Shown: positions 1 through 64,000 of the stretch, one piece after another
Numbering within the stretch: position 1 is the stretch's first letter
Layout of the letters: each line of letters opens with the position of its first letter
From: Aliterella atlantica CENA595
GTDB lineage: Bacteria; Cyanobacteriota; Cyanobacteriia; Cyanobacteriales; Chroococcidiopsidaceae
Assembly: GCF_000952155.1 (NCBI RefSeq)
Contig: NZ_JYON01000002.1
Coordinates: 62,001-126,000 of the forward strand
Direction of reading: 5' to 3'
Length of the DNA: 64,000 nucleotides
The notes under the pieces: generated by a model
Told to the model about the DNA's origin: nothing
Databases searched by the model: none
The model's input: the letters and a program-made list of their open reading frames with translations, nothing else
Position numbers and translations under genes: made by a program

Positions 1-567
1 ATATATAGTTGTAATTCCTAGCTTTTGATGCAATTGCTTGAGTTCTACCCGCGTATCGTCTCTTAACTGCGCGTCTAAATTTGACAAAGGCTCATCTAAC
101 AAAAATACTTGCGGTTGACGGGCGATCGCTCTACCTAATGCTACCCTTTGTTGTTGTCCCCCAGATAGTTGCTTGGGTTTGCGATCTAATAAATGCTCTA
201 AAGCTAGACTTTGTGCTACTACTTGCACTCGTTCGCGAATTATTTTTGCTTCAACTTTACGCATCTGCAAGCCAAAGGCAATATTTTCGGCTACTGTCAT
301 GTGCGGGTACAAAGCATAATTTTGAAATACCATCGCCACATCTCTGTGTCTGGCGGGAATATTGTTAACTAAAACATCGCCTATATATAAATTTCCCTCA
401 GTTGCAGATTCAAGTCCAGCGATTGTTCTTAATACTGTAGACTTACCACAACCAGAAGGTCCTACCAACACCCAAAATTGCCCGTCAGGAACCTCAAAAC
501 TAATATCTTCTATCGCAGAAACATTGTTAAATCTGCGTTTGATACCTTCAAGGCGCACGTTTGCCAT
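1..567 (-). CDS. ABC transporter ATP-binding protein, MalK/UgpC type (3' end outside window)
   Basis: ATPase subunit that powers an importer, probably for a sugar or other small solute. The reading frame starts at the ATG at 567 (MANVRLEGIKRRF) and is still open at base 1, so only about 189 N-terminal residues are visible. Walker A (GPSGCGKST), the Q-loop region (FQNYALYPHMTVAENIAFGL), the LSGGQQQR signature and Walker B (VFLLDEPLSNLDAQLR) occur in order. The last of these and the spacing match the MalK/UgpC/CUT1 group, whose members carry a C-terminal regulatory domain; here that part lies beyond the window. No permease gene is visible, so the substrate cannot be named. The family call is firm and the substrate unknown. 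Confidence 0.9.
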   Translation of the reverse strand, partial: MANVRLEGIKRRFNNVSAIEDISFEVPDGQFWVLVGPSGCGKSTVLRTIAGLESATEGNLYIGDVLVNNIPARHRDVAMVFQNYALYPHMTVAENIAFGLQMRKVEAKIIRERVQVVAQSLALEHLLDRKPKQLSGGQQQRVALGRAIARQPQVFLLDEPLSNLDAQLRDDTRVELKQLHQKLGITTIY

Positions 568-728
568 TTTCTAACATCCTGGCTGCGATACTCTTAGGGT
601 ATAAATTTTACCGCTAAAGTCTTGATTGTGTAATGCGATCGCGCTTTTCAGCACAAGCCTTTTTTCCTATCAGTATGTATTAGCAGGCGACTCCATCCCC
701 GTAAAATCTAAAATTATCCTCTACCCGC

Positions 729-757
729 TTGACACTGCCAAAATTATGTATTACAAA
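729..757 (+). promoter_or_regulatory. Candidate sigma70-type promoter of the tRNA-like RNA array
   Basis: A perfect TTGACA (729-734) is followed after 17 bases by TACAAA (752-757), which matches TATAAT at four of six positions. Initiation would fall near 764, about 43 bases before the first tRNA-like gene. It is the best promoter-like match I noticed upstream of the array; I did not search every spacer systematically. A single transcript could run through all eight RNAs into the Ro60 gene. This is a pattern match only. Confidence 0.5.
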
Positions 758-806
758 TGTAGTATAAACGGTTTCGTCCAATATCAATTATGAGGATTAA
801 TTACTT

Positions 807-932
807 GTGGCGGGTAGCTCAAAGGTAGAGCGCCAATTTCGCCTGAAAAGGACGCAGAATCGAGGGTTATCGTTGAAAAATAATCTCCTTGATTCATAGG
901 GATGCGGGTTCAATTCCTGCTCCGCTACACCA
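807..932 (+). ncRNA. tRNA-like RNA 1 with conserved anticodon-arm insert
   Basis: The 8-nt strands GTGGCGGG (807-814) and TCCGCTAC (921-928) form an acceptor stem, followed by an encoded ACCA. TA and a 4-bp D stem (GCTC/GAGC) with a GG-containing loop follow the 5' strand. The T arm is GCGGG-TTCAATT-CCTGC. In place of an anticodon arm is the shared insert, with a bulged hairpin and the 3' motif GAATCGAGGGTTATCG (857-872). A further hairpin (about 884-903) occupies a long variable region. The RNA is 126 nt against about 76 for a class I tRNA. It is nearly a duplicate of the next unit. No standard anticodon loop can be drawn, so this is more likely a tRNA mimic than a translating tRNA. Confidence 0.75.
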
Positions 933-954
933 AAACCAAACTAACAAACTACTT

Positions 955-1082
955 GTGGCGGGTAGCTCAAATGGTAGAGCGCCAATTTTGCCTGAAAAGG
1001 ACGCAGAATTGAGGGTTATCGCTGAAAATCGAATACCTTAATTCGCCGGAGATGCGGGTTCAATTCTCGCTCTGCTACACCA
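955..1082 (+). ncRNA. tRNA-like RNA 2 with conserved anticodon-arm insert
   Basis: Closely related to unit 1. The acceptor strands GTGGCGGG and TCTGCTAC pair over 8 bp with wobbles, followed by ACCA. The D arm is GCTC-AAATGGTA-GAGC and the T arm GCGGG-TTCAATT-CTCGC. The insert forms a hairpin from CAATT and AATTG around GCC/GGAC and ends in GAATTGAGGGTTATCG (1006-1021). A second hairpin (CGAAT/ATTCG, 1030-1045) sits in the variable region. It differs from unit 1 mainly in that second hairpin and in wobble-preserving stem changes, which suggests recent duplication with selection on structure. Confidence 0.75.
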
Positions 1083-1120
1083 AAAACAAAACTACAACTA
1101 TGACAAACTAACAAACACTT

Positions 1121-1250
1121 GTGGCGGATAGCTCAGTGGATAGAGCGCTAAAATATCCTTGTTCATAACTTGTCTGTAAAGACCGAAGAATTGAGGGTTA
1201 TCGAATTCCAATCGAGAGGTCGCAGGTTCGAGTCCTGCTCCGCTACACCA
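1121..1250 (+). ncRNA. tRNA-like RNA 3 with conserved anticodon-arm insert
   Basis: Acceptor GTGGCGGA/TCCGCTAC (8 bp) followed by encoded ACCA. The D arm is GCTC-AGTGGATA-GAGC and the T arm GCAGG-TTCGAGT-CCTGC. The insert contains ATCCTT (1154-1159), which can pair with GAGGGT downstream. Between them is the hairpin TTGTCT-GTAA-AGACCGAA (1170-1187), with a GUAA tetraloop and one bulged C. It ends in GAATTGAGGGTTATCG (1188-1203). A normal 5-bp anticodon stem is not evident: only two pairs form next to the D stem. This is the clearest example of the shared insert. Confidence 0.78.
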
Positions 1251-1294
1251 AAACATCCAAATAATTAAAGACTTAGGTTTACTAAGTTAGCTAT

Positions 1295-1438
1295 GTAGCA
1301 GGTGGCGAAATGGTAAACGCGCTAGTTAAAAGCCTTAGTTTGACATCTTGCCCATAAGGGACGCAGAATTGAGGGTTATCGGGAGCTAGTACCGTAAGGT
1401 TTGTAGGTTCAAGTCCTACTCTGCTACAAAAAAACTAC
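1295..1438 (+). ncRNA. tRNA-like RNA 4, Leu-like class II body, with conserved insert
   Basis: Acceptor GTAGCAGG/TCTGCTAC (8 bp); the 3' end runs into AAAA with no encoded CCA. The D arm (GGCG...CGC) and a short extra arm around CCGTAAGG look like cyanobacterial tRNA-Leu, and the T arm is GTAGG-TTCAAGT-CCTAC. A 5-bp anticodon stem can be drawn from CTAGT and GCTAG. The insert has CCTTAG, the hairpin GCCC-ATAA-GGGACG, and ends in GAATTGAGGGTTATCG (1366-1381). It is thus a class II tRNA body carrying the same insert as the class I-like units. Confidence 0.75.
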
Positions 1439-1442
1439 TTAT

Positions 1443-1619
1443 GGGGTGGGACTCTAAATATTGTTGAATAGGCAATATTTTAGAGAAAATTCCTTCTCTT
1501 GAAAAGCTCTGTGGAAGGAAACCTTCCCCACAGACTTTCCGCTGTTCATAACTTGCTTGCAAGAGCCGACGAATTGAGGATTATCGGATTATTAGGTTCG
1601 ACTCCTAACCCGCCCCCCA
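1443..1619 (+). ncRNA. tRNA-like RNA 5, enlarged, with hairpin replacing the D arm
   Basis: Acceptor GGGGTGGG/CCCGCCCC (8 bp, one G-U) followed immediately by CCA, without an unpaired discriminator base. The T arm is TTAGG-TTCGACT-CCTAA. There is no tRNA D arm. Instead, 1452-1485 folds as a long AT-rich hairpin, followed by a GC-rich hairpin (CTGTGG...CCACAG, about 1508-1533). The shared insert follows: the hairpin TTGCTT-GCAA-GAGCCGA (1553-1569), then GACGAATTGAGGATTATCG. At 177 nt it is the longest unit and the least tRNA-like, yet it keeps the T arm, acceptor and insert. Confidence 0.7.
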
Positions 1620-1653
1620 AATTCCAACTGGTAACTGGTTACTGTTTATTTAT

Positions 1654-1778
1654 GTGATGGGTAGCTCAGTGGTAGAGCGCTAATATCCTTATTCATTTCC
1701 TTGTCTGCAAAGACCGAAGAATTGAGGGTTATCGACTTATCAGCGAGAGGTCGCAGGTTCGATTCCTGCCTCATCACA
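1654..1778 (+). ncRNA. tRNA-like RNA 6 with conserved anticodon-arm insert
   Basis: Acceptor GTGATGGG/CTCATCAC (8 bp) then A; no complete CCA is encoded (ACAA follows). The D arm is GCTC-AGTGGTA-GAGC and the T arm GCAGG-TTCGATT-CCTGC. The insert carries TATCCTT, the hairpin TTGTCT-GCAA-AGACCGAA (1701-1718) with a GNRA loop and bulged C, and ends in GAATTGAGGGTTATCG (1719-1734). The remaining anticodon-arm pairing is CGCT with AGCG, directly stacked on the D stem. Confidence 0.77.
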
Positions 1779-1792
1779 CAAAACAAGCTCAG

Positions 1793-1951
1793 GGGACGGG
1801 TAGCCAAGTGGTTTAAGGCGGCTGTCAAAAACCTTAGTTGTTTAGGCAATTCTAATTATAGAAATTAGCTGACTTGCCTGTAAAGGCTGAAAAGTTGAGG
1901 ATTATCGCCAAAACAGTTATTCGGAGGTTCAAATCCTCCTCCGTTCCACCA
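1793..1951 (+). ncRNA. tRNA-like RNA 7, canonical class I body with 87-nt insert
   Basis: Acceptor GGGACGGG/TCCGTTCC (8 bp) then ACCA. The D arm is GCC-AAGTGGTTTAA-GGC. A canonical 5-bp anticodon stem (GCTGT 1821-1825, ACAGT 1913-1917) is followed by a 5-nt variable region and the T arm GGAGG-TTCAAAT-CCTCC. The insert lies inside the anticodon loop. It has CCTTAGTT, an extra hairpin CTAATT/AATTAG, then TTGCCT-GTAA-AGGCTGAA (1874-1891, bulged U) and AAGTTGAGGATTATCG. No choice of junction restores a 7-nt loop with U at position 33, which argues against a simple removable intron. Confidence 0.78.
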
Positions 1952-1969
1952 AAACCATTTCTACTATAT

Positions 1970-2095
1970 CTGGCGGTTAGCTCAAATAGCAGAGCAACCA
2001 GCAATCCTTAGTTAATAACTTGTCTATTCAAGACCGAAAATTGAGGATTACCGTTAACTGGGAGATTATGGGTGCAAATCCCATCCCGCCAGCCA
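1970..2095 (+). ncRNA. tRNA-like RNA 8, adjoining the Ro60 gene
   Basis: Acceptor CTGGCGG/CCGCCAG with a T-C mismatch at its base, followed directly by CCA. The D stem is GCTC/GAGC, but the loop lacks the usual GG. The anticodon stem is ACCAG 1997-2001 with CTGGG 2058-2062, the variable region 5 nt, and the T arm ATGGG-TGCAAAT-CCCAT. The 56-nt insert has AATCCTT pairing over 7 bp with GAGGATT, enclosing GTCT-ATTCA-AGAC with a bulged C. The unit ends only 32 bases before the Ro60 start codon, so RNA and mRNA must be separated by processing at its CCA end. Confidence 0.75.
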
Positions 2096-2102
2096 ACTAT
2101 TT

Positions 2103-2120
2103 TTGCCTGCAAAGGCTGGA
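2103..2120 (+). promoter_or_regulatory. Orphan copy of the array hairpin in the Ro60 mRNA leader
   Basis: TTGCCT-GCAA-AGGCTGGA (2103-2120) is almost the same hairpin as in tRNA-like RNA 7. It has a GCCT/AGGC stem, a GNRA loop, one bulged U and then U-G pairs. It lies 8 bases before the ATG at 2128 and contains the only purine-rich stretch that could act as a ribosome binding site (AAAGG). If Ro60 binds this hairpin in the array RNAs, it could bind its own leader and repress translation. The match is seen; the regulation is inferred. Confidence 0.5.
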
Positions 2121-2127
2121 CAAAGTT

Positions 2128-3732
2128 ATGAATTACAACTTTTTTACTAAAAAACAGTCTGGAACTCCTCAAAATCAGCCTATTCCTGGACGCGACTCAG
2201 AGATGATTAAAGGGCTTTCCAGTGGATATATGTTTGATGGTGGTATTTGGAGTATGCTGCGCCGTTGCTTGCTTATTGGTACAGCGAAAAGCACCTACTA
2301 TGCTGGTAAGCAAGAACTAACAGATGATTTTGTTAGCGTATTGCAAAATGCGATCGCCCAAAACCCCACCCGCGTGGCTGAAGAAATCGTGTATGCTAGC
2401 GATGGTCGCTCTATCAATAACAGCGCTCCTATCTTGGCTTTAGTCTTGCTATCTATGGGCGAAACCAAAGCAGCAAAACAAGCTTTTCAAGAAATATTTC
2501 CTACTGTCATCCGTACTGGTAGCCATTTCTACGAATGGTTGAGCTATACCAAATCTCTACGCGGCTTTGGTAAGGTAGTGCGGGAAGCTGGTAAAACATG
2601 GCTGTCGCGTGAAGATGTCAAAGGCTTGGCTTATCAGCTATTGAAGTACCAACAGCGCCAAGGCTTTACTCACCGAGATGCTTTGCGCCTATTTCACGTC
2701 AAGCCACCTACTGAAGAACACCGTCAGTTGTTTGAGTGGGTAGTCAAAGGCTGGTCAGAATTGCCTAGCGAAATTCCTACCCCTGTACTTACTCAAATTT
2801 GGTGGTACGAATGGCTAAAGCGCAACCCCGAACAAACTCATCGCGCTATTTCCCAAGGACATCTAACTCATGAAATGGCTGCGCCTGTAGGCAAAATGGA
2901 CAAAGCTGCATGGCAATTGCTATTTGCGGAAATGCCTATTGGTGCAATGTTGCGTAATTTGGGTTCATTAACTGAATTAGGCGTACTGCGAACTGATGAA
3001 CGCAATAACTTAAAGCGCATAGAAGATACTCTAAATAGTAAAGAGCGTCTCCGCAAGGGACGCATTCACCCTATCGATGTTCTCAAAGCGCTAAAAACCT
3101 ATAGTTCTGGTGGAAAAACAGGGCGCAGCCAAAAAACTTGGCAACCCGTACCTCGAATTGTAGACATTCTAGAAAAGGCGTTAGAAATGTCTTTTGATGT
3201 CGTAGAACCTACAAAAAAAGTGTTTATGCACGCTGTAGACGTTTCTGGTTCGATGTCTTGGGGTGTGGTAAATTCTGTCGGCTTGAGTTGTTGCGAAATT
3301 GCGACAGCAATGGCGTTAGTAACAGCAAAAGCGGAGGAAAACTACGCAATTCGTGGTTTTTCTACTGAGTTCTGCGATTTGGGTATTACAGCTAAAGACT
3401 CGTTTAGTTCGGCTTTGAAGAAGGCTAGCAACCAAAACTTCGGCGGAACTGATGCTTCTGTCGCTTACGACTGGATGATTAAAAACAAGTTCAAAGCAGA
3501 TGTAATTTGTTTTTGGACTGATTCAGAAAGTTGGGCGGGAAATAAGCATCCTAGCCAAGCGTTAGCGCAGTACCGTCAAAAAGTAAATCCAAATGTCAAA
3601 GCGGTTTATATTACCCTTGCGCCTTACCAATTAACTTTGGTAGACCCTCAAGATCCTTTATCTTGGGATATGGGCGGATTCGATCCTGGAATACCCCGCA
3701 TTATCCAAATGCTGGCTAATGGTGACATTTAA
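2128..3732 (+). CDS. Ro60/Rsr orthologue (TROVE and vWA domains)
   Basis: RNA-binding ring protein of 534 aa, the usual Ro60 length. In animals and bacteria such proteins bind Y RNAs and misfolded RNAs. The N-terminal two thirds is the helical-repeat TROVE module, beginning MNYNFFTKKQSGTPQNQPIPG with the conserved GG(I/F)W segment. The C-terminal vWA domain has an intact MIDAS: D371-x-S373-x-S375 (VDVSGSMSW), T441/D442 (GGTD) and D in FWTDSES. I chose the ATG at 2128 because the upstream in-frame ATG at 2020 lies inside tRNA-like RNA 8. The gene directly follows the eight-unit RNA array, as bacterial Y RNA genes often sit next to rsr. No RtcB or PNPase gene is nearby in this window. Confidence 0.93.
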   Translation: MNYNFFTKKQSGTPQNQPIPGRDSEMIKGLSSGYMFDGGIWSMLRRCLLIGTAKSTYYAGKQELTDDFVSVLQNAIAQNPTRVAEEIVYASDGRSINNSAPILALVLLSMGETKAAKQAFQEIFPTVIRTGSHFYEWLSYTKSLRGFGKVVREAGKTWLSREDVKGLAYQLLKYQQRQGFTHRDALRLFHVKPPTEEHRQLFEWVVKGWSELPSEIPTPVLTQIWWYEWLKRNPEQTHRAISQGHLTHEMAAPVGKMDKAAWQLLFAEMPIGAMLRNLGSLTELGVLRTDERNNLKRIEDTLNSKERLRKGRIHPIDVLKALKTYSSGGKTGRSQKTWQPVPRIVDILEKALEMSFDVVEPTKKVFMHAVDVSGSMSWGVVNSVGLSCCEIATAMALVTAKAEENYAIRGFSTEFCDLGITAKDSFSSALKKASNQNFGGTDASVAYDWMIKNKFKADVICFWTDSESWAGNKHPSQALAQYRQKVNPNVKAVYITLAPYQLTLVDPQDPLSWDMGGFDPGIPRIIQMLANGDI

Positions 3733-3772
3733 TTCCTTATAAATGTATCCCCCCATCGGTAAGGGGCGGCAT

Positions 3773-3862
3773 TTTTGGGAAGAATCCTTCTTCCCAAAAG
3801 ATACGAGAGATTGGGGGAGGAAGGATTCCACCCCCAACTCTCTCGCCTTCGCAATGCATTGC
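3773..3862. repeat. Compound hairpin repeat downstream of Ro60
   Basis: A perfect 12-bp hairpin (TTTTGGGAAGAA, loop TCC, TTCTTCCCAAAA; 3773-3799) is followed by a second one (GAGAGATTGGGGG 3805-3817 with CCCCCAACTCTCTC 3831-3844). A short palindrome GCAATGCATTGC (3851-3862) comes next. The two stems share AAGAATCC/GGATTCC-like loops. This looks like an interspersed cyanobacterial hairpin repeat and may also end Ro60 transcription. Open frames crossing it are chance. Confidence 0.6.
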
Positions 3863-3904
3863 GCCCCTACGTTTGTACGGGTGTATGATATTGCGCCCCT
3901 AGGT

Positions 3905-4117
3905 TTATTCCTGTACTACCTCAAACAAATCTTCCATCAATACATCAAATGTTTGGGCTAGTTTTTGCAGAGAAGTAACGTCTACTGTCGCCAATCCAGG
4001 AGATTTTGCATAGTTTTTTACTGTAGTATATGCAATTCCCGATCGCTCAGATACTTCTTCGATCGTCCATCCTCTCTCAGACGCAAATTCCCTTATCCGC
4101 AACCTGACCAAGCCCAT
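3905..4117 (-). CDS. Small XRE/Cro-type helix-turn-helix regulator
   Basis: A 70-residue protein consisting of one Cro/C1-type HTH domain: GWTIEEVSERSGIAYTTVKNYAKSP is the two-helix DNA-reading part. It ends EDLFEVVQE, as in short stand-alone HTH_26 regulators. I chose the ATG at 4117 (MGLVRLRIREF) because the domain begins there; an upstream in-frame ATG at 4150 would add 11 poorly conserved residues. Neither start has a clear Shine-Dalgarno sequence. It lies convergent to the Ro60 gene across the hairpin repeat; a role in controlling that region is possible but unsupported. Confidence 0.75.
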   Translation of the reverse strand: MGLVRLRIREFASERGWTIEEVSERSGIAYTTVKNYAKSPGLATVDVTSLQKLAQTFDVLMEDLFEVVQE

Positions 4118-4150
4118 TGTTGACAAAAGCCCAATACTGGTCTTTAACAT

Positions 4151-4561
4151 TTATAAAGTTTAAAAAGCGATCGCCCCCGTCTTGCAAACTAAAGCGATCG
4201 CCTTCACAAATCCCCCAGAAGGGGAGACACTTACTTATGATACCAACACTAGAGCCAGAAGCCAAGTATATTCATCCCTTAGCTCGATTCGTCACCAAAG
4301 AAGCGATCGCAAAAGTTCGCGCCCCAAATTTATGCAGGGGAAAATCAAGAAATTGATTATTTAAATCCCCGCTCCTTCAACTATAGGGATTAACTGGTCG
4401 CTAGTCACTGGTTACTGGTCACTGCTAAATGCGATCGCTAAATAAAAAGCTGTTTTGCGAGTAAATAAGCTACAATCATTAAGGATTCTTTACAGATAGA
4501 TAATTTTGGTACGAACTCTGATAGAGAATTCTGAATCATATAGAACTTCAGTCCTTATTTT
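4151..4561. other. Spacer before typA with degenerate heptamer repeats
   Basis: About 410 bases without a convincing gene. Two overlapping plus-strand open frames look like chance: they contain several HIP1 sites and have no family resemblance. Degenerate copies of the heptamer ACTGGTC lie near 4391-4425. The typA promoter should be in the AT-rich part after 4450, but I see no clear consensus. Confidence 0.5.
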
Positions 4562-6352
4562 ATGACGCTTCCCATTCGCAACGTCGCTATTATCGCTCAC
4601 GTCGATCACGGTAAAACAACTCTCGTTGATGCTCTCTTGAGACAGTCTGGCATATTCCGTGAAGGGGAAGAAATCCCTGATTGTGTCATGGACTCCAACG
4701 CCCTAGAAAGAGAGCGGGGCATTACCATTCTTTCTAAAAATACTGCAGTTCACTACAAAGATACGCTAATTAATATTGTCGATACGCCTGGACACGCTGA
4801 CTTTGGTGGTGAAGTCGAGCGCGTGTTAGGTATGGTAGACGGTTGTATCTTGATTGTAGATGCCAACGAAGGACCGATGCCGCAAACTCGGTTTGTATTG
4901 AAAAAAGCTTTAGAAAAGGGATTGCGCCCGATTGTCGTAGTTAATAAAATAGATAGACCGCAAGCAGACCCACACGGAGCAACTGACAAAGTATTAGATT
5001 TATTCTTGGAACTAGGCGCAGATGACGACCAGTGCGAGTTTCCCTACTTGTTTGCTTCGGGATTAGCTGGCTTTGCTAAAGACGAACTAGAACAAGAATC
5101 TGTGGATATGCAACCGCTGTTTAATGCGATATTGCACCACGTACCACCACCAGTAGGCGATATCAATAAACCGTTGCAGTTGCAGGTTACAACTCTAGAT
5201 TATTCCGAATATCTAGGCAGAATTGTCATTGGCAAAATCCATAATGGGACAATTCGCACCGGACAGCAAGCAGCGTTGATGACTGAATCAGGCGCAATAG
5301 TCAAAGGCAAAATCAGTAAATTGATGGGCTTTGAAGGACTAAAGCGGATTGAAATGGAAGAAGCATCAGCAGGAAATATCGTTGCTGTGGCTGGATTTGC
5401 TGACGCGAATATTGGCGAAACCATTACTTGTCCCAACGAACCGCAAGCATTACCGCTAATTAAGGTAGACGAACCAACATTGCAGATGACGTTTTCTGTC
5501 AATGATTCGCCCTTTGCCGGACAAGAAGGTAAATTAGTAACATCAAGACAAGTACGCGATCGCTTGTTCCGCGAATTAGAGACAAACGTAGCTTTGCGCG
5601 TGGAAGAAACCGATTCTCCAGATAAGTTCCTCGTTTCTGGTAGAGGCGAACTGCACTTAGGCATCTTGATTGAAACCATGCGCCGTGAAGGTTACGAGTT
5701 TCAAGTATCCCAGCCGCAAGTAATTTACCGCGAAGTCAGCGGACAACCTTGCGAACCTTATGAGTGTTTGGTGTTAGACGTACCTGAAGAGGGTGTAGGT
5801 AGCTGCATCGAACGCCTAGGACAACGCAAAGGCGAAATGCAAGATATGCAAGTCGGCGGTAACGGACGCACCCAACTAGAATTTGTCATCCCCGCGCGTG
5901 GCTTAGTCGGGTTTAGAGGCGAATTTATGCGTCTAACTCGCGGCGACGGGATTATGAACCATAGTTTCTTAGATTATCGTCCAATTTCTGGAGATATCGA
6001 AGCGCGGCGCAACGGCGTATTAATTTCCTTTGAAGAAGGTGTTGCTACTTTCTACGCCATGAAGAATGCTGAGGATAGAGGCGTGTTCTTTATTCACCCC
6101 AGCACTAAAGTCTATAAAGGCATGATTGTCGGCGAACACAACCGCCCACAAGACTTAGAACTAAACGTCTGCAAAACCAAGCAGCTAACTAACCACCGCG
6201 CCTCTGGTGGCGATGAATTAGTTCAGTTACAAGCACCAATGGAAATGAGTCTAGAGCGGGCTTTGGAGTACATTGGACCAGAGGAGTTAGTGGAAGTAAC
6301 GCCTAAGTCTATTCGCTTGCGGAAGGTGACTAAAAAGCTAGCGAAAAGATAA
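4562..6352 (+). CDS. typA: Ribosome-associated GTPase TypA/BipA
   Basis: Translational GTPase of 596 aa, related to EF-G, that binds the 70S ribosome and supports late 50S assembly and stress responses. G motifs are intact near the N-terminus: [24 protein letters not shown] and NKID. Domain II, the EF-G-like domains III and V and the BipA-specific C-terminal region ([21 protein letters not shown], ending KKLAKR) follow. It starts at an ATG after an AT-rich leader and is followed by a strong terminator. Length and motifs are standard for the family. Confidence 0.97.
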
Positions 6353-6370
6353 ATCGTAAGATAACTTTGA

Positions 6371-6394
6371 GGGTGGGCAATGCCCGCCCTTTTG
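6371..6394 (+). terminator. Rho-independent terminator of typA
   Basis: GGGTGGGC (6371-6378), a three-base loop and GCCCGCCC (6382-6389) form an 8-bp GC-rich stem with one G-U pair, followed by TTTT, 19 bases after the typA stop codon. Confidence 0.8.
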
Positions 6395-6435
6395 CTTAAA
6401 ATAGTTGCAATTATTGAGATAAGGCAAAAATCTAG

Positions 6436-6885
6436 CTACTCTAGCACTACCATACCATCAGCGATCGCTCTGACAACGAACGGCGACCAAGGCTCCAAAC
6501 GAATTTGACTTGGGGAATATTCTAATGAATATACGCGATCGCCTACTTTAAATAAGGGGCAATTTGTTATCAAAGCAACAATCTTTTCTACTAAATTTAG
6601 ATTAATTTCTCTCCAAGCAGACGTAAGCCGCAGATCCAGCGATATTTTTAATACTTTTAAGTATTTTTTGACTTCCGAGCTAGTTTTTAGACCTGTGCGC
6701 CGAAAAACCATCCCTTGAGCGTCTTTAAATCTGATCCTAGTTTTATCTGAGTAGTTAGCTTTTCTTTGCGGGATGCGAGTACCCACCTTTGCTTGTGAAG
6801 CTATTGCTTCTACTTGCTGTGGTAAATAAAGGTCTAAGCTAATTTGGGCGATCGCAAAGCTATTAAGTGCGTTAATATTATCCAT
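6436..6885 (-). CDS. Hypothetical protein
   Basis: 149 aa, soluble, no signal peptide or membrane segment. The middle is basic (RKANYSDKTRIRFKDAQGMVFRRTGLKTSSEVKKYLK). The C-terminus contains LFKVGDRVYSLEYSPSQIRLEPWSPFVVRAIADGMVVLE-like strands, beta-rich in character. I do not recognise the family. It lies convergent to typA across the terminator and has no operon partner. HIP1 content is like the surroundings, so there is no sign of transfer. Confidence 0.65.
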   Translation of the reverse strand: MDNINALNSFAIAQISLDLYLPQQVEAIASQAKVGTRIPQRKANYSDKTRIRFKDAQGMVFRRTGLKTSSEVKKYLKVLKISLDLRLTSAWREINLNLVEKIVALITNCPLFKVGDRVYSLEYSPSQIRLEPWSPFVVRAIADGMVVLE

Positions 6886-7011
6886 AGTACGGTAGTCCCC
6901 GTATGTTTATTTTTAAGTAGTTGAGGGATGAAGTTGTCAGCTTATAGTCCCTTGACTACTTAAAATAGTATAGCATAAAATATACAAGAACTATCTGTAT
7001 ACGTTAAATAG

Positions 7012-7197
7012 ATGTCAAATTCTAACCCGAAAAGTCCAATTAAACGTATATACGAAGAAGAAATGGCAGCAGCACCTTTGTCAGTAAGGGTTAGGGCTGA
7101 TTTTGATAAGTACGTGCGCTCGCTCCCGAATAGAACTGAGTGGTTGAGAAAAGCGATCGCTCGTCAAATAGAAGAAGATTTAAAAAACGCACAATAG
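7012..7197 (+). CDS. Small hypothetical protein, possibly ribbon-helix-helix
   Basis: 61 residues. The segment APLSVRVRADFDKYVRSLPNRTEWLRKAIARQIEEDL has the strand-helix-helix rhythm and basic character of ribbon-helix-helix DNA-binding proteins, as found in antitoxins. No toxin gene is adjacent; the next gene (DUF58) is 73 bases downstream. Assignment rests on pattern only. Confidence 0.6.
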   Translation: MSNSNPKSPIKRIYEEEMAAAPLSVRVRADFDKYVRSLPNRTEWLRKAIARQIEEDLKNAQ

Positions 7198-7270
7198 ATT
7201 AGTTCTATTTTTGAGCAGCTTTTGGGCATATTAAGGTCAAAGTGCAAACCTTTTTTTCTTAATATTGCTC

Positions 7271-8425
7271 ATGTCTATCGCTAATCGCCTTGTCAATTGG
7301 CTAGAAACTCACTGGGTAATGCCTGCATATAGCGGCGGCGTATTAGCAGCGGTAGCCTTATGTTTTTTTGGTGCGGCAGTTAATACGATGGCAGGATGGC
7401 TGTATGCCATTAGTGGGTTGAGTTTTGCCATTTTAGGTATAGCAGCAATATTACCAAAGCGATCGCTTGCTGGGATATCAATCCAGCGTCAACCAATTCA
7501 AAGCGTAAGTGCAGGCGACGATTTAACTGTTGAACTAGCAATTACCAATCAAACAGCCACAACAAAAACATTATTGCAAGTACGAGATATATTGCCGTTT
7601 GTTTTAGGCAAGCCTGTAGAAACAGCGATAGAAGAAGTCGCACCGTACGATACTTATAAATGGGTTTACTATCATCCTACGCAAAATAGAGGCGTATATC
7701 GCTGGCAAACGTTGCAACTAAGAACAGCAGCACCTTTGGGCTTATTTTGGTGTCGGCGCGACTTAGAAATACCAGCAAAAGCAGTTGTTTATCCCACTGT
7801 ACTTAACCTAACTCATTGCCCTTTAGTAGATGAAATGGGGCAAGAAGATAGCTTGCAAGTCTACAGTCAAAAACGCTTTCAAGCAGCCACAGCAGGCATT
7901 ACCCGCAGCTTGCGCCCGTACCGAACGGGAGATCCTATTCGTTTGATTCATTGGCGTACTAGCGCTCGTTATGGCGAACTGAGAGTACGCGAACTAGAAG
8001 TAATTACAGGTGGCAAAGAAATATTTATCTGTTTAGATAGTTCTGCTACATGGCAAGCAGATAACTTTGAATCAGCAGTAATCGCGGCTGCTTCTTTGTA
8101 TTTTTATGCAATTAGGCAGCAGTTAAATGTAAAGTTGTGGACAGCTAATACAGGATTAGTCCAAGGCGATCGCCTAGTATTAGAAACATTAGCAGCAATA
8201 GTAGATAGGGAAGAAATAGGCGATCGTCAATTGCCACAAAAGCCCATAATTTGGCTAACTGAAAAGCCCATAACCCTCAATACCTTACCTCTTGGTAGTC
8301 GTTGGCTGCTGTGGCAAAATCTTTCATCCTCTCCAACTCCAACAGTAATAAATCAACAATTACCAGGGCTATCAATTCAAACTGAAGAACCATTACAGCC
8401 ACAGTTGCAAAAAACCCTAGTTTAA
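7271..8425 (+). CDS. DUF58 domain membrane protein
   Basis: 384 aa. Two hydrophobic segments at the N-terminus (about residues 18-60) anchor it in the membrane. A large soluble part follows with the DUF58 hallmark RPYRTGDPIRLIHWRTSARYGEL and a downstream vWA-like stretch (EIFICLDSS). DUF58 proteins usually work with MoxR AAA+ ATPases as assembly or chaperone systems, but no moxR gene is nearby here. I use the ATG at 7271 rather than the TTG six bases upstream. Confidence 0.85.
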   Translation: MSIANRLVNWLETHWVMPAYSGGVLAAVALCFFGAAVNTMAGWLYAISGLSFAILGIAAILPKRSLAGISIQRQPIQSVSAGDDLTVELAITNQTATTKTLLQVRDILPFVLGKPVETAIEEVAPYDTYKWVYYHPTQNRGVYRWQTLQLRTAAPLGLFWCRRDLEIPAKAVVYPTVLNLTHCPLVDEMGQEDSLQVYSQKRFQAATAGITRSLRPYRTGDPIRLIHWRTSARYGELRVRELEVITGGKEIFICLDSSATWQADNFESAVIAAASLYFYAIRQQLNVKLWTANTGLVQGDRLVLETLAAIVDREEIGDRQLPQKPIIWLTEKPITLNTLPLGSRWLLWQNLSSSPTPTVINQQLPGLSIQTEEPLQPQLQKTLV

Positions 8426-8481
8426 ATAACTTAATCGAATCTATCCCCCTGTATTCGCTCTTGGCTCTATACATTCCTGCT

Positions 8482-8502
8482 AGACGTAGCACTGCTACGT
8501 CT
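8482..8502. repeat. Palindromic repeat, 10-bp arms
   Basis: AGACGTAGCA and TGCTACGTCT flank a single C, between the DUF58 gene and ftrC. It resembles the 30-bp palindrome inside nnr (41618-41647), sharing the AGACGT...ACGTCTCTAC edges, so both probably belong to one interspersed palindrome family. Confidence 0.65.
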
Positions 8503-8570
8503 CTACATCCCCTACTCGCTCTAAGGTAAAATGCAAACATAGCAACTTACCTCTAACAAACCCCTTTACT

Positions 8571-8936
8571 ATGGATTCAACAGAAAATTCAAAACTATCG
8601 AGCGATAAAAATCTAGAGGCGATGTGGCAGTTTTCCCAAACTTACGCCAAGCGTACTGGAACTTACTTCTGTGCTGAACCTTCGGTAACTGCTGTGGTAA
8701 TTGAAGGACTTGCCAAACATAAAGATGACTTAGGCGCACCTCTATGTCCGTGTCGCCATTATGAAGACAAAGAAGCAGAAGTACACGCCACTTTCTGGAA
8801 TTGTCCTTGCGTACCTATGCGCGAACGTAAAGAATGCCACTGTATGCTGTTTCTCACACCAGACAATGATTTTGCTGGGGAAAAACAAGACATCGGCTTA
8901 GATGAAATCAAAACTGTCAGAGAAACTATGGCATGA
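8571..8936 (+). CDS. ftrC: Ferredoxin-thioredoxin reductase, catalytic subunit
   Basis: Catalytic (beta) subunit of the 4Fe-4S reductase that passes photosynthetic electrons from ferredoxin to thioredoxin, switching carbon-fixation enzymes on in the light. 121 aa with all seven family cysteines: C34, then the CPC (59, 61), CPC (78, 80) and CHC (89, 91) motifs that hold the cluster and the active-site disulphide. The stop codon overlaps the start of the next gene by 4 bases (ATGA), so the two are probably translated together. The variable subunit gene is not in the window. Confidence 0.96.
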   Translation: MDSTENSKLSSDKNLEAMWQFSQTYAKRTGTYFCAEPSVTAVVIEGLAKHKDDLGAPLCPCRHYEDKEAEVHATFWNCPCVPMRERKECHCMLFLTPDNDFAGEKQDIGLDEIKTVRETMA

Positions 8937-9325
8937 GCGAGTTCGTAGTGCCAGACGAATTTTGGCAGGGTGTAGAACAGTTTAACCAAGAGCAGTTCTA
9001 CGCCTGCCACGATACTCTAGAGGCTATATGGATGGAAGCTCCTCAGCCTCAAAAAACCTTTTATCAAGCAGTTTTACAAATTGCTGTAGCTTTATACCAT
9101 TTAGAAAATTCCAACTTGCGCGGCGCAGTAATTTTGTTAGGAGAAGGAATTAACAAACTTAGGAACTACCCAGCAAGTTATTTAGGTATAGATGTAGATG
9201 AGCTATTAATTGCTGGAGCTACGTTACTTTCTATCCTGCAACAGAAAGATACACTTGCAGAAATTAACATTGAATCTTTGCATCTACCTAAGATAGCTTT
9301 ATCTATGCAAGCGGAAAATAGCTAA
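8933..9325 (+). CDS. DUF309 domain protein
   Basis: 130 aa helical protein with the DUF309 pattern: FWQGVEQFNQEQFYACHDTLEAIWMEAPQPQKTFYQAVLQIAVALYHLENSN-type sequence, including the conserved F-x-C-H-(D/E)-x-(L/I)-E motif. Function unknown. The ATGA overlap with ftrC indicates one operon, an arrangement that may reflect a link to chloroplast-type redox control, but this is inference. Confidence 0.85.
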   Translation: MSEFVVPDEFWQGVEQFNQEQFYACHDTLEAIWMEAPQPQKTFYQAVLQIAVALYHLENSNLRGAVILLGEGINKLRNYPASYLGIDVDELLIAGATLLSILQQKDTLAEINIESLHLPKIALSMQAENS

Positions 9326-9448
9326 TAACTCTTGCTCTTGAAACTTTAAGCCCATACAATCCGTCCATTAATGTAAAACAACTATAGCGATGCAGTTAAA
9401 CTAGCTAGCGTTGCAAATATCTAAATCGATCGTGTCGTGCTTTACCTT

Positions 9449-9955
9449 ATGAAGTCCTCTTATTTATCAATTAGTACCTGGATGCGCCGCTTAAGCAGTA
9501 TTTTAATTATCCCAGTAGCCGCCAGCGCGATCGCATTTACTCAACCCAAGCAAATCCAAAGTCAACCAGCAAATGACGGACGCGCCTTAACTGTACGCGC
9601 TCAAGTTCAAGAAGCCAATTCTCAAACAGGCGTAATTACTGCACGCGGTAATGTAGAAATGTTCTACCCCGCCAGACAAATTCAAGCAACCGCCGCCCAA
9701 GCACAATACTTTAGCCGCGAACGGAGAATTGTGTTAAGCGGCAACGTCTATATATTGCAGCAAGGCAACAGCATTCAAGGGGAAACCGTTACTTATCTGA
9801 TTGACGAAGGCAGATTTATTGCTACACCCAAAGCCAACGGACAAGTAGAATCAATCTATCTAGTTAACGATCCTAATCCCACAACTACGCCACAAGCAGC
9901 GCCAACAACACCTCAGTTTAAGCCTAATTCCACCCCGCAAAAGTCCGTTAGATAG
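9449..9955 (+). CDS. LptA/OstA-like periplasmic LPS transport protein
   Basis: 168 aa. A basic N-terminus and a hydrophobic segment (SSILIIPVAASAIAFT) form a signal peptide. The OstA/LptA beta-jellyroll repeats follow: ALTVRAQVQEANSQTGVITARGNVEMFYP and QAQYFSRERRIVLSGNVYILQQGNSIQGE. The tail is Pro/Thr-rich. LptA bridges lipopolysaccharide from the inner to the outer membrane. Start at the ATG (9449), with a GTG 12 bases upstream as an alternative. The stop overlaps the GTG start of lptB, confirming an export operon. Confidence 0.85.
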   Translation: MKSSYLSISTWMRRLSSILIIPVAASAIAFTQPKQIQSQPANDGRALTVRAQVQEANSQTGVITARGNVEMFYPARQIQATAAQAQYFSRERRIVLSGNVYILQQGNSIQGETVTYLIDEGRFIATPKANGQVESIYLVNDPNPTTTPQAAPTTPQFKPNSTPQKSVR

Positions 9956-10683
9956 TGAAAATTATCTTAGAGAACATCCACAAATCATACGGCAAACGCG
10001 CGATCGTCAATCGCGTCAATTTGTCAGTATCTCAAGGGGAAGTTGTCGGATTGCTAGGTCCTAATGGTGCAGGCAAAACCACAACATTCTACATTGCCAC
10101 AGGGTTAGAAAAGCCCAATCAAGGTAAAGTCTGGCTCAACGACCGAGATATAACCGATGTACCAATTCACAAACGAGCGCAGCTAGGAATCGGGTATTTA
10201 GCTCAAGAAGCAAGTATTTTTCGGCAACTAAGCGTAGCAGAAAATATTTTGCTAGTGCTAGAGCAAACCCACGTACCCCGCCGAGAATGGCAAGGACGAT
10301 TAAATAACCTCCTGCGCGAGTTTCGCTTAGAGAAAGTAGCCAATACCAAAGGAATAGAAGTTTCAGGCGGCGAAAGACGGCGTACGGAACTAGCAAGAGC
10401 TTTAGCCGCAGGTACAGAAGGACCAAAGTTTTTGCTCTTAGACGAACCATTTGCAGGAGTCGATCCAATTGCTGTAGCTGAGATTCAGGCAATGGTAGAG
10501 AAATTACGCGATCGCCAAATCGGTATATTAATCACAGATCACAACGTCCGAGAGACGCTAGCTATCACCGATAGAGCCTACATTATGAGAGAAGGACAAA
10601 TCCTCGCCTTCGGTAACGCCGAAGAACTATACAGCAATCCTCTAGTACGTCAGTATTACTTAGGCGACAACTTCCAAGTCTAA
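9955..10683 (+). CDS. lptB: LPS export ABC transporter ATPase LptB
   Basis: 242 aa ATPase driving lipopolysaccharide extraction from the inner membrane. It has Walker A GPNGAGKTT, signature EVSGGERRRTELARALA, Walker B FLLLDEPFAGVDP and the H-loop DHNVRETL. The stretch RAQLGIGYLAQEASIFRQLSVAENI is typical of LptB. It starts with GTG overlapping the stop codon of the LptA-like gene and is followed by the LptF-type permease. Confidence 0.94.
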   Translation: MKIILENIHKSYGKRAIVNRVNLSVSQGEVVGLLGPNGAGKTTTFYIATGLEKPNQGKVWLNDRDITDVPIHKRAQLGIGYLAQEASIFRQLSVAENILLVLEQTHVPRREWQGRLNNLLREFRLEKVANTKGIEVSGGERRRTELARALAAGTEGPKFLLLDEPFAGVDPIAVAEIQAMVEKLRDRQIGILITDHNVRETLAITDRAYIMREGQILAFGNAEELYSNPLVRQYYLGDNFQV

Positions 10684-10726
10684 AAACATAAGTAAATCAA
10701 ATCTCCCCTGTCTTATCTGCGTCTAT

Positions 10727-10790
10727 CTGCATGGCAGGTGCTACAAGTCGGCAAAGCCGCTTTGAGCGTACTGCCTCGTCCATCTGCGTT
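10727..10790. repeat. Interspersed repeat, copy 1
   Basis: A segment with GGCAGGTGCT at 10733 and GCGTACTGCC at its other end (10775), containing CGGCAAAGCCG as an inner hairpin and followed by TCTGCGTT. A copy with only a few changes lies at 53857-53920. It sits between lptB and the lptF-like gene. Confidence 0.75.
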
Positions 10791-10816
10791 CGCTGCACTC
10801 AATACTCCAACTGCCA

Positions 10817-11986
10817 ATGACATTAACTAGCTACAAATCGATTAAATCGCTAATTCCTATACCTTCATTAATGGATCGCTACATTGCTGGCGAACTATTG
10901 ATGCCGTTTTTATTTGGTGTAGGTGCTTTTTCATCAGTAGGAGTAGCTGTTGGGATCTTATTTGACTTAGTGCGAAAAGTTGTCGAGTCAGGACTACCGA
11001 TAACAGTTGCTCTCAATGTATTTTTGCTCAAACTGCCATCATTCGTGGTTTTAGCGTTCCCAATGTCCACGCTGCTAGCTGCTTTAATGATTTACGGTCG
11101 TTTTTCTAGCGATAGCGAACTTATTGCCTTGCGTAGCTGTGGAGTAAGTATTTATCGCTTAGTGCTACCTGCTATTGTTTTGAGCTTTATGGTTACAGGC
11201 ATAACTTTTCTATTTAACGAGCAAGTTGTACCTGCGGCTAACTATCAAGCAACTGTGACTTTAGACAAAGCAGTAAAGTCAGATAAGCCAGCCTTGAACG
11301 AGCAAAATATTATCTACCCAGAGTATGAGGAAGTTAAGCAGCCTAATGGTGAAAAAACTAAAACTTTAAAGCGGTTATTTTATGCCGATCAGTTTGACGG
11401 TCAGCAAATGAAAGGCTTAGTTATTGTCGATCGCTCCGAACAAGGTATAAATCAAATTGTCGTATCTGATTCTGCTGCTTGGAACCGCAGCCAAAATATT
11501 TGGGATTTTTTCAATGGCACTATCTATTTAGTAGCCCCAGATAATTCCTACCGCAATATCTTACGTTTTGCCCATCAGCAGTTGCAATTGCCCCGTACTG
11601 CTCTAGATTTGGCAAGTAAGGTGCGCGACTATGGGGAGATGAATATTGCCCAATCGCTCCAACAGCTAGAACTCATGCGTTTGGCTGGAGATGAGAAAAA
11701 AATCCGCAAGCTCAAAGTCCGCATCCAAGAAAAAATTTCTTTACCGTTTGTCTGTGTAGTTTTTGGTTTAGTCGGTGCAGCTTTAGGAACTAAGCCGCAA
11801 AGACGTTCGGGAAAAGCGACAAGTTTTGGTGTCAGTATCGTAGTAATTTTTAGCTACTACCTCCTCAGCTTTATTAGCAGCGCCCTTGGTGTAGGCGGCG
11901 CTTTATCTCCCATCATGTCAGCCTGGTTGCCTACTGTTTTTGGATTAACAGCAGGCGGGTTGTTGTTGGTAAAAGCCGCAAAGTGA
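10817..11986 (+). CDS. LptF/LptG family permease (YjgP/YjgQ)
   Basis: 389 aa transmembrane subunit of the LPS exporter. Three hydrophobic helices lie in the first 125 residues (starting MDRYIAGELLMPFLFGVGAF), a periplasmic domain of roughly 150 residues follows, then three C-terminal helices. The family stretch RIQEKISLPFVCVVFGLVGAALG precedes the last helices. Cyanobacteria commonly carry one such permease in place of separate LptF and LptG. Synteny with lptA-lptB supports the call. Confidence 0.92.
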   Translation: MTLTSYKSIKSLIPIPSLMDRYIAGELLMPFLFGVGAFSSVGVAVGILFDLVRKVVESGLPITVALNVFLLKLPSFVVLAFPMSTLLAALMIYGRFSSDSELIALRSCGVSIYRLVLPAIVLSFMVTGITFLFNEQVVPAANYQATVTLDKAVKSDKPALNEQNIIYPEYEEVKQPNGEKTKTLKRLFYADQFDGQQMKGLVIVDRSEQGINQIVVSDSAAWNRSQNIWDFFNGTIYLVAPDNSYRNILRFAHQQLQLPRTALDLASKVRDYGEMNIAQSLQQLELMRLAGDEKKIRKLKVRIQEKISLPFVCVVFGLVGAALGTKPQRRSGKATSFGVSIVVIFSYYLLSFISSALGVGGALSPIMSAWLPTVFGLTAGGLLLVKAAK

Positions 11987-12010
11987 AGGATTAGGGGAGC
12001 AGGCCGATTG

Positions 12011-12039
12011 GTAGGGTGCGTTTTCAAAACGCACCCTAC
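12011..12039. terminator. Bidirectional terminator / perfect palindrome
   Basis: GTAGGGTGCGTTTT and its exact complement flank one C, between the converging lptF-like and icd genes. The internal TTTT/AAAA makes it usable in both directions. The sequence type GTAGGGTGCGTTTT also recurs as a dispersed hairpin in many cyanobacteria, so it could be a repeat recruited as terminator. Confidence 0.65.
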
Positions 12040-12041
12040 GG

Positions 12042-13466
12042 CTACTTGTTAAAGGCTTGAATAATCGCTTCGGCAAATTCCGAACACTTCAAAGGCTCTA
12101 CAGGTGGTTCCATTAACCTTGCTAAGTCATAAGTAACTTGACGATTGGCGATCGCATCCCCAATTCCTTGTTTAATTAAATCGGCGGCTTCTTGCCAACC
12201 CATATATTCCAGCATCATTACGCCCGACAAAATCACCGATCCAGGATTTACTCTGTCTAATCCGGCGTGTTTGGGTGCTGTACCGTGAGTTGCTTCAAAT
12301 ACAGCGCATGAATCGCCAATGTTGGCTCCAGGACCCATCCCTAAGCCGCCGACGATTGCTGCTGCGGCGTCAGATAAATAATCTCCGTTCAAGTTCATGG
12401 TGGCAAGAATTGAGTATTCATCTGGTCTGGTTTGCAGTTGTTGGAAAATACTGTCAGCAATGCGATCGTTGACCATTACTTTATCTTTCCATTGCCCGTT
12501 GCCGTGAGTTGCCCAGATATCAGTTAATACCTTTTCTACTTCTTGGCAAATTTGCTTTTGCTTTTCTGGTGTTAAAGCTTTGTATCCTGGCTCAATTTGT
12601 TGGGCATTTGCTTCTGAAGATATATCTGGGTTGCTTTCTTTATTGCCCAAAATCCACGACTCGCGTTCGGTGACGCATTCGGCGCGAAACTCAGTAGTCG
12701 CAAGTTCGTAACCCCAATCGCGGAAAGCGCCTTCAGTGTACTTCATGATGTTGCCTTTGTGTACCAAAGTCACCATTTGCTTATTTTTGGGTAGTCTTAA
12801 GGCGTGTTTGATTGCCCGACGGACTAATCTTTGCGAACCATGCTTGCTAATTGGTTTAATCCCGATGCCTGAATCAGTCGGAATTTGCTTTTTGCCGTGT
12901 TCTGGCGTGGCGGGAATTAAATCGTCGTTGAGAATTTTGATTAAGCGATCGCCAATTTCGCTGCCTTGTTTCCATTCGATACCTAAATAAATATCTTCGG
13001 TGTTTTCCCGATAGATAATTACATCTAGCTTTTCAGGATATCTATGCGGTGATGGCGTACCTGGATAATAGCGGCAGGGACGCACGCAGGCATACAAATC
13101 GTTGATTTGTCTTAAAGCTACGTTTAGCGACCTAATCCCGCCGCCTACAGGTGTCGTTAAAGGACCTTTAATAGCCACACCATACTCTTTGATTGCTTGC
13201 AGCGTATCTTCGGGCAAATACTGATAAGTGCCGTATAGTTCGCAAGCTTCATCTCCTGCATAGACCTTAAACCAGCTAATTTTGCGCTTGCCTTGGTAAG
13301 CAGTCATTACCGCCGCATCAAATACTTTTTGGCTAGCAGACCAAATATCAACTCCCGTACCGTCACCGCGAATAAAAGGAATAATCGGATTATCTGGAAC
13401 TATTGGTTCGCCATTACTAAAGGTAATTTTAGCACCAGTATCGGGGGGGACGATCTTCTCGTACAT
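12042..13466 (-). CDS. icd: NADP-dependent isocitrate dehydrogenase
   Basis: Oxidative decarboxylation of isocitrate to 2-oxoglutarate, the carbon skeleton for ammonium assimilation. 474 aa starting [20 protein letters not shown], the usual cyanobacterial start, with GGAG upstream of the ATG at 13466. An upstream in-frame ATG at 13601 would translate a heptanucleotide repeat and is rejected. Visible motifs are [50 protein letters not shown] and [19 protein letters not shown]. Confidence 0.96.
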
Positions 13467-13499
13467 TCTCAACAAAACTCCTAATGACCAGAATAATTC

Positions 13500-13527
13500 G
13501 TGATTCGTAATTCGTAATTCGTAATTA
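13500..13527. repeat. Heptanucleotide tandem repeat (ATTCGTA)
   Basis: Three head-to-tail copies of ATTCGTA plus partial copies upstream of icd. The same unit in reverse appears near 13615-13626 and 44277-44295. This fits the short tandemly repeated repetitive sequences known from cyanobacterial spacers. Confidence 0.75.
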
Positions 13528-13734
13528 AAGAGGGTACTTGCGAACTCCAAATCTTTGATGAGCGTGGTCAACAATTGCGTGGTGGGTTCAAGCAGTGGCA
13601 CTGATTGTAATGCGCGAATTACGAATTGCCGCTTTGCGACTTGACAGAGGCACGTAGCTTTTAAACAATAGCTCTTAGCTTGACAGAAGTTTGTGCCTTG
13701 TTAACAGCTTTATAAGCAAACAAATTTTTTGCCA

Positions 13735-15150
13735 CTACAACCCTATATTCTCTCTAGCAGATAAATACTGATAGCTATTTTTAACTGGCGATGTACTAGC
13801 AACGTAGTAACTTGCAACTAAAGCCACCATTAGCCACCAAACAGTATTAATCTCAGGACGATACCAAACTGTATCTACAGCGCCATGAGCTAGCATACCT
13901 GCCATAGAAGCGATCGCTCCTATTAGCCAAAATGCCTCGCTGCTACCAGTTTGTCGCAGCCTTTGCAATTGCAACCAAGCTTGGTTGAAGGTAACTACAA
14001 GCAGCCAGATAAAACAGCTTAAGCCGATTAAACCAGTTTCTACAGCAATTTCTAGCAATACTGAATAAGCACTTAGAGCGGTAAATCGAGGGCGTTGGTA
14101 GAGAGGATAAATTTTGTTAAAAGCTTCATTACCTGGACCGATGCCAATAATTGGGCGATCGCGGATCATCTCAAATACGGCTGCCCAAACGTTTTGGCGG
14201 AAATTATTGCTACTATCATTTCTGCCAGCAAAAATACTAAAAACGCGATCGCGAATTGGTTCGCTCACTACTATCGCTGCTAGTAACAAAGTGGCAAAAC
14301 TACCAACAAATATTGCGATCGACCATTTGCGCCAAAAGTGCGGCAAATACTGCGCCCACCAATAACGTAACAATACTACCAAGGCAATTAAGGCAACTGT
14401 AGTCGCAATCCAACCGCCGCGACTGCCTGTAAAAGCCATACAAGCACCGTTAACAGCAACCATGATCGCAGCTAAAGCTTTAGGAATTCTGCCGCGCCAA
14501 GTAAAGGCTGCCATGATACTGAGGATCAGCGCTGGCAATAAATAACCTGCTAATAAATTAGGATTGCCAAGATAACTATAAACTCGCGTAGCCGTTGCTT
14601 GAGTAGAAGTTGGGTCGTTCCAAGTTGCTAAAGGTTCTACCCCATCAAACCATTGCCGCACGCCGTAGACGCTGACAATTAGGGCTGCGTGCAGATAAAT
14701 AGTCACAATCAGCGATCGCAATCGCGGCGATCGCAGTATTCGCGCAGATAAAGCAAATAATAATAAATAAGAAGTTAGTTTTAACCACCCGCTAAAAGCA
14801 TCCGCCTTTACTGGTGATAAAGCAGTAGCTACTGTGGCGATTCCCCAATACAACAAAACTAGCCAATGAATCGGCGTTGCTTTGGTTTTGATATCGTCAG
14901 ATACAGTCAGTAGTACCCAAAAACCAGCACAAGCAAGCAGTAGCACTTTAATTAAATCGTTGGATACAAAAGGCGCTAGCCCAAATACCAAACTTACTAA
15001 TAATGCTCCTAGTGGTTCAGCCCACTGCATTAGCCAACTGCTTTGCCGCCATTGGCGCAGCAGCCCTACTATGCGGTGTAAATAGCTTGCTGTTTGCCAC
15101 TGTTGTAGAGGCAAATTAGATAAGGTAAATTGTTGCCAGAGTAAATTCAT
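13735..15150 (-). CDS. ictB: IctB, O-antigen ligase-like membrane protein
   Basis: 471 aa polytopic membrane protein with about ten hydrophobic segments. It resembles Synechococcus IctB along its length: the HRIVGLLRQWRQSS N-terminus, SNDLIKVL region, TPIHWLVLLYWG, YSYLGNPNLLAGYLLP, GSRGGW, GRNDSSNNFRQNVW and RPIIGIGPGNEAFNKIYPLYQ. IctB was first described as involved in inorganic carbon accumulation. The fold is that of the Wzy/O-antigen ligase family, so direct bicarbonate transport is doubtful. Confidence 0.9.
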   Translation of the reverse strand: MNLLWQQFTLSNLPLQQWQTASYLHRIVGLLRQWRQSSWLMQWAEPLGALLVSLVFGLAPFVSNDLIKVLLLACAGFWVLLTVSDDIKTKATPIHWLVLLYWGIATVATALSPVKADAFSGWLKLTSYLLLFALSARILRSPRLRSLIVTIYLHAALIVSVYGVRQWFDGVEPLATWNDPTSTQATATRVYSYLGNPNLLAGYLLPALILSIMAAFTWRGRIPKALAAIMVAVNGACMAFTGSRGGWIATTVALIALVVLLRYWWAQYLPHFWRKWSIAIFVGSFATLLLAAIVVSEPIRDRVFSIFAGRNDSSNNFRQNVWAAVFEMIRDRPIIGIGPGNEAFNKIYPLYQRPRFTALSAYSVLLEIAVETGLIGLSCFIWLLVVTFNQAWLQLQRLRQTGSSEAFWLIGAIASMAGMLAHGAVDTVWYRPEINTVWWLMVALVASYYVASTSPVKNSYQYLSARENIGL

Positions 15151-15265
15151 ATTGAAGAAAGATCGGGAGATGGGTCGGTTAAGGTGTCCTCTACCGAGAC
15201 ATAGCCCTAAATCGCTGCTATTTTGCTCAAGCCTAATTATGCATAAAAATGAACGTTATTAGCAG

Positions 15266-16912
15266 CTAATTATTATTTTTAACTTTCTCTAGGTGGGGCA
15301 AATCAATTGTATAGCGGTAGCCGGAGTCAGGGATTAACTCTATAGAAATTTTGCCTCCGTGTAGTTGTGCGAGTTGGTAGCTAAGAGATAAGCGCAAATT
15401 ACTGCGATCGCTCAAACCTAGGGATTTATCTTTCTCTTTAGGTTGAGTTACTATCTCTGCATCGAGGGTACTTACTTCACAGGCGCGATCGCCTGCTGCT
15501 AATAAAACTTCTTCCTCTGAGGACATATCGAGCGGACTATCAACTTGTGTAGCTAGGATCCAATCGTCGTTGCTGGCAATTTTTGCTGTAGTTGAGGTTT
15601 GCAGCGCAAACAGACAAGGTTCGATCTGCCCTAACCCCTCTTCCAACCAAGGATGAGAGACAGAAACAGTAATTTTTTTCTGTTTGTCTAATAACTGGAA
15701 AACGTGAATGCGGATCGTGCTACCAGGAGTTGCCGATTGAATAACGTTAAAAATTAGGTGATATAGTAATTGCTTAACTTTTTCTTTATCTAAAATCCAA
15801 GTACGATTTTGGTCGCGTTCTACAAATAAGCGCAGTTGGTGATCTCGGCGTTTGGCTGCATCTTCCAGCGTATGAGTGACGTGCTGGCAGAGCATTTCAA
15901 TATCTACATCCGCAAGGTCAAGGGCTTCAAGATTGCTATTTATTGCGCCTAATTCAGAAATTTCATTAACTAATGACAGCAAATACCGACCGCTTTTTTG
16001 AATTACATCTAAATATTCTTTTTGCTTATTCATCAACGGACCGTAAATTTCTCGCGCCAACACTGTAGCCATTCCGAGTACAGATGTCAGGGGCGTTCTT
16101 AGCTCTTGAATTATCTGCTCCAATAGTTCTAGTTTGACGCGTAGAGTTTCCGGAACAATATTTTCTGCCAGCACTTTTTGCTGAGTCGAGTTTTCGATGC
16201 TTGTTGCAGAATCAGGGCTAATTTCTACTACCTCTGGTAACGAGCTAGTTAATATCTTTTGTTGGCTATGAGGTGATGGAACTAAGAGCCGATGATCTTC
16301 TAGGTGCGTAGCTGTAGTTGGTTGGTTTGTGACAAGCCATTGGCGCTCAAATTCGCTCATACTCCAACGAGCAATTAGTTCCAAGCACTGGATATCTCTG
16401 GGCGTAAAGGTACGGGGTGATTGCTCCATAATGGCAATAGAACCCAAACAGTTGCCTGCTGTATCTGTAAGTGGTACTCCTAGATAAGCACGAATACCGT
16501 AGCGCTGCACTAGAACCTTGTGGGCAAAATCTGCCTCTAGGAGAGTATCGGCGATCGCTAAAACTTGATGCTGCTCTACTACATAACTACAGAATGATTC
16601 AGGGCGAGGCAATTGTCGTTCCTGAGCAATTTTATTCATCAAACCCAGCCGCGACAAGCCCACCGCCGCCTTAAACGCATGGCGGTGGCGATCTATAAAT
16701 CCTAAGATGCAAATCGGTGCATCTAACAATTCAGCAGCAGTTTGAGTCGCTTCCTCAAATACTGGTATCGTCTGAGTTTGTAATAACCCTAAATCTACCA
16801 ATGCTTTGAGCCGTTGTTCTTCTCGATCTCCCTCAACTCCCGAATTGACTAATTGACAAACTAGCCTATTTTCAGGTTCTACCATTGCCACCCCTACCTT
16901 GACACTCGCCAA
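15266..16912 (-). CDS. GAF domain, histidine-kinase-like protein lacking the phospho-accepting His
   Basis: 548 aa (a start at Met10 is also possible). Residues about 40-190 are a GAF domain (PICILGFIDRHRHAFKAAVGL, PESFCSYVV, YLGVPLTD). Residues 262-330 align with the HisKA dimerisation helix, but the H box reads IIQELRTPLTSV, with Gln269 where the phosphorylated His belongs. An N-box-like segment (YHLIFNVIQSA) and a final SYQLAQLHGG remain, but no clear DxGxG. It is therefore probably a signalling protein that binds a ligand and partners with others, not an autokinase. No response regulator gene adjoins it. Confidence 0.8.
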   Translation of the reverse strand: MASVKVGVAMVEPENRLVCQLVNSGVEGDREEQRLKALVDLGLLQTQTIPVFEEATQTAAELLDAPICILGFIDRHRHAFKAAVGLSRLGLMNKIAQERQLPRPESFCSYVVEQHQVLAIADTLLEADFAHKVLVQRYGIRAYLGVPLTDTAGNCLGSIAIMEQSPRTFTPRDIQCLELIARWSMSEFERQWLVTNQPTTATHLEDHRLLVPSPHSQQKILTSSLPEVVEISPDSATSIENSTQQKVLAENIVPETLRVKLELLEQIIQELRTPLTSVLGMATVLAREIYGPLMNKQKEYLDVIQKSGRYLLSLVNEISELGAINSNLEALDLADVDIEMLCQHVTHTLEDAAKRRDHQLRLFVERDQNRTWILDKEKVKQLLYHLIFNVIQSATPGSTIRIHVFQLLDKQKKITVSVSHPWLEEGLGQIEPCLFALQTSTTAKIASNDDWILATQVDSPLDMSSEEEVLLAAGDRACEVSTLDAEIVTQPKEKDKSLGLSDRSNLRLSLSYQLAQLHGGKISIELIPDSGYRYTIDLPHLEKVKNNN

Positions 16913-17205
16913 ACAATATGTATTTCATCAATCGCCCTCTTAAAAAGGCTGCTCCATTGCTCTTAAGATTCCCTAAGTTGAGCCAAGATGAACAACATTC
17001 GTATAAATTATTCGGAAATTTCTATTTTTACCTCTAAGTTATTACTGGTGGGGGTTGGCAATAGGATGATAAGTACGATCGTGGTTTAAGCTAGACAGCT
17101 AGGCAAGATAGCAGCGAACTAATATGTAAAAAAGTTTACAAAGTTAGCCAAAGTAATCTTACCTATTGGCTGAGTGGTATCTACCAAACTAATAGGTAAA
17201 TGCGA

Positions 17206-17931
17206 TTATTTGTTAGCTGTAGTCCAAGCAGGATGAGATAGGAGCGCAGAAATTGTTCTCACTCCGCGCAGTTGATTGGATAAAGGTAGATGACCTTTAG
17301 GTGCAGTTAAATTCCAGGTAAACTCGTTTGGGTAGCGAGTCCAGTTATTGCCATTTTTCCAATCAATTTGGCTCCATAATTTTTCCCAATTTTTACCTAC
17401 AGCTAGCCAAATTTCGCGTTGTACAGAAAAGCCAAACTTACCTTCTGAGTAAACTAGCCACAAGGTATTGATAGTTTGCAAGTCAGTTATCGGAAAGCTC
17501 TCAACCTCAGTAAAATACAGCCATTTTCTTTGCAGTGCTAACTCGCCTGCTAACTCGCACAGCAAGCGTAGAGTTAACTTATCGCTAGCTTGAAAGTCTT
17601 GGCTAATCAGTAATTGTTGCAGTTGAGTATAATCGATACCGCGTTCCGAGTTAAGCGGCACAATACCTAGAGGAAAATTAGCCTCAAGAAAAGCTGACAC
17701 CGCGGGCGAATCGCTGCTGCGTAGGGCTTGGTAGGCTATACCGTCAATCCAGGTAGGAGACTGCAGGCGAGGTTGGAGTAAAAAATCCATCAAAACTTTT
17801 TCGCCGTCATTGCCTAAAGTAGCTAGCTTTTGGAGCGTTTGTTGCTGTACTTTCTCCGAGCCATTAGTTAACTGCAAGCAAAGAGCAGAAAAGTCAGTCT
17901 GCTGATTTGAGGCGGTGGGGGGATTAGTCAT
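17206..17931 (-). CDS. gun4: GUN4, Mg-chelatase activator
   Basis: 241 aa. Binds protoporphyrin IX and Mg-protoporphyrin and stimulates Mg-chelatase in chlorophyll synthesis. The N-terminal helical bundle (about residues 8-80: LCLQLTNGSEKVQQQTLQKLATLG) precedes the porphyrin-binding GUN4 core: LRLLCELAGELALQRKWLYFTEVESFPITDLQTINTLWLVYSEGKFGFSVQ-type sequence, then GKNWEKLW and the RYPNEFTWNL-PKGHLPL loop. Length is like Synechocystis Gun4. It stands alone; the Mg-chelatase genes are not here. Confidence 0.95.
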   Translation of the reverse strand: MTNPPTASNQQTDFSALCLQLTNGSEKVQQQTLQKLATLGNDGEKVLMDFLLQPRLQSPTWIDGIAYQALRSSDSPAVSAFLEANFPLGIVPLNSERGIDYTQLQQLLISQDFQASDKLTLRLLCELAGELALQRKWLYFTEVESFPITDLQTINTLWLVYSEGKFGFSVQREIWLAVGKNWEKLWSQIDWKNGNNWTRYPNEFTWNLTAPKGHLPLSNQLRGVRTISALLSHPAWTTANK

Positions 17932-18024
17932 GCCCTTTACTTTAAAGATGCGCTCGTTACAACGATCTCTAATTTAACTATAATTGGGCGCGCGATCGCA
18001 CGCGAGCATTCATTGCTTTGACTT

Positions 18025-18837
18025 TTATCGCAGAGTTGGCGGTAAAGGTGACTTGTTACCTAGTTGATAACCTTGCTGCTTGATTAACCGTTGCAACTCT
18101 TTCACCCGCCTACCTGGTGCGGGATGAGTCGCTAAAAAGTCTACATCTACTTTTTGCTTTTGACTTAGCCTAGCAAAAAAGTCAGTTGCCCCAGCGACAT
18201 GACCGTAAGTTTTTTGCAATAGTGTCAAACCTACCTCATCTGCTTGGCTTTCTTGAGATTGGGAATACTGGGCGTTACTAATAGCTGCAATTCCTGAAGC
18301 GGCGGCTGACTGTATCCAACCAGCATCGCCTAAAAAGTAAGCGATCGCGATCTGCATCAATACCGAACGCCCTAAGCTACGTAAATGATCTCTATGGGCA
18401 AAATGTCCTAACTCATGCCCTAACACCATCATCAGTTCGTTTTCGGACTGTGCTTGCTTTAATAAACCAGCATAGATGATGATGCGATCGCCTGGTATCG
18501 CCAAAGCATTAACTGTATCTTCGGGAATATACAGCACTTGATAATCTCTATTTTGCCTTTGTTCTGGAGGCAATTTTGTTTCTAATCTATTTAGTAATTC
18601 ATTTAAGGTATTTTGGGCGGGTGTTGGTGCTGCAAGCCGTTCGTATGCTGGAACTATCAACGCTCCTAACTGTTGCTCGACGCTAGGAGGAATTAGCCAT
18701 ATTAGGCTACTTGCAACCCACATGACTAACCAAATTACACCTACTATCAAGCCTGTAAATATGCCGAAAACAATCAGCAATTGGCGATTGCTAGGAGGTG
18801 GATTGCGACTGCTATAATTTGCTGATTTGGAGGACAT
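18025..18837 (-). CDS. M48 family zinc metalloprotease
   Basis: 270 aa membrane-anchored peptidase. One N-terminal helix (LLIVFGIFTGLIVGVIWLVM). The zinc site is HELGHFAHRDH (HExxH), and the third ligand is probably the Glu in SQSQESQADEVGL. The C-terminal THPAPGRRVKEL motif is typical of M48B/BepA-like enzymes. Likely role is quality control of membrane or periplasmic proteins. Confidence 0.92.
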   Translation of the reverse strand: MSSKSANYSSRNPPPSNRQLLIVFGIFTGLIVGVIWLVMWVASSLIWLIPPSVEQQLGALIVPAYERLAAPTPAQNTLNELLNRLETKLPPEQRQNRDYQVLYIPEDTVNALAIPGDRIIIYAGLLKQAQSENELMMVLGHELGHFAHRDHLRSLGRSVLMQIAIAYFLGDAGWIQSAAASGIAAISNAQYSQSQESQADEVGLTLLQKTYGHVAGATDFFARLSQKQKVDVDFLATHPAPGRRVKELQRLIKQQGYQLGNKSPLPPTLR

Positions 18838-18883
18838 CGTAATTTTGAGTAACTATTTTATTAATTACAGTAGCTAGAATTTT

Positions 18884-19585
18884 CTAATTACTCTTAGTAG
18901 GACGGAAAGGATTTAAGAAGTTAATTAAAGTTGTTAGCTTGCGCGATTGTATCCACAAACGCCCTTCACCGCGAAAACGACAAACTAGCCCCTCACCGCC
19001 TAATATCCCCGTTCTCAATCCTTTGAATGACAAGCCGCCCAGCATTTCAACGCTGTAATTTAAAGTATCTTCAAAGGCAACAATATAACCTGTATCAACT
19101 ACATAATCACCAACAACCGGAATTTCAACAATTGCGCCATAAGAACTAAACCAAATATCGCCCGTACCAGTTGTTTTGAGTAAAAATAATGATTCTCCAC
19201 TAAAAAAGCCTTTGAAGCCTTGAAACTTAGTATCAATTTCAACGGTAGGGCTAGAAGCAACAAATCCAGAAGACTGAACCATTAAACCATTACCATTTAA
19301 ATAATAATGCTGAATATCTCCAGGAACTCCAGGAGAAATATATAAATCTCCCGCTTTTTCTGCGGCTGTAAATTCACTCAAAAATAGAGATTCACCACCT
19401 AGCATTCGCCCCAATCCCTTCATCAATCCGCCCTTGACTTTGGACTTCATTTTTATCCATGAGTCCATCGCTGCCATACCACCAGACTCTACAAGTACAG
19501 TTTGATCTGTATTGAGATGGAGTCGCAAGGAAGCATAAGCAGGTGCGTGTTCTATTTCGTAAGCAATTTCATTGTTTACTAACAT
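18884..19585 (-). CDS. AIM24/TIGR00266 family protein, paralogue A
   Basis: 233 aa, a beta-sandwich protein with the repeated pattern ESGGMAAMDSWIKMKSKVKGG and GGESLFLSEFTA, and a final GGEGLVCRFRGEGRLWIQSR. Function unknown; the yeast member Aim24 is mitochondrial. It is the last of three tandem paralogues on this strand (spacing 34 and 11 bases if the upstream start of the third is used), implying one transcript. Confidence 0.87.
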   Translation of the reverse strand: MLVNNEIAYEIEHAPAYASLRLHLNTDQTVLVESGGMAAMDSWIKMKSKVKGGLMKGLGRMLGGESLFLSEFTAAEKAGDLYISPGVPGDIQHYYLNGNGLMVQSSGFVASSPTVEIDTKFQGFKGFFSGESLFLLKTTGTGDIWFSSYGAIVEIPVVGDYVVDTGYIVAFEDTLNYSVEMLGGLSFKGLRTGILGGEGLVCRFRGEGRLWIQSRKLTTLINFLNPFRPTKSN

Positions 19586-19619
19586 TTATTTAACTCCTAT
19601 ACTGTGTAATTTATTTCAC

Positions 19620-20297
19620 TTATCTGGGCGGCAATTTAGAGCCTACAGCCCGCCCAAATGCTCCAGGGTTATGAGTTTGACAAAATACCTTTCCTTGCCC
19701 TTTAAAGCGACAAACGAAGCCTTCTCCACCTAAAAATGCACCTACCCAACTAGAACCAGCTTTGCTAATTTCAAAATTCAAACTCTTCTCAAAAGCGACA
19801 ATATGCCCCGTATCAACTACAAATTCGCCATCAATATCTACTGCGTAAACTGCTCCAAATGAACTGAGAATAACGTTACCGCTACCAGTAATATTTAGCC
19901 AAAATAGCGATTCTCCAGAAAATAAAGACCGAAATCCTTGAAAACCTAATTCAATATCAACATCTGATTCGCTAGCTAAGTAAGAACTTGATTGCACAAC
20001 TAAACCCATTCCGGTAACTGGGTAATGTAAAATATCACCCATAAATTTAGGTGCAAGGAATATTTCACCGCCTGCTTTTGGCGAACGAAATACGCTTAAA
20101 AATAATGATTCGCCAGCAACTAAACGTTTAAGTCCTCCCAAAACTCCGCCGCCTTTACCTTGTCTTAAAGTAGTGCTGGCGTTTATATAGCCACTCATAG
20201 CAATCATGCAGCCTGCTTCGGCTACTAATTCCTCGCCTGAATCTAGATTAATTTTGGCGATCGCACTATCTGGTTGATGTAAAATTTCAATATTCAT
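19620..20297 (-). CDS. AIM24/TIGR00266 family protein, paralogue B
   Basis: 225 aa, start MNIEILHQPDSAIAKINLDSGEELVAEAGCMIAMSG. It keeps the family landmarks GGLKRLVAGESLFLSVFRS, VVQSSSYLASES, VDTGHIVAFE and GGEGFVCRFKGQGKVFCQTH. No signal peptide. Middle gene of the three-paralogue cluster, similar to both neighbours but well diverged, so the duplication is old. Confidence 0.87.
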   Translation of the reverse strand: MNIEILHQPDSAIAKINLDSGEELVAEAGCMIAMSGYINASTTLRQGKGGGVLGGLKRLVAGESLFLSVFRSPKAGGEIFLAPKFMGDILHYPVTGMGLVVQSSSYLASESDVDIELGFQGFRSLFSGESLFWLNITGSGNVILSSFGAVYAVDIDGEFVVDTGHIVAFEKSLNFEISKAGSSWVGAFLGGEGFVCRFKGQGKVFCQTHNPGAFGRAVGSKLPPR

Positions 20298-20308
20298 TGT
20301 GGTTAATA

Positions 20309-20968
20309 CTAAAGTTTGGGACGCAAATATCTAACTAAGCCGTCAATACTGCGAGATTGCAAATAAATTTCGCCTGTACCAGAAAGTTTATTTACTAATC
20401 CTTCGCCGGAAGTTACAGAACCAACGATACCGCCGCTAAGTCCAATACTCATTTTAATTTGCGGTTCGTAGGCAACCAAATGACCGCTATCAACTACAAA
20501 GTCTTTACTAATATGTTTTTTAGTAATGCCACCATAAGCACCAAAAAATACTCTACCTTTGCCACTAAGTTTAAGCTTAAATAATCCTTCTCCAGCAAAG
20601 AAACTAGAAAAACCTGCCCATTGTACGCCCATTTTCACACCAGGAGTATGAGCAATATAAGCCCCAGGTTGAAAGCAAATTTCACTATTATTTAAATCAA
20701 TTCTGTCAATATCGCCAATAATCGATTGAGTTAAAGTCAAAGTTAGTGGATATTTGGTTTCGTTAGTAAAAACATTTACAAATAAAGATTCACCACCAAA
20801 GAATTTTTTTATCAATCCTGGGATAAATCCACCAGAAAATTCAGTCCGCATCGATAATTGTGCGTCCATGCTAGTCATCGCACCAGCTTCAGCAACAATG
20901 CTTTCACCTGGATTTAGAGTCAAAAAAATAGCCGCGAAGGCTGGTTTATAGCGAATTTCAGTCTTCAC
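20309..20968 (-). CDS. AIM24/TIGR00266 family protein, paralogue C
   Basis: 219 aa if translation starts at the GTG at 20968, which gives (M)KTEIRYKPAFAAIFLTLNPGESIVAEAGAM and aligns with the starts of the two paralogues. ATGs at 20998 and 21088 give N-terminal extensions without resemblance to the family. It has FFGGESLFVNVFTN, AGEGLFKLKLSGKG, VDSGHLVAYE and SGEGLVNKLSGTGEIYLQSR. First gene of the cluster, divergent from the TIGR04222 gene. Confidence 0.85.
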   Translation of the reverse strand: MKTEIRYKPAFAAIFLTLNPGESIVAEAGAMTSMDAQLSMRTEFSGGFIPGLIKKFFGGESLFVNVFTNETKYPLTLTLTQSIIGDIDRIDLNNSEICFQPGAYIAHTPGVKMGVQWAGFSSFFAGEGLFKLKLSGKGRVFFGAYGGITKKHISKDFVVDSGHLVAYEPQIKMSIGLSGGIVGSVTSGEGLVNKLSGTGEIYLQSRSIDGLVRYLRPKL

Positions 20969-21179
20969 AAGTAAAATTACTTCTGTGGGGGGACGCATAC
21001 AATATGTTCTATGAGTAATGCGATCGTCCAGTCTTTGTAAAGAAATGAAAACTTTTACACGCCTAAAGCTATAAGTTAAACAACACACTCATCTGTGTAT
21101 GTAGCAAAGTTACTTATATAGAGTGTTAGATATAATACTTAAATAGATTTAAGTAAGACTCCTACAAGGAGAACTTTTG

Positions 21180-22094
21180 ATGGATATTTTGCATAACCCG
21201 CTAGCAGAAATGTATGGACCGGATTTTCTGAAACTGTATAGCGTTGTCATTGCTATAACACTAGGAGTCTGCTGGCTGATGGTATCGGTAGCAGATGTCA
21301 CTAAAAATTTACCTGTCCCATTGATTCCTATTAACCCTAATCCTTACGAAATTGCCTACTTGCAGGGTGAGGAAAGACGGGTTACTAATTCAGTTGTATT
21401 CAATCTAATTCAGCGCCGTTTTTTACAGGTTAATAAGGAAAATATCGCACGAAGTTCCAATTATCCCAATATCGAACAATTAACACCACTGGAGCAAGAA
21501 GTATTTGCCTGGTTTACTGAGCCGCGTCTAGGTACAGAAATTGGTTGGCAACTATACCGCCAAGTACAACCATACTGCCAGGGTTACGAGCAAATTTTAC
21601 AAGAGCGGCAATTATTATATTTACCAGATTGGCGCTCGGCAGCACAACAAGCGGGTTTAATTGGGGGTGCAATTATTCTTGGTTTAGGCGGGTATAAGTT
21701 TTTAGCCGCCTTGATTAATGGGCATCATAATGTGGCATTTCTTGTCATCATGACTGTGCTTGCTTTTATCATGCTGAAAGTTATTTGCTATTCACCTCCG
21801 CGCTTAAGCTACTTAGGACAAAAATATTTGCACCAACTTCAGGCAGTATTCGAGCAATTAAAACAAAAGGCAAAAAACGGCGTATCTCCTTCTGCAAGCG
21901 AATACGACTTATTAGTAGCACTCTTTGGCGTGAATGCACTTATGGGTAGTCCTTACGACTCCTACCGCAAAATGTTTGCTACATCGTCAAGTTCTAGTAG
22001 TTCTAGCGGTGGTTGCAGTAGTTCTTGTGGTAGTGGATGCGGTAGTTCCTGCGGTAGCGGTTGCGGCGGTGGTTGTGGCGGCTGTGGGAGCTAA
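21180..22094 (+). CDS. TIGR04222-type membrane protein with Cys/Gly/Ser-rich tail
   Basis: 304 aa. One hydrophobic segment near the N-terminus (LYSVVIAITLGVCWLMVSV) and two in the middle (AGLIGGAIILGLGGYKFLAAL, VAFLVIMTVLAFIMLKVICY). The last about 30 residues are almost only Ser, Gly and Cys, ending CGGGCGGCGS with nine Cys at regular spacing. The ATG at 21180 has AAGGAG upstream. The MNIO gene begins 3 bases after the stop. The tail looks like a substrate for peptide modification; this fits known MNIO targets, which are Cys-rich, but is inferred. Confidence 0.85.
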   Translation: MDILHNPLAEMYGPDFLKLYSVVIAITLGVCWLMVSVADVTKNLPVPLIPINPNPYEIAYLQGEERRVTNSVVFNLIQRRFLQVNKENIARSSNYPNIEQLTPLEQEVFAWFTEPRLGTEIGWQLYRQVQPYCQGYEQILQERQLLYLPDWRSAAQQAGLIGGAIILGLGGYKFLAALINGHHNVAFLVIMTVLAFIMLKVICYSPPRLSYLGQKYLHQLQAVFEQLKQKAKNGVSPSASEYDLLVALFGVNALMGSPYDSYRKMFATSSSSSSSSGGCSSSCGSGCGSSCGSGCGGGCGGCGS

Positions 22095-22097
22095 TTT

Positions 22098-22925
22098 ATG
22101 TCTCTACCAACATTAGGTGTAGGTATTGGTTTTCGCGAACCATTCCGCAGCGAGTTATTTTTGCATCAACAGCAAGTACACTTTCTGGAAATTGTTGCCG
22201 AACATTATTTAGATGCAACTATCCAAAAGGAGCAAGAATTAGAATTATTAGCCGCTCACTTTCCCCTAATTCCCCACGCGATTAATTTATCTTTGGGTAG
22301 TGCTGAAGGTGTAGACACTGATTACCTCAGCAAACTTGCTAGATTAGTAAAACAGCTAAATCCTCCTTGGTGGAGCGAACATATTTGCTTTACTAAAGCT
22401 GGGGGAATAGATATCGGACATTTATCACCGCTACCTTATACATGGGAAGCGATTGATGTAGTTTGTCGTAATATTGCACAAGTACGCCGTTATATTGACG
22501 TGCCGTTAATTCTCGAAAATATCACTTATATGCTGCAACTCCCTGGCGCAGAAATGACTGAAGCTCAGTTTTTGACAGAAATAGTTGAGCGTTCTGATTG
22601 TGGTTTGCTGTTAGATGTAACCAATCTCTACATTAACTCTGTTAACCACGATAATGATGTCTGTAGCTTTCTTGAACAATTACCTTTAGAGCGAGTAGTG
22701 CAATTGCACTTTGTGGGTGGACATTGGCACGATGGCGTACTCATTGACAGTCATTCCCACTCTACACCGCTAGAAATATGGAAACTTATGGATGAGGTTG
22801 TATCTCGCGCTCCAGTTAAAGGAGTCGTGTTAGAAAGAGATGAAAACTTGCCAGCGTTTAGTCAATTAGCAGCCGAACTAGAACACGCAAGGGAAATTGG
22901 CAGACAGTATCACAGATGGAATTAG
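22098..22925 (+). CDS. MNIO family (DUF692) iron-dependent oxidative enzyme
   Basis: 275 aa TIM-barrel enzyme of the family containing MbnB and TglH, which modify Cys or other residues of ribosomal peptides using two or three iron ions. Likely metal ligands are conserved: VAEHY, IPHAINLSLG, WWSEHICF, LILENITY, LLLDVTNLYIN and VQLHFVGGHWHDG with DSHSH. It is sandwiched between the Cys-tailed membrane protein (3 bp) and a third protein (10-bp overlap), forming one operon. Confidence 0.92.
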   Translation: MSLPTLGVGIGFREPFRSELFLHQQQVHFLEIVAEHYLDATIQKEQELELLAAHFPLIPHAINLSLGSAEGVDTDYLSKLARLVKQLNPPWWSEHICFTKAGGIDIGHLSPLPYTWEAIDVVCRNIAQVRRYIDVPLILENITYMLQLPGAEMTEAQFLTEIVERSDCGLLLDVTNLYINSVNHDNDVCSFLEQLPLERVVQLHFVGGHWHDGVLIDSHSHSTPLEIWKLMDEVVSRAPVKGVVLERDENLPAFSQLAAELEHAREIGRQYHRWN

Positions 22926-23473
22926 CATTACAGCCAATACTCGCGCAACTCTATACTAATGCAGAATTGCGATCGCGCTTTTTCACGAATCCCGAAGCTG
23001 TAGGCGCGCAATTAGGACTAAATACAACTCAAATCCAGCAACTAGCGCAACTATCAGCGCCAGCAGTTAATTTATTTGCTACTTCCTTGAAACGCAAGCG
23101 CCTAGGGGAAGTACGCGAACTATTACCAATGACTGCAAAAGCTCTAGATAAGGAGTTTTCTAAGTTATTTTGGCAATATGCAGAAACTTATATCCCTCAA
23201 GGAATCAAAAAGCATTTACTAGATGCGATCGCATTTGCTAGTTATATTGAGAAAGTAGCTAATATTGCGCCAGATTGGATACTAGATTTAGTTAGGTATG
23301 AAAAAGCTTGGTTAGAAGCTGCTGAACCAAATAAACTCTTGTTAGTACGTCGCTTTCGTTATGCTGTTAATAGTAGTGAAGGGCATTTACAGCAACCATT
23401 TGTAGCACTTTGGTTTAGACTATCGCAGCGAGGGAAACTCAAGTGTATGCAAGTGCGATCGCTTTTATTCTAA
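22916..23473 (+). CDS. Hypothetical protein, third gene of the MNIO operon
   Basis: 185 aa, mostly helical, no signal peptide. The N-terminal 70 residues (LALQPILAQLYTNAELRSRFFTNPEAVGAQLGL) read like a peptide-binding helical domain, loosely reminiscent of the recognition partners found with MNIO enzymes (DUF2063/HvfC-like), but I cannot establish this. The gene overlaps the MNIO gene by 10 bases, so co-translation is likely. The stop codon region overlaps the end of the convergent vapC-like gene. Confidence 0.75.
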   Translation: MELALQPILAQLYTNAELRSRFFTNPEAVGAQLGLNTTQIQQLAQLSAPAVNLFATSLKRKRLGEVRELLPMTAKALDKEFSKLFWQYAETYIPQGIKKHLLDAIAFASYIEKVANIAPDWILDLVRYEKAWLEAAEPNKLLLVRRFRYAVNSSEGHLQQPFVALWFRLSQRGKLKCMQVRSLLF

Positions 23474-23872
23474 ACTTAACCAATCCTCAACCGTTACACC
23501 TACAACTCTACGCATATCAGAATCATTAGAAACTAGAATCAATCCTTTCACTATTGCGGTAGCCGCTATCAATACATCCGCATCTTGGATAGGCGTACCT
23601 TTACGTTTTAAATCTGCATGAATTTCTGCTGCTTTTTCAATAATCTCTAAGTCGTCTAATAGTACAAATCTGTATTCTTTACACAGTTCATCGAATTCAG
23701 ATAATTGTCTCGTAGCTTTTGCGTACAATAGTCCTCTTTTGACTTCATAATAAGTTACGCAACTTATGAACGCTTCTTTGCTTTGAGATTCCACCTGCCT
23801 TAACTTGCTTCTTACTGTTACATTTCTTTTTAATATAGCTGTAACTATATTAGTATCCAGTAAATAGTCCAT
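23465..23872 (-). CDS. PIN-domain toxin, VapC-like
   Basis: 135 aa PIN nuclease. Acidic active-site residues appear in order: MDYLLDTNIV (Asp), YYEVKRGLLYA (Glu), IQDADVLIAATAI (Asp) and SNDSDMRRV (Asp). VapC toxins cut tRNA or rRNA. It follows the upstream gene by 5 bases, the usual antitoxin-toxin arrangement. Confidence 0.92.
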   Translation of the reverse strand: MDYLLDTNIVTAILKRNVTVRSKLRQVESQSKEAFISCVTYYEVKRGLLYAKATRQLSEFDELCKEYRFVLLDDLEIIEKAAEIHADLKRKGTPIQDADVLIAATAIVKGLILVSNDSDMRRVVGVTVEDWLSLE

Positions 23873-23877
23873 GCTGG

Positions 23878-24171
23878 CTATCTACCTTCTACTGCTTCAT
23901 CAAACATTGCCATTTGTTCTGGAGTTAAGTCATTTAATGTTCCAGCAACCGCTTCTAATGTCAAAATTCTATTAATTCTGCGGGTTAAATCATCATCAGT
24001 AATAGTTGTAAACTCTTCTAACGAAAACTGTTTAAACAAGTCTACTAAATCTTGAACCATCTCATTTCTGTCTAACTTTTCTTGGTAAAAGCTGTTACTA
24101 TCGATCAATTTATTAACTATTGACGATATGCGAACTAAGAATATATCTTTTTCTTGAGAGACTTCGTACAT
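23878..24171 (-). CDS. Probable antitoxin partner of the VapC-like toxin
   Basis: 97 aa acidic helical protein ending LTPEQMAMFDEAVEGR. I start at the ATG at 24171 because GGAGG lies five bases before it; the ATG at 24201 would place that site inside the gene. I do not recognise a standard antitoxin DNA-binding fold, but the size, position and acidic tail fit a toxin neutraliser. Confidence 0.75.
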   Translation of the reverse strand: MYEVSQEKDIFLVRISSIVNKLIDSNSFYQEKLDRNEMVQDLVDLFKQFSLEEFTTITDDDLTRRINRILTLEAVAGTLNDLTPEQMAMFDEAVEGR

Positions 24172-24238
24172 AACATCCTCCAGGTTTGCTTGTATATACA
24201 ACTACTTTATCAACTTTACCTAAATGTAGTTAGTTGCT

Positions 24239-24270
24239 AATAAAAAAGGCGGGCGACAAATGCCCACCTT
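24239..24270 (-). terminator. Rho-independent terminator of tkt
   Basis: On the minus strand GGTGGGC and GCCCGCC pair around a 7-base loop and are followed by six T. It lies just past the tkt stop codon. Confidence 0.8.
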
Positions 24271-24294
24271 CTACGATTAAGAACTAACGAAGTA

Positions 24295-26325
24295 TTAGCC
24301 TAAAATAGATTTTGCTTTAGCTACTACATTGTCTACAGTAAAGCCAAACTTCTCCATACAGACAGGACCAGGTGCGGAAGCACCGAAGGTATCGATACCA
24401 ATTGCGACACCTTCATCACCAACATAGCGACACCAGCCAAAGGTAACGCCTGCTTCCACAGATACCCGCTTCTTGACAGCTTTGGGTAGTACAGATTCGC
24501 GGTAAGCTTCATCTTGGTCTTGGAATAGCTCCCAACAAACCATCGAAACTACCCGAACTTTCTTACCTTCGCCGCGTAACTGTTCCGCTGCTTTGACGCA
24601 AAGCTGAGTTTCGCTACCTGTACCCATCAAAATGATGTCTGGCGTACCATCGCTATCCGATAGGATATAAGCACCTTTTTCTACACCTTCAATCGAGGTA
24701 TTAGGCAAGTTAGGTTGAGCAAGACGTGATAGAGCAATCACTGTTGGGCGAACTTTGTGACCAAATTTCTTGCCTTTAGCTGCTTCAATCGCTGCTTTAT
24801 AAGCGCCAGAAGTTTCGTTACCATCAGCAGGACGCATTACCAACAAGTCAGGAATCATCCGCAGCGAATTGACGTGTTCAATCGGTTGGTGAGTTGGACC
24901 ATCTTCACCCAACTGAATCGAGTCATGAGTCATGACATAGATTACGCCTGCTTCTGACAGCGCCGACAGACGAATAGCCGCCCGCATATAGTCAGTGAAG
25001 ACTAGGAACGTAGCACAGTAAGGAATTAAGCCCGAACCATCTAACGCTAAACCGTTACAGATAGCGCCCATACCATGTTCGCGCACGCCAAAGCGGAGGT
25101 TGCGATTTTGGTATTGTCCCTTCTGGTAGTCGCCCGCACCTTTAATCAACGTATTGTTAGAAGAAGCTAAATCCGCCGAACCACCAATTAATTCAGGAAA
25201 AACCGCCGATAAAGCATTTAGAGCCTTACCTGATTGGACGCGGGTAGCTTCAGCTTTGTCTTCTGGAGTGTACTTAGGTAAAACAGATTCCCAGCCTTGG
25301 GGAAGTTCGGCTTCGTGCATCCGCTCTAAAGTAGCCGCTTCTTGAGGATACTGCTCTTTATAACGAGCATACATTTCATTCCAATCTCCCTCATACTTCG
25401 CTCCGCGCTCAATTGCCTTACGCCAGTGCTTTAAAGCATCTTCTGGAATTTCAAAAGGCTCGTAGTTCCATCCCAAGCTCTCTCTTGTTGCTTGCACTTC
25501 TGCCGCGCCTAAAGCCGCGCCATGAGCTTCATAGCTATTAGCTTTATTAGGCGAACCATAACCGATAGTCGTATGGACTTTGATCATTGTCGGCTTATCG
25601 GTGACAGACTTGGCGGTTTCAATTGCTTGATGAATTGCATCAATATTGGTATTGCCGTCTTCTACAACCAAAACGTGCCAGCCATAAGCCTCATAGCGCT
25701 TACCAACATCTTCTGTAAAAGCAAGGTCAGTAGAACCTTCAATCGAAATATGGTTGTCATCGTACAGGGCAATTAGTTTGCCAAGTCCCAAGTGTCCAGC
25801 TAGAGAACAAGCTTCACTAGCCACCCCTTCCATATTGCATCCATCACCCATAATTACATAGGTGTAATGGTCAATAATCGGAAAACCAGGTTTGTTGAAA
25901 GTAGCAGCTAAGTGAGCCTCAGCCATTGCAATCCCCACACCATTAGCAATACCTTGACCTAATGGACCTGTGGTAATTTCTACCCCAGGATTCATAAAGT
26001 TTTCTGGGTGTCCAGGAGTTTTCGATTCCCATTGACGGAACTGCTTGATATCATCCATCGTCAGGTCCTCATAGCCTGTGAGGTAAAGCAGGGCGTACTG
26101 TAACATACTGCCGTGACCTGCGGACAATAGGAAGCGATCGCGATTTAGCCAAGCTGGATTTTTGGGATTGAAGCGCATAAAGCGATCCCACAGCACAAAT
26201 GACATGGGAGCCGCGCCCATTGGCAAGCCTGGATGTCCAGATTTTGCCTTTTCTACAGCATCGATTGCCAGAAAGCGAATCGAGTTAATACAAAGTTCTT
26301 CGAGGGATTGGGTTGCAACAGCCAT
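24295..26325 (-). CDS. tkt: Transketolase
   Basis: 676 aa thiamine diphosphate enzyme of the Calvin cycle and pentose phosphate pathway. The N-terminus [31 protein letters not shown], the ThDP/Mg site [16 protein letters not shown], the [12 protein letters not shown] segment, the [10 protein letters not shown] pyrimidine-domain motif and [11 protein letters not shown] are all present. Full length, single gene with its own terminator. Confidence 0.97.
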
Positions 26326-26526
26326 AGTCTCTTGTTTTTAACGACGATTTAGCAAGCTAGTTAGGTGGACTAAAACTTGAAATATTTAGATTGCCCTAAG
26401 CACATATTACCGATCATCCCATTAGGTGGGTTGACGGACAAGCCTTCTTTCTTAAGAGCAATTTATTTTAGTTATTTAAGCAAACTCCATTAACTTTTTA
26501 TTGACGTAATACGTTGCGATGTAAGG

Positions 26527-27777
26527 CTATACGTACTTTTTGAAGGCTAAAGTAACATTATGACCGCCAAATCCAAAGGAATTGGACAAAGCAACATCAA
26601 CTTTTGCCGCGCGACTTTGATTGGGAACGTAATCTAGATCGCACTCTGGGTCAGGATTTTCTAAATTAATTGTCGGCGGAATTTTGTCGTTAGCGATCGC
26701 CATGACGGTTGCGACAGCCTCAATCCCGCCTGAACCGCCTAACAAATGCCCGGTCATTGATTTAGTAGAACTAATTGCTACTTGATAAGCTGCATCGCCT
26801 AGCGCTTTTTTGATCGCCGCTGTTTCTGTTGGGTCATTAGCGCCTGTACTCGTGCCATGAGCATTAATATAATTTACTTGCTCTGGGCTAATACCTGCAT
26901 CTTTCATCGCTAGCTGAATCGCTCTTGTCGCGCCTTCGCCACCAGGAACGGGGGATGTCATGTGATAGGCATCGCAGGTCAAACCGTAGCCAATAATTTC
27001 TGCATAAATTCGCGCTCCCCGACTAATAGCGTGTCCGAGTTCTTCTAACATGAGAATGCCCGCACCTTCACCCATGACAAAGCCATCGCGATCGCGATCG
27101 AACGGACGACTAGCGCGAGTTGGGTCGTCATTGCGGGTTGAAAGCGCTCTTGCTGCCGCAAATCCAGCAAATGGTAACGGTGTTACCGCCGCTTCAGTAC
27201 CCCCGCAAATCATCGCTTGAGCGTAGCCTTGCTGAATTAGCCGAAAAGCATCGCCTACCGCGTTAGAACCAGCCGCACAAGCAGTTACCGGACATGAATT
27301 CGGTCCTTTAGCGCCAAGTTGAATTGCTGTCAATCCTGCTGCCATATTAGCGATCATCATTGGGACCATAAACGGACTACAGCGATCTGGTCCGCGATTT
27401 AAGTAAACCGTTTGCTGGTCTTCTAATACTTTGATGCCGCCAATTCCAGTGCCAATAATTACGCCTATTTGTTCGGCATTTAACTCATTGATTTCAAACT
27501 GCGCGTCACCAATTGCTTGCAAACTTGCCGCTACAGCAAATTGTGCAAACCTATCCATCCGTTTCGCCTCTTTAGCATCTATGTAGTCTTCGGGGTTAAA
27601 TCCTTTGACTTCTCCAGCAATCCGACACTTGTGTTTAGAGGCATCAAATAGCGTAATCGGACCGATGCCACTACGTCCATTGAGCAATCCTTCCCAATAG
27701 GCTTGGGGATTATTGCCAACAGGTGTAATCGCACCAACACCTGTGATAACAACTCGTTTTCTGGCAAAATCTGTCAT
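26527..27777 (-). CDS. fabF: 3-oxoacyl-ACP synthase II (KAS II)
   Basis: 416 aa elongating condensing enzyme of fatty acid synthesis. The Cys-His-His active site is visible: Cys in PVTACAAGSNAVGD, His in NAHGTSTGANDPTE and His in KSMTGHLLGGSGG. Starts MTDFARKRVVITGVGAITPVG. It is the second gene of an acpP-fabF pair (154-base gap). Confidence 0.97.
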   Translation of the reverse strand: MTDFARKRVVITGVGAITPVGNNPQAYWEGLLNGRSGIGPITLFDASKHKCRIAGEVKGFNPEDYIDAKEAKRMDRFAQFAVAASLQAIGDAQFEINELNAEQIGVIIGTGIGGIKVLEDQQTVYLNRGPDRCSPFMVPMMIANMAAGLTAIQLGAKGPNSCPVTACAAGSNAVGDAFRLIQQGYAQAMICGGTEAAVTPLPFAGFAAARALSTRNDDPTRASRPFDRDRDGFVMGEGAGILMLEELGHAISRGARIYAEIIGYGLTCDAYHMTSPVPGGEGATRAIQLAMKDAGISPEQVNYINAHGTSTGANDPTETAAIKKALGDAAYQVAISSTKSMTGHLLGGSGGIEAVATVMAIANDKIPPTINLENPDPECDLDYVPNQSRAAKVDVALSNSFGFGGHNVTLAFKKYV

Positions 27778-27931
27778 ATGTCAGTTAAATCCAGCGACTA
27801 CTCGCCAATAACGCAGGAAATCTTAAATAACTTGGGGTGTGGCGAATTATATTTCAGTAAAGCAGCAAGAGCGATCGCATTTAATTGGCGCTACATCGCT
27901 CTTTTGCCAAGCTTGAATTTATCCTTCGCTT

Positions 27932-28183
27932 TTAAGCAGATGTAGCAACTTTATTGCTAATATAATCCACTGCTTGTTGTACTGTGGTAATTTGTTCGGC
28001 TGCTTCGTCAGGAATTTCAATATCAAATTCTTCTTCTAGAGCCATGACTAATTCCACAGTATCTAGAGAATCAGCACCTAGATCGTTAGCAAAATTCGCT
28101 TGAGGCGTAACGCTGGCGGCTTCAACACTCAATTGCTCGGTAACGATGTCTTTTACTTTGTCAAAAATTTCTGATTCGTTCAT
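27932..28183 (-). CDS. acpP: Acyl carrier protein
   Basis: 83 aa acidic four-helix protein with the phosphopantetheine attachment Ser in [19 protein letters not shown]. Start at the ATG at 28183, preceded by GAGGAA; a TTG six bases upstream is disfavoured. Upstream of fabF, as in many bacteria. Confidence 0.97.
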
Positions 28184-28364
28184 AAACAAATTCCTCGATC
28201 GACTGCTAGTTCTAATTAAGATTGCATCATTTTAAGCATATTTATCTTATCGTTAAGAGCGATCGCATACACCGATTAATTGTGCTGTTTTCCAATTGTC
28301 CATGATTGGAGAGGGGACAAGGGGGACTACAGGGGGATCAACTACTATTACTCTTCGCAACTCA

Positions 28365-28386
28365 ACTCAAAACTCAAAACTCAAAA
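28365..28386. repeat. Heptamer repeat (AACTCAA)
   Basis: Tandem copies of a CTCAAAA/AACTCAA unit just upstream of the HdrB-like gene. An open frame extends through them, but they are better read as spacer sequence. Confidence 0.55.
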
Positions 28387-28398
28387 CTACTTCTAGCT

Positions 28399-29307
28399 AT
28401 GTCATTTCAAAATTTAAGATACGCTTACTTTCCTGGTTGTGTCGCGCAAGGAGCTTGCAAGGAGCTTTATCAGTCTACGCAAGCTCTTACTCAAGCATTG
28501 GGAATTGAACTTGTAGAACTTAAAAAAGCTGCCTGCTGCGGTTCTGGTACTTATAAAGAAGACTCTCAACTGCTAGAAGATACTGTTAACGCTCGTAATA
28601 TTGCCCTAGCAGAATCTTTAAATTTACCTTTACTTACGCATTGCAGCACTTGTCAAGGCGTGATTGGTCATGTTGACGAACGTCTGAAACAAGCTCAACA
28701 ACAAAATCCAGCTTATGTTACGCAAGTTAACGGCTTTTTGCAAAAGGAAGGCTGCTCGCCATATCAAGGAAGTACCGAAGTAAAGCACTTGTTATATGCT
28801 TTAGTTGCTGATTATGGTATTGAAGAAATTCAACGCAAAGTTACAAAAAACCTGCAAGGATTGAAATGTGCAGCCTTTTATGGCTGTTATCTGCTCCGCG
28901 CTCAGTCGTCAATGCCTTACGATGACCCGATTAGACCTGAAGCGATGGAAAATGTATTTCGCGCTATTGGCGCAACACCAGTTTATTATCGCGGTCGGAC
29001 GCAATGCTGTGGATGGCCCCTAGCTAGTTATGCTACTACCGAATCGTTCAAAATGGCAGGAATGCATATTCAAGAGGCATTAGCCGAAGGTGCTGACTGT
29101 ATGGTTACGCCTTGTCCTTTGTGCCATCTCAATCTTGATTCTCGCCAGCCAGAAGTAGAAAAAGTCATTGGCAAGCAGCTTAAATTGCCCGTGTTACACT
29201 TATCCCAATTAATTGCTTTATCGCTGGGTATTCCACCCAAACAACTAGGATTAGAGCGACATATAGTTTCAACTAAACCAATTTTAGAAAAGTTAGGGAT
29301 AGCATAG
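28399..29307 (+). CDS. HdrB-like CCG-domain protein
   Basis: 302 aa with two cysteine-rich CCG domains: the first ends in CCGSG after FPGCVAQGACKEL, the second carries KCAAFYGCYLL, TQCCGWPL and CPLCHLN. These resemble subunit B of CoB-CoM heterodisulfide reductase and the SdhC-like subunits of some succinate dehydrogenases. In cyanobacteria such proteins are of unproven role, perhaps in a membrane electron-transfer complex. Start at the ATG at 28399 (MSFQNLRYAYFPGC). Confidence 0.88.
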   Translation: MSFQNLRYAYFPGCVAQGACKELYQSTQALTQALGIELVELKKAACCGSGTYKEDSQLLEDTVNARNIALAESLNLPLLTHCSTCQGVIGHVDERLKQAQQQNPAYVTQVNGFLQKEGCSPYQGSTEVKHLLYALVADYGIEEIQRKVTKNLQGLKCAAFYGCYLLRAQSSMPYDDPIRPEAMENVFRAIGATPVYYRGRTQCCGWPLASYATTESFKMAGMHIQEALAEGADCMVTPCPLCHLNLDSRQPEVEKVIGKQLKLPVLHLSQLIALSLGIPPKQLGLERHIVSTKPILEKLGIA

Positions 29308-29314
29308 CGATTTT

Positions 29315-31099
29315 ATGCAGAACGAAGATGTACTTAGAGGACGCTATAAGATTATCCGAAATTTAGGTAGAGGCGGATTTGGCGAAACGTATTTAGCAGA
29401 GGATTTAGACCGTCCCAGCCACCCTAAATGTGTTGTTAAGAAATTACACGCAACTTTTAATTCTGTTAAGGAATTAGAAATAGCAAAGCGCTTTTTTAAC
29501 ACGGAAGCTCAAGCTTTGTACAATTTAGGCGATCGCCACAGCCAAATTCCTCGCTTACTAGCTCACTTTGAGGAAGATAGCAATTTCTATTTAGTTCAAG
29601 ACTGTGTTGACGGTCAAGACTTAAGCAAAGAGTTCGCTGCAGGTAGATGCTGGAATGAATCTCAAGTAACTTCCTTTTTAAAGGATATCTTAGGAATTTT
29701 AGCTTTCGTCCATCAGCAAAAGGTCATTCATCGCGACATCAAGCCAGCCAACATAATTAGGCGCAAGCAAGATGGCAAGATGGTTTTGATTGACTTTGGC
29801 GCGGTAAAAGAAATCCAGACTATAGTCAATACCCAAGGAAATACTCATCTTACAGTTGGCATTGGCACGCAAGGGTATATGCCACCAGAACAAAGACTAG
29901 GAAAACCTCGTCTTAGTAGCGATATTTATGCAGTAGGAATGACAGCGATCCAAGCTTTAACTGGCACACCTCCAGAAAGACTACCAGAAAATGAGGAGAC
30001 AGACGAGGTTGTATGGCGAGAGCAAGCAAAAGTAAGCGATCGCCTAGCGGCTATTATAGACAAAATGGTGAAACCCCAGTATCGCGATCGCTATCAGTCT
30101 GCAATTGAAGTATTGGAAGACATATACGCTCTAGCTAATCCTCCCCAAGCTCAAACTGCTCCTCAATCTAAAAGCAAGCAAGCAAATGGCGGTAGTACAG
30201 TTATTTCAAAGCAAACCAAACAACAATCTGTTACAACCAGACAGCAATCTGTTGTCAGTAACACTGCGCCAGACGAGCCAAAACCCAAGCACTCTTTTGG
30301 ATTTGCGATCGCTTTATCAATTATGGGTGCTGTTGCAGCTACTTTAGGTGTTTCTCAGCTAGTTGATTACCTACAATCTAAACCTGCTAGTCAGCCTGTA
30401 GCGCAAGCACCAACTCAACCAAGCCCTGAAACTATAGCAAGCCCTGAACTTGTAGAAACACCAGTTGCAAGTCCTTATTCTCCAACTACTCCAGAATCAA
30501 GCCCTTCGGCTATTACATCAGCAACACCTGAAATTAGTCCTGTATCACTAGCACAAGGACAGAGCATTGTATCAATAACTGAAATGAATTGCCTGACTAC
30601 AAATGCTGCTCCAAATTATCAATCTTTCCAAAAACTCTCACAAAATACAACAAAGGGTCTAACAATTGGTCAAGAGGTTGTTACTCCTGTGGCTACACTT
30701 AGTAGTTTCAATTTTGAAAGTCAGTTAGGTTCAGATATTGCTATCTTAGTTAGCACTCCCGCAGGAGTCGCCTGTAATCTAGAGCCTCCAGAATCAGGTT
30801 CTCAATACCGCAGGCTTACTTTGGCTGTTGGAGTAAGTAATACAAGTTTATATATAGGTCAAGCAAGTAAAATTAGACTAACAGCTTACGCCAATCAAAA
30901 AAATATAGGTTCAAAAGAAGTAATCAGAGGTGGAAAGCAATTTTGGAATATTGACGTTACTAACGTTCAAAACATTGCTCTACAAGCTGAATGTATAAAA
31001 GGAGACGCTTATACTAGCAGAAGCGTCGGCACGGGTACTTACGGTCAACAATTTGAATTATGTCCTGCACTTGTATTCACTCAAGCCGATTTAAAGTAA
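29315..31099 (+). CDS. Hanks-type Ser/Thr protein kinase, copy 1
   Basis: 594 aa. Kinase domain 1-270: glycine loop LGRGGFGETYLAED, Lys in CVVKKLHA, catalytic HRDIKPANII, DFGAVKEI and GTQGYMPPEQR. A low-complexity linker follows, a single membrane helix (SFGFAIALSIMGAVAATLGVS, about 328-350), a Pro/Ser/Thr-rich stretch and a C-terminal domain of about 150 residues starting at EMNCLTTNAAPNYQ. The outer domain is shared with the next kinase, suggesting both read an extracytoplasmic signal. Confidence 0.93.
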   Translation: MQNEDVLRGRYKIIRNLGRGGFGETYLAEDLDRPSHPKCVVKKLHATFNSVKELEIAKRFFNTEAQALYNLGDRHSQIPRLLAHFEEDSNFYLVQDCVDGQDLSKEFAAGRCWNESQVTSFLKDILGILAFVHQQKVIHRDIKPANIIRRKQDGKMVLIDFGAVKEIQTIVNTQGNTHLTVGIGTQGYMPPEQRLGKPRLSSDIYAVGMTAIQALTGTPPERLPENEETDEVVWREQAKVSDRLAAIIDKMVKPQYRDRYQSAIEVLEDIYALANPPQAQTAPQSKSKQANGGSTVISKQTKQQSVTTRQQSVVSNTAPDEPKPKHSFGFAIALSIMGAVAATLGVSQLVDYLQSKPASQPVAQAPTQPSPETIASPELVETPVASPYSPTTPESSPSAITSATPEISPVSLAQGQSIVSITEMNCLTTNAAPNYQSFQKLSQNTTKGLTIGQEVVTPVATLSSFNFESQLGSDIAILVSTPAGVACNLEPPESGSQYRRLTLAVGVSNTSLYIGQASKIRLTAYANQKNIGSKEVIRGGKQFWNIDVTNVQNIALQAECIKGDAYTSRSVGTGTYGQQFELCPALVFTQADLK

Positions 31100-31455
31100 C
31101 TTGTATTTGTCAAGATTGAGTAGGAGAAAAATATCTACTAAGGTATGTTTGCAGCTTTTCTCTACTTGTTCTGAATTAATGCGTCACTTACACCTTATGT
31201 AATTTTTATCTTAGTGCGTCGATTTGATACGCATTGCAAACACGATCGCTTGTGCCAAAATTAGAATTAGTACCAACCAATTACTATATCTATCTATTGA
31301 CAAATTAGCAGTTGTTTGCATCTCGTTAAATATAATCCACTTCGCCAAAAAAGTTAATAGATTTTAATGATTATTAGGACAAAACCAGTTAATATGCAAA
31401 AACTTGTCAAAAAATTTAGCAGAATTAGCAGTTACTGAAAGATTGGGTAAATTTT
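31100..31455. other. Spacer between the two kinase genes
   Basis: About 356 AT-rich bases with no recognisable gene, terminator or repeat. The length suggests that the second kinase has its own promoter, but I see no convincing consensus. Confidence 0.4.
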
Positions 31456-33303
31456 ATGCAAAGCACAGTACTTAGGGGGCGCTATAAAATTACCAAACTC
31501 TTAGGACGCGGTGGATTTGGCGAAACCTTTTTGGCAGAAGATGGCGATCGCCCAGGCAAACCAATCTGTGTTGTCAAGCAATTACGACCCAATTCCAATT
31601 CTCAAACTGTACTAAGAGCAGCCCAAAGATTATTCAATAACGAAGCAGAAATTCTCTATAAGTTAGGAAACAATGACCAAATTCCTCAACTTTTAGCCCA
31701 CTTTGAAGAAGACAATCAATTTTTCTTAGTCCAAGAATTTATCGAAGGACACGATCTTAGCCAAGAAATTGCCGTAGGTAGGCGCTGGCGAGAAGAACAA
31801 GTAATATCATTTCTGGAAGATGTATTATCAACTTTAAAATTCGTTCACGAGCAAAACGTTATTCATAGGGATATCAAACCATCAAATTTAATTAGACGCA
31901 GGCGAGATGGCAAAATTGTTTTGATTGACTTTGGTGTAGTAAAAGAAATCCAGAATTTGCCTGCAAACAAGCAAACCAACAGCTACCCAACAATTGCCGT
32001 TGGTACTCCAGGGTACGTACCAAACGAGCAACTAGGGGGTAAACCACGCTTTAGTAGCGATATTTATGCATTAGGGATAACAGCAGTTCAAGCTTTAACG
32101 CAGTTGTCGCCAGCCCAGCTTGTAGAAGACAGTCAATCAGGGGAAATAGTTTGGCAGCACCAAGCACAAGTAAGCGATCGCCTAGCAACAATCTTGAATA
32201 AAATGGTGCGATCGCATTTTCGCGATCGCTATCAGTTTGTAGATGAAGTATTAAACGACTTAAAAAGCTTGCATAATAGCGGGGCTGCAACCACCGTATT
32301 AAACATTACAAAAAAACAAGCAACTACATCTAGTTTTCCTATAGCTGCACCACCGCAACAGCCTGTTATTCAAACTATTAGAGCGGAAGTACCAAGACGA
32401 CAACCGCTGAATATACTATTGTTGCTGCTATTAATTCCAGCAACAGTAGGGGCAACTTTGTATATGTCCGGGCAAATAAAGCCGCCGCAAGCAGAACGAA
32501 CAACTGCAACCCCAACAAATCCTGCGGATATCCCCCAACCTGTAGCAACTCAAACTCCTAATACTATATTCACACCGATACCCTCGCCTACAACGACGCT
32601 AACATCGCCCACAACTTCATCTAACCCTAGCCCATCAACTTCTACTTCGCGCCCAGTACCTAGTCCGCAAGCTTCAATCCCTAACTCAGATTTACCGCAA
32701 TCTATTACCTCGCCAAGTCCTATCCCGCCATCATCTGGAACAACTACAAGAGTATATACTGCACCTAAACCAGTAGATTCACCAAAAAAAGTTGCTTCTG
32801 CACCTAATCCACAAATCCAAGCCGTACCGCTAACTGAAGTACAATGTTCGACTACTAGCGCCGCAGGTAACAGTCAATCATTTGTAGAATCTCTCAGACG
32901 CTTAACTATAGGTAAAAGATCGGTGACTGCAATAGCTGAACTTGGTAGCCAAAACTCTAATAATTCAGCAACTAATCAAATTACAACCGACACACCTGCA
33001 GGTGTAGCTTGTCAACTTAATTCCCCTGGAGCATCTCAGTTTAGTAGTTTAAACTTAGCTTTTGGCATTAACGACAAAAATCAATACATTACCAAGGCGC
33101 GGAAAAGCCCTCAAGTTAGGTTAACAGTTTATCTCGATAGCCAAAACATCGGTTCGGTAAATGTAGGCAAAGGACAAATCAAGTCTTGGGGCATCAATGT
33201 TGCTAGCGCTCAAGATATTACATTGCAGGCAGAATGTCTAGGCGGTGGTAGCACTCCTAATGTTTGCCCCGCGCTAGTATTTACGCAAGTAGACTTGAAG
33301 TAA
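31456..33303 (+). CDS. Hanks-type Ser/Thr protein kinase, copy 2
   Basis: 615 aa paralogue of the preceding gene with the same order: LGRGGFGETFLAED, VVKQLR, HRDIKPSNLI, DFGVVKEI, GTPGYVPNEQL, a membrane helix (NILLLLLLIPATVGATLYMSG), a long Pro/Ser/Thr linker and a C-terminal domain from VQCSTTSAAGNSQSF ending CPALVFTQVDLK. That last motif is nearly identical to the end of copy 1 (CPALVFTQADLK), so the outer domain is under strong constraint while the linker is not. Confidence 0.93.
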   Translation: MQSTVLRGRYKITKLLGRGGFGETFLAEDGDRPGKPICVVKQLRPNSNSQTVLRAAQRLFNNEAEILYKLGNNDQIPQLLAHFEEDNQFFLVQEFIEGHDLSQEIAVGRRWREEQVISFLEDVLSTLKFVHEQNVIHRDIKPSNLIRRRRDGKIVLIDFGVVKEIQNLPANKQTNSYPTIAVGTPGYVPNEQLGGKPRFSSDIYALGITAVQALTQLSPAQLVEDSQSGEIVWQHQAQVSDRLATILNKMVRSHFRDRYQFVDEVLNDLKSLHNSGAATTVLNITKKQATTSSFPIAAPPQQPVIQTIRAEVPRRQPLNILLLLLLIPATVGATLYMSGQIKPPQAERTTATPTNPADIPQPVATQTPNTIFTPIPSPTTTLTSPTTSSNPSPSTSTSRPVPSPQASIPNSDLPQSITSPSPIPPSSGTTTRVYTAPKPVDSPKKVASAPNPQIQAVPLTEVQCSTTSAAGNSQSFVESLRRLTIGKRSVTAIAELGSQNSNNSATNQITTDTPAGVACQLNSPGASQFSSLNLAFGINDKNQYITKARKSPQVRLTVYLDSQNIGSVNVGKGQIKSWGINVASAQDITLQAECLGGGSTPNVCPALVFTQVDLK

Positions 33304-33321
33304 GATACTTGTTAAAAATAA

Positions 33322-33364
33322 CCGCCAAGTAGTTTAGCTTTTATCGCTATGTACTACTTGGCGG
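33322..33364. terminator. Inverted repeat between converging genes
   Basis: CCGCCAAGTAGT (33322-33333) and ACTACTTGGCGG (33353-33364) form a perfect 12-bp stem with a 19-base loop, between the second kinase gene and hsp20. No strong T tract follows, so it may be a pause or processing hairpin rather than a classical terminator. Confidence 0.6.
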
Positions 33365-33399
33365 CAAATTAGTTAATTGCAGATATAGTTACGCTCGTC

Positions 33400-33918
33400 T
33401 TAGTTGTTAGAAGTTGCAGACTGCTGTGCATCGGTGGCAGTTTGCGCGTTGGCTTCTGAACTAGAAATTGCTGCTTGGTTATCCGCACCCAAACTAACTT
33501 TTACTACCTTCTGTTTGGCTTCTTGAACTTTAGGAAGCGTAAGTTCTAATATGCCATCTTTAAACTCAGCTTGGACTTGAGTATTTTCCACAGCAACAGG
33601 TAAAGGAATTGTGCGTTGGAAACTACCATAGCGGAGTTCTGAACGGAAAAATCCTTTTTCTTCTATTTTCTTCTCGTAGCGGTGTTCGCCAGCAATAGAT
33701 ACAGCTTCTCGCGCTACTTGAATGTCTATATCTTTAGCTTCGACACCAGGAATTTCAGCGCGAACAAGTAAGCTATCTCCGCGATCTTGCATTTCAATTG
33801 CAGGTGTCCAATCTGTATCAGATTTACGCTCAAATCCTGCTAGTTCGTCAAACATTCTATCCATTTGACGGCGCAAAGATTCCATTTCGGGGAAAGGTTG
33901 CCAACGTACTAATCGCAT
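33400..33918 (-). CDS. Small heat shock protein (Hsp20/alpha-crystallin)
   Basis: 172 aa ATP-independent chaperone. The N-terminal arm MRLVRWQPFPEMESLRRQMDRMFDEL precedes the alpha-crystallin domain (about 45-145), with LLVRAEIPGVEAKDIDIQV and the family motif FKDGILELTLPK. The C-terminus is Ala/Ser/Thr-rich and lacks an obvious I-x-I motif. Clearly related to cyanobacterial Hsp17/HspA. The leader may contain a temperature-sensitive hairpin. Confidence 0.95.
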   Translation of the reverse strand: MRLVRWQPFPEMESLRRQMDRMFDELAGFERKSDTDWTPAIEMQDRGDSLLVRAEIPGVEAKDIDIQVAREAVSIAGEHRYEKKIEEKGFFRSELRYGSFQRTIPLPVAVENTQVQAEFKDGILELTLPKVQEAKQKVVKVSLGADNQAAISSSEANAQTATDAQQSATSNN

Positions 33919-33928
33919 AAGTCAAGTT

Positions 33929-33942
33929 ACCTCAATAACAAT
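33929..33942 (-). promoter_or_regulatory. Possible RNA thermometer hairpin in the hsp20 leader
   Basis: On the minus strand GTTAT-TGAG-GTAAC forms a five-pair hairpin that covers the GAGGT ribosome binding site, about ten bases before the ATG. Synechocystis hsp17 is controlled by a short thermometer in the same position. The stem here is small, so this is only suggestive. Confidence 0.3.
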
Positions 33943-34121
33943 CTAGAAACACTAAATCAAATGTTTATTTAGGCGGCGAGACTAGAGCCATACATTGAAC
34001 CGATAAATTTTGATTTTTGTTAGGCTTGATGTCTCTTGCCTCTGAATTTATATTGACTTATTTGCATAGTTGAACAGGTGGGGCAAACCCTACCAGTTTT
34101 GGCGTATTTTGCAGACATTTA

Positions 34122-35159
34122 CTATGATTTTTCACCTAGTTTCTTTTGCAATTGTTTGAGAGTTTGATACATTTCTGGCAGGCGATTGTAGATAGCTGCA
34201 GCTTTGACAAATAGCTTGTGGGAAACGGCTGGAACTCCAGCAACGATCGCTCCTGGTTCTATGTCGCTATGTACTCCAGCTTTAGCAGAAGCGATCGCCC
34301 CATTGCCAATTTTGACTTGATTTACTACCCCTACTTGTCCTGCTAAGATAACGCGATCGCCTACTTGTACTCCACCAGCTAAACCTACTTGTCCAGCTAG
34401 GGCGCAGTTTTCCCCGATCTGACAACCGTGACCAATTTGCACTAGGTTATCAATAATAGTGTTTTTCTTAACTCGCGTTTCCCCTACTGCTGGGCGATCT
34501 ATGTTGCTATTGCAGCCTACTTCTACGCTGTCTTCTAACACAGTAATGCCAGACTGTTCCATTTTGTACCAGCCCGTAGCTGTGGGTACAAAGCCAAAAC
34601 CTTCAGCGCCGATAACTGCGCCGCTATGAATTACGCAGTCTGCACCAATTTGAGTGCGTTCGTGGATCGTGCAGTTGGCGTGTAGAGTAGTGCGATCGCC
34701 TATTTGTACGTCTGGATAAATTACTACGTTAGGGTGGATACAGGCGCGATTGCCTATTTGTACTCTAGCTTCAATGACTACATGAGCGCCAATATAAACG
34801 TCTTTGCCTATTTGGGCTGAAGGATGAATGACCGCGCTAGGAGCAATTGCGGGCGCGGGGCGATATGGTTGGTAAAATAGAGCGATCGCTTTGGCAAATA
34901 ATAAGCGCGGTTCTGGGGTAGCGATCCATGCTATTCCTCGCGATTGGGCTTGGGCTTGCAAAGCTTCATCTGCAGGCAAAATTAAGGCACTGGCTTTGGT
35001 TGTGCTTATTTGGGAGACAAATTTGGCTCCTTCTATGTAGCTGAGGGTATTGGGTGTTGCTTCGTCTACGGCTGCTACTCCGGTAATTTCTAGATCGATT
35101 TGCTGGCTGTTGGATGTACTGCTGTCGCTGAGATGGCGGATAAGTTCGCTGAATTTCAT
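34122..35159 (-). CDS. lpxD: UDP-3-O-acylglucosamine N-acyltransferase LpxD
   Basis: 345 aa acyltransferase of lipid A synthesis. The N-terminal uridine-binding domain MKFSELIRHLSDSSTSN is followed by a long left-handed beta helix of hexapeptide repeats (IGKDVYIGAHVVIEARVQIG), with the catalytic His in CVIHSGAVIGAEGFGF. Start at ATG 35159; the ATG at 35195 adds 12 residues that do not fit the family. Together with lptA/lptB/lptF elsewhere in the window it shows outer-membrane LPS biogenesis. Confidence 0.94.
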   Translation of the reverse strand: MKFSELIRHLSDSSTSNSQQIDLEITGVAAVDEATPNTLSYIEGAKFVSQISTTKASALILPADEALQAQAQSRGIAWIATPEPRLLFAKAIALFYQPYRPAPAIAPSAVIHPSAQIGKDVYIGAHVVIEARVQIGNRACIHPNVVIYPDVQIGDRTTLHANCTIHERTQIGADCVIHSGAVIGAEGFGFVPTATGWYKMEQSGITVLEDSVEVGCNSNIDRPAVGETRVKKNTIIDNLVQIGHGCQIGENCALAGQVGLAGGVQVGDRVILAGQVGVVNQVKIGNGAIASAKAGVHSDIEPGAIVAGVPAVSHKLFVKAAAIYNRLPEMYQTLKQLQKKLGEKS

Positions 35160-35267
35160 CGTTGTGCGTTCAAGTTTTACATAATTGAACCGCAAAGACG
35201 CGAAGAACGCAAAGATGAAGAGGATTGAAGTATAGCTGATAATAAAGGTGTTGCGCTTTAGTTACCC

Positions 35268-35951
35268 ATGAGCCAAACTTCTCTTAATTTAGTTGCAGTC
35301 TCTATTTTTCTGGTCACGCTTTCGAGTTTAGCTGGACCTTTGTTTAACTTGTCTCCTACTGTCCCGGCGATCGCTACTTTCTCTTTATTGGGGCTAGCAA
35401 CTTTGGATAGTTTTGGCTTACAAGGTAAGGGCGGGGCTTTGGTAGTAGATACGCTAGCGAGAATTTCACCGCAATATCGCGATCGCATAGTCCACCACGA
35501 AGCCGGACATTTTTTGATGGCGCGGCTGCTAGATATTCCCGTTACTGGATATGCTCTTAGTGCTTGGGAAGCTCTGAAGCAAAAGCAGCCCGGACAAGGT
35601 GGCGTAAGTTTTGCTGATGATGAATTAGCATCCGAGCTACGACAAGGGGCATTGTCAGCCCAATTACTAGACCGTTATTGCACGATTTGGATGGCGGGTA
35701 TTGCTGCCGAGCGCTTGGTTTATGACAATGCTGAAGGTGGCGCGGACGATTTGAGTAAACTTTGCACTGTGCTTGCACCTTTAGGTTTTTCGCCTGCGGC
35801 TTTGGAGCAGAAACAGCGGTTTTGCGCTTTGCAAGCTCGAACTCTGTTGCGAGAAAATTGGACAGCTTACGAAGCTTTAGTTCAAGCGATGCAGCGGGGG
35901 GATTCAGTTGCCGAATGTTATGCAGTAATAGATGTAATTCGTAATTGTTGA
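35268..35951 (+). CDS. Membrane M41-like zinc peptidase without AAA domain
   Basis: 227 aa. Two hydrophobic stretches occupy residues 5-50, then HHEAGHFLMARLLDIPV supplies the HExxH zinc site seen in FtsH proteases. A later NAEGGADDLSKL provides the third (Asp) ligand region. No ATPase module is present, so it is a stand-alone peptidase-like protein of a kind common in cyanobacteria. Substrates unknown. Divergent from lpxD. Confidence 0.85.
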   Translation: MSQTSLNLVAVSIFLVTLSSLAGPLFNLSPTVPAIATFSLLGLATLDSFGLQGKGGALVVDTLARISPQYRDRIVHHEAGHFLMARLLDIPVTGYALSAWEALKQKQPGQGGVSFADDELASELRQGALSAQLLDRYCTIWMAGIAAERLVYDNAEGGADDLSKLCTVLAPLGFSPAALEQKQRFCALQARTLLRENWTAYEALVQAMQRGDSVAECYAVIDVIRNC

Positions 35952-36113
35952 GTTTGTTGGGTGTCACCACAATTAGACGATCGCACTTCACACGCTTGGA
36001 TGCCCAATTGCTACGATATTATTTGCCTCGTAGCGATCGCTACTGCTATTTTAAGTAAAGTAATGTAAATTAGTATAAATACTTATAAGAATTATTTAAG
36101 GATTTAACTTGCT

Positions 36114-37475
36114 ATGGCAAATGCCGTCGAAAATAAAGCGCATCATGTTGTAGTTATTGGTGGCGGCTTTGGCGGACTTTATGCAGCTAAAGCACTCAGT
36201 CGCAATAACAATGTTAATGTCACGCTGATTGATAAACGCAACTTCCATCTATTTCAGCCCTTACTTTATCAAGTCGCTACAGGTACGCTATCTCCTGCCG
36301 ATATTTCCTCACCTTTGCGATCGGTGCTAAATCACAGCCAGAATACTAAAGTGCTGATGGGTGAAGTAGTTGACGTTGATACTAAAGAGCAAAAAGTTAT
36401 CTTACAAAATGAAGCAATAACCTACGACAGCTTGATTGTAGCGACAGGTGTGAGCCATTTTTACTTTGGTAACGAACACTGGGAAAAAGTCGCGCCAGGC
36501 TTGAAAACTGTCGAAGATGCGCTAGAAATGCGCCGGAAGATATTTCTTGCCTTTGAAGCAGCAGAAAAAGAAACAGATCCAGAAAAACGCCGCGCTTGGC
36601 TAACATTTGTAGTTGTCGGCGGCGGACCAACTGGGGTAGAGTTAGCAGGAGCGATCGCCGAACTTGCCTACACTACTTTAAAAAAGGATTTCCGCAACAT
36701 CGATACATCCGAAGCGCAAATCTTACTCCTCGAAGGGATGGATCGGATATTGCCACCTTATGCGCCAGAATTATCGGCAAAAGCAGAAACATCGCTAACT
36801 AAGCTAGGTGTAACTGTACAAACAAAAACTCTAGTTACCAATATTGCTGATGATATTGTGACTATGCGCCAGGGAGACAGTGTAGAACAACTCCCAGCCA
36901 AAACAATTTTATGGGCAGCAGGTGTAAAAGCGTCGCCAATGGGAAAAATTCTCGCCGAACGTACGGGCGCCCAACTCGATCGCGCTGGTAGAGTTATAGT
37001 TGAATCAGATCTAAGCGTAGCCGGACATCCGAATATTTATGTAGTCGGCGACTTGGCTAATTTTTCGCACCAAACTGGCAAACCATTACCAGGCGTTGCA
37101 CCTGTAGCTATGCAAGCGGGAAACTATGTAGCAACGCTAATTCAACAAAAGCTCAAAGGTAATGGCAGCGTACCATTTCGTTACTTAGATCGCGGTAGCT
37201 TGGCTGTAATTGGCAGAAATGCAGCAGTTGTCGATTTAGGATTTGTCAAGTTTTCGGGAATACTAGCATGGCTGACATGGGTATTTGTCCACATCTACTT
37301 TTTGATTGAATATGACAACAAGCTAATTGTTATGTTGCAATGGGGTTGGAACTATTGGACACGCAACAGAGGAGCGCGGTTAATTACAGGCGAATCGCTG
37401 CTAACAGTTAATGGAGAGGAGCGAATCAGCGATCGCTTTGCCTCAGTGAATAACAAAACCACTGTCAATGTCTAG
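36114..37475 (+). CDS. Type II NAD(P)H dehydrogenase (NDH-2)
   Basis: 453 aa FAD enzyme that passes electrons from NAD(P)H to quinone without pumping protons. FAD site VVVIGGGFGGLYAAKAL, NAD(P) site FVVVGGGPTGVELAGAIAEL, second FAD motif IYVVGDLANF and a C-terminal membrane-associating stretch (GILAWLTWVFVHIYFLI). Length and motifs fit cyanobacterial Ndb proteins; which subtype cannot be said. Confidence 0.94.
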   Translation: MANAVENKAHHVVVIGGGFGGLYAAKALSRNNNVNVTLIDKRNFHLFQPLLYQVATGTLSPADISSPLRSVLNHSQNTKVLMGEVVDVDTKEQKVILQNEAITYDSLIVATGVSHFYFGNEHWEKVAPGLKTVEDALEMRRKIFLAFEAAEKETDPEKRRAWLTFVVVGGGPTGVELAGAIAELAYTTLKKDFRNIDTSEAQILLLEGMDRILPPYAPELSAKAETSLTKLGVTVQTKTLVTNIADDIVTMRQGDSVEQLPAKTILWAAGVKASPMGKILAERTGAQLDRAGRVIVESDLSVAGHPNIYVVGDLANFSHQTGKPLPGVAPVAMQAGNYVATLIQQKLKGNGSVPFRYLDRGSLAVIGRNAAVVDLGFVKFSGILAWLTWVFVHIYFLIEYDNKLIVMLQWGWNYWTRNRGARLITGESLLTVNGEERISDRFASVNNKTTVNV

Positions 37476-39950
37476 TTACCATTGAGGGTTTGCTAAAACT
37501 AACTCTTTAACACTTTCGCTATCCAACGGGCAAGAAAAGAAAAATCCTTGCCCGTATTTGCATTTTAAGGCTCTAAGTTTTGCTAATTGCTCGGAAGTTT
37601 CTATGCCTTCTGCTGTAACATCCAAGTTTAGCTTTTGCGCTAGGGCGATAATTGCCTCAACTATTTCTGAATTTCCTGGATCGTTGCTCATGTTGTTGAC
37701 AAAAGAGCGATCGATTTTTAATTCATCAATCGGAAAATGGTGCAACCTAGCTAAAGATGAATACCCAGTACCAAAGTCATCAATAGATAAATCAATACCT
37801 AAATCTTTCAACTGGTAGAGCATTGCAGTTGCCGCCTCAGCACTTGCCATAATTAGACTTTCGGTAATTTCTAACTTCAACATAGATGCATCTAAATTTG
37901 TATCTTGCAAAACTTGGGCAATTTCTTGGCTGAGATTGGATTGCTGAAAATGTTGGCTAGCAAGATTGACATTGATTGTTAAGGATAGATCGGGAAACTG
38001 AGATCGCCATTGGCTTGCTTCTAGGCAAGCTGTGCGAATTACCCACTGACAAAGAGGAACCAGCAATCCTGTTTCTATAGCTGCCAGTAAAAAATTATCT
38101 GGTAACAATAATCCTTTTTGGGGATGCTGCCAGCGGATTAGTGCTTCAAAACCCGCTATTTTGCCACTTTCTAAGGCAATTATCGGTTGATATTGCAAGC
38201 AAAATTCCTGACGTTCAATAGCAAGACGCAGATCGGTTTCTAACTGCAAAAGCGTAACTGCTTGAGCGTGCATATCTGAGTTAAATATCTCATAGCGCGC
38301 TGCTCCTTGGCTTTTAGCTCGGTACATGGCAATATCAGCATCTCTCAAAACTTCTTCAGCACAGTCATAGCCTGTTGTACTCAAAGTAATGCCAATACTT
38401 GCTGAAGTATATATTTCATTTGCATCTAGGGCAAAAGGTAAGCTCAATTCCTCATGAATCCGCTCGGCAACCCGCACAGCATCATTGCTATCTTCAATAT
38501 CTGGCAATAAAATTGTAAATTCGTCACCACCGAGACGAGCAACTGTATCTGATTGACGCAGGCACAACTTGAGGCGATTGGCTAATTCAACTAGCAAGCG
38601 ATCGCCTGTCAAATGCCCTAAACTATCGTTGATGACTTTAAAACGATCTAAATCGAGAAAAAGCACAGCAAATAAGTGATCCTTGTGTCTTTTCGTATGT
38701 CCGATCGCTTGCTCTAAGCGATCCATAAATAGGATGCGATTGGGTAAGCCTGTGAGCGCGTCGTGAAATGCATTTTGACGCAACTGTTCTTCTACCTGCT
38801 TGCGTTCGGTAATATCTCGGCAAATCATCCGCAATTCCAGAGGTTCGCCGTCATCGTTGGAAATTAGTTGGCTGCGCTGGCGTTCCCAAATAACCGAGCC
38901 GTCTTTGCGAATTTTGCGGACTTCAGTTTCCACCAGTGCTAATTTTTCGCTAAAAATGCTAGTAAATAATTGTTGAAAATGTTCGCGATCGCTTTCGTAG
39001 ACAAGGCAAGAAAAGTCCCGATCCATCAACTCTTCTTTGCGATATCCTAAAGCTTCCGCACCATACTGATTTATAGAGACGATTTTGCCATCAGCAGCAA
39101 TTGTTAAATAGGCATCAGGAGCAAAGTCGTACAAGTTTTGATATAGTTCTTCGCTTTCCTGCAAAGCTTCAGCTTTAGCAATTTCAGCACTTAGCCGTTG
39201 CCCAAAAAAGGAAGCTAAAGAAGCTAGCGCCAAAATAATTAAAGCCGCAATACTAATAGCGATCGCCAGTACATAATCACCGTCTCCAGTTGGCTGCGCT
39301 TTTAGTAACCTAGCGTTGGGGTAAAATTTGACCGCCTTCATGGCTGTATAATGCAGCGAGTCAATTGCTAACCCCGATAAAATTGCACTGCCAATATTAC
39401 GGATATTTGCTGCAACTCTCTCGGCTGTAGGATGGAAGGCAAGCCATAAAGCACCAAAGCAAAATACGACTGTAGATAAATTAGCAAAGGCGACAATTTT
39501 TAAGTCATATACTGGTACTGCCGCAAGTTCCATCCCCATCATTGCCGTAAAGTGCATACCGACAATTCCTAGCGCGACAAAACTACCTCCTGCTAAGAAT
39601 TGCAGCCAATTTAGGGGTTGTTTGGTGACAAATGATAGTCCAATACCACAACAAGCGATCGCCACTAACATTGACAGAAAGACGATGTAAAAGTTGTAGT
39701 TGACAGGTATTTGTAGCTCGTAGGCTAACATAGCGATGAAATGCATCAGCCACACGCTAATACCCAAAGCGATCGCTGCTCCTGTCAGCCACAGCTTACT
39801 TGCACGTCCAACTGCTAAAGGTACTTGTTTTGCTAAATCTAAAGCTGTGTAGCTGCTGACAATAGCAATTACTAGGGAAAGGATAACTAAGCGCCAGTCG
39901 TAAGTAGCTGTTAGAGCTTGGCTTACCTGAAGGATTTCCTTGCTCGGCAT
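37476..39950 (-). CDS. MHYT-PAS-GGDEF-EAL cyclic-di-GMP protein
   Basis: 824 aa. Seven hydrophobic helices (about 15-250) contain the three MHYT motifs WLMHFIAML, GMHFTAMM and LHYTAMK, proposed to bind copper and sense a diatomic gas or redox state. A PAS domain (about 270-385) and PAC segment follow. The GGDEF motif (RLGGDEFTILLPD) and the EAL motif (GFEALIRWQHP) are both intact, so synthesis and breakdown of cyclic-di-GMP are both possible. Its stop codon abuts the convergent NDH-2 stop. Confidence 0.95.
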   Translation of the reverse strand: MPSKEILQVSQALTATYDWRLVILSLVIAIVSSYTALDLAKQVPLAVGRASKLWLTGAAIALGISVWLMHFIAMLAYELQIPVNYNFYIVFLSMLVAIACCGIGLSFVTKQPLNWLQFLAGGSFVALGIVGMHFTAMMGMELAAVPVYDLKIVAFANLSTVVFCFGALWLAFHPTAERVAANIRNIGSAILSGLAIDSLHYTAMKAVKFYPNARLLKAQPTGDGDYVLAIAISIAALIILALASLASFFGQRLSAEIAKAEALQESEELYQNLYDFAPDAYLTIAADGKIVSINQYGAEALGYRKEELMDRDFSCLVYESDREHFQQLFTSIFSEKLALVETEVRKIRKDGSVIWERQRSQLISNDDGEPLELRMICRDITERKQVEEQLRQNAFHDALTGLPNRILFMDRLEQAIGHTKRHKDHLFAVLFLDLDRFKVINDSLGHLTGDRLLVELANRLKLCLRQSDTVARLGGDEFTILLPDIEDSNDAVRVAERIHEELSLPFALDANEIYTSASIGITLSTTGYDCAEEVLRDADIAMYRAKSQGAARYEIFNSDMHAQAVTLLQLETDLRLAIERQEFCLQYQPIIALESGKIAGFEALIRWQHPQKGLLLPDNFLLAAIETGLLVPLCQWVIRTACLEASQWRSQFPDLSLTINVNLASQHFQQSNLSQEIAQVLQDTNLDASMLKLEITESLIMASAEAATAMLYQLKDLGIDLSIDDFGTGYSSLARLHHFPIDELKIDRSFVNNMSNDPGNSEIVEAIIALAQKLNLDVTAEGIETSEQLAKLRALKCKYGQGFFFSCPLDSESVKELVLANPQW

Positions 39951-40161
39951 ACTTACTGCTCCAACATATAATACGTATAGGAACCACTTATCATTAGCTT
40001 TTTTAAGTTAAAAAGTTTCAATGTTATAAGATTTACCACTAAAATCTTTGTTTAGAATGACAGCTTAGATTTACTGATTCGACATTACAAAGGTAGACTT
40101 TTGGTTGCTAGAAGAGATAATTCTAGCTAATGATGATTAAAAGGATTTTAAAAAGTCAAAA

Positions 40162-41784
40162 TTAATTAGAGCCGACAAGCCTAAGTTCAGACACTACAGG
40201 GAGTAAATAATGTGTCAAAGTAAAAGCATCTACTCCCATGACGCTGCGATCGCTTTCGGCTTTAATTCCGGCTTGAGAATGCCACCAAGCAGCGACAGAG
40301 GCGATCGCATCTATAGTTATTTGCCGATCGGATTGCTTAAATATCTCAAAAGTAGAATCAATCGCAATATTTTCTGCTGCTTGAGCTTGAGCAATTAATC
40401 CACCCATTAACCCCGTTAGCACATCGCCACTACCACCACGAGCTAATGCTGGGGTACTTTCAGGGTTAATCCATACCATCCCTGTAGGATGAGCGATCGC
40501 CGTTCTTGCCCCTTTTAATAACACTACAGCATTGCTGATTGAAGCTGCTGCCTTAACTGCACCGATGCGATCGCCTACTGGATCGCCAGCATCGGGAAAC
40601 AAGCGTTTAAATTCCCCAGCATGAGGAGTCAAAATTGTTTTTGCCGAGCGCTGAGTTAATGTGGGGATAGTTCCCAGCTTTGCCAAGATATTCAAACCAT
40701 CGGCATCTAGAATTAGAGTGCGATCGCACTTTAATACTTGTTCAACTGTGGGTGTTGCTTCTATTGTTAAACCAGGACCTACAGCGATCGCATCAAAGTC
40801 ATTAAGATCGGTGTTTTCTGGTAATTGTAAGCTAGAGATCGCCCCTGCGGCTGTTTCAGGACAACCAACAATTAAAGCATCAGGCAGTTGCGCGACAAGT
40901 AAGGGTTTGAGCGATTCGGGTACGGCAATTGACAGCATCCCTACACCACTTGCTCTTGCTCCTAGTCCAGTTAAAATTGCGCCGCCAGCATAGCGAAAGG
41001 AACCACAAATTAATAATAGATGCCCTTGTTTGTATTTATGCGTAACAGGAGGACGACGCAGGGGTAAAGTTGCGATCGCAAGTTCCTTTGTGACTCTACC
41101 TATACTCGGTGCGTCGCCTAATACTGCTTGAATATCTGCTAAGGGAATATCAAAATCAATTAATTCTGCGTTGCCGATATATTCTAAAGCGCGATCTTGA
41201 AGTAAACCAAGTTTCCACAATCCCAAGCACCAAGTATAATTTGCCCGAATAGCCGTTCCTAATGCTTCGCCTGTATCTGTATGCAAGCCTGAAGGTAAGT
41301 CGATGCTGATAATTGGCAGGGAAGATTGATTAATTTGGTCAATAGCGGTAGCTACTGAGCCTGTAAGATGTCGTTCTAAGCCCAATCCAAATAAGCCATC
41401 AATTAAGATGTCACAGTGGGCTAATAGCTCCTCTACTGAGTCATAACGCCTAATGCCGATACTTTCTGCGTATTGGAGGTGACTTGTAGTTAGTTCTTTA
41501 AATTTAGAGAAAGGCGCACAAATAGCTACCTGGTAGCCTTGAAAATGCAATTCACGGGCGACAACTAGCGCGTCGCCGCCGTTGTGTCCAGGTCCGACGA
41601 GAATGCCCGCGCAACCCCGTAGAGACGTTGCATGCAACGTCTCTACGATGCGGTGGGCGATTAATCTGCCGACTTTTTCCATTAATGCAGCGACGGGCAT
41701 TCCGGCGGCAAATATCCGCCCTTCGATGTCGCGCATCTGTTGGGCGCTGACAACAACCTGCTCGATTTTCTTTTGCCTGTCCAT
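40162..41784 (-). CDS. nnr: Bifunctional NAD(P)H-hydrate repair enzyme
   Basis: 540 aa fusion. The N-terminal half is the NAD(P)HX epimerase (YjeF_N: ILVGPGHNGGDALVVARELHFQGYQV, LFGLGLERHLTG). The C-terminal half is the ADP-dependent dehydratase, with KQGHLLLICGS, TPHAGEFKRLFP and ARGGSGDVLTGLMGG. It restores damaged nicotinamide cofactors. A 30-bp perfect palindrome (41618-41647) lies in frame within the epimerase part, encoding VETLHATSLR just before ILVGPG. Confidence 0.95.
   Translation of the reverse strand: MDRQKKIEQVVVSAQQMRDIEGRIFAAGMPVAALMEKVGRLIAHRIVETLHATSLRGCAGILVGPGHNGGDALVVARELHFQGYQVAICAPFSKFKELTTSHLQYAESIGIRRYDSVEELLAHCDILIDGLFGLGLERHLTGSVATAIDQINQSSLPIISIDLPSGLHTDTGEALGTAIRANYTWCLGLWKLGLLQDRALEYIGNAELIDFDIPLADIQAVLGDAPSIGRVTKELAIATLPLRRPPVTHKYKQGHLLLICGSFRYAGGAILTGLGARASGVGMLSIAVPESLKPLLVAQLPDALIVGCPETAAGAISSLQLPENTDLNDFDAIAVGPGLTIEATPTVEQVLKCDRTLILDADGLNILAKLGTIPTLTQRSAKTILTPHAGEFKRLFPDAGDPVGDRIGAVKAAASISNAVVLLKGARTAIAHPTGMVWINPESTPALARGGSGDVLTGLMGGLIAQAQAAENIAIDSTFEIFKQSDRQITIDAIASVAAWWHSQAGIKAESDRSVMGVDAFTLTHYLLPVVSELRLVGSN
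41618..41647. repeat. 30-bp palindromic repeat inside nnr
   Basis: A perfect palindrome: CGTAGAGACGTTGCA followed by its exact complement. Its length is ten codons, so the reading frame is kept. The same edge sequence occurs in the spacer palindrome at 8482-8502. Confidence 0.8.
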
Positions 41785-41853
41785 AGCGATCGCTATTTGT
41801 AACTAATATATTTGACACTCCGTTAGCTGAAGCACAACGGATTCTAGTGGTTG

Positions 41854-41884
41854 TCTAAGCGGGGGATGAATCCGCCCGATTAGA
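41854..41884 (-). ncRNA. Right-end hairpin / possible omega RNA 3' end of the TnpB element
   Basis: TCTAA and TTAGA close a structure containing GGCGGAT and ATCCCCC, overlapping the tnpB stop codon. In IS200/IS605 elements the guide (omega) RNA overlaps the 3' end of tnpB and runs out through the right end. The exact element boundary and guide are not determined here. Confidence 0.45.
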
Positions 41885-43033
41885 CGCTTCACTAGATTGC
41901 GGACTGTCATTGACCGCACCCTCTGAATCAGCCATAACCATTGCAGCTACAGCGCTCTGAAGACTCAGATGGCAAGAAAAACCGCACCATTGACCAATAT
42001 TTTGTGAGGCATTCCAATCAGCATTGCAGCGATACCCATCAAAACCTTTGAACCAGTCCCCGTTACGCTTGCCAATCACACCATTTCGGTGATCTGACTT
42101 GCTCGTGTATGGGGCTGGAACTGATTGCACAGGCACACCTGCACGAATAGCTTTGTATCGAGTAAACTTCTCTAGCTGATAGAACGCCCAGTTATCACGG
42201 TTATTTGCAGCATCCGACTTGGTTTTCTTGCGTTGTTTCGAGGTTTGTCGAATTGCGCTCAACTCCTCAAACTGCAATCCCATCTCAAAGTCCTGTGCAA
42301 ACTGCACTAACTCTTTTGAGATGACGTGATTGATATGCGTCATGATTCGTCGTTCTCGTTGCTCTAGTCGCTTGACTTCTTTCAGTTGCTTGGCTTGTTG
42401 AAGTTTCTTGCGGGTACGTTGAAACCGTCGTCTCAACCCTTTCACCCGCCCACCTTTCCAAAACTTGCCAAACCCTTTCGGCAGTGCAGCAACCGCAATA
42501 TTGTTTTGCCCCCTATCCACTCCGATCCAGCTTTCAACTGGCATTGTATCGGGAACATCCATCGATACAGAGACCAGTGCATACCAAATTCCTTTCTTCG
42601 ACTTGCATATCTTGAGTGAACCTAACTTGGCTTTGCGGGCAATCAGCTTGTCTAATGTTTCAGAATACGAAGCCGAATGAACTTCTAGGGGAATTCTTCC
42701 TTTCCTGCCTCGATAGAGACTGAAACAAAGCGTGTACAAATCACCCGCTTTCAACACTTCGTAACCCTGATTATTCACTTCTAGCCACATTCGCTTGAAA
42801 TGCTTCACCTTAGTCTTAGCGTTGGTGTTTCGGATGGTTTGATTGATCCACATCGAGCCAATCTCAATATGCTTGAAAGCAGCACTTGTTAACTTTTTGC
42901 GCTCTTTCTTGTCGAACTCCAACAGGTTGTTAGCAATTTGAGTGTTGACAGCAGTGAGCCGCTCAAACTCAAGTGCTTTGACTTTGTTGAGTCGATAGAA
43001 AGGAAGCTTAAGTGTCAAGGTTAGTTCTGCCAT
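41855..43033 (-). CDS. tnpB: TnpB-like RNA-guided nuclease (IS200/IS605 family), zinc finger degenerate
   Basis: 392 aa. RuvC residues are kept: Asp in WIGVDRGQNNIAVA, Glu in LQFEELSAIR and Asp in RCNADWNASQNIG. The four zinc-finger cysteines expected between RuvC II and III are mostly missing: the first pair reads TSKSDHRNG and only one Cys remains before the last Asp. No tnpA transposase adjoins, so it is a solo tnpB. ATG at 43033 (MAELTLTLKLPFYR) chosen; the upstream extension to 43102 lies in element-end sequence. Confidence 0.88.
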   Translation of the reverse strand: MAELTLTLKLPFYRLNKVKALEFERLTAVNTQIANNLLEFDKKERKKLTSAAFKHIEIGSMWINQTIRNTNAKTKVKHFKRMWLEVNNQGYEVLKAGDLYTLCFSLYRGRKGRIPLEVHSASYSETLDKLIARKAKLGSLKICKSKKGIWYALVSVSMDVPDTMPVESWIGVDRGQNNIAVAALPKGFGKFWKGGRVKGLRRRFQRTRKKLQQAKQLKEVKRLEQRERRIMTHINHVISKELVQFAQDFEMGLQFEELSAIRQTSKQRKKTKSDAANNRDNWAFYQLEKFTRYKAIRAGVPVQSVPAPYTSKSDHRNGVIGKRNGDWFKGFDGYRCNADWNASQNIGQWCGFSCHLSLQSAVAAMVMADSEGAVNDSPQSSEASNRADSSPA

Positions 43034-43103
43034 GCGATTATTATAGCTGCTATCCTGCAATAGTCTGTAGGATAGCTTAATTAATTCACAACCCAGACAC
43101 ATA

Positions 43104-43154
43104 GCAGGCTCAAGCCTGCCCTGGCGCTTTCACCCCTCGATTAGAAATCGAAGG
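43104..43154. mobile_element. Left-end hairpins of the TnpB element
   Basis: GCAGGCT-CA-AGCCTGC (43104-43119, perfect) and CCTCGAT-TAGAA-ATCGAAGG (43135-43154, one bulge) lie just upstream of tnpB. Subterminal hairpins like these mark ends of IS200/IS605 elements. I estimate the element at roughly 41850-43170; its exact ends cannot be fixed without an empty site. Confidence 0.55.
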
Positions 43155-43398
43155 CTCTCAGCATCATTCAGGTAGACAAAATTACACTTAGCTGCATTCG
43201 TAATTACTGAAGTTTTTATTCTTCATAATATTTATTAAAAATAACAGATCGTCATACTTAGATAGCAAAGTTGATAAGATGTTTTATTATGAAATCCCTG
43301 GTTTATTACTCTGGTGGCTGGATTAGTTTGCAAGTAGAAGCAGTGCTATACCAACTACTGAGCAAAAAGTAAACTAACTTAAAAAACACAACAGAGCC

Positions 43399-44250
43399 AT
43401 GATAAAAAAAATATTGTTAGCTGTTTCTGGACTAGGACACGCTGAAGAAATGCTGAAAACTTTGAAAGAAGTGCCAGCAATTCAACAAGCAGATGTAACA
43501 GTTTTACACGTTGTTCCGGCTCAAACTACTGCCCAAGTGATGACGGCTAAATGGGAGGAAGGAGGTAAAATTCTTGGTTCGGCGATAGAGACTGTAAATC
43601 TAGACCCTAGCAAAGTTACGGCAATCCTACGCCAGGGCGATCCTAAAGATGTGGTTTGTCAAGTAGCAGATGAAATAGATGCCGATCTAATTATTATGGG
43701 TTCGCGCGGCTTGAAACGCTTGCAATCTATTTTATCGAATTCAGTCAGTCAATACGTCTTTCAATTGTCATCGCGTCCGATGTTGTTGGTAAAAGATGAC
43801 ATCTACATCAAAAAGATCAAGCGCGTGATGGTAGCGATGGATGGTTCTGAAGCTGCTAAAGAATGTTTAAAGTTGGCTTTGTTTCTAACTCGCGATATTA
43901 AAGGCGGTCAATTAATTTTGGCGTACGTGGATAAAAACTTGAGCAGTAAAGCTGGGGAAGTATCGACAATAGAGGCAGAAAACAATCCTATCTTAGCGCC
44001 TGCGATCGCCGAAGCGAAAAGACAAGGCGTACAAACTCGCGCTGTCGTCGGTGCTAGCAAGCCTGCAGAAGAAATTTGCCGTCTAGCTCAAGAAAATGAT
44101 GTAGATTTGTTAATTCTTGGCTCACCCGATCGCCGTCCTTCGATTGCTAAAAGCTTTGTTGATATAGATAGATTAGTTAGTTCTTCTTTGTCTGACTACG
44201 TGCGCGTCAATGCTACTTGTCCTGTATTACTAGCACGTACTGCTGGTTAA
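43399..44250 (+). CDS. Universal stress protein with two UspA domains
   Basis: 283 aa. Two tandem Usp domains (about 1-135 and 140-283). The first has KKILLAVSGLGHAEE and DADLIIMGSRGLKRLQSILSNSVSQYV, the second RVMVAMDGSEAAKECLKLAL and VDLLILGSPDRRPS...GS-like end. Only partial versions of the G-x2-G-x9-G(S/T) nucleotide motif are seen. Role in stress survival is by family. Confidence 0.92.
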   Translation: MIKKILLAVSGLGHAEEMLKTLKEVPAIQQADVTVLHVVPAQTTAQVMTAKWEEGGKILGSAIETVNLDPSKVTAILRQGDPKDVVCQVADEIDADLIIMGSRGLKRLQSILSNSVSQYVFQLSSRPMLLVKDDIYIKKIKRVMVAMDGSEAAKECLKLALFLTRDIKGGQLILAYVDKNLSSKAGEVSTIEAENNPILAPAIAEAKRQGVQTRAVVGASKPAEEICRLAQENDVDLLILGSPDRRPSIAKSFVDIDRLVSSSLSDYVRVNATCPVLLARTAG

Positions 44251-44276
44251 TGACAGTGACCAGCGATCGGTGACGA

Positions 44277-44296
44277 ACTACGAATTACGAATTATT
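44277..44296. repeat. Heptanucleotide repeat (ACGAATT)
   Basis: Two to three copies of the unit found inverted upstream of icd (13500-13527). Confidence 0.5.
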
Positions 44297-44308
44297 AAAT
44301 ACGTAGCT

Positions 44309-44350
44309 AAAAAAAATCCCTGCACTGTATATAGTGTAGGGATTTTTTTA
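44309..44350. terminator. Bidirectional terminator between usp and psbM
   Basis: An 11-bp stem (ATCCCTGCACT with AGTGTAGGGAT, six-base loop) is flanked by A8 and T7 tracts, so it can stop transcription from both directions. Confidence 0.85.
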
Positions 44351-44380
44351 GATTGGGTAGGGGTGCAATGTCGCCGCGCC

Positions 44381-44497
44381 CTACGAATCTTTTTTGCTAT
44401 CGCGGCTAGCGGTTTGAATATAGAGAATCAACAGAAACACGGTAGGTACGAGTACGAACAGAATGCTCGCCACGAAACCCAAATCATTAACTTGCAT
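44381..44497 (-). CDS. psbM: Photosystem II reaction centre protein M
   Basis: 38 aa single-helix subunit at the photosystem II dimer interface. The sequence starts [18 protein letters not shown] and continues [14 protein letters not shown], an essentially textbook PsbM, with a slightly longer tail DSKKDS. Too short for usual open-frame cut-offs. It lies 73 bases after the ferredoxin gene on the same strand and ends before the shared terminator. Confidence 0.95.
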
Positions 44498-44570
44498 CGA
44501 AAGAAAGCCTCTCTCGGTCTCCAGTCCAACAGTTTTAGGATATCACTAATTGCAGTATAGATTTATTGTT

Positions 44571-44870
44571 TCACTTTGGCTTGGTAATTACGCTGATCGG
44601 TCCATTGACTAAAGTTTGACAGGCTAGGCGGTAGTTATCGGGCTTTTTCTTTAGCCTGCGGTTTTCTACATCTGTGCGGGGAGAAACATTTTCTAAGCCC
44701 TCGCTAATCTCGACAATGCACGTACCGCATTGCCCGTAACCGCCACAGTTCATCATTTTGCTCATGAATGTGTAGATGTCTACATCATTGGCGATCGCTT
44801 TGAGGCGCAAATTTGCCCCATCTGCGGCGATCGCTTCTTTATTTTCTTTGACAAACTTAATATTAGCCAT
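44571..44870 (-). CDS. 2Fe-2S ferredoxin-like protein
   Basis: 99 aa with the plant-type cluster ligands [14 protein letters not shown] and a distant Cys in YRLACQTLV. It differs from photosynthetic PetF and belongs with the adrenodoxin/bacterial-type small ferredoxins. The position upstream of psbM on the same strand suggests co-transcription. Confidence 0.92.
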
Positions 44871-45270
44871 TTGCTCCCTTGTTGACCGTCTGCTTGCAGA
44901 TTTTTCTCTCGTACACCAGTTAACTTACTATTTGCGAAGTAGAATGCTGGGAAACTTATTTTCTTTAATCGACTTAGTGCTAAGACGATAGATCAGTTCG
45001 CCCTAGCTAACCTTAAGTGCTTTTTGCCCAAATAGAAACAATATATTTGACTTTAAACTTTCTGTCTTCTTGAAAGTGGCAGATTTCATCATTTCTGACT
45101 TACGCTAAAATTAAGCATACCAAATATTTAAATAACTTAATAAAGTAGTTAAAAAATATACAAAGCTGTGGTAATAAAGTAACCTCAACTAAAAATTTAT
45201 TGTAACAATGGGGAAAACCCTTGTAAATTGACGCTTTTACTGCAAAAGGTACAAGTTAGGAGTCGATAGG
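44871..45270. other. Spacer before the RND efflux genes
   Basis: About 400 AT-rich bases. It should hold divergent promoters for the ferredoxin/psbM and efflux units, but I see no distinct operator, riboswitch or repeat. TAGGAG and AGG lie just before the efflux ATG at 45271. Confidence 0.4.
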
Positions 45271-46626
45271 ATGACCTTGGGAGCTAGGTGCAAAGAGCCA
45301 GAGAGTAATAGGGAGAAGCATATTTTAGCTAGAAAAAACAAAGGTCAATGTCGCTACATCTTGAGCGCTGTTATAGTTGGTACGAGCTTGATCGTGACAA
45401 GCTGCGGTAATTTACCAAAAGAAGCAGCAGACGCGCAATCTCAGCAAGCAAATCAGCCCACAGCCGTAGATGTAGCGATCGCCCGTACTGGCACATTAGT
45501 AGCTACACCTACATATACAGGTAGTACAGAAGCAGTGAGAACGGTATCATTGCGATCGCAAGTAGAAGGACAACTACTAGGGTTAAATGTCGATGTTGGC
45601 GATATCGTCAAGCAAGGGCAAATAGTCGCTCAATTAGACGATGCGATCTTGAGGACGCAGTTAAATGAGGCAGAAGCAGAACTAGCCGCGAGAAGATCGG
45701 AAGTAGCCAGCGCCCAAAGTCAAGTGAGTAACGCGCGTGCAGCCGTAGAAAGCGCCCGATTAGAGTTGCAACAAGCGCAAGCAGATTCGCAAAGACAGCA
45801 AGCACTATTTAAGGAAGGAGCGATCGCCGCGCAACAGGCACAGCAAGCGCAAACAGACGCGCGGACAGCCGCTCAAGCATTGCGAGCAGCACAAGAACAA
45901 GTCAGTACCCAACAACAAGCAGTAGCCGCAGCGCAAGGCAGAGTTGTATCCCAACAAGCAGTAGTTGCTCAAGAACGACAGCGCCGTTCTTTTACGCGGT
46001 TAGCAGCGCCAATTTCGGGCGTAATTTTACAACGTCTGCGTGAGAGTGGAGATTTAATTCGCCCAGGCGATGAGGTGTTGCAAATTGCTGATTTTAGTCG
46101 CGTGCAAGTGCGAGTAGAAGTATCGGAGAGAGAATTAGCAAATATCCGCCCTGGGCAATCAGTAAATGTAAAATTAGATGCTTTTCCCCAAGAAACAATA
46201 GTAGGCAGAGTTACCCGTATTTATCCCGCAGCCGATGCCACAGCGCGTTTAGTGCCTGTAGAAGTAATTATTCCTAACAGTAACAGCAGAATTGGTAGTG
46301 GCTTACTAGCGCGAGTAAGTTTTGAGAGTGGAGAGCAAGAGCGGGTTGTAGTGCCGCAGTCGGCTTTGGCTGGAGGGCAGGGAGGACAAGGAGGACAACA
46401 GGAGGATCGCGGAACTTTGTTTGTGGTGGCGCAAGGGGAGACGGACAAACAAGCTACGGTTGAATCTCGTGCTGTGACTTTGGGCGAACGGGCTGATGGC
46501 AAGGTGGAGATTTTGTCGGGGTTGAAGGTAGGAGAAAGATTTGTATCTCGTAGTGGCGAACCCCTAAAAGATGGCGAAACTGTCAGATTGTCATTTCTTT
46601 CGGAACAACCGCAGCGGGGGCAATAG
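45271..46626 (+). CDS. RND efflux periplasmic adaptor (MFP) lipoprotein
   Basis: 451 aa membrane-fusion protein linking the RND pump to an outer-membrane channel. The N-terminus has a lipobox-like LIVTSCG (Cys45). The biotinyl-lipoyl half motifs flank a long Ala/Gln-rich coiled coil (about 125-225: EAELAARRSEVASAQSQV), followed by a beta-barrel domain. A Gly/Gln-rich insert (GGQGGQGGQQ) lies near 370. Two bases separate its stop from the pump gene. Confidence 0.93.
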   Translation: MTLGARCKEPESNREKHILARKNKGQCRYILSAVIVGTSLIVTSCGNLPKEAADAQSQQANQPTAVDVAIARTGTLVATPTYTGSTEAVRTVSLRSQVEGQLLGLNVDVGDIVKQGQIVAQLDDAILRTQLNEAEAELAARRSEVASAQSQVSNARAAVESARLELQQAQADSQRQQALFKEGAIAAQQAQQAQTDARTAAQALRAAQEQVSTQQQAVAAAQGRVVSQQAVVAQERQRRSFTRLAAPISGVILQRLRESGDLIRPGDEVLQIADFSRVQVRVEVSERELANIRPGQSVNVKLDAFPQETIVGRVTRIYPAADATARLVPVEVIIPNSNSRIGSGLLARVSFESGEQERVVVPQSALAGGQGGQGGQQEDRGTLFVVAQGETDKQATVESRAVTLGERADGKVEILSGLKVGERFVSRSGEPLKDGETVRLSFLSEQPQRGQ

Positions 46627-46628
46627 TC

Positions 46629-49600
46629 ATGCAGGCACAGAACGGTTCGGGATTTAGTATTAGTGCGATCGCAATTCGCCAGCATATCGGTACTCTCATG
46701 CTGACTTTGGCGGTGATTGTGGTAGGAATATTTTTCTTGACTAATTTGCAAGTCGATCTTCTGCCCTCAATTACCTATCCACGTATTGGTGTTCGGGTTA
46801 GTACGCCTGGAATTTCCCCAGAAGTCGCGGTTGATGAAGTTACAAGACCTTTGGAAGAAGCATTATCGGCTACTGAGGGTGTCATCCAAGTTTATTCGCA
46901 AACTCGTGAAGGACAAGTAAGTTTAGACTTGTTCTTTCAACCAGGTGGAGATATCGATCAAGCGTTAAATGAAGCTACTGCGGCTTTTAACCGAGGGCGC
47001 GGACAGTTGCCAGATACTATTGAGGAAGCTCGACTATTTAAAGCCGATCCTTCGCAGTTGCCTGTTTACGAGCTTGCCTTAACTTCTTCGTCTTTGCAGG
47101 GTAAAGATTTACGCGTGTTTGCTGATGAAGAACTCTCGCGCGAACTTAGTGTAGTCCCAGGAGTAGCAGCAGTTGATGTCTCTGGTGGCGTTAATGAAGA
47201 AGTACGAGTTAATATCGACCTCGATCGCTTGCAAGCAGTCGGCGTAGCTTTAACTGATGTCTTGGACGAACTAGAAGCACGCAATCAAGATATATCTGGC
47301 GGACGCATTCAAGGAGAAACAACAGAACCTTTAACCCGTACTGTAGGGCGTTTTCAAGATGCTGAAGAAATCAGAAATATCTCGTTTGAAGTCTCCACTG
47401 CCTCTGACTCTTCTACCCCTCGCCGTCGCGTTTATTTACGAGACTTTGCTGAGGTAATTGATGGCACTGAAGATCAACGGGTATTTGTATTCCTTAATAA
47501 ACAGCCTGCAATAAAAATCAGCGTTCAAAAACAGCCAGATGCGAACACTATTACTATTGTCGATGGCGTTAGACAGCGCATTGAAGAATTAAGAGCATCT
47601 GGTTTAATTCCGGCTGATGTGGTACTAATTCCTACTTCGGATGAGTCGCGGTTTATTCGCAATTCTATTTCTAACGTGACAAGTTCTGGGTTAATTGGTG
47701 CTGGACTTGCTGCGGTAGCTGTTCTGCTTTTCCTTGGTTCTATCCGGCAGACGATAATTATTGTGCTTTCGATTCCCTTAGCTACTCTAGCCGCCATTAT
47801 TTTTATGGGGCTATTTGGGCTATCAATCAACGTTTTTAGCTTGGGTGGCTTGGCTCTGGGTGTAGGAATTGTTGTTGATAACTCTATTGTCATGCTAGAG
47901 AATATTGCCGAAGGTGCAGGCATGACTCCAGGGAAAGATAGTAAAGCACGACTTAATTCTCAACAACTAATCGACCAATCGGCAAGGAGCAGTCAGGAAG
48001 TAGAATCTGCTTTGGTTGCTTCTACTAGCACTAACTTAGTTGCAGTGTTACCGTTTTTGCTGATTGGTGGTTTTATTTCGCTGCTATTTAACGAGCTAAT
48101 TTTGACTATTAGCTTTGCTGTTGCAGCTTCTATTTTGATTGCTGTGACTGTTGTGCCGATGGCTACATCTCGAATGCTTGCAATTCGCGCTTCGAGTAAA
48201 TTAGGCAATTTTTGGCTGCTGCGGCAGTTCAATCAGCGATTTGATGCAGCTACTAGAGGCTATGGCGGTTTGCTAACAAAGGTGCTGCGCTATAGATTTA
48301 TGGTTGTGGCGATCGCTATCCTTATCCTTGGTGCTGGTAGTTTTTGGATGGCAGGACAAATTCCTCAAGAAATCCTCCCCCGCATCAATACCGGACAAGC
48401 AAGTTTGTTTGCTCAATTTCCTCCTGGGACTCCTTTAGAGACAAACCGTAAGGTAATGGCTGCTGTCGATGATATTTTGCTCAAGCAACCAGATACAGAA
48501 TATGTGTTCTCTACAGTTGGGGGATTTTTGTTCGGGAATAATACAAGTGAAAATCCTTTACGCGGTTCTAGCACTGTTACTTTAAAACCTGGTAGCGATG
48601 TTGAGGCTTATGTAGAACGGGTAACGCAAGAATTTAATCAGCTAAATTTAGCAGGTATTCGTCTGCGGCTAAGACCAGGTGAAGTACGCGGCTTAGTTTT
48701 AACGAACTCTCCGGTTAGAGGCGCAGAGATTGATGTAATTTTACAAGGTGCGAACGAACAAGAACTCAGACAAGCAGGACAGCAAGTATTAAAAGCTTTG
48801 GATGCAAGAGCAACTTTAGCTAGTTTTCGCCCTGATGCTGACCCCAGACAGCCAGAAGTGCAGATTCGCCCAGATTGGGAACGGGTAGCAGAATTAGGCT
48901 TGAATACACAAGAAATTGGCGATACGATCGCGACAGCAATCGAAGGATCTGTACCGACGCAATTGCAAAGAGGCAATCGCTTGGTGGATGTGCGCGTGCA
49001 GCTAAATAAAAATGCGATCGCCCAAGCTTCGCAATTAGAACGCATTCCCTTATTTGTAGATGGCAATCGCCAAATTCGGCTTGCCGATGTAGCTCAAATT
49101 ACTGAAGGTCAAGCCCCAGGCGAAGTTCAGCGGATTAATCAGCGCCAAGTCTTCTTGATTGCTGGCAACTTAAATGAGGGTGCAAGTTTGGGCGATGCTA
49201 TTGCTCAAGTAAACAGCGTAGTAGAAAACGTGCAACTGCCAGCAGGTGTAAGTGTTTTACCAAGTTCGGCTAGTGAAACTAATCGCCAGTTGCAAGACTC
49301 CCTCAAAGTATTAGGGGGACTAGCCGCTTTTCTAGTATTTGTAGTGATGGCAGTGCAATACAACTCTCTTGTCGATCCTTTAGTAATTATGCTGACAGTA
49401 CCCTTGGCTTTGGCTGGGGGCATTTTTGGGCTGTATATTACTAAAACAGCGATCGGTGCGACTGTATTGGTAGGTGCGGTGTTGTTGGTGGGCATTGTCG
49501 TCAACAACGCGATTATTATGGTGGAGTTGGCAAATCAGATTCGGGAAAAAGAGGGATGCGATCGCACTTCGGCAATTTTACGCGCTGCGCCTCAACGTCT

Positions 49601-49841
49601 TCGCCCTGTGTTAATGACAACTATTACTACTGTTTTGGGGATGTTTCCCCTAGCTTTAGGAGTTGGTGAGGGTAGCGAGTTTTTGCAGCCTTTAGGAATT
49701 GTAGTTTTCTCTGGTTTGTCTTTGGCAACTTTACTTACCTTGTTTATTATTCCTTGCTTTTATGTCATGCTCCATAGTCTGTTCAAGCTGAAGCTAGGTA
49801 GATATAGCACCAAGGCTAAGTTATTGCTGAAAAAAAGATAG
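46629..49841 (+). CDS. RND family efflux transporter permease (HAE1/AcrB type)
   Basis: 1070 aa proton-driven pump. Twelve membrane helices in the 1+5+1+5 order with two large periplasmic loops. The start (AIRQHIGTLMLTLAVIVVGIFFL), the FQPGGDIDQALNEATAAFNRGRGQLP loop and the intramembrane segment LGGLALGVGIVVDNSIVMLENI, whose Asp forms part of the proton relay, fit the family. Substrate unknown. No outer-membrane channel gene is adjacent. Confidence 0.94.
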   Translation: MQAQNGSGFSISAIAIRQHIGTLMLTLAVIVVGIFFLTNLQVDLLPSITYPRIGVRVSTPGISPEVAVDEVTRPLEEALSATEGVIQVYSQTREGQVSLDLFFQPGGDIDQALNEATAAFNRGRGQLPDTIEEARLFKADPSQLPVYELALTSSSLQGKDLRVFADEELSRELSVVPGVAAVDVSGGVNEEVRVNIDLDRLQAVGVALTDVLDELEARNQDISGGRIQGETTEPLTRTVGRFQDAEEIRNISFEVSTASDSSTPRRRVYLRDFAEVIDGTEDQRVFVFLNKQPAIKISVQKQPDANTITIVDGVRQRIEELRASGLIPADVVLIPTSDESRFIRNSISNVTSSGLIGAGLAAVAVLLFLGSIRQTIIIVLSIPLATLAAIIFMGLFGLSINVFSLGGLALGVGIVVDNSIVMLENIAEGAGMTPGKDSKARLNSQQLIDQSARSSQEVESALVASTSTNLVAVLPFLLIGGFISLLFNELILTISFAVAASILIAVTVVPMATSRMLAIRASSKLGNFWLLRQFNQRFDAATRGYGGLLTKVLRYRFMVVAIAILILGAGSFWMAGQIPQEILPRINTGQASLFAQFPPGTPLETNRKVMAAVDDILLKQPDTEYVFSTVGGFLFGNNTSENPLRGSSTVTLKPGSDVEAYVERVTQEFNQLNLAGIRLRLRPGEVRGLVLTNSPVRGAEIDVILQGANEQELRQAGQQVLKALDARATLASFRPDADPRQPEVQIRPDWERVAELGLNTQEIGDTIATAIEGSVPTQLQRGNRLVDVRVQLNKNAIAQASQLERIPLFVDGNRQIRLADVAQITEGQAPGEVQRINQRQVFLIAGNLNEGASLGDAIAQVNSVVENVQLPAGVSVLPSSASETNRQLQDSLKVLGGLAAFLVFVVMAVQYNSLVDPLVIMLTVPLALAGGIFGLYITKTAIGATVLVGAVLLVGIVVNNAIIMVELANQIREKEGCDRTSAILRAAPQRLRPVLMTTITTVLGMFPLALGVGEGSEFLQPLGIVVFSGLSLATLLTLFIIPCFYVMLHSLFKLKLGRYSTKAKLLLKKR

Positions 49842-49842
49842 G

Positions 49843-50871
49843 CTAATTAGAACTACTAATTTTGGGGCGTGCGAACTTAAATACCATTGTCTGCAGCCGA
49901 CTTGTGCCAACAGTAAGCATGAGATTAGCTAAAAACACAACCATTTTAAGCAGAGTTTTTGGAGAATTGCTAAATTTTAGTGCTTCTTGCATCTGTATAT
50001 ATGCGGTGGCAAAGTCTAATTTGACTAGCTGCCAGCATACCTCTCTAAAAGTATTTATTGCCTCAAATTCTTGGAGTTGAGAGATCGTGCGATCGCTCAA
50101 GTACGATGCGGAAATGGCGATCGCCAAACGCACGTTAGCTGCATTTGCGCCAGACTTAATCAGCGAAAAAGTTTGCGATTGAGTATGCTTGCGATAGCAA
50201 GCTAGTGGTGTAGGTTCGTACCAAACTGAGTATTGCGACGCAATTCGCATATACATCTCTGTATCGCCAGCATGAAATAAATCGGGGTGGAATCCACCTA
50301 AGCGTTCGTAAACTTCACGTTTGACTACAAAAGCAGGTGATAGAATCAAATGCGACTTGGCAAGGCATTCTAGCAAGTTTGGAAACACGCCCGCTCTTGC
50401 TCGGTTAGAAGGCGATAAAGCAGTTTGAGCGCCATGTTCATTTATATAGATCGAACGACAAAATGCTGCCCCCACTGTCGGTTCTTGCTCAAATGCTTGT
50501 TGGAAGGTTTCATAAAACCCAGGTAATACAATATCGTCAGAATGAAGTATATGTATTAGTTGCCCAACGCTACGTTCGATACAGGCATTGAAGTTAGCAA
50601 TTGCACCGATATTTTGCGGCTGACGATGGAAACTTATCCGCCCTCTACCTAATTCTTTAACTAACGCTTCTACATCGCCGTCGGTAGAACAATTATCTAC
50701 TACCTCAATCTGCATCAATTCATGGCTAGGAGCTTGTGCAAGCAGACTTAAAAGTGTGGGTTTAAGATAATCTATACAATTATAGTTAGGAATCATCACC
50801 GACCAAAGCGGTCGATAAATTTCTGGCGCTACAGAAGCGATCGCGGGATATTTTGGACGTTCGTTGCTCAT
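49843..50871 (-). CDS. Family 2 glycosyltransferase
   Basis: 342 aa GT-A fold enzyme. WSVMIPNYNCIDYLKPTLLSLL begins the nucleotide-sugar domain, NCSTDGDVEAL and LIHILHSDDIVLPGFYE supply the DxD-type region, and FHAGDTEMYMRIA follows. One weak hydrophobic segment near the C-terminus. Probably acts on extracellular or LPS polysaccharide; no cluster context. It meets the RND pump gene tail to tail. Confidence 0.9.
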   Translation of the reverse strand: MSNERPKYPAIASVAPEIYRPLWSVMIPNYNCIDYLKPTLLSLLAQAPSHELMQIEVVDNCSTDGDVEALVKELGRGRISFHRQPQNIGAIANFNACIERSVGQLIHILHSDDIVLPGFYETFQQAFEQEPTVGAAFCRSIYINEHGAQTALSPSNRARAGVFPNLLECLAKSHLILSPAFVVKREVYERLGGFHPDLFHAGDTEMYMRIASQYSVWYEPTPLACYRKHTQSQTFSLIKSGANAANVRLAIAISASYLSDRTISQLQEFEAINTFREVCWQLVKLDFATAYIQMQEALKFSNSPKTLLKMVVFLANLMLTVGTSRLQTMVFKFARPKISSSN

Positions 50872-51019
50872 TTTTTACCTAGGAGCAGGCGTAAGGCATT
50901 TGCTCGTGTATTAACTTTTACCTAATTGTACGCTGCCTTAATGCCTGTGTAACACCTCAAAAATGATAATTACTTAGCTTATCCTCAGATTCTATAGAGC
51001 GATCGCATTTTCTGGAGTT

Positions 51020-52225
51020 TTAATGGTGCGTACTATCTTTTACTTGACTTTGCGCTAAATATCGATGCAAGACGATTAAAGCGATCGCTAATACCAAGAT
51101 TAATCCTGGTATGCTTTCCAACCCTGCGCGGTTAGCAATCCAACCAATTGTCGTTGGAATTACCGCCGCCCCTAAACTGGCAACGCTACTAACAAAACCG
51201 ATTGCCGCAGGTACAATTGCACTGGGTACTCGCTGCGGCATTAACCAAATTGTAGTCGGGAACATAGCTGCGATGGCAAAGCCAATTAACGGCAAGCTCA
51301 ACCATTGCCCAGGTAGCAACCACCAACTTGCTAGCCCCAAAGCCAAAGTAGCTAAAGATACATTGATTAAGCGGTTTGCACCTAGTTTATTAATTAAAAT
51401 TCCGAGGATTAACCGCCCTGTAGTAAAACCCAGCCAAAAGGCGCTGACGCTATATCCTGCCGTAGCTGCGGGAAATTTACGGCTAACGTGCTGAACTGTG
51501 TATGCCCAATTGCCTAATGCTGCTTCTATCCCTACATTCAGTAGCAAAAATAAGCCTGTAAGTATGACAATTGGCGTTCCAAGTGCTAACCGGATATCTG
51601 CCCAAGCATTACGCTTAGCTGCTGTTTTTGCCATCATCGGTTGGTAGCGAGTTATCACAATCCCAACTACTGCTACTACCAGTAAAGCAACGATGCCAGT
51701 AAATACCAGATAAATTTGCCGCCATTCTAGCCCTATTACCAGTAAGGTAGTGGCAATTGTCGGTCCTAGTAATGCGCCAATTCCATAAAATGCGTGCAAT
51801 AATCCGATCCACTTTGCCTCGCGCCCGTCGCTGACTATATAAGTATTGATGCCTGCATCTATTAGCCCAATACTCAAACCAAGCAACGTCCCAACTATAA
51901 CCATCACAAACCAAGCGGAAGCCATTGCATAAGTTGCTAAAGCTGTGGTTAAGGCGATCGCCGCAACAAGTAGCATAGGTGCAAGTCCTAACCAATTGCT
52001 AATTATGCTACTGCTAAAAGCAGCAATTACATAGCCAGCAACTTGACTAATAAATAAATAAGTCACGGTTGCAGGTGAAAGAGCAAATGTCTCTATAATC
52101 GAGGGCAAAAGTACGCCTAAGCCACTTTCAGCCATGCCAATTGCAATAAAGGCGTAGAAAGCGATCGCTATGCCAATCCAGGCGGGTGCTATTTGGGGCG
52201 ATCGCTTTGCTCTGTGGGACTTCAT
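51020..52225 (-). CDS. MFS transporter controlled by the adjacent LacI operator
   Basis: 401 aa with 12 predicted membrane helices and the MFS pattern GLLHAFYGIGALLGPTIATTL in the middle. It resembles FucP-like/YfkF-like sugar or metabolite porters. A 20-bp palindromic operator lies 34 bases before its ATG, and an identical core lies before the next gene upstream. This suggests induction by the ligand of the LacI-family regulator at 52711, probably the transported compound. Confidence 0.88.
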   Translation of the reverse strand: MKSHRAKRSPQIAPAWIGIAIAFYAFIAIGMAESGLGVLLPSIIETFALSPATVTYLFISQVAGYVIAAFSSSIISNWLGLAPMLLVAAIALTTALATYAMASAWFVMVIVGTLLGLSIGLIDAGINTYIVSDGREAKWIGLLHAFYGIGALLGPTIATTLLVIGLEWRQIYLVFTGIVALLVVAVVGIVITRYQPMMAKTAAKRNAWADIRLALGTPIVILTGLFLLLNVGIEAALGNWAYTVQHVSRKFPAATAGYSVSAFWLGFTTGRLILGILINKLGANRLINVSLATLALGLASWWLLPGQWLSLPLIGFAIAAMFPTTIWLMPQRVPSAIVPAAIGFVSSVASLGAAVIPTTIGWIANRAGLESIPGLILVLAIALIVLHRYLAQSQVKDSTHH

Positions 52226-52258
52226 AAATTCTGCTAGGCGCTTTAACTCCTATTATTC

Positions 52259-52278
52259 TAACTGAATCGATTCAGTTA
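52259..52278. promoter_or_regulatory. LacI-type operator 1
   Basis: Perfect 20-bp palindrome TAACTGAATCGATTCAGTTA with central CG, as in LacI/GalR-family sites. It lies upstream of the MFS gene and overlaps the stop codon of the 99-aa gene. Confidence 0.8.
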
Positions 52279-52575
52279 ATTAAAAAAATAAGGCGCTTGC
52301 CGATTGTAGTATCGTTCTTCTATCCATTCCAACACTGCTTGATGGGAGCTTAAGTAGAAAGTGCGATCGCTTTGAGGATCGTAGACTTGCCAGGAAGTTA
52401 GCCCATTTTTATCGATAACTTCCTTAACTTCAGGCTCATTTGCTGAATTGAGAAAGTTGTAGCAGCGAATGCCAACACCTTTAACTATCTCTACAAACCT
52501 TTGCCGCCAATCTTTTGACGATGTTGTAGCATACTCATTCTGCTTGTACGAATACTTGTGTTGATAAGCTCTCAT
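52276..52575 (-). CDS. Hypothetical protein of the LacI regulon
   Basis: 99 aa, soluble. The C-terminal half (SWQVYDPQSDRTFYLSSHQAVLEWIEERYY) looks like a compact mixed alpha/beta unit. GAGGAG lies before the ATG. It sits between two copies of the operator and shares direction with the MFS gene, so it belongs to the same regulon. I do not recognise the family. Confidence 0.75.
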   Translation of the reverse strand: MRAYQHKYSYKQNEYATTSSKDWRQRFVEIVKGVGIRCYNFLNSANEPEVKEVIDKNGLTSWQVYDPQSDRTFYLSSHQAVLEWIEERYYNRQAPYFFN

Positions 52576-52601
52576 TAGAACACACTCCTCTTAAACTAAC
52601 G

Positions 52602-52623
52602 CTCTCTGAATCGATTCAGAGAG
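52602..52623. promoter_or_regulatory. LacI-type operator 2
   Basis: Perfect 22-bp palindrome with the core CTGAATCGATTCAG, shared with operator 1, and CTCT/AGAG arms. It lies in the divergent spacer between the 99-aa gene and the lacI-type gene and could control both. Confidence 0.8.
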
Positions 52624-52710
52624 TACTTCCATGTTAAGAAATATATTTCGATTCGGCAAGCGATCGGGCTCTATCTCAGGCAAGATTGATTAGAAGCGAT
52701 CGCTGATACT

Positions 52711-53784
52711 ATGGAACGCAACAACGCCTTAAAATCTGTCACGCTTTTAGAAATAGCCAAAGCGCTAGGGATTTCGCGGACAACTGTTTCCAATGCCTTT
52801 AATCGCCCAGATCAACTTTCTTGCGAACTGCGAGACAAGATATTGGCAAAGGCGAAAGAGATAGGTTATGCCGGACCAAATCCCACAGCAAGAATGCTGA
52901 GAACTAAACAGGCGGGAGCTATTGGAGTTGTCTTTGGTGAATCATTACCCTATGCATTTAGCGATCCAGTAGCGATCGCCTTTCTCCAAGGAATTGCTAG
53001 CGTATGCGAACCAGCAAAGGTAAGTTTGCTAATTATCCCAATGGCAATGAGTAAAACGGCTTTAAATACTATTCAACAAGCTGTAGTAGATGGATTCATT
53101 GTTTACTCTACTCCCAATACAGATGAAGCTACAGCCCATGTATTAGCCCGCAATTTACCAACTGTAGCGGTAGATCGCCCCGATCTGCACAATGTTTCCT
53201 CAGTTAGTATTAACGATCGCCAAGCAGCTTATATAGCCGCGGCTCACTTAATCAATTGCAACCATAAAAGATTAGGCATCATTGCAATGGAAATGCGTTT
53301 TGATGGTTACGAGGGTACAGTTAACGCCCAGCGCATCAAAACAGCAACATTTCCCCATCTGTTAGCTCGTTTGCAAGGATATCAAGATGCAATACGGGAG
53401 GCAGGGATTAATCCCGATGTTATACCCATAGAAGAACGATTAAATAGAGAAGATGGTGGCTTTACAGCAGCACTAGCATTACTTAATCGTACACCTAGAC
53501 CAACTGGTATTTTAGCAATGAGCGATCGCCTAGCAATTGGAGCATTACGCGCAGCAGAGACACTGGGTTTAGATGTACCGACAGATTTATCGATTGTCGG
53601 CTTTGATGATATTCCTTTAGCTACTCAGATTCGACCTAGATTAACTACTATACGCCAGCCCTTAGTTGAAAAAGGAGCAATTGCAGCCAGATTTCTGCTA
53701 GAAAATGTTGGGCAAACCATTTGTCAAATTCTGCCTACAGAACTAGCAATCAGAGAATCGTCAGGAATTGCGCCCAAAACTTAA
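52711..53784 (+). CDS. LacI-family transcriptional regulator
   Basis: 357 aa. The N-terminal HTH (TLLEIAKALGISRTTVSNAFNRPDQLS) and hinge helix are followed by a periplasmic-binding-like ligand domain (GAIGVVFGESLPYAFSD..., ILAMSDRLAIGALRAAETLGLDVPTDLSIVGFDDIPLA). Divergent from the 99-aa and MFS genes with an operator between them, so it very likely regulates them and itself. Ligand unknown. Confidence 0.94.
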   Translation: MERNNALKSVTLLEIAKALGISRTTVSNAFNRPDQLSCELRDKILAKAKEIGYAGPNPTARMLRTKQAGAIGVVFGESLPYAFSDPVAIAFLQGIASVCEPAKVSLLIIPMAMSKTALNTIQQAVVDGFIVYSTPNTDEATAHVLARNLPTVAVDRPDLHNVSSVSINDRQAAYIAAAHLINCNHKRLGIIAMEMRFDGYEGTVNAQRIKTATFPHLLARLQGYQDAIREAGINPDVIPIEERLNREDGGFTAALALLNRTPRPTGILAMSDRLAIGALRAAETLGLDVPTDLSIVGFDDIPLATQIRPRLTTIRQPLVEKGAIAARFLLENVGQTICQILPTELAIRESSGIAPKT

Positions 53785-53856
53785 ACCGCTTGTACAAACA
53801 ATATTTGACTCCTCCCACATACATCTACGCAACCTACAGCAAGACTGCACCTACAT

Positions 53857-53920
53857 CTGCGCGGCAGGTGCTTCAAGTCGGCAAAGCCGCTTTGGGCGTA
53901 CTGCCTTGTTTATCTGCGTT
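53857..53920. repeat. Interspersed repeat, copy 2
   Basis: Near-copy of 10727-10790: GGCAGGTGCT, CGGCAAAGCCG and GCGTACTGCC in the same order and spacing, followed by TATCTGCGTT. It lies between the lacI-type gene and murG. Confidence 0.75.
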
Positions 53921-54984
53921 CATCTGCGTTCAATTAACTTCCTAATCAAAGCTGCTAATTGCTCTGCACTATCAACAACTGCAATTTCTTTGGCTTTTTT
54001 CGCCATTTCCTCTAATTGGGGTGAATTTAACAAGCTCAAAACTTTGCTTTCCAGTAACGGCTTTGTAAGTTCTGACTGCTTGAAAGCTAACGCTGCACCC
54101 GCAGATGTAAATACTTCGGCATTATAAGCTTGATGATCTTCCGCAGCGAAAGGGTAAGGAATTAAAATTGCTGGCGTTCCCGTTACCGCCAACTCAGTTA
54201 AACTAGCAGCACCAGCGCGACTAATAGCTAAATTGGCTCTATTTAACAACCCTGCCATGTTGTCATAAAAAGGCAAAGTCAAATACTGCTCCTGTTGCAA
54301 ACTACCAGCATCAGGATCTTTATCGCCAGTAAGATGAACAACCCAAGCACCAGCATCGCACCAACTAGGAACGCACTCGCGCACTAACTTATTGACTGCT
54401 ACCGCACCTTGAGAGCCGCCAAAAACTACAATTAACGGCACATTGGCAGGAATTGGTAGTTCTAAGGGGACATTACTAGAGCGAAACTGCGATCGCACAG
54501 GCGTACCAGTGTAAATTGTTTTTACACCAGGCAAATATTTAGCCGCAGCTTCAAAGCCAATTGCGACTACGCTGCAAAAACGGCTAAACGTACGCGTAAC
54601 TTTGCCAGGTAAAGCGTTGGATTCGTGGAAAATTATAGGTAAACCGAGCGATCGCGCGGCAAGTACAGCAGGAGCCGAAATATAGCCGCCTGTAGTAAAT
54701 ACACCTTGAAAATTACCTTGTTTTAACAGCTTGCGAACTTGAAAAATCGCACCGACAAGTTGAGTTACAATTTTGAAAGTACCTAAACCCAAACGCTGCT
54801 GAAACCCTTCGACAGCGATCGCGTGTAAGGGATACGCAGAAGGCACTAATTGAGTTTCAAGACGATTGGGGACACCTAGCCACTCAATTTGATAATCTGA
54901 CAATTGTTCGGCAACAGCAAGCGCCGGAAATAAATGTCCGCCAGTACCGCTAGCAGCAATTAGTAATTTTGTTGGAGTTGACAT
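53920..54984 (-). CDS. murG: UDP-GlcNAc:lipid I transferase MurG
   Basis: 354 aa peripheral membrane glycosyltransferase making lipid II for peptidoglycan. Gly-rich loop AASGTGGHLFPALAVAEQL, then TTGGYISAPAVLAARSLGLPIIFHESNALPG, PLIVVFGGSQGAVAVN and SRAGAASLTELAVTGTPAILIPYPFAAEDHQAYNAE-type nucleotide site. Standard length. Confidence 0.97.
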   Translation of the reverse strand: MSTPTKLLIAASGTGGHLFPALAVAEQLSDYQIEWLGVPNRLETQLVPSAYPLHAIAVEGFQQRLGLGTFKIVTQLVGAIFQVRKLLKQGNFQGVFTTGGYISAPAVLAARSLGLPIIFHESNALPGKVTRTFSRFCSVVAIGFEAAAKYLPGVKTIYTGTPVRSQFRSSNVPLELPIPANVPLIVVFGGSQGAVAVNKLVRECVPSWCDAGAWVVHLTGDKDPDAGSLQQEQYLTLPFYDNMAGLLNRANLAISRAGAASLTELAVTGTPAILIPYPFAAEDHQAYNAEVFTSAGAALAFKQSELTKPLLESKVLSLLNSPQLEEMAKKAKEIAVVDSAEQLAALIRKLIERR

Positions 54985-55052
54985 CTATATTTTCCCTAGT
55001 TAGCGCCCAAGTTGCCTTAAGATCGAACAATTAACTAACCAAACTATCACTT

Positions 55053-55898
55053 ATGCGTAACTTTCTTACCTTTTCGTTATTTGCTAAGAAAAATCGTTAT
55101 AGTAATTGGCTGGGATTTTTGGTCGCGATCGCCGTAGTTGCAGCAAGCGATCGCGTTTTTGCGGCACCACCAGCCACAGCACCGCCGCAGTTGAAAAATC
55201 TGTTGGTGCAAATCGATGCAGCAGCCAACAAAAAGGATGTAAAAGCAGTAATGCAATTTTACAGTCCCAACTTCACACATACAGACGGATTAACTTACCA
55301 GACGCTAGAAAAAGCGCTAACTCAATTGTGGCAGCGCTACCCACAGCTAACATATCAAACTCAACTGCAATCTTGGCAAGCACAGGGTAATGCAATTGTT
55401 GCCGAAACAGTGACAAATATCACAGGTTCTCAAGTAGCTGACAACCGCAATTTGGCTCTCAAAGCCACAATCAGAACGCGCCAGCGCTACGAAAATCAAA
55501 AAATGGTCAGTCAAGAGGTTTTGTCAGAACGCAGCCAACTGAGCGCCGGAACCAAGCCACCAACACTAAATGTAAAATTACCAGCTAGCGTCAGACCTGG
55601 ACAACAATACAACTTCGATGCGATCGTCCAAGAGCCTTTAAAAGAAGACTATTTACTCGGCGCAGCAGTTGAGGAACCCGTACAGGTAAATCAGTATTTC
55701 AATCCCACACCAGTACAGTTAGAATTGCTGCCAGCAGGCGGATTATTCAAAGTTGGTAGAGTTCCGGCGGGTACAGGCGATCGCTGGTTATCAGCAGTCG
55801 TAATTCGGGGAGATGGTTTAACCCAAATCACGCAACGCCTCAACGTACTAGGTGGAACTCGCCCTCGCGCTGGCGGTAGAGTGTTGAATATTAGATAG
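55053..55898 (+). CDS. Exported NTF2-like protein
   Basis: 281 aa. A signal peptide (NWLGFLVAIAVVAASDRVFAAPP) is followed by an NTF2/SnoaL-like fold (IDAAANKKDVKAVMQFYSPNFTHTDGLTYQTLEKALTQLWQRYPQ-type sequence) and then a beta-rich domain of about 100 residues (LPASVRPGQQYNFDAIVQEPL). Function unknown. Divergent from murG. Confidence 0.8.
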   Translation: MRNFLTFSLFAKKNRYSNWLGFLVAIAVVAASDRVFAAPPATAPPQLKNLLVQIDAAANKKDVKAVMQFYSPNFTHTDGLTYQTLEKALTQLWQRYPQLTYQTQLQSWQAQGNAIVAETVTNITGSQVADNRNLALKATIRTRQRYENQKMVSQEVLSERSQLSAGTKPPTLNVKLPASVRPGQQYNFDAIVQEPLKEDYLLGAAVEEPVQVNQYFNPTPVQLELLPAGGLFKVGRVPAGTGDRWLSAVVIRGDGLTQITQRLNVLGGTRPRAGGRVLNIR

Positions 55899-55941
55899 AG
55901 AGGGGAGTAGGGAAAGCAGGGGGATATTTTACAGTTTATCA

Positions 55942-55973
55942 ACTGGTCACTGGTCACTGGTCACTGGTCACTG
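55942..55973. repeat. Heptanucleotide tandem repeat (ACTGGTC)
   Basis: Four full copies of ACTGGTC and a partial fifth. Degenerate copies occur at 1626-1643 and 4391-4425. Its flanks (ACAGT and ACTGT) are complementary, so the block can also form a hairpin. Confidence 0.85.
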
Positions 55974-56004
55974 TAAAAGTCCCCTTGTCTCTTATAAATA
56001 AACT

Positions 56005-56769
56005 ATGATTTCGATTCAAGACCAAATCGTTTTAATTACTGGTGCTAGTAGTGGCATTGGCGCAGCTTGTGCTAGGGTATTTGCTCAAGCTGGGGCAAAA
56101 TTGATATTGGTAGCTAGACGGCAAGAACGTTTAGAACAAATAGCCGAGGAATTAGGTCATAGTTCAGTACACCTATTAGCGTTGGATGTGTGCGATCGCT
56201 CTGCGGTAGAATCTACACTTGAGAAACTACCAGAACCCTGGTCAGCTATCGATATTTTGATTAATAATGCTGGTTTAAGTCGCGGTTTGAATAAGTTTCA
56301 AGAGGGCGATTTTCAAGATTGGGAAGAAATGATTGACACTAATCTCAAAGGCTTACTTTACCTGACGCGTTATATTGTCCCTGGAATGATTAGCCGAGGT
56401 AAAGGTCATATCGTCAATCTTGGCTCAACTGCTGGACATTATACTTATCCTAATGGCAATGTCTACTGTGCAACTAAAGCCGCTGTTAGAGTAATTTCCG
56501 AAGGTTTAAAACAAGACTTATTAGGAACGCCTGTAAGAGTAAGTTCGGTAGATCCTGGGTTAGTAGAAACAGAATTTAGTCAAGTGCGCTTTCGTGGCGA
56601 TGGCGATCGCGCTAAGAAAGTATATCAAGGACTTACACCTTTAACGCCTGCTGATGTCGCAGATGTCATCCTGTTTTGCGTGACTCGTCCACTTCATGTC
56701 AATGTTAGCGAAGTCTTGTTGATGCCTACAGATCAAGCAGGTTCAATGCTTTTCAATCGGCAAACCTAA
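56005..56769 (+). CDS. SDR family NAD(P)-dependent oxidoreductase
   Basis: 254 aa Rossmann enzyme. Cofactor loop TGASSGIGAACARVF, NNAG in ILINNAGLSRG, and the catalytic Ser-Tyr-Lys set in LGSTAGHYTYPNGNVYCATKAA. Closest in character to YdfG-type serine/3-hydroxy acid dehydrogenases. Substrate uncertain. Confidence 0.93.
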   Translation: MISIQDQIVLITGASSGIGAACARVFAQAGAKLILVARRQERLEQIAEELGHSSVHLLALDVCDRSAVESTLEKLPEPWSAIDILINNAGLSRGLNKFQEGDFQDWEEMIDTNLKGLLYLTRYIVPGMISRGKGHIVNLGSTAGHYTYPNGNVYCATKAAVRVISEGLKQDLLGTPVRVSSVDPGLVETEFSQVRFRGDGDRAKKVYQGLTPLTPADVADVILFCVTRPLHVNVSEVLLMPTDQAGSMLFNRQT

Positions 56770-56958
56770 TTAGGGAAAACACTGCGAAAAATTGGGTTGA
56801 TAGCGTACCAATTGCGATCGCACTTCTCTATCTTCAGCGCATTACCTAGAAAGAGTAGGCAATGGTAGAAAGTAGGCAGAATACACAATTGCTCGGCAAT
56901 CTAGCTGTTGCTCAGTTCCGTTTATTTGCTCACGCTACCCTTTAACGCGAGGTGTTTT

Positions 56959-57447
56959 ATGGAAGCCAACAGTAAATCTGTACTTCGTCCTTTAATTACT
57001 GCTGGTGTTGTGCTTGGGATAGGATTAGGAGGATTTGTAGATGGCATTGTCCTACATCAAATCCTCCAGTGGCATCATATGTTAAGCAGCGTCCGACCGC
57101 CAACAACGATCGCGCAAATGAAGGTAAATATGGTCTGGGATGGCTTATTTGATGCTGCTACCTGGATTTTTACTGTATTAGGTATCTATTTACTTTGGCA
57201 AGCAGTGCAGCGCGATGACGTACCGCGTTCCTCAAATACTTTGTTTGGTTCCATACTTATCGGTGCAGGCTCATTTAATGTTATTGAAGGCATCATCGAT
57301 CATCAAATTCTAGGCATTCATCACGTCAAGCCAGGAGCAAATGAGTTAATTTGGGATATTGGATTTATTGTCCTTGGCGCAATTTTAGTTCTAGTTGGGT
57401 GGGTGCTAATACAGGCGGCGAAAAAAGGTGATAATGCGATCGCCTAA
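56959..57447 (+). CDS. DUF2243 membrane protein
   Basis: 162 aa from the ATG at 56959, which has GAGG upstream; a longer start at 56908 is less likely. Four hydrophobic helices with repeated GGFVDGIVLHQILQWHHM- and EGIIDHQILGIHHV-like motifs whose His residues may bind metal or haem. Function unknown. Confidence 0.87.
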   Translation: MEANSKSVLRPLITAGVVLGIGLGGFVDGIVLHQILQWHHMLSSVRPPTTIAQMKVNMVWDGLFDAATWIFTVLGIYLLWQAVQRDDVPRSSNTLFGSILIGAGSFNVIEGIIDHQILGIHHVKPGANELIWDIGFIVLGAILVLVGWVLIQAAKKGDNAIA

Positions 57448-57677
57448 ATCCAACTTCACTATACATTTAACAATGTCTGCATTGGAATGACTATAGAGTT
57501 CACCAAAGCCAAAAAATTAAAGTTTAATCCAGATTTAATTGGACTAAAAGCGCTATTAATTCGCCTGAGGTTGCAATCTACTGGTACGCTGCGTAAACTG
57601 TGCCAAATAGGAATAGGCGGCGCTTCAGTTAGCTGATACGTAAAGGCTCTAACATTATCAAACCGGAGAATCAAGCC

Positions 57678-57926
57678 ATGATGAATCCAGACGGTGCTAT
57701 GAGACAGGCAGGCATGACTGCTATGGAATATCTAGATGTATGTTTCAAATACATTGACAAAGCATATCCCAATGTCAATGATGAGGTTAAGTTGCACTGC
57801 GCCAGCAGAATGGCACTTGCAGCATCGATTGACTTTGCAACGGCTGTCTTTAGTGGAAGTGTCGAGGGCTATCCAGGTGTGAAGGTTGTCGCCAGAAACG
57901 AAAACATTGACGACTTTATCGAGTAG
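57678..57926 (+). CDS. Small hypothetical protein
   Basis: 82 aa, one helical unit (AMEYLDVCFKYIDKAYPNVNDEVKLHCASRMALAASIDFATAVF). GGAG lies 11 bases before the ATG. No recognised family and no operon partner. Confidence 0.65.
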   Translation: MMNPDGAMRQAGMTAMEYLDVCFKYIDKAYPNVNDEVKLHCASRMALAASIDFATAVFSGSVEGYPGVKVVARNENIDDFIE

Positions 57927-58218
57927 CGATCGCTTAAGTATTCTGGAGGATAGATGATTTTCCTATTCCCATAGTGGATAAAATAAAGTCGTCTACTCGG
58001 CGACTGGACAATCCCCTACTCCCGCTTGTTTGAGGCAGTGGGCGATCTTAATAGTTCAACGGTTTTTGCTGCCACACAACTTCACAATTGGCTCTCAATT
58101 TATTGATAAGCTAAAACAGACTTAATTTGCCCGAGGAACGAGCTAAACGCCCATGCTTTAAGTGTTCTGAGGTTGTAATTTGAATGTCTATCAGCTTATC
58201 TTTTATCTCCCTCGTCCC

Positions 58219-59424
58219 CTAATTATCAGGGAACGCCCCAGGTTTCACCGCAATTACCTGCTTTTTCCCCTCACGGTTAATTTCCAAATTTAGCACAGTT
58301 CCTATAGTAGTAGATTCAACGTACTGCTGCACTTCAGAAGACTTTTTGACAGGTGTATTATTGATTTTTTGAATTACATCACCTGCACGTAAGCCTGCTT
58401 CCTCTGAAGGCGATTTTCTCATTACCTGGACGATGAGAACGCCAGAGTCTTGTTTGATATCTAAATTGGTTTCTTTGTTGATATCTTCTTTATTAGCACT
58501 GGTCAGGTCTACCATTTTAATTCCCAAAAAAGGATGCTCCACCCGTCCTTGACTAAATAGCTGATTAGCAACGCGGGCGGCTGTTTGAATGGGAATGGCA
58601 AAACCTAACCCTTGCGCGTCGGAACGAATAGCTGTATTTACGCCAATTACTTCACCTTGGGCATTTAACAAAGGTCCGCCAGAATTACCAGGATTGATGG
58701 CTGCGTCTGTTTGAATGAAACTAACTCGCTTATCGGGAACGCCAACTTGAGCGCTAGAGCGGTTTGTGGCGCTAATGATGCCAATAGTAACAGTATTATC
58801 TAAGCCTAAAGGATTGCCAATGGCGATCGCCCATTGTCCGGGTATCAAGCTATTGGAGTTACCAATTCTCACTTGCGGCAAGTTATTGGCATTAATTTTC
58901 ACTACTGCAACATCAGTCACATCGTCTACACCGATTACTTTGCCTTCAAAACTGCGCCCATCTTTGAGGGTAACTTGGACGGTATCTGTATCGGCAACAA
59001 CGTGAGCGTTGGTGAGCAAGCGTCCGTCAGAGCTTAAAATAAAGCCCGAACCTGTACCGCGCTCTACTCTCTCATCAGGAATTGGTTGTTCTTCGCCAAA
59101 AAAGCGGCGAAATAGCGGATTATTGAGAGCTTCGGGGATTTGATTTGCGACTTTGCGCGTAGCGTTGATTCTCACTACCGCTGGACCTACTTGTTCTACT
59201 GCTGTAGCGATAAAATTGCGATCGTCACTAGGTGGGATGATGCCACCAGTTACGCTACTGGGATTTTGTGATGGTGCAAGGGGCGGCTGAATTACTGGTA
59301 CTGTTCTAAGTTGCTGAAATGGTTGCCTTGGTACGGGTAGATATCGGCTACCTAAATAGCCCACACCGCCACCTATAGCCAGTAAAGTAAAAGAAACAGC
59401 TAATTGTTTTAAAGAGACACCCAT
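58219..59424 (-). CDS. HtrA/Deg-type serine protease
   Basis: 401 aa exported or thylakoid-lumen protease. An N-terminal membrane segment (LAVSFTLLAIGGGVGYLGSRYL), trypsin fold with His in LLTNAHVV, Asp in DDVTDVAVV and Ser in NPGNSGGPLLN, then one PDZ domain (DSGVLIVQVMRKSPSEEAGLRAGDVIQKI). Equivalent to cyanobacterial HhoA/HhoB/HtrA; the subtype is not settled by sight. Confidence 0.95.
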   Translation of the reverse strand: MGVSLKQLAVSFTLLAIGGGVGYLGSRYLPVPRQPFQQLRTVPVIQPPLAPSQNPSSVTGGIIPPSDDRNFIATAVEQVGPAVVRINATRKVANQIPEALNNPLFRRFFGEEQPIPDERVERGTGSGFILSSDGRLLTNAHVVADTDTVQVTLKDGRSFEGKVIGVDDVTDVAVVKINANNLPQVRIGNSNSLIPGQWAIAIGNPLGLDNTVTIGIISATNRSSAQVGVPDKRVSFIQTDAAINPGNSGGPLLNAQGEVIGVNTAIRSDAQGLGFAIPIQTAARVANQLFSQGRVEHPFLGIKMVDLTSANKEDINKETNLDIKQDSGVLIVQVMRKSPSEEAGLRAGDVIQKINNTPVKKSSEVQQYVESTTIGTVLNLEINREGKKQVIAVKPGAFPDN

Positions 59425-59582
59425 ATTATTTAGTATTTCTGCCTAATGACAGCCATGCAGATATGAATTTACAAACTTGAGAACGATCGCCACCCTCACC
59501 TGAAATAATGCCGAGGCGAGACAAAGCTAACACGGGTATTTGCTTGCTGACAACAATCCTAATTAATTATTTATTTAATCCT

Positions 59583-60434
59583 ATGACCGAACGTTACTGG
59601 CTAATGTTGTTTTCAATACTTCTTAGTTCGTTAGTAGCAAATAGAAATGTTCTGGCTGCACCTAGCCAACCGTCATGTTCCCAGCCAGCATTATCTAAAT
59701 TAGTTCGCCATCAAGTAGCACCTGGGGAGACTTTAGCCAGCATTGCCCAAAAATACAATCTTATCCCCGCGACTTTAATCGGCATGAATCCAGCGCTGCA
59801 AACCGGACAAGTCGCTGTTGGGAGCGAAATTGTTATTCCTCCTTACAATGGGATTCGCCTCAACGTGCCAAAAGGTCAAACTTGGCAACAGCTAGCAGCA
59901 AAATACAAAGTTCGCGCTGATGTACTTTTTGAAATTAATGGCTGTCAAACTAAGCCAAAAGTTGTATTTATTCCTGGAGTAAATTGGTCGCCGCCACCTG
60001 TAGTTACAAGTTCTAGTCGAGCTGCGATAGACTATCCTTTGGCGCAAAAAGCAGAAGTAGCTTTAGGCTATGGTTGGCAGCTAAATCCGAGTACGGGTAA
60101 AGTGTTTTTTCATAGCGGGTTAGATTTAGTCGCACCAGTAGGAACGCCTGTAGACGCTGTAGCAACGGGGACAGTTGCCTTTGCTGGCGAACAAGGAAGT
60201 TACGGCAATTTGGTGGTAATCAATCATCAAGGTGGCAATCAAAGCCGCTACGCGCAGTTGCAAACTATAGCAGTAAAGACTGGACAAGTAGTAAAACCAG
60301 GCGACTTAATTGGCAAAGTCGGGACAACAGGAAGCCCTAGTTCTAGTCAAGCGCATCTGCACTTTGAACTGCGTTATGCATCTAAACTAGGTTGGACTGC
60401 AGAAGATCCCACAAAACAGTTTATTAATCAATAG
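59583..60434 (+). CDS. LysM and M23 (LytM) domain peptidase
   Basis: 283 aa from the ATG at 59583 (MTERYWLMLFSILLSSLVA, signal peptide); a longer start at 59508 is possible. Two LysM repeats (VAPGETLASIAQKYNL and VPKGQTWQQLAAKYKV) precede an M23 zinc endopeptidase domain, with HSGLDLVAPVGTPV and the HLHFELR motif. Cell-wall binding and peptide cross-link cleavage, or activation of an amidase. Confidence 0.93.
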   Translation: MTERYWLMLFSILLSSLVANRNVLAAPSQPSCSQPALSKLVRHQVAPGETLASIAQKYNLIPATLIGMNPALQTGQVAVGSEIVIPPYNGIRLNVPKGQTWQQLAAKYKVRADVLFEINGCQTKPKVVFIPGVNWSPPPVVTSSSRAAIDYPLAQKAEVALGYGWQLNPSTGKVFFHSGLDLVAPVGTPVDAVATGTVAFAGEQGSYGNLVVINHQGGNQSRYAQLQTIAVKTGQVVKPGDLIGKVGTTGSPSSSQAHLHFELRYASKLGWTAEDPTKQFINQ

Positions 60435-60462
60435 ACTTCGTACAAAAGCAGGCAATCCAATC

Positions 60463-60486
60463 CCTTGTCTCCTTGTCTCCTTGTCC
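60463..60486. repeat. Octamer tandem repeat (CTTGTCTC)
   Basis: About three copies of CTTGTCTC in the spacer after the M23 gene; a related CCTTGTCTCTT sits at 55983. Confidence 0.6.
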
Positions 60487-60521
60487 GTCAAAATTAAAAA
60501 CTTATGCAAAAGACCTAATAG

Positions 60522-61298
60522 TCAACCCCTCCTACCATTAACATAAGCTGCAGTTAAGGGGTGCTGTGGCGCTTCAAAAACTTGGTTAACTGAACCAGAC
60601 TCAATTAGTTGACCAGATCCCTCAGCTACCCAAAATAGCGCTACATCATCGGCAATCCGCTTCGCCTGTGCTAAGTTGTGGGTAACAACAAGCAGCGTAT
60701 ATCTACCACGCATACTGGTAATCAAATCTTCTACAGCTTCGCTAGAAATCGGATCGAGAGCGCTGCAAGGCTCATCCATAAGCAGCACCTCTGGTTTTAG
60801 CGCTAATGCCCTAGCTAGACACAAACGTTGTTGTTGCCCACCAGAAAGGGAAAAAGCAGAAGCCGAAAGCCTGTCTTTGACTTCATCCCAGAGTCCCACA
60901 TCTCGCAACACATCTTCAACTCGGCGATCGATTTCGTCTCGTTTTTTTACTCCATGTTCTCGCAAAGGAAATTCGATATTTCTGATAATTGAGAGCGGGA
61001 ATGGGTTAGGTTTTTGAAACAGCATTCCGACGCGACGGCGCAGTGAAATTGTGTCGAGAGCTTGCACGTCTTGCTCTCCTAGTAAGATGCGCCCTGAGAT
61101 TTGATAACTTGGTGTTAGCTCGGCTAGGCGGTTTAGACAAGTTAAAAAGCTAGTTTTGCCGCAGCCGGAAGGACCGATTAGTGCTGTGATGCTACCAGAT
61201 GCGATCGCTAATGACACATCTGTAAAAGCAGGTTTTTTCCCGTAATTTAGGCTTAACCGCTCTGTTTGCATTGACGGAGGTTGACTTGCGCTATTCAT
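60522..61298 (-). CDS. pstB: Phosphate ABC transporter ATPase PstB
   Basis: 258 aa. Walker A GPSGCGKTS, signature LSGGQQQRLCLARAL, Walker B VLLMDEPCSALDPISS and the PstB-type VTHNLAQAKRIADDVALF. Overlaps pstA by 4 bases. Last gene of pstSCAB. Confidence 0.96.
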   Translation of the reverse strand: MNSASQPPSMQTERLSLNYGKKPAFTDVSLAIASGSITALIGPSGCGKTSFLTCLNRLAELTPSYQISGRILLGEQDVQALDTISLRRRVGMLFQKPNPFPLSIIRNIEFPLREHGVKKRDEIDRRVEDVLRDVGLWDEVKDRLSASAFSLSGGQQQRLCLARALALKPEVLLMDEPCSALDPISSEAVEDLITSMRGRYTLLVVTHNLAQAKRIADDVALFWVAEGSGQLIESGSVNQVFEAPQHPLTAAYVNGRRG

Positions 61299-62227
61299 AC
61301 CACAAAAATTTTAGATTGCCGAAAATGCTCTGCTAACCACGATATAGCGCCATTAATTAGCACCAAAAATACTACCAATACCAGAGCAGAGGCATAAGCA
61401 TTAGGTTCTCCTCCTGAGACATTCATGGCAAGATCGTAGATATGGACGCAAAGCGATCGCCCTGAATCAAATAGTGACTCTGGCATTCTATCTACATAAC
61501 CGCTAGTAAAAATTAAAGCTGCTGTTTCGGCGATCGCTCGTCCTAAACCCAATAATAGCCCTACCGCTACTCCAGGCATGGCAGCAGGTAGCAATAGCTC
61601 CCACAAAATTGCTATACGGGAAATTCCCAACGCCGCAGCCGAGCGCCTATAGTCGTCTGGTACAGCAACAAATCCTTCTTGCGTGGAGCGAATCAAAATC
61701 GGCAGCACCATACAAGCTAGCGTCAATCCACCAGAGAGAATAGAAAAGCCCATCCCCAATGTCTTACAAAAAAAAGCATTACCAAATAGTCCAAAGACAA
61801 TAGAAGGAACGCCAGCTAATATGTCCAAGCTCAAGCGCACCAATAAACCCAATCCACTTGAATGCGATGCAAATTCAGCCAGCAGTATGCCAGTGCCAAT
61901 TGATATCGGAATTGAAACAGCTAGACAAACTCCGATAATTAGGGCTGTTGAAACTATAATTGGCGCAATACCTCCATCTCGACCTGCATTTCTTGGCTCT
62001 GCAGTCAGAAACTCCCAAGATACCTGACCGATACCATGCCAGAATACATCGCTCAATAGCCATAGCAGCGCTCCTGTAACTAAAACAACAACAGACCAAA
62101 TTATTGCACTCCAAAACAGTTCTTCTAGCTGTTTGCTTAAGTTTAAAGATAGACTTTGGGATTTTGTCAGCCCAGAATTAGAGTCGATTCGATCTTGTCT
62201 ATCTTTGAGGGCTGAATTTTTAGTCAT
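61295..62227 (-). CDS. pstA: Phosphate ABC transporter permease PstA
   Basis: 310 aa with six membrane helices and the permease coupling loop (RRSAAALGISRIAILWELLLPAAMPG). The N-terminal about 35 residues are a polar extension. Overlaps pstC by 8 bases. Confidence 0.95.
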   Translation of the reverse strand: MTKNSALKDRQDRIDSNSGLTKSQSLSLNLSKQLEELFWSAIIWSVVVLVTGALLWLLSDVFWHGIGQVSWEFLTAEPRNAGRDGGIAPIIVSTALIIGVCLAVSIPISIGTGILLAEFASHSSGLGLLVRLSLDILAGVPSIVFGLFGNAFFCKTLGMGFSILSGGLTLACMVLPILIRSTQEGFVAVPDDYRRSAAALGISRIAILWELLLPAAMPGVAVGLLLGLGRAIAETAALIFTSGYVDRMPESLFDSGRSLCVHIYDLAMNVSGGEPNAYASALVLVVFLVLINGAISWLAEHFRQSKIFVV

Positions 62228-63074
62228 AAATCTGTCCCTTGTTCAGCAGTTCGGCAACAATAACTAAAGCGACAACCATTGCCATCAAAACTAAGCCACT
62301 AACAAATAAGGCAGCGCGGTGATTTCCTACTGCATAAGCCATCTCTAGAGCAATATTTGCCGTCAAAGTCCGCACTGGTTCAAATACACTCGTAGGAATC
62401 TGTACCACATTACCGCAAACCATTAGCACTGCCATAGTTTCACCAATTGCCCGTCCTGTTCCTAAGATTACACCTGTTATTAAACCTGACGAAGCTGCTG
62501 GAAACACAACACCGCGCACCGTTGCCCAGCGTCCTAGTCCTACTGCTGCACAACCGCGTAAATACTCTGGTGGCACATTTGCCAAGCTAGCGTCTGCTAA
62601 TAAGGCAATTGTGGGTAGAATCATCAACGTCAAAATTAAAATTCCTGTTAGTAAACTTGCTCCAGGTGGATGAATGCGTCCAATAATTGGTACTAGCACG
62701 ACTAAACCCCAAAAGCCATAAACTACAGAAGGAATGCCTGCCAATAATTCAATCAAACGTCGATACAAAAGAGCGATCGCAACTGGGGCATAATAATGGC
62801 AAAAAATCGCGCTAGCAATACCTAACGGCGTTGCGATCAGAACCGATCCTGCTGTGACAAATAGCGTTCCCCATAACATTGGTAGCAAGTTAAACTCTGC
62901 GCTAGTTGGATGCCAGTCAGGGTCGTTGAAGAATCGATTTATACCTATTGTTCGCAGAATGGGCAAGGTTTCGCCAATTAGAAATAGCACGATTAAAAGC
63001 ACAACCGTTGCTGCCAAAAGTGCCATTGCTTGCAATATCCATACTAGGATTGCTTCACTGCGCGACTGGGACAA
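62220..63074 (-). CDS. pstC: Phosphate ABC transporter permease PstC
   Basis: 284 aa, six helices, coupling loop (RGCAAVGLGRWATVRGVVFPAASSG). The longest frame uses a TTG start at 63074 and overlaps pstS by 20 bases; an ATG at 63026 would give a shorter N-terminus but still keep the first helix. Translational coupling with pstS is likely. Confidence 0.94.
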   Translation of the reverse strand: MSQSRSEAILVWILQAMALLAATVVLLIVLFLIGETLPILRTIGINRFFNDPDWHPTSAEFNLLPMLWGTLFVTAGSVLIATPLGIASAIFCHYYAPVAIALLYRRLIELLAGIPSVVYGFWGLVVLVPIIGRIHPPGASLLTGILILTLMILPTIALLADASLANVPPEYLRGCAAVGLGRWATVRGVVFPAASSGLITGVILGTGRAIGETMAVLMVCGNVVQIPTSVFEPVRTLTANIALEMAYAVGNHRAALFVSGLVLMAMVVALVIVAELLNKGQIYD

Positions 63075-63909
63075 AATATTGCTCCTTCACTATGTCCTGC
63101 ACTTGCGAGGAACGGGCAAAATCAATAAAGTCTTTTTGCAACCCTGTTGGAGTTGTTTTTGTAACCAAATTGAGAGGGCGAGAAATGGGAAAAGTGCCTT
63201 TGCTAACGTTGGCGATGGAGGCTGTTACTCCTTCAACTGGCAGCAATTCGATCGGAGTTTGGTGAGTTGCCGCATATTCACCAGAACCTATAGACACGTA
63301 ACCTATCGCGTGGGGATTTCCTGCTACTGTTTTGATGCCTTGCTCGTTATCACCAATTACTACATCAGCTTTGATATCTTTGGTTTTGATTTGGAAATGA
63401 TCGGCAAATAGTTCTAGGGTAGAACGCCCTTCAGCTTTGTTAACTACTGTAATCGGAGCATCTGAACCGCCTACTTGTTTCCAGTTGTTAATTTTATCGG
63501 TGTAGATATCTACAATTTGCTTGTCAGTGAGTTTTTGAACTGGGTTTTTCTGATTGATTATTAATGAAATGCCATCTTTGGCAATAGTGTAAGCTTGCAG
63601 TTCTTTCTCGTTATCTTTGAGCGATCGCGATACCATGCCAATATCTGCTACTCCCTGACGAGCATCGGCAATTCCGCGTGAAGAACCACCTGTTTGCACG
63701 TCAATACGTACTCCCGAATGCTGAGACTCGTAGCGCTTTGCTATCTCAGAAACAAGCGGCGCTACAGTGCTAGAACCAGTTAAAACTAGCTTGCCTTGCA
63801 ATTCATCATTTTGCTTGTTTGCCGCTTCTGGGGGCTTGCTACAAGATTGCAACAATAAGACAGTAGCTATACCAATAGAAAAAGGAGCCAAATTATGTAA
63901 GTTCTGCAT
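63055..63909 (-). CDS. pstS: Phosphate-binding lipoprotein PstS
   Basis: 284 aa. Lipobox LLLQSCS, then the phosphate-binding motifs TGSSTVAPL, TGGSSRGIADARQGVADIGMVSR and AEGRSTLELF. Ser and Arg/Asp residues in these loops bind phosphate. First gene of pstSCAB. I see no clear PhoB box in the 90 bases before it; the promoter may lie outside the window. Confidence 0.95.
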   Translation of the reverse strand: MQNLHNLAPFSIGIATVLLLQSCSKPPEAANKQNDELQGKLVLTGSSTVAPLVSEIAKRYESQHSGVRIDVQTGGSSRGIADARQGVADIGMVSRSLKDNEKELQAYTIAKDGISLIINQKNPVQKLTDKQIVDIYTDKINNWKQVGGSDAPITVVNKAEGRSTLELFADHFQIKTKDIKADVVIGDNEQGIKTVAGNPHAIGYVSIGSGEYAATHQTPIELLPVEGVTASIANVSKGTFPISRPLNLVTKTTPTGLQKDFIDFARSSQVQDIVKEQYFVPVAQ

Positions 63910-64000
63910 TAGTCGTGAATATATAGTGTTTTTACTAAAAACCTGCTAAATGCGTCATGCAAATATGAGGCGACAACATCCCAGATCGATTATTCTGCCA

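What the first reader, a model, noticed from the sequence alone, without database searches (positions are those of the whole stretch)
1170..1187. Conserved bulged hairpin with GNRA loop in the inserts; stem covaries and resembles a permuted Ro60-binding helix
Seen: UUG-NNN-loop-NNN-C(bulge)GA. The stem is GUCU/AGAC in units 3, 6 and 8, GCCU/AGGC in unit 7 and the leader, and GCUU/GAGC in unit 5, with one unpaired base at the same place. Loops are GCAA or GUAA in units 3, 5, 6, 7 and the leader. Units 1, 2 and 4 have a variant (GGACGCAG) with the bulge shifted. Changes on both sides of the stem keep pairing, which is evidence for RNA structure. Animal Y RNAs bind Ro60 through a helix of type GGUC(C)GA with UUGACC, also with a bulged C. 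Here the same pieces appear in the reverse order (CUUGUCU ... AGACCGA), as in a circular permutation.
Basis: partly seen in the sequence, partly recalled or inferred. Interest (0 to 1): 0.9.

Follow-up and report, generated by a model that had tools for sequence, protein, structure and literature searches.

The report
Ro60-binding hairpin in tRNA-shaped Y RNAs
Next to the gene for Ro60, an RNA-binding protein shared with animals, this cyanobacterium carries eight RNA genes that look like tRNAs whose anticodon arm has been replaced by what appears to be the Ro60-binding hairpin; they are relatives of the known bacterial Y RNAs with their parts in a circularly shifted order, and the same hairpin also sits on Ro60's own ribosome-binding site.

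Summary
Window 807-2095 holds eight tandem tRNA-like units without an anticodon arm. Each carries hairpin P1 (UUG-NNN-tetraloop-NNN-C-bulge-GA) and a conserved GAAUUGAGGGUUAUCG box, directly upstream of a Ro60 gene (2128-3732). About 290 homologous inserts were found in cyanobacterial Ro60 loci. P1 covaries against a tree-based null; loops are mostly GNRA or UUCG. All 32 of 386 genomes of the phylum with a near-full-length close relative of this Ro60 have the insert; only 2 others do. A covariance model built only from units permuted in silico finds the Y RNAs beside Ro60 in actinobacteria, phages and Rhizobium (35-67 bits; tandem-tRNA controls at most 28). The units are therefore bacterial Y RNAs in true tRNA order: RNA ends at the acceptor stem, Ro60 helix closed by a tetraloop. 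The same hairpin overlaps the Shine-Dalgarno of ro60 in 31 of 37 distinct leaders (1.7 in shuffles), suggesting autoregulation. The conserved UUAUC after the upper stem matches the loop motif of nematode and vertebrate Y RNAs. Ro60 binding itself is untested. Not in Rfam above cut-off: a new variant of a known kind.

The parts
1170..1186 (+). P1 hairpin of unit 3: UUG UCU-GUAA-AGA C C GA (the finding)
   Evidence: covariation
839..855 (+). P1 hairpin of unit 1 (variant TCG CCT GAAA AGG ACG)
988..1004 (+). P1 hairpin of unit 2 (variant, GAAA loop)
1348..1364 (+). P1 hairpin of unit 4 (AUAA loop, A at the bulge site)
1553..1569 (+). P1 hairpin of unit 5 (GCUU-GCAA-GAGC, bulged C)
1701..1717 (+). 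P1 hairpin of unit 6 (GUCU-GCAA-AGAC)
1874..1890 (+). P1 hairpin of unit 7 (GCCU-GUAA-AGGC, bulged U)
2020..2037 (+). P1 hairpin of unit 8 (GUCU-AUUCA-AGAC)
2103..2120 (+). same hairpin in the ro60 mRNA leader, overlapping the Shine-Dalgarno GGA
   Evidence: 31 of 37 distinct leaders have the motif, 1.7 expected
1153..1203 (+). whole insert of unit 3: P2 strand, P1 hairpin, box GAATTGAGGGTTATCG with UUAUC
   Evidence: model R1, 73.9 bits
807..932 (+). tRNA-like Y RNA unit 1 (type B insert), 8-bp acceptor with G-1:C73, encoded CCA
   Evidence: Rfam tRNA 33.6 bits
955..1082 (+). unit 2 (type B insert), encoded CCA
   Evidence: Rfam tRNA 32.5 bits
1121..1250 (+). unit 3 (type A insert), encoded CCA
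1295..1427 (+). unit 4 (type A insert)
   Evidence: Rfam tRNA 36.1 bits
1443..1619 (+). unit 5 (aberrant D-arm region, acceptor GGGGTGG/CCGCCCC)
1654..1777 (+). unit 6 (type A insert)
   Evidence: Rfam tRNA 44.5 bits
1793..1951 (+). unit 7, encoded CCA
   Evidence: Rfam tRNA 38.5 bits
1970..2095 (+). unit 8, last before ro60
2128..3732 (+). Ro60/Rsr protein (TROVE + vWA), 534 aa
   Evidence: Pfam vWA_Ro60 2e-38 and TROVE 9e-17; PDB 2NVO 6e-73

Best explanation
The hairpin is the Ro60-binding helix of a cyanobacterial Y RNA. Each array unit is a non-decoding tRNA mimic: acceptor stem (8 bp, often followed by an encoded CCA), D-arm and T-arm in normal tRNA order. In place of the anticodon arm it has a Y stem: a 9-bp upper helix P2, an internal loop, and the bulged Ro60 helix P1 closed by a GNRA or UUCG tetraloop. 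Known bacterial Y RNAs (YrlA) have the same parts circularly permuted, with the RNA ends in the Ro60 helix and a closed acceptor stem. Inferred mechanism: tRNA-processing enzymes cut the array into single units; Ro60 grips P1 on its outer surface; the tRNA-like body gates the Ro60 ring or tethers it to a partner such as PNPase. The same hairpin on ro60's Shine-Dalgarno lets free Ro60 repress its own translation until Y RNA has titrated it. Shown by computation: structure, synteny, co-occurrence, permuted homology, and the leader copy with its position. Inferred: binding, processing, gating or tethering, autoregulation.
For: P1/P2 covariation under tree nulls and in pair counts. Whole-unit structure: 22 of 29 pairs with changes on both sides, 115 double-change cells against 27 in shuffles. 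Loops GAAA, GCAA, GUAA, GGAA or UUCG in 132 of 177 parses. Insert found in all 32 genomes of 386 with near-full-length Ro60 at 70% identity or more, and in only 2 others. Acceptor, D-arm and T-arm present; acceptor pairing is within units (6.9 of 7) rather than between neighbours (5.3 of 7). Permuted model R2 finds Y RNAs by Ro60 in Nonomuraea (67 bits), Gordonia phages (64), Mycobacterium phage Sparky (56) and Rhizobium between the TROVE and RtcB genes (46 and 39); tandem-tRNA controls reach at most 27.8. Residues aligned with Xenopus K170, R174 and H187 conserved in all cyanobacterial Ro60s examined. Leader hairpin at the Shine-Dalgarno. Nematode sbRNA model RF01656 matches Gordonia phage Y RNAs and nothing else in those records.
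Against: No binding or expression data. Single-sequence folding energies are unremarkable. The bulge is shifted or altered in units 1, 2 and 4 and about a fifth of homologues (A-C instead of C-C). The Rfam YrlA score across neighbouring units (32 bits) is not specific, since tandem ordinary tRNAs score up to 44. The vertebrate Y RNA model RF00019 does not match.
Confidence: 0.9

Rival explanations
1. The stable RNA is permuted after all: the array is cut in the P1 loops, so that each mature RNA is a classical YrlA made of the 3' half of one unit and the 5' half of the next.
For: YrlA hits span neighbouring units.
Against: Those hits are no better than for tandem ordinary tRNAs. Acceptor strands pair within a unit, not with the neighbour. 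Loci with a single complete unit exist (8 of 69). P1 loops are conserved tetraloops.
Confidence: 0.06
2. The inserts are introns of real tRNA genes and are spliced out to give decoding tRNAs.
For: Position corresponds to the anticodon arm; flanks score as tRNA.
Against: The insert is the conserved part. The same hairpin occurs without any tRNA at the ro60 ribosome-binding site. The insert is confined to ro60 loci. ARAGORN finds no tRNA in the window and at most one in five other array loci checked. No bacterial enzyme is known for such short introns (general knowledge).
Confidence: 0.02
3. The hairpin is a structural cap or processing signal and Ro60 binds elsewhere.
For: Binding is untested; no tool result favours this reading.
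Against: Same core as the animal Ro60 site (bulged base, UUG opposite CCGA), co-occurrence with Ro60, and reuse at the ro60 ribosome-binding site.
Confidence: 0.05

Closest known systems
YrlA bacterial Y RNA (Rfam RF02553; described in PMC8394870)
   Same: Ro60 gene next door; T-, acceptor- and D-arm mimicry; two-part Y stem; the GGUUAUC box recurs in actinobacterial and phage Y RNAs.
   Different: Circular order. YrlA has its ends in the Ro60 stem and a closed acceptor stem; here the acceptor stem is open (often with encoded CCA) and the Ro60 stem is closed by a tetraloop. Tandem arrays of up to 8. Never above the Rfam cut-off in 386 genomes.
Nematode stem-bulge RNAs (RF01656) and vertebrate Y RNAs
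   Same: Bulged lower stem, 9-bp upper stem with G-C ends, UUAUC at the 5' edge of the loop (PMC4450293, PMC4726728). RF01656 matches Gordonia phage Y RNAs at 31.8 bits.
   Different: Animals have a variable loop where bacteria have the tRNA-like body. RF01656 does not match the cyanobacterial units and RF00019 matches none of the bacterial Y RNAs.
tRNA-Sec / tRNA-His acceptor
   Same: 8-bp acceptor: the -1:73 pair forms in 166 of 192 units, mostly G-C.
   Different: No anticodon arm.

Membership tests
Bacterial Y RNA (Ro60 partner) | Encoded beside Ro60/Rsr | tested here: met
   insert present in 32 of 32 genomes with near-full-length Ro60 at 70% identity or more
Bacterial Y RNA (Ro60 partner) | Bulged Ro60-binding-type helix | tested here: met
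   sequence and covariation
Bacterial Y RNA (Ro60 partner) | tRNA-like D/T/acceptor module | tested here: met
Bacterial Y RNA (Ro60 partner) | Binds Ro60 | not testable with these tools
   Contact residues conserved but no assay
YrlA (RF02553) | RNA ends in the Ro60 stem, closed acceptor stem | tested here: not met
   acceptor strands pair within the unit and P1 is closed by a tetraloop
YrlA (RF02553) | Reaches the Rfam gathering score | tested here: not met
   0 of 386 genomes
tRNA | Anticodon arm | tested here: not met
   replaced by the Y stem; ARAGORN finds none

The most novel reading that the evidence does not exclude
Y RNAs began as tRNAs whose anticodon arm became a Ro60 grip. Cyanobacterial arrays keep that order, while permuted YrlA and (by loss of the tRNA body) animal Y RNAs derive from it, with UUAUC as a relic of the junction. 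Ro60 controls its own translation through a Y-hairpin mimic on its ribosome-binding site.
Probability: 0.3. Interest if true: 0.95.

Novelty: new variant of a known kind. Interest (0 to 1): 0.85.

Why it matters
It gives a natural tRNA-order counterpart to the permuted Y RNAs, so the tRNA mimicry and the permutation can be tested on homologues. It offers a Ro60 feedback switch not found in the papers that could be searched. It also links the UUAUC motif, required for nematode sbRNA activity in vitro but unexplained, to bacterial Y RNAs, although PMC4726728 states that bacterial and vertebrate Y RNAs are not homologous. A laboratory strain (Picosynechococcus PCC 7002) carries the system on plasmid pAQ7.

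Tried and rejected
(1) YrlA hits across neighbouring units as proof of permutation: rejected, because tandem ordinary tRNAs score as high; replaced by the permuted model R2. (2) Units in viral contigs: 7 box matches, none a unit. (3) Folding energy as evidence: uninformative. (4) Covariation on the 150 best-scoring hits only: too conserved; repeated on a more diverse set. (5) Vertebrate Y RNA model: no match to bacterial Y RNAs. (6) Promoter/terminator scan: nothing clearly beyond chance. (7) Polarity of the permutation: cyanobacterial Ro60 is one clade (support 0.95), but the tree has no outgroup and G044 (L113) seems to carry both forms, so direction is unresolved. (8) Key papers (Chen 2014, Sim 2020) are not held, so absence from the literature is only partly checked. 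(9) An IQ-TREE run failed; FastTree was used instead.

Full report
1. What is there. The window (a cyanobacterium; closest Ro60 relatives are from Aliterella, Chlorogloea and Chroococcus, 88% identity) has eight tandem units at 807-2095, then an ORF at 2128-3732 that is a Ro60/Rsr protein: Pfam vWA_Ro60 2e-38 and TROVE 9e-17, Deinococcus Rsr 2NVO 6e-73 and Xenopus Ro60 1YVP 7e-68. Residues aligned with Xenopus K170, R174 and H187 are K173, R177 and H190 here and are conserved in all cyanobacterial Ro60s examined (that these residues matter for Y RNA binding is my own knowledge). Five units score as tRNA above 30 bits in Rfam, yet ARAGORN finds no tRNA: the anticodon arm is missing. In its place is an insert with hairpin P1 and a box GAATTGAGGGTTATCG.

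2. The hairpin. The hairpin pattern has 5 matches in the window against 0.44 expected; the box has 10 against 0.17, eight of them in the units. P1 is UUG-NNN-loop-NNN-C-(bulge)-GA. In 177 unambiguous parses from cyanobacterial loci, 135 have all four stem pairs next to the loop and 40 have three; loops are GAAA 45, GCAA 41, UUCG 18, GUAA 17, GGAA 11. A second helix P2 (CCUUG(A)UUC with GAA(U)UGAGG, 8-9 bp) encloses it. In type B units, such as window units 1 and 2, the box pairs with a strand downstream instead.

3. Covariation. On 62 diverse inserts aligned by sequence only (A1), P1 has 36 double-change cells against 13.8 in shuffles and far fewer in slid controls. On a model-fitted alignment of 112 distinct rows, 40 against 7.1. 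Under a tree-based null in the manner of R-scape (145 distinct rows), pairs 12-36 (P2) and 20-31, 21-30, 23-28 (P1) have E 0.003-0.034 over the 14 tested pairs; six of the eight top-scoring column pairs are structural. A1 gives largely the same top pairs. My null is a re-implementation, not R-scape itself. For the whole unit, 22 of 29 pairs have changes on both sides, 115 cells against 27 in shuffles; those 32 units were picked with P1 and acceptor pairing required, so this count is somewhat flattered.

4. Distribution. 80 Ro60 loci came from GTDB genomes and 41 of 386 genomes in the phylum have a Ro60 match. Model R1 of the insert finds about 290 copies in 95 sources. In the 386 genomes, the 32 with a near-full-length Ro60 at 70% identity or more all have R1 hits; only two others do, weakly, one of them a decayed array without Ro60 (L152; no TROVE hit). 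Loci with at least 3 kb upstream carry up to 8 units, most often 3; the last unit's box lies 96 nt before the ATG in 37 of 69; 58 of 69 also have a unit-like element after the ro60 stop, with acceptor and T-arm but without a recognisable D-arm in those read by eye. The window has no such element. Cyanobacterial Ro60 forms one clade.

5. tRNA order is the functional order. Acceptor strands pair 6.94 of 7 within units but 5.34 of 7 with the neighbour's strand where neighbours differ (units were accepted at 6 or more, so the within-unit value is biased upward). An eighth pair at -1:73, mostly G-C, forms in 166 of 192. Eight of 69 loci have one unit only.

6. Relation to known Y RNAs. YrlA, as described in PMC8394870, has its 5' and 3' ends paired in the Ro60 stem and a tRNA-like T/acceptor/D domain. 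Rfam's YrlA model hits neighbouring units here at 32 bits, but tandem ordinary tRNAs reach 44 bits, so that is no evidence. I therefore permuted 32 units in silico (T half, TTTT, D half), built model R2 and searched Ro60 loci outside this clade. Full-length hits lie at the expected place beside Ro60: Nonomuraea 67.3 bits, Gordonia phages 64.2 and 63.9, Mycobacterium phage Sparky 56.0, Streptomyces phage Belfort 48.7 and 45.0, Rhizobium 46.3 and 39.2 between the TROVE and RtcB genes, Bosea 34.7. Tandem tRNA controls reach 27.8 at most. Several of these RNAs share the GGUUAUC box. The unpermuted model R1 finds nothing in the five non-cyanobacterial Ro60 loci tested with it. One other genome of the phylum (G044, L113) seems to hold both forms: a permuted Y RNA and R1 hits of 30.0 and 25.6 bits within a tRNA array.

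7. Eukaryotic link. The nematode stem-bulge RNA model RF01656 matches the Gordonia phage Y RNAs full length (31.8 bits, E 8e-5 in 351 nt; E 2.8e-6 and 2.1e-5 per phage genome, no place other than the Y RNAs in those records). Its consensus GGUCCGGaGucgaUGGGUUAUC ... CCCAucgaCACCAACUUGACC has the same order of elements as the cyanobacterial insert read in permuted order: bulged C, 9-bp upper stem, UUAUC, and an AC-rich internal loop before UUG. UUAUC at the 5' edge of the loop is required for full-length nematode sbRNA activity in vitro (PMC4450293) and is present in vertebrate Y RNAs (PMC4726728). The vertebrate model RF00019 does not match and RF01656 does not match the cyanobacterial units, so this link is suggestive, not proven.

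8. Leader copy. In 31 of 37 distinct ro60 leaders the full P1 motif lies just before the ATG (its end 12 nt away in most), running into the Shine-Dalgarno (for example TTTTTG CCC GCAA GGG C Y GGGAG); dinucleotide shuffles give 1.7 on average, 6 at most. In the window it is 2103-2120. With Ro60 as the common partner of all copies, translational autoregulation is the simplest reading; it is an inference.

9. Verdict. This is a new variant of a known kind: bacterial Y RNAs in tRNA order. I found no report of it in the papers that could be searched, but the main Y RNA papers were not readable here, and the PCC 7002 copy shows no RNA gene in the PLSDB table, which does not list RNA genes.

Noticed in passing
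L175:5449-6882 (+), relatives L177-L192: A 477-aa protein with no Pfam, NCBIfam or PDB-sequence match in 28 of 386 genomes of the phylum; HHalign to the Ro60 profile gives probability 98.2%, E 4e-14 over nearly full length, with HxKP and a vWA motif kept. In the 16 loci checked, motifs of permuted Y-like RNAs (GAAGCnTACAnAC ... GCTTTTCnAACTTGCGC) lie upstream, often with a mini-hairpin in the leader: apparently a second, divergent Ro60 system.
   Followed up: partly
L119:3250-4990 (+), genome G038: About eight tRNA genes with a roughly 27-nt insert inside the T-arm (GGTTGCTTCGCAATCCGC...GCTTCGAGTCC) just upstream of a TROVE gene; the exact core occurs in no other fetched locus.
   Followed up: no
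L153:3850-4000 (-), genome G143: A second locus away from ro60 where the Y hairpin follows a tRNA-like fold instead of sitting in its anticodon position.
   Followed up: no
e.g. L058:6650-6760, L090:6990-7110 (+): A unit-like element with acceptor stem, Y insert and T-arm but no recognisable D-arm (in those read by eye) follows the ro60 stop in 58 of 69 loci; absent in the window.
   Followed up: partly
L113:900-6320 (-), genome G044: Array of nearly 30 ordinary tRNA genes in a genome of the same phylum but another class, with a permuted Y RNA and R1-matching tRNA-order Y-like units among them and a Ro60 gene beside it.
   Followed up: partly

What the first reader, a model, noticed from the sequence alone, without database searches (positions are those of the whole stretch)
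2103..2120. Orphan array hairpin over the Ro60 ribosome binding site: possible autoregulation
TTGCCT-GCAA-AGGCTGGA in the Ro60 leader is nearly identical to the hairpin of RNA 7, with bulge and GNRA loop kept, but it has no tRNA-like flanks. It contains the only purine-rich stretch near the start codon. If Ro60 is in excess over the array RNAs it could bind its own mRNA and stop translation.
Basis: partly seen in the sequence, partly recalled or inferred. Interest (0 to 1): 0.8.

Follow-up and report, generated by a model that had tools for sequence, protein, structure and literature searches.

The report
Ro60 mRNA carries Ro60-binding-site mimic
The messenger RNA for the RNA-binding protein Ro60 carries, right at its ribosome-binding site, a small hairpin that copies the site by which Ro60 grips its non-coding Y RNAs; it is kept in almost all cyanobacterial Ro60 genes examined and in many phage Ro60 genes, which suggests that spare Ro60 protein shuts off its own production.

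Summary
The hairpin UU-GCCU-GCAA-AGGC-[U]-GGA (window 2103-2120) ends 7 nt before the AUG of a true Ro60 homologue (2128-3732). An equivalent hairpin is present in 85 of 89 order-level Ro60 loci and all 80 further named cyanobacterial loci, also where no Y RNA adjoins. The stem varies by compensatory changes (pair 4: 13 branches change both sides, all still paired; about 1.6 expected). UU, the bulged pyrimidine and the following G stay fixed, and the 3' strand runs into the Shine-Dalgarno. A model trained only on leaders finds four of the eight array RNAs among its 11 other hits in 5.3 Mb. Other genes' leaders lack it (2/238 against 69/90). The same hairpin-bulge-SD arrangement occurs in Streptomyces phages and in about a third of viral Ro60 leaders (39/121 against 14/443 for other genes).

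Best explanation: a translational autoregulatory operator. Ro60 not occupied by Y RNA binds the mimic and covers the SD, so Ro60 output follows Y RNA supply. Conservation and mimicry are shown; binding and repression are inferred. I found no published report or Rfam family, but key subscription papers were not readable. Type: a new variant of a known kind (ribosomal-protein-style autoregulation by mimicry), apparently first for Ro60.

The parts
2103..2120 (+). Leader hairpin: UU + 4-bp stem (2105-2108/2113-2116) + GNRA loop (2109-2112) + bulged pyrimidine (2117) + GGA; proposed Ro60-binding operator
2118..2120 (+). Shine-Dalgarno-like GGA (GGAG/GGAGG/GGGAG in relatives), continuing the hairpin's 3' strand, 7 nt before AUG
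2128..3732 (+). Ro60 (Rsr) gene, 534 aa, TROVE + Ro60 vWA domain; K173, R177 and H190 of the Y-RNA-binding stretch kept
   Evidence: Pfam PF25045 E 2e-38, PF05731 E 9e-17; PDB 2NVO E 6e-73, 1YVP E 7e-68; invariant in divergent homologues
808..928 (+). Array RNA 1 (tRNA-like ends, Y-RNA Ro60-site stem in place of anticodon arm); Ro60 motif 835-857
956..1078 (+). Array RNA 2; Ro60 motif 984-1006
1122..1249 (+). Array RNA 3 (ends read by eye); Ro60 motif 1166-1188
   Evidence: Rfam tRNA partial 1179-1239
1296..1427 (+). Array RNA 4; Ro60 motif 1344-1366
1440..1617 (+). Array RNA 5 (ends read by eye); Ro60 motif 1549-1571
1655..1777 (+). Array RNA 6; Ro60 motif 1697-1719
1794..1947 (+). Array RNA 7, the closest match to the leader hairpin; Ro60 motif 1870-1892
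1971..2095 (+). Array RNA 8 (ends read by eye), ends just upstream of the leader; Ro60 motif 2016-2039
729..734 (+). TTGACA upstream of the whole array (-35-like), also upstream of the arrays of L003, L031, L032, L033; no terminator-like site between 600 and 2250
   Evidence: pattern only; the consensus promoter scan did not list this site

Best explanation
The leader hairpin is a translational operator that mimics the Ro60-binding end of the neighbouring Y-like RNAs. While Y RNAs are in excess, Ro60 is occupied, the hairpin is free and the SD next to it can be used. When Ro60 exceeds the Y RNAs, free Ro60 binds the leader (UU, stem, bulged pyrimidine, G) and covers the SD, so translation falls. 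Ro60 output is thereby matched to Y RNA supply. The leader copies only the bulge-containing inner half of the site and has G instead of A after the bulge-G in most species (needed for the SD), so it is expected to bind more weakly than the Y RNAs, as such an operator should. Shown here: conservation, compensatory stem changes, specific mimicry, SD overlap, specificity to Ro60 genes, recurrence in phage Ro60 genes. Inferred: Ro60 binding, repression, titration by Y RNAs, relative affinity.
For: Conserved in 85/89 order-level loci, 80/80 named loci and another order. Compensatory evolution. Array-only scoring puts 76/90 leaders above the 99th percentile of CDS segments. Leader-only model R2 over the 5.27-Mb genome: rank 1 the leader (a training sequence), ranks 2, 4, 7 and 11 array RNAs; three of the other top hits were checked and none is a gene leader. 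69/90 Ro60 leaders against 2/238 other leaders carry the motif. SD is the next bases at constant spacing. Kept in about 30 of 95 loci where no Y anchor lies in the last 140 nt. Phage Ro60 leaders: all 12 Stanwilliamsviridae read, 39/121 viral against 14/443 controls, p 8e-18; the cyanobacterial array model R1 hits several phage leaders. Bulged C is the primary Ro60 contact and is retained in bacterial Y RNAs (PMC4030889); changing the bulges or sequence abolishes binding (PMC4726728). The Y-RNA-contact His is kept.
Against: No binding or expression data. The leader lacks the second half of the known site (three-nucleotide bulge on the other strand, further helix). Position after the bulge-G is usually G, not A. 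Bulge is U in about a third of leaders. Four order-level loci (L096, L103, L106, L108) lack a clear hairpin, Picosynechococcus has a deviant one, and about two thirds of viral and all four divergent cyanobacterial-phylum homologues lack it by the rule used. The stem is short, and in the window species an alternative fold competes.
Confidence: 0.72

Rival explanations
1. The hairpin binds Ro60, but for another purpose: to bring Ro60 (and through it PNPase) to the array-mRNA precursor for processing or turnover, or to load new Ro60 onto the nearby Y RNAs, without regulating translation.
For: Array and gene lie on one strand without a terminator-like site between; D. radiodurans Rsr is tethered by Y RNA to PNPase (PMC7790460).
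Against: The constant position beside the SD, and the recurrence at that position in phage genes where no comparable array was recognised upstream, point to translation. The hairpin is also kept where no Y RNA adjoins.
Confidence: 0.13
2. A structural 5'-UTR hairpin that presents the SD or protects the mRNA end, with no Ro60 contact; the likeness to Y RNAs is incidental.
For: Stem adjoining SD; short, stable GNRA loop; in many loci the leader would start close to the hairpin after tRNA-like processing of the last array RNA.
Against: Invariant UU, bulged pyrimidine and G are not needed for a generic hairpin and are the Ro60-site signature. Leader-only and array-only models detect each other. 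Other genes in the same loci lack it. Unrelated phages have it at Ro60 genes.
Confidence: 0.1
3. A decayed or truncated last Y RNA copy of the array with no present function.
For: 16/18 identity to the array RNA 7 hairpin; it lies right after the array.
Against: Conserved across the order with compensatory changes while flanks diverge; present without an adjoining array.
Confidence: 0.03
4. Chance likeness.
For: Single-sequence statistics are weak: 12.7 bits, E 0.25; z-score -0.56.
Against: All comparative tests.
Confidence: 0.01

Closest known systems
Y RNA / YrlA Ro60-binding stem (Rfam RF02553 and vertebrate Y RNAs)
   Same: Helix with a single bulged pyrimidine (C in Y RNAs), UUG on one strand and C-[C]-G on the other.
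   Different: A hairpin of about 18 nt within an mRNA leader, closed by a GNRA loop, without the second bulge, upper stem and tRNA-like domain; U.G replaces U-A, which creates the SD.
Autoregulatory ribosomal-protein leaders that mimic the protein's rRNA site (general knowledge, e.g. S8 on spc mRNA, S15)
   Same: mRNA leader imitates the protein's primary RNA target at or near the RBS; expected weaker site; titration logic.
   Different: The protein is Ro60 and the primary target is a non-coding Y RNA encoded in the same locus; repression not yet demonstrated.
Bacterial rsr-Y RNA loci (Deinococcus, Salmonella rsr-yrlBA-rtcBA)
   Same: Ro60 gene next to Y RNA genes.
   Different: The regulation described there is transcriptional (RtcR-sigma54 in Salmonella, PMC7790460); no leader mimic was found reported in the library searched.

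Membership tests
Ro60-binding site of Y RNAs | Single bulged cytidine next to a conserved helix | tested here: met
   A bulged pyrimidine sits next to the helix: C in 112 and U in 61 of 173 leaders analysed (the finder required C or U there); window has U. Known site from PMC4726728 and PMC4030889.
Ro60-binding site of Y RNAs | Conserved strand sequences UUG ... C-[C]-G-A | tested here: inconclusive
   UU 159/173 and G after the bulge nearly invariant, but the next base is G (138) rather than A (25).
[quoted passage not shown]
   No such element in leader sequences.
Ro60-binding site of Y RNAs | Binds Ro60 | not testable with these tools
   Needs gel shift or CLIP; contact residues of the protein are kept.
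Rfam YrlA (RF02553) | Covariance-model match at gathering score | tested here: not met
   No match at the leader. Array RNAs match only below threshold, across junctions of neighbouring RNAs.
Mimicry-type translational autoregulator | Leader imitates the protein's primary target and lies at the RBS | tested here: met
Mimicry-type translational autoregulator | Conserved with structure-preserving changes and specific to the gene | tested here: met
Mimicry-type translational autoregulator | Excess protein represses translation through the element | not testable with these tools
   Reporter assay needed.

The most novel reading that the evidence does not exclude
A widespread, undescribed class of cis-regulatory RNA: Ro60 mRNAs in cyanobacteria and in diverse phages carry a minimal Ro60-binding hairpin merged with the Shine-Dalgarno, so that non-coding Y RNAs act as inducers of Ro60 synthesis by titrating the protein. 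The phage versions suggest independent origin or great age.
Probability: 0.55. Interest if true: 0.85.

Novelty: new variant of a known kind. Interest (0 to 1): 0.77.

Why it matters
How cells balance Ro60 against Y RNAs is open, and I found no autoregulation of Ro60 described. A mimic operator gives Y RNAs a regulatory role (inducer by titration), offers an 18-22-nt site that helps define what bacterial Ro60 recognises, and makes the question directly testable in culturable strains (Picosynechococcus sp. PCC 7002, Nostoc species) and phages (Streptomyces phages). It is also a simple sequence handle for finding Ro60 operators in other genomes.

Tried and rejected
Single-sequence folding: not exceptional, not used as evidence. 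Search for a regulon: three other leader-model hits in the genome were checked; L233 and L234 lie inside ORFs and L235 is no leader of an ORF on its strand. The one strong non-array hit of the array model, L126, lies in a region that looks like an alcohol-dehydrogenase gene on the other strand. So no second target gene is claimed. Mycobacterium, Gordonia and Microbacterium phages and alphaproteobacterial Ro60 leaders: no hairpin seen. Divergent Ro60 of the cyanobacterial phylum (31-37% identity): no hairpin. Promoter scan: consensus hits not clearly above shuffles. Co-variation between leader and array types by lineage was looked at only by eye and is not claimed. Key papers (Chen 2014, Chen 2013, a Ro60 review) are not held.

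Full report
Observation. The 18 bases are as described: 2103-2104 UU, 2105-2108 GCCU pairing with 2113-2116 AGGC, loop GCAA, bulged U2117, then GGA at 2118-2120, seven bases before AUG 2128. The ORF is a genuine Ro60 (Rsr) homologue: Pfam vWA_Ro60 E 2e-38 and TROVE E 9e-17; PDB 2NVO (Rsr) E 6e-73 and Xenopus Ro 1YVP E 7e-68. The Y-RNA-contact histidine (H187 of human and mouse Ro60, PMC4030889) aligns with H190 and is invariant also in homologues of 31-37% identity. Upstream lie eight tRNA-like RNAs (808-2095). Each carries, where the anticodon arm would be, a Y-RNA-type Ro60 stem closed by a short loop. The leader hairpin matches RNA 7 at 16 of 18 positions.

Is it more than chance? In this one sequence the evidence is weak: folding z-score -0.56 with a competing fold, and an array-trained covariance model gives 12.7 bits, E 0.25 in 64 kb. 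The comparative evidence is strong. Ro60 was found in 108 of 388 genomes of the order. 89 loci were fetched and their leaders read: about 85 hold an equivalent hairpin just before the start codon; L096, L103, L106 and L108 do not clearly, and L118, a 31%-identical Ro60, is treated as a divergent homologue. All 80 named loci from an independent scan hold it (Aliterella, Chlorogloea, Nostoc, Calothrix, Crocosphaera, Prochloron and others; partly the same genomes), and so does a genome of another order (L143: UUGCCC-AUU-GGGC[C]GAGGAG). In 42 gapless leaders, positions -28 UU, -25 CC and -17 GG were invariant although not used for selection, while bases from -60 to -37 vary more. Stem changes compensate: 23 cells with both sides changed against 7.5 in shuffles, 0/500 as high. 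On a Ro60 protein tree, the pair nearest the loop changes on 27 branches (5') and 20 (3'), 13 of them the same branch, always paired afterwards, about 1.6 expected. The finder prefers paired sites, so I rely on co-change rather than on percentage paired.

Likeness to the array RNAs is specific. A gapless model made from 70 array motifs only scores 76 of 90 leaders above the 99th percentile of Ro60 coding segments, and many leaders rank among the array RNAs in a 572-kb Infernal search. In the other direction, a model made from leaders only, run over the whole 5.27-Mb genome, returns the leader itself first (a training sequence) and then array RNAs at ranks 2, 4, 7 and 11. Three of the remaining top hits were checked and none is the leader of a gene. 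A mechanical rule (U, stem of at least 4 bp, loop 3-8, C/U bulge, G, A/G, 3-26 nt before a start) hits 69/90 and 63/71 Ro60 leaders but 2/238 and 2/189 leaders of other ORFs in the same loci (Fisher p 3e-49). Shared features are UU, a closing pair that is mostly G-C, a bulged pyrimidine and G. The main difference is the next base: A in the array RNAs (U-A pair), usually G in leaders (U.G pair), which supplies the Shine-Dalgarno GGAG or GGAGG. In about 30 of 95 loci no Y anchor lies in the last 140 nt, yet the hairpin is kept, so it is not a by-product of the last array RNA.

Known basis of recognition. [quoted passage not shown] removing a bulge or changing the conserved bases abolishes binding (PMC4726728), and the bulged C is retained in bacterial Y RNAs (PMC4030889). 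The leader keeps the single bulge and its helix but not the second bulge or the further helix, so a weaker site is expected (inference).

Second lineage. Ro-like proteins of phages are about 33% identical to the window protein. Twelve Stanwilliamsviridae (Streptomyces phages) were read: all carry a hairpin followed by [C]-G-A/G before the start, in most with an SD-like AAGGA just after it, with G-C to A-U exchanges in Peebs and Francob matching the array form CUUAUCC..GGGUCGAAG of some cyanobacteria. In 145 IMG/VR Ro60 loci 55 show the motif near a possible start. With a fixed start choice it is 39/121 against 14/443 for other ORFs (p 8e-18). The cyanobacterial array model itself hits phage leaders L256, L254, L255, L357, L378, L339 and L334. 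Mycobacterium, Gordonia and Microbacterium phages that were read lack it. Whether this is common ancestry or convergence was not tested.

Mechanism. Most likely a translational operator: Ro60 free of Y RNA binds the leader and covers the SD, and Y RNAs relieve this by titration. Conservation, compensation, mimicry, position and gene specificity are shown; binding, repression and titration are inferred. Rivals are Ro60 recruitment for processing or turnover, and a structural UTR hairpin without Ro60.

Known or new. No Rfam family covers the leader and no paper describing Ro60 autoregulation was found. The library lacks most subscription papers, including the main bacterial Y RNA paper, so novelty is provisional. 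The kind of regulation is known from ribosomal proteins; for Ro60 and Y RNAs it appears new.

Noticed in passing
window 808-2095: The array RNAs look like circular permutations of YrlA: Rfam YrlA aligns across the junction of two neighbouring RNAs (3' half of one, 5' half of the next), because here the tRNA ends are the RNA ends and the Ro60 stem is closed by a loop in the anticodon-arm position.
   Followed up: partly
downstream of Ro60 in L031, L032, L034, L048, L061 and others (about 50-200 nt after the stop): A further Y-type RNA lies just after the Ro60 gene in 27 of 99 loci tested; the window genome has none there.
   Followed up: partly
L240, L246-L250, L252-L257 (Streptomyces phages); L329, L331, L334, L339, L357, L378, L382, L395 (viral contigs): Ro60-site-like hairpins at the start of phage Ro60 genes, with strongly varied but paired stems and a constant pyrimidine-G-A/G.
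   Followed up: partly
L378:3042-3064 and 3728-3752; L334:2122-2146, 2316-2348, 2387-2418: Array-model hits outside the leader in viral contigs, possible viral Y RNAs.
   Followed up: no
NC_010474.1 (pAQ7), L239:2390-3000: Picosynechococcus sp. PCC 7002 has Ro60 on plasmid pAQ7 with three unannotated tRNA-like Y-type RNAs upstream, between phnC and the TROVE gene; a tractable test strain.
   Followed up: partly
order-level genomes: Several genomes hold broken Ro60 copies (stops or split pieces: G292, G336, G131, G105, G135), suggesting repeated loss.
   Followed up: no
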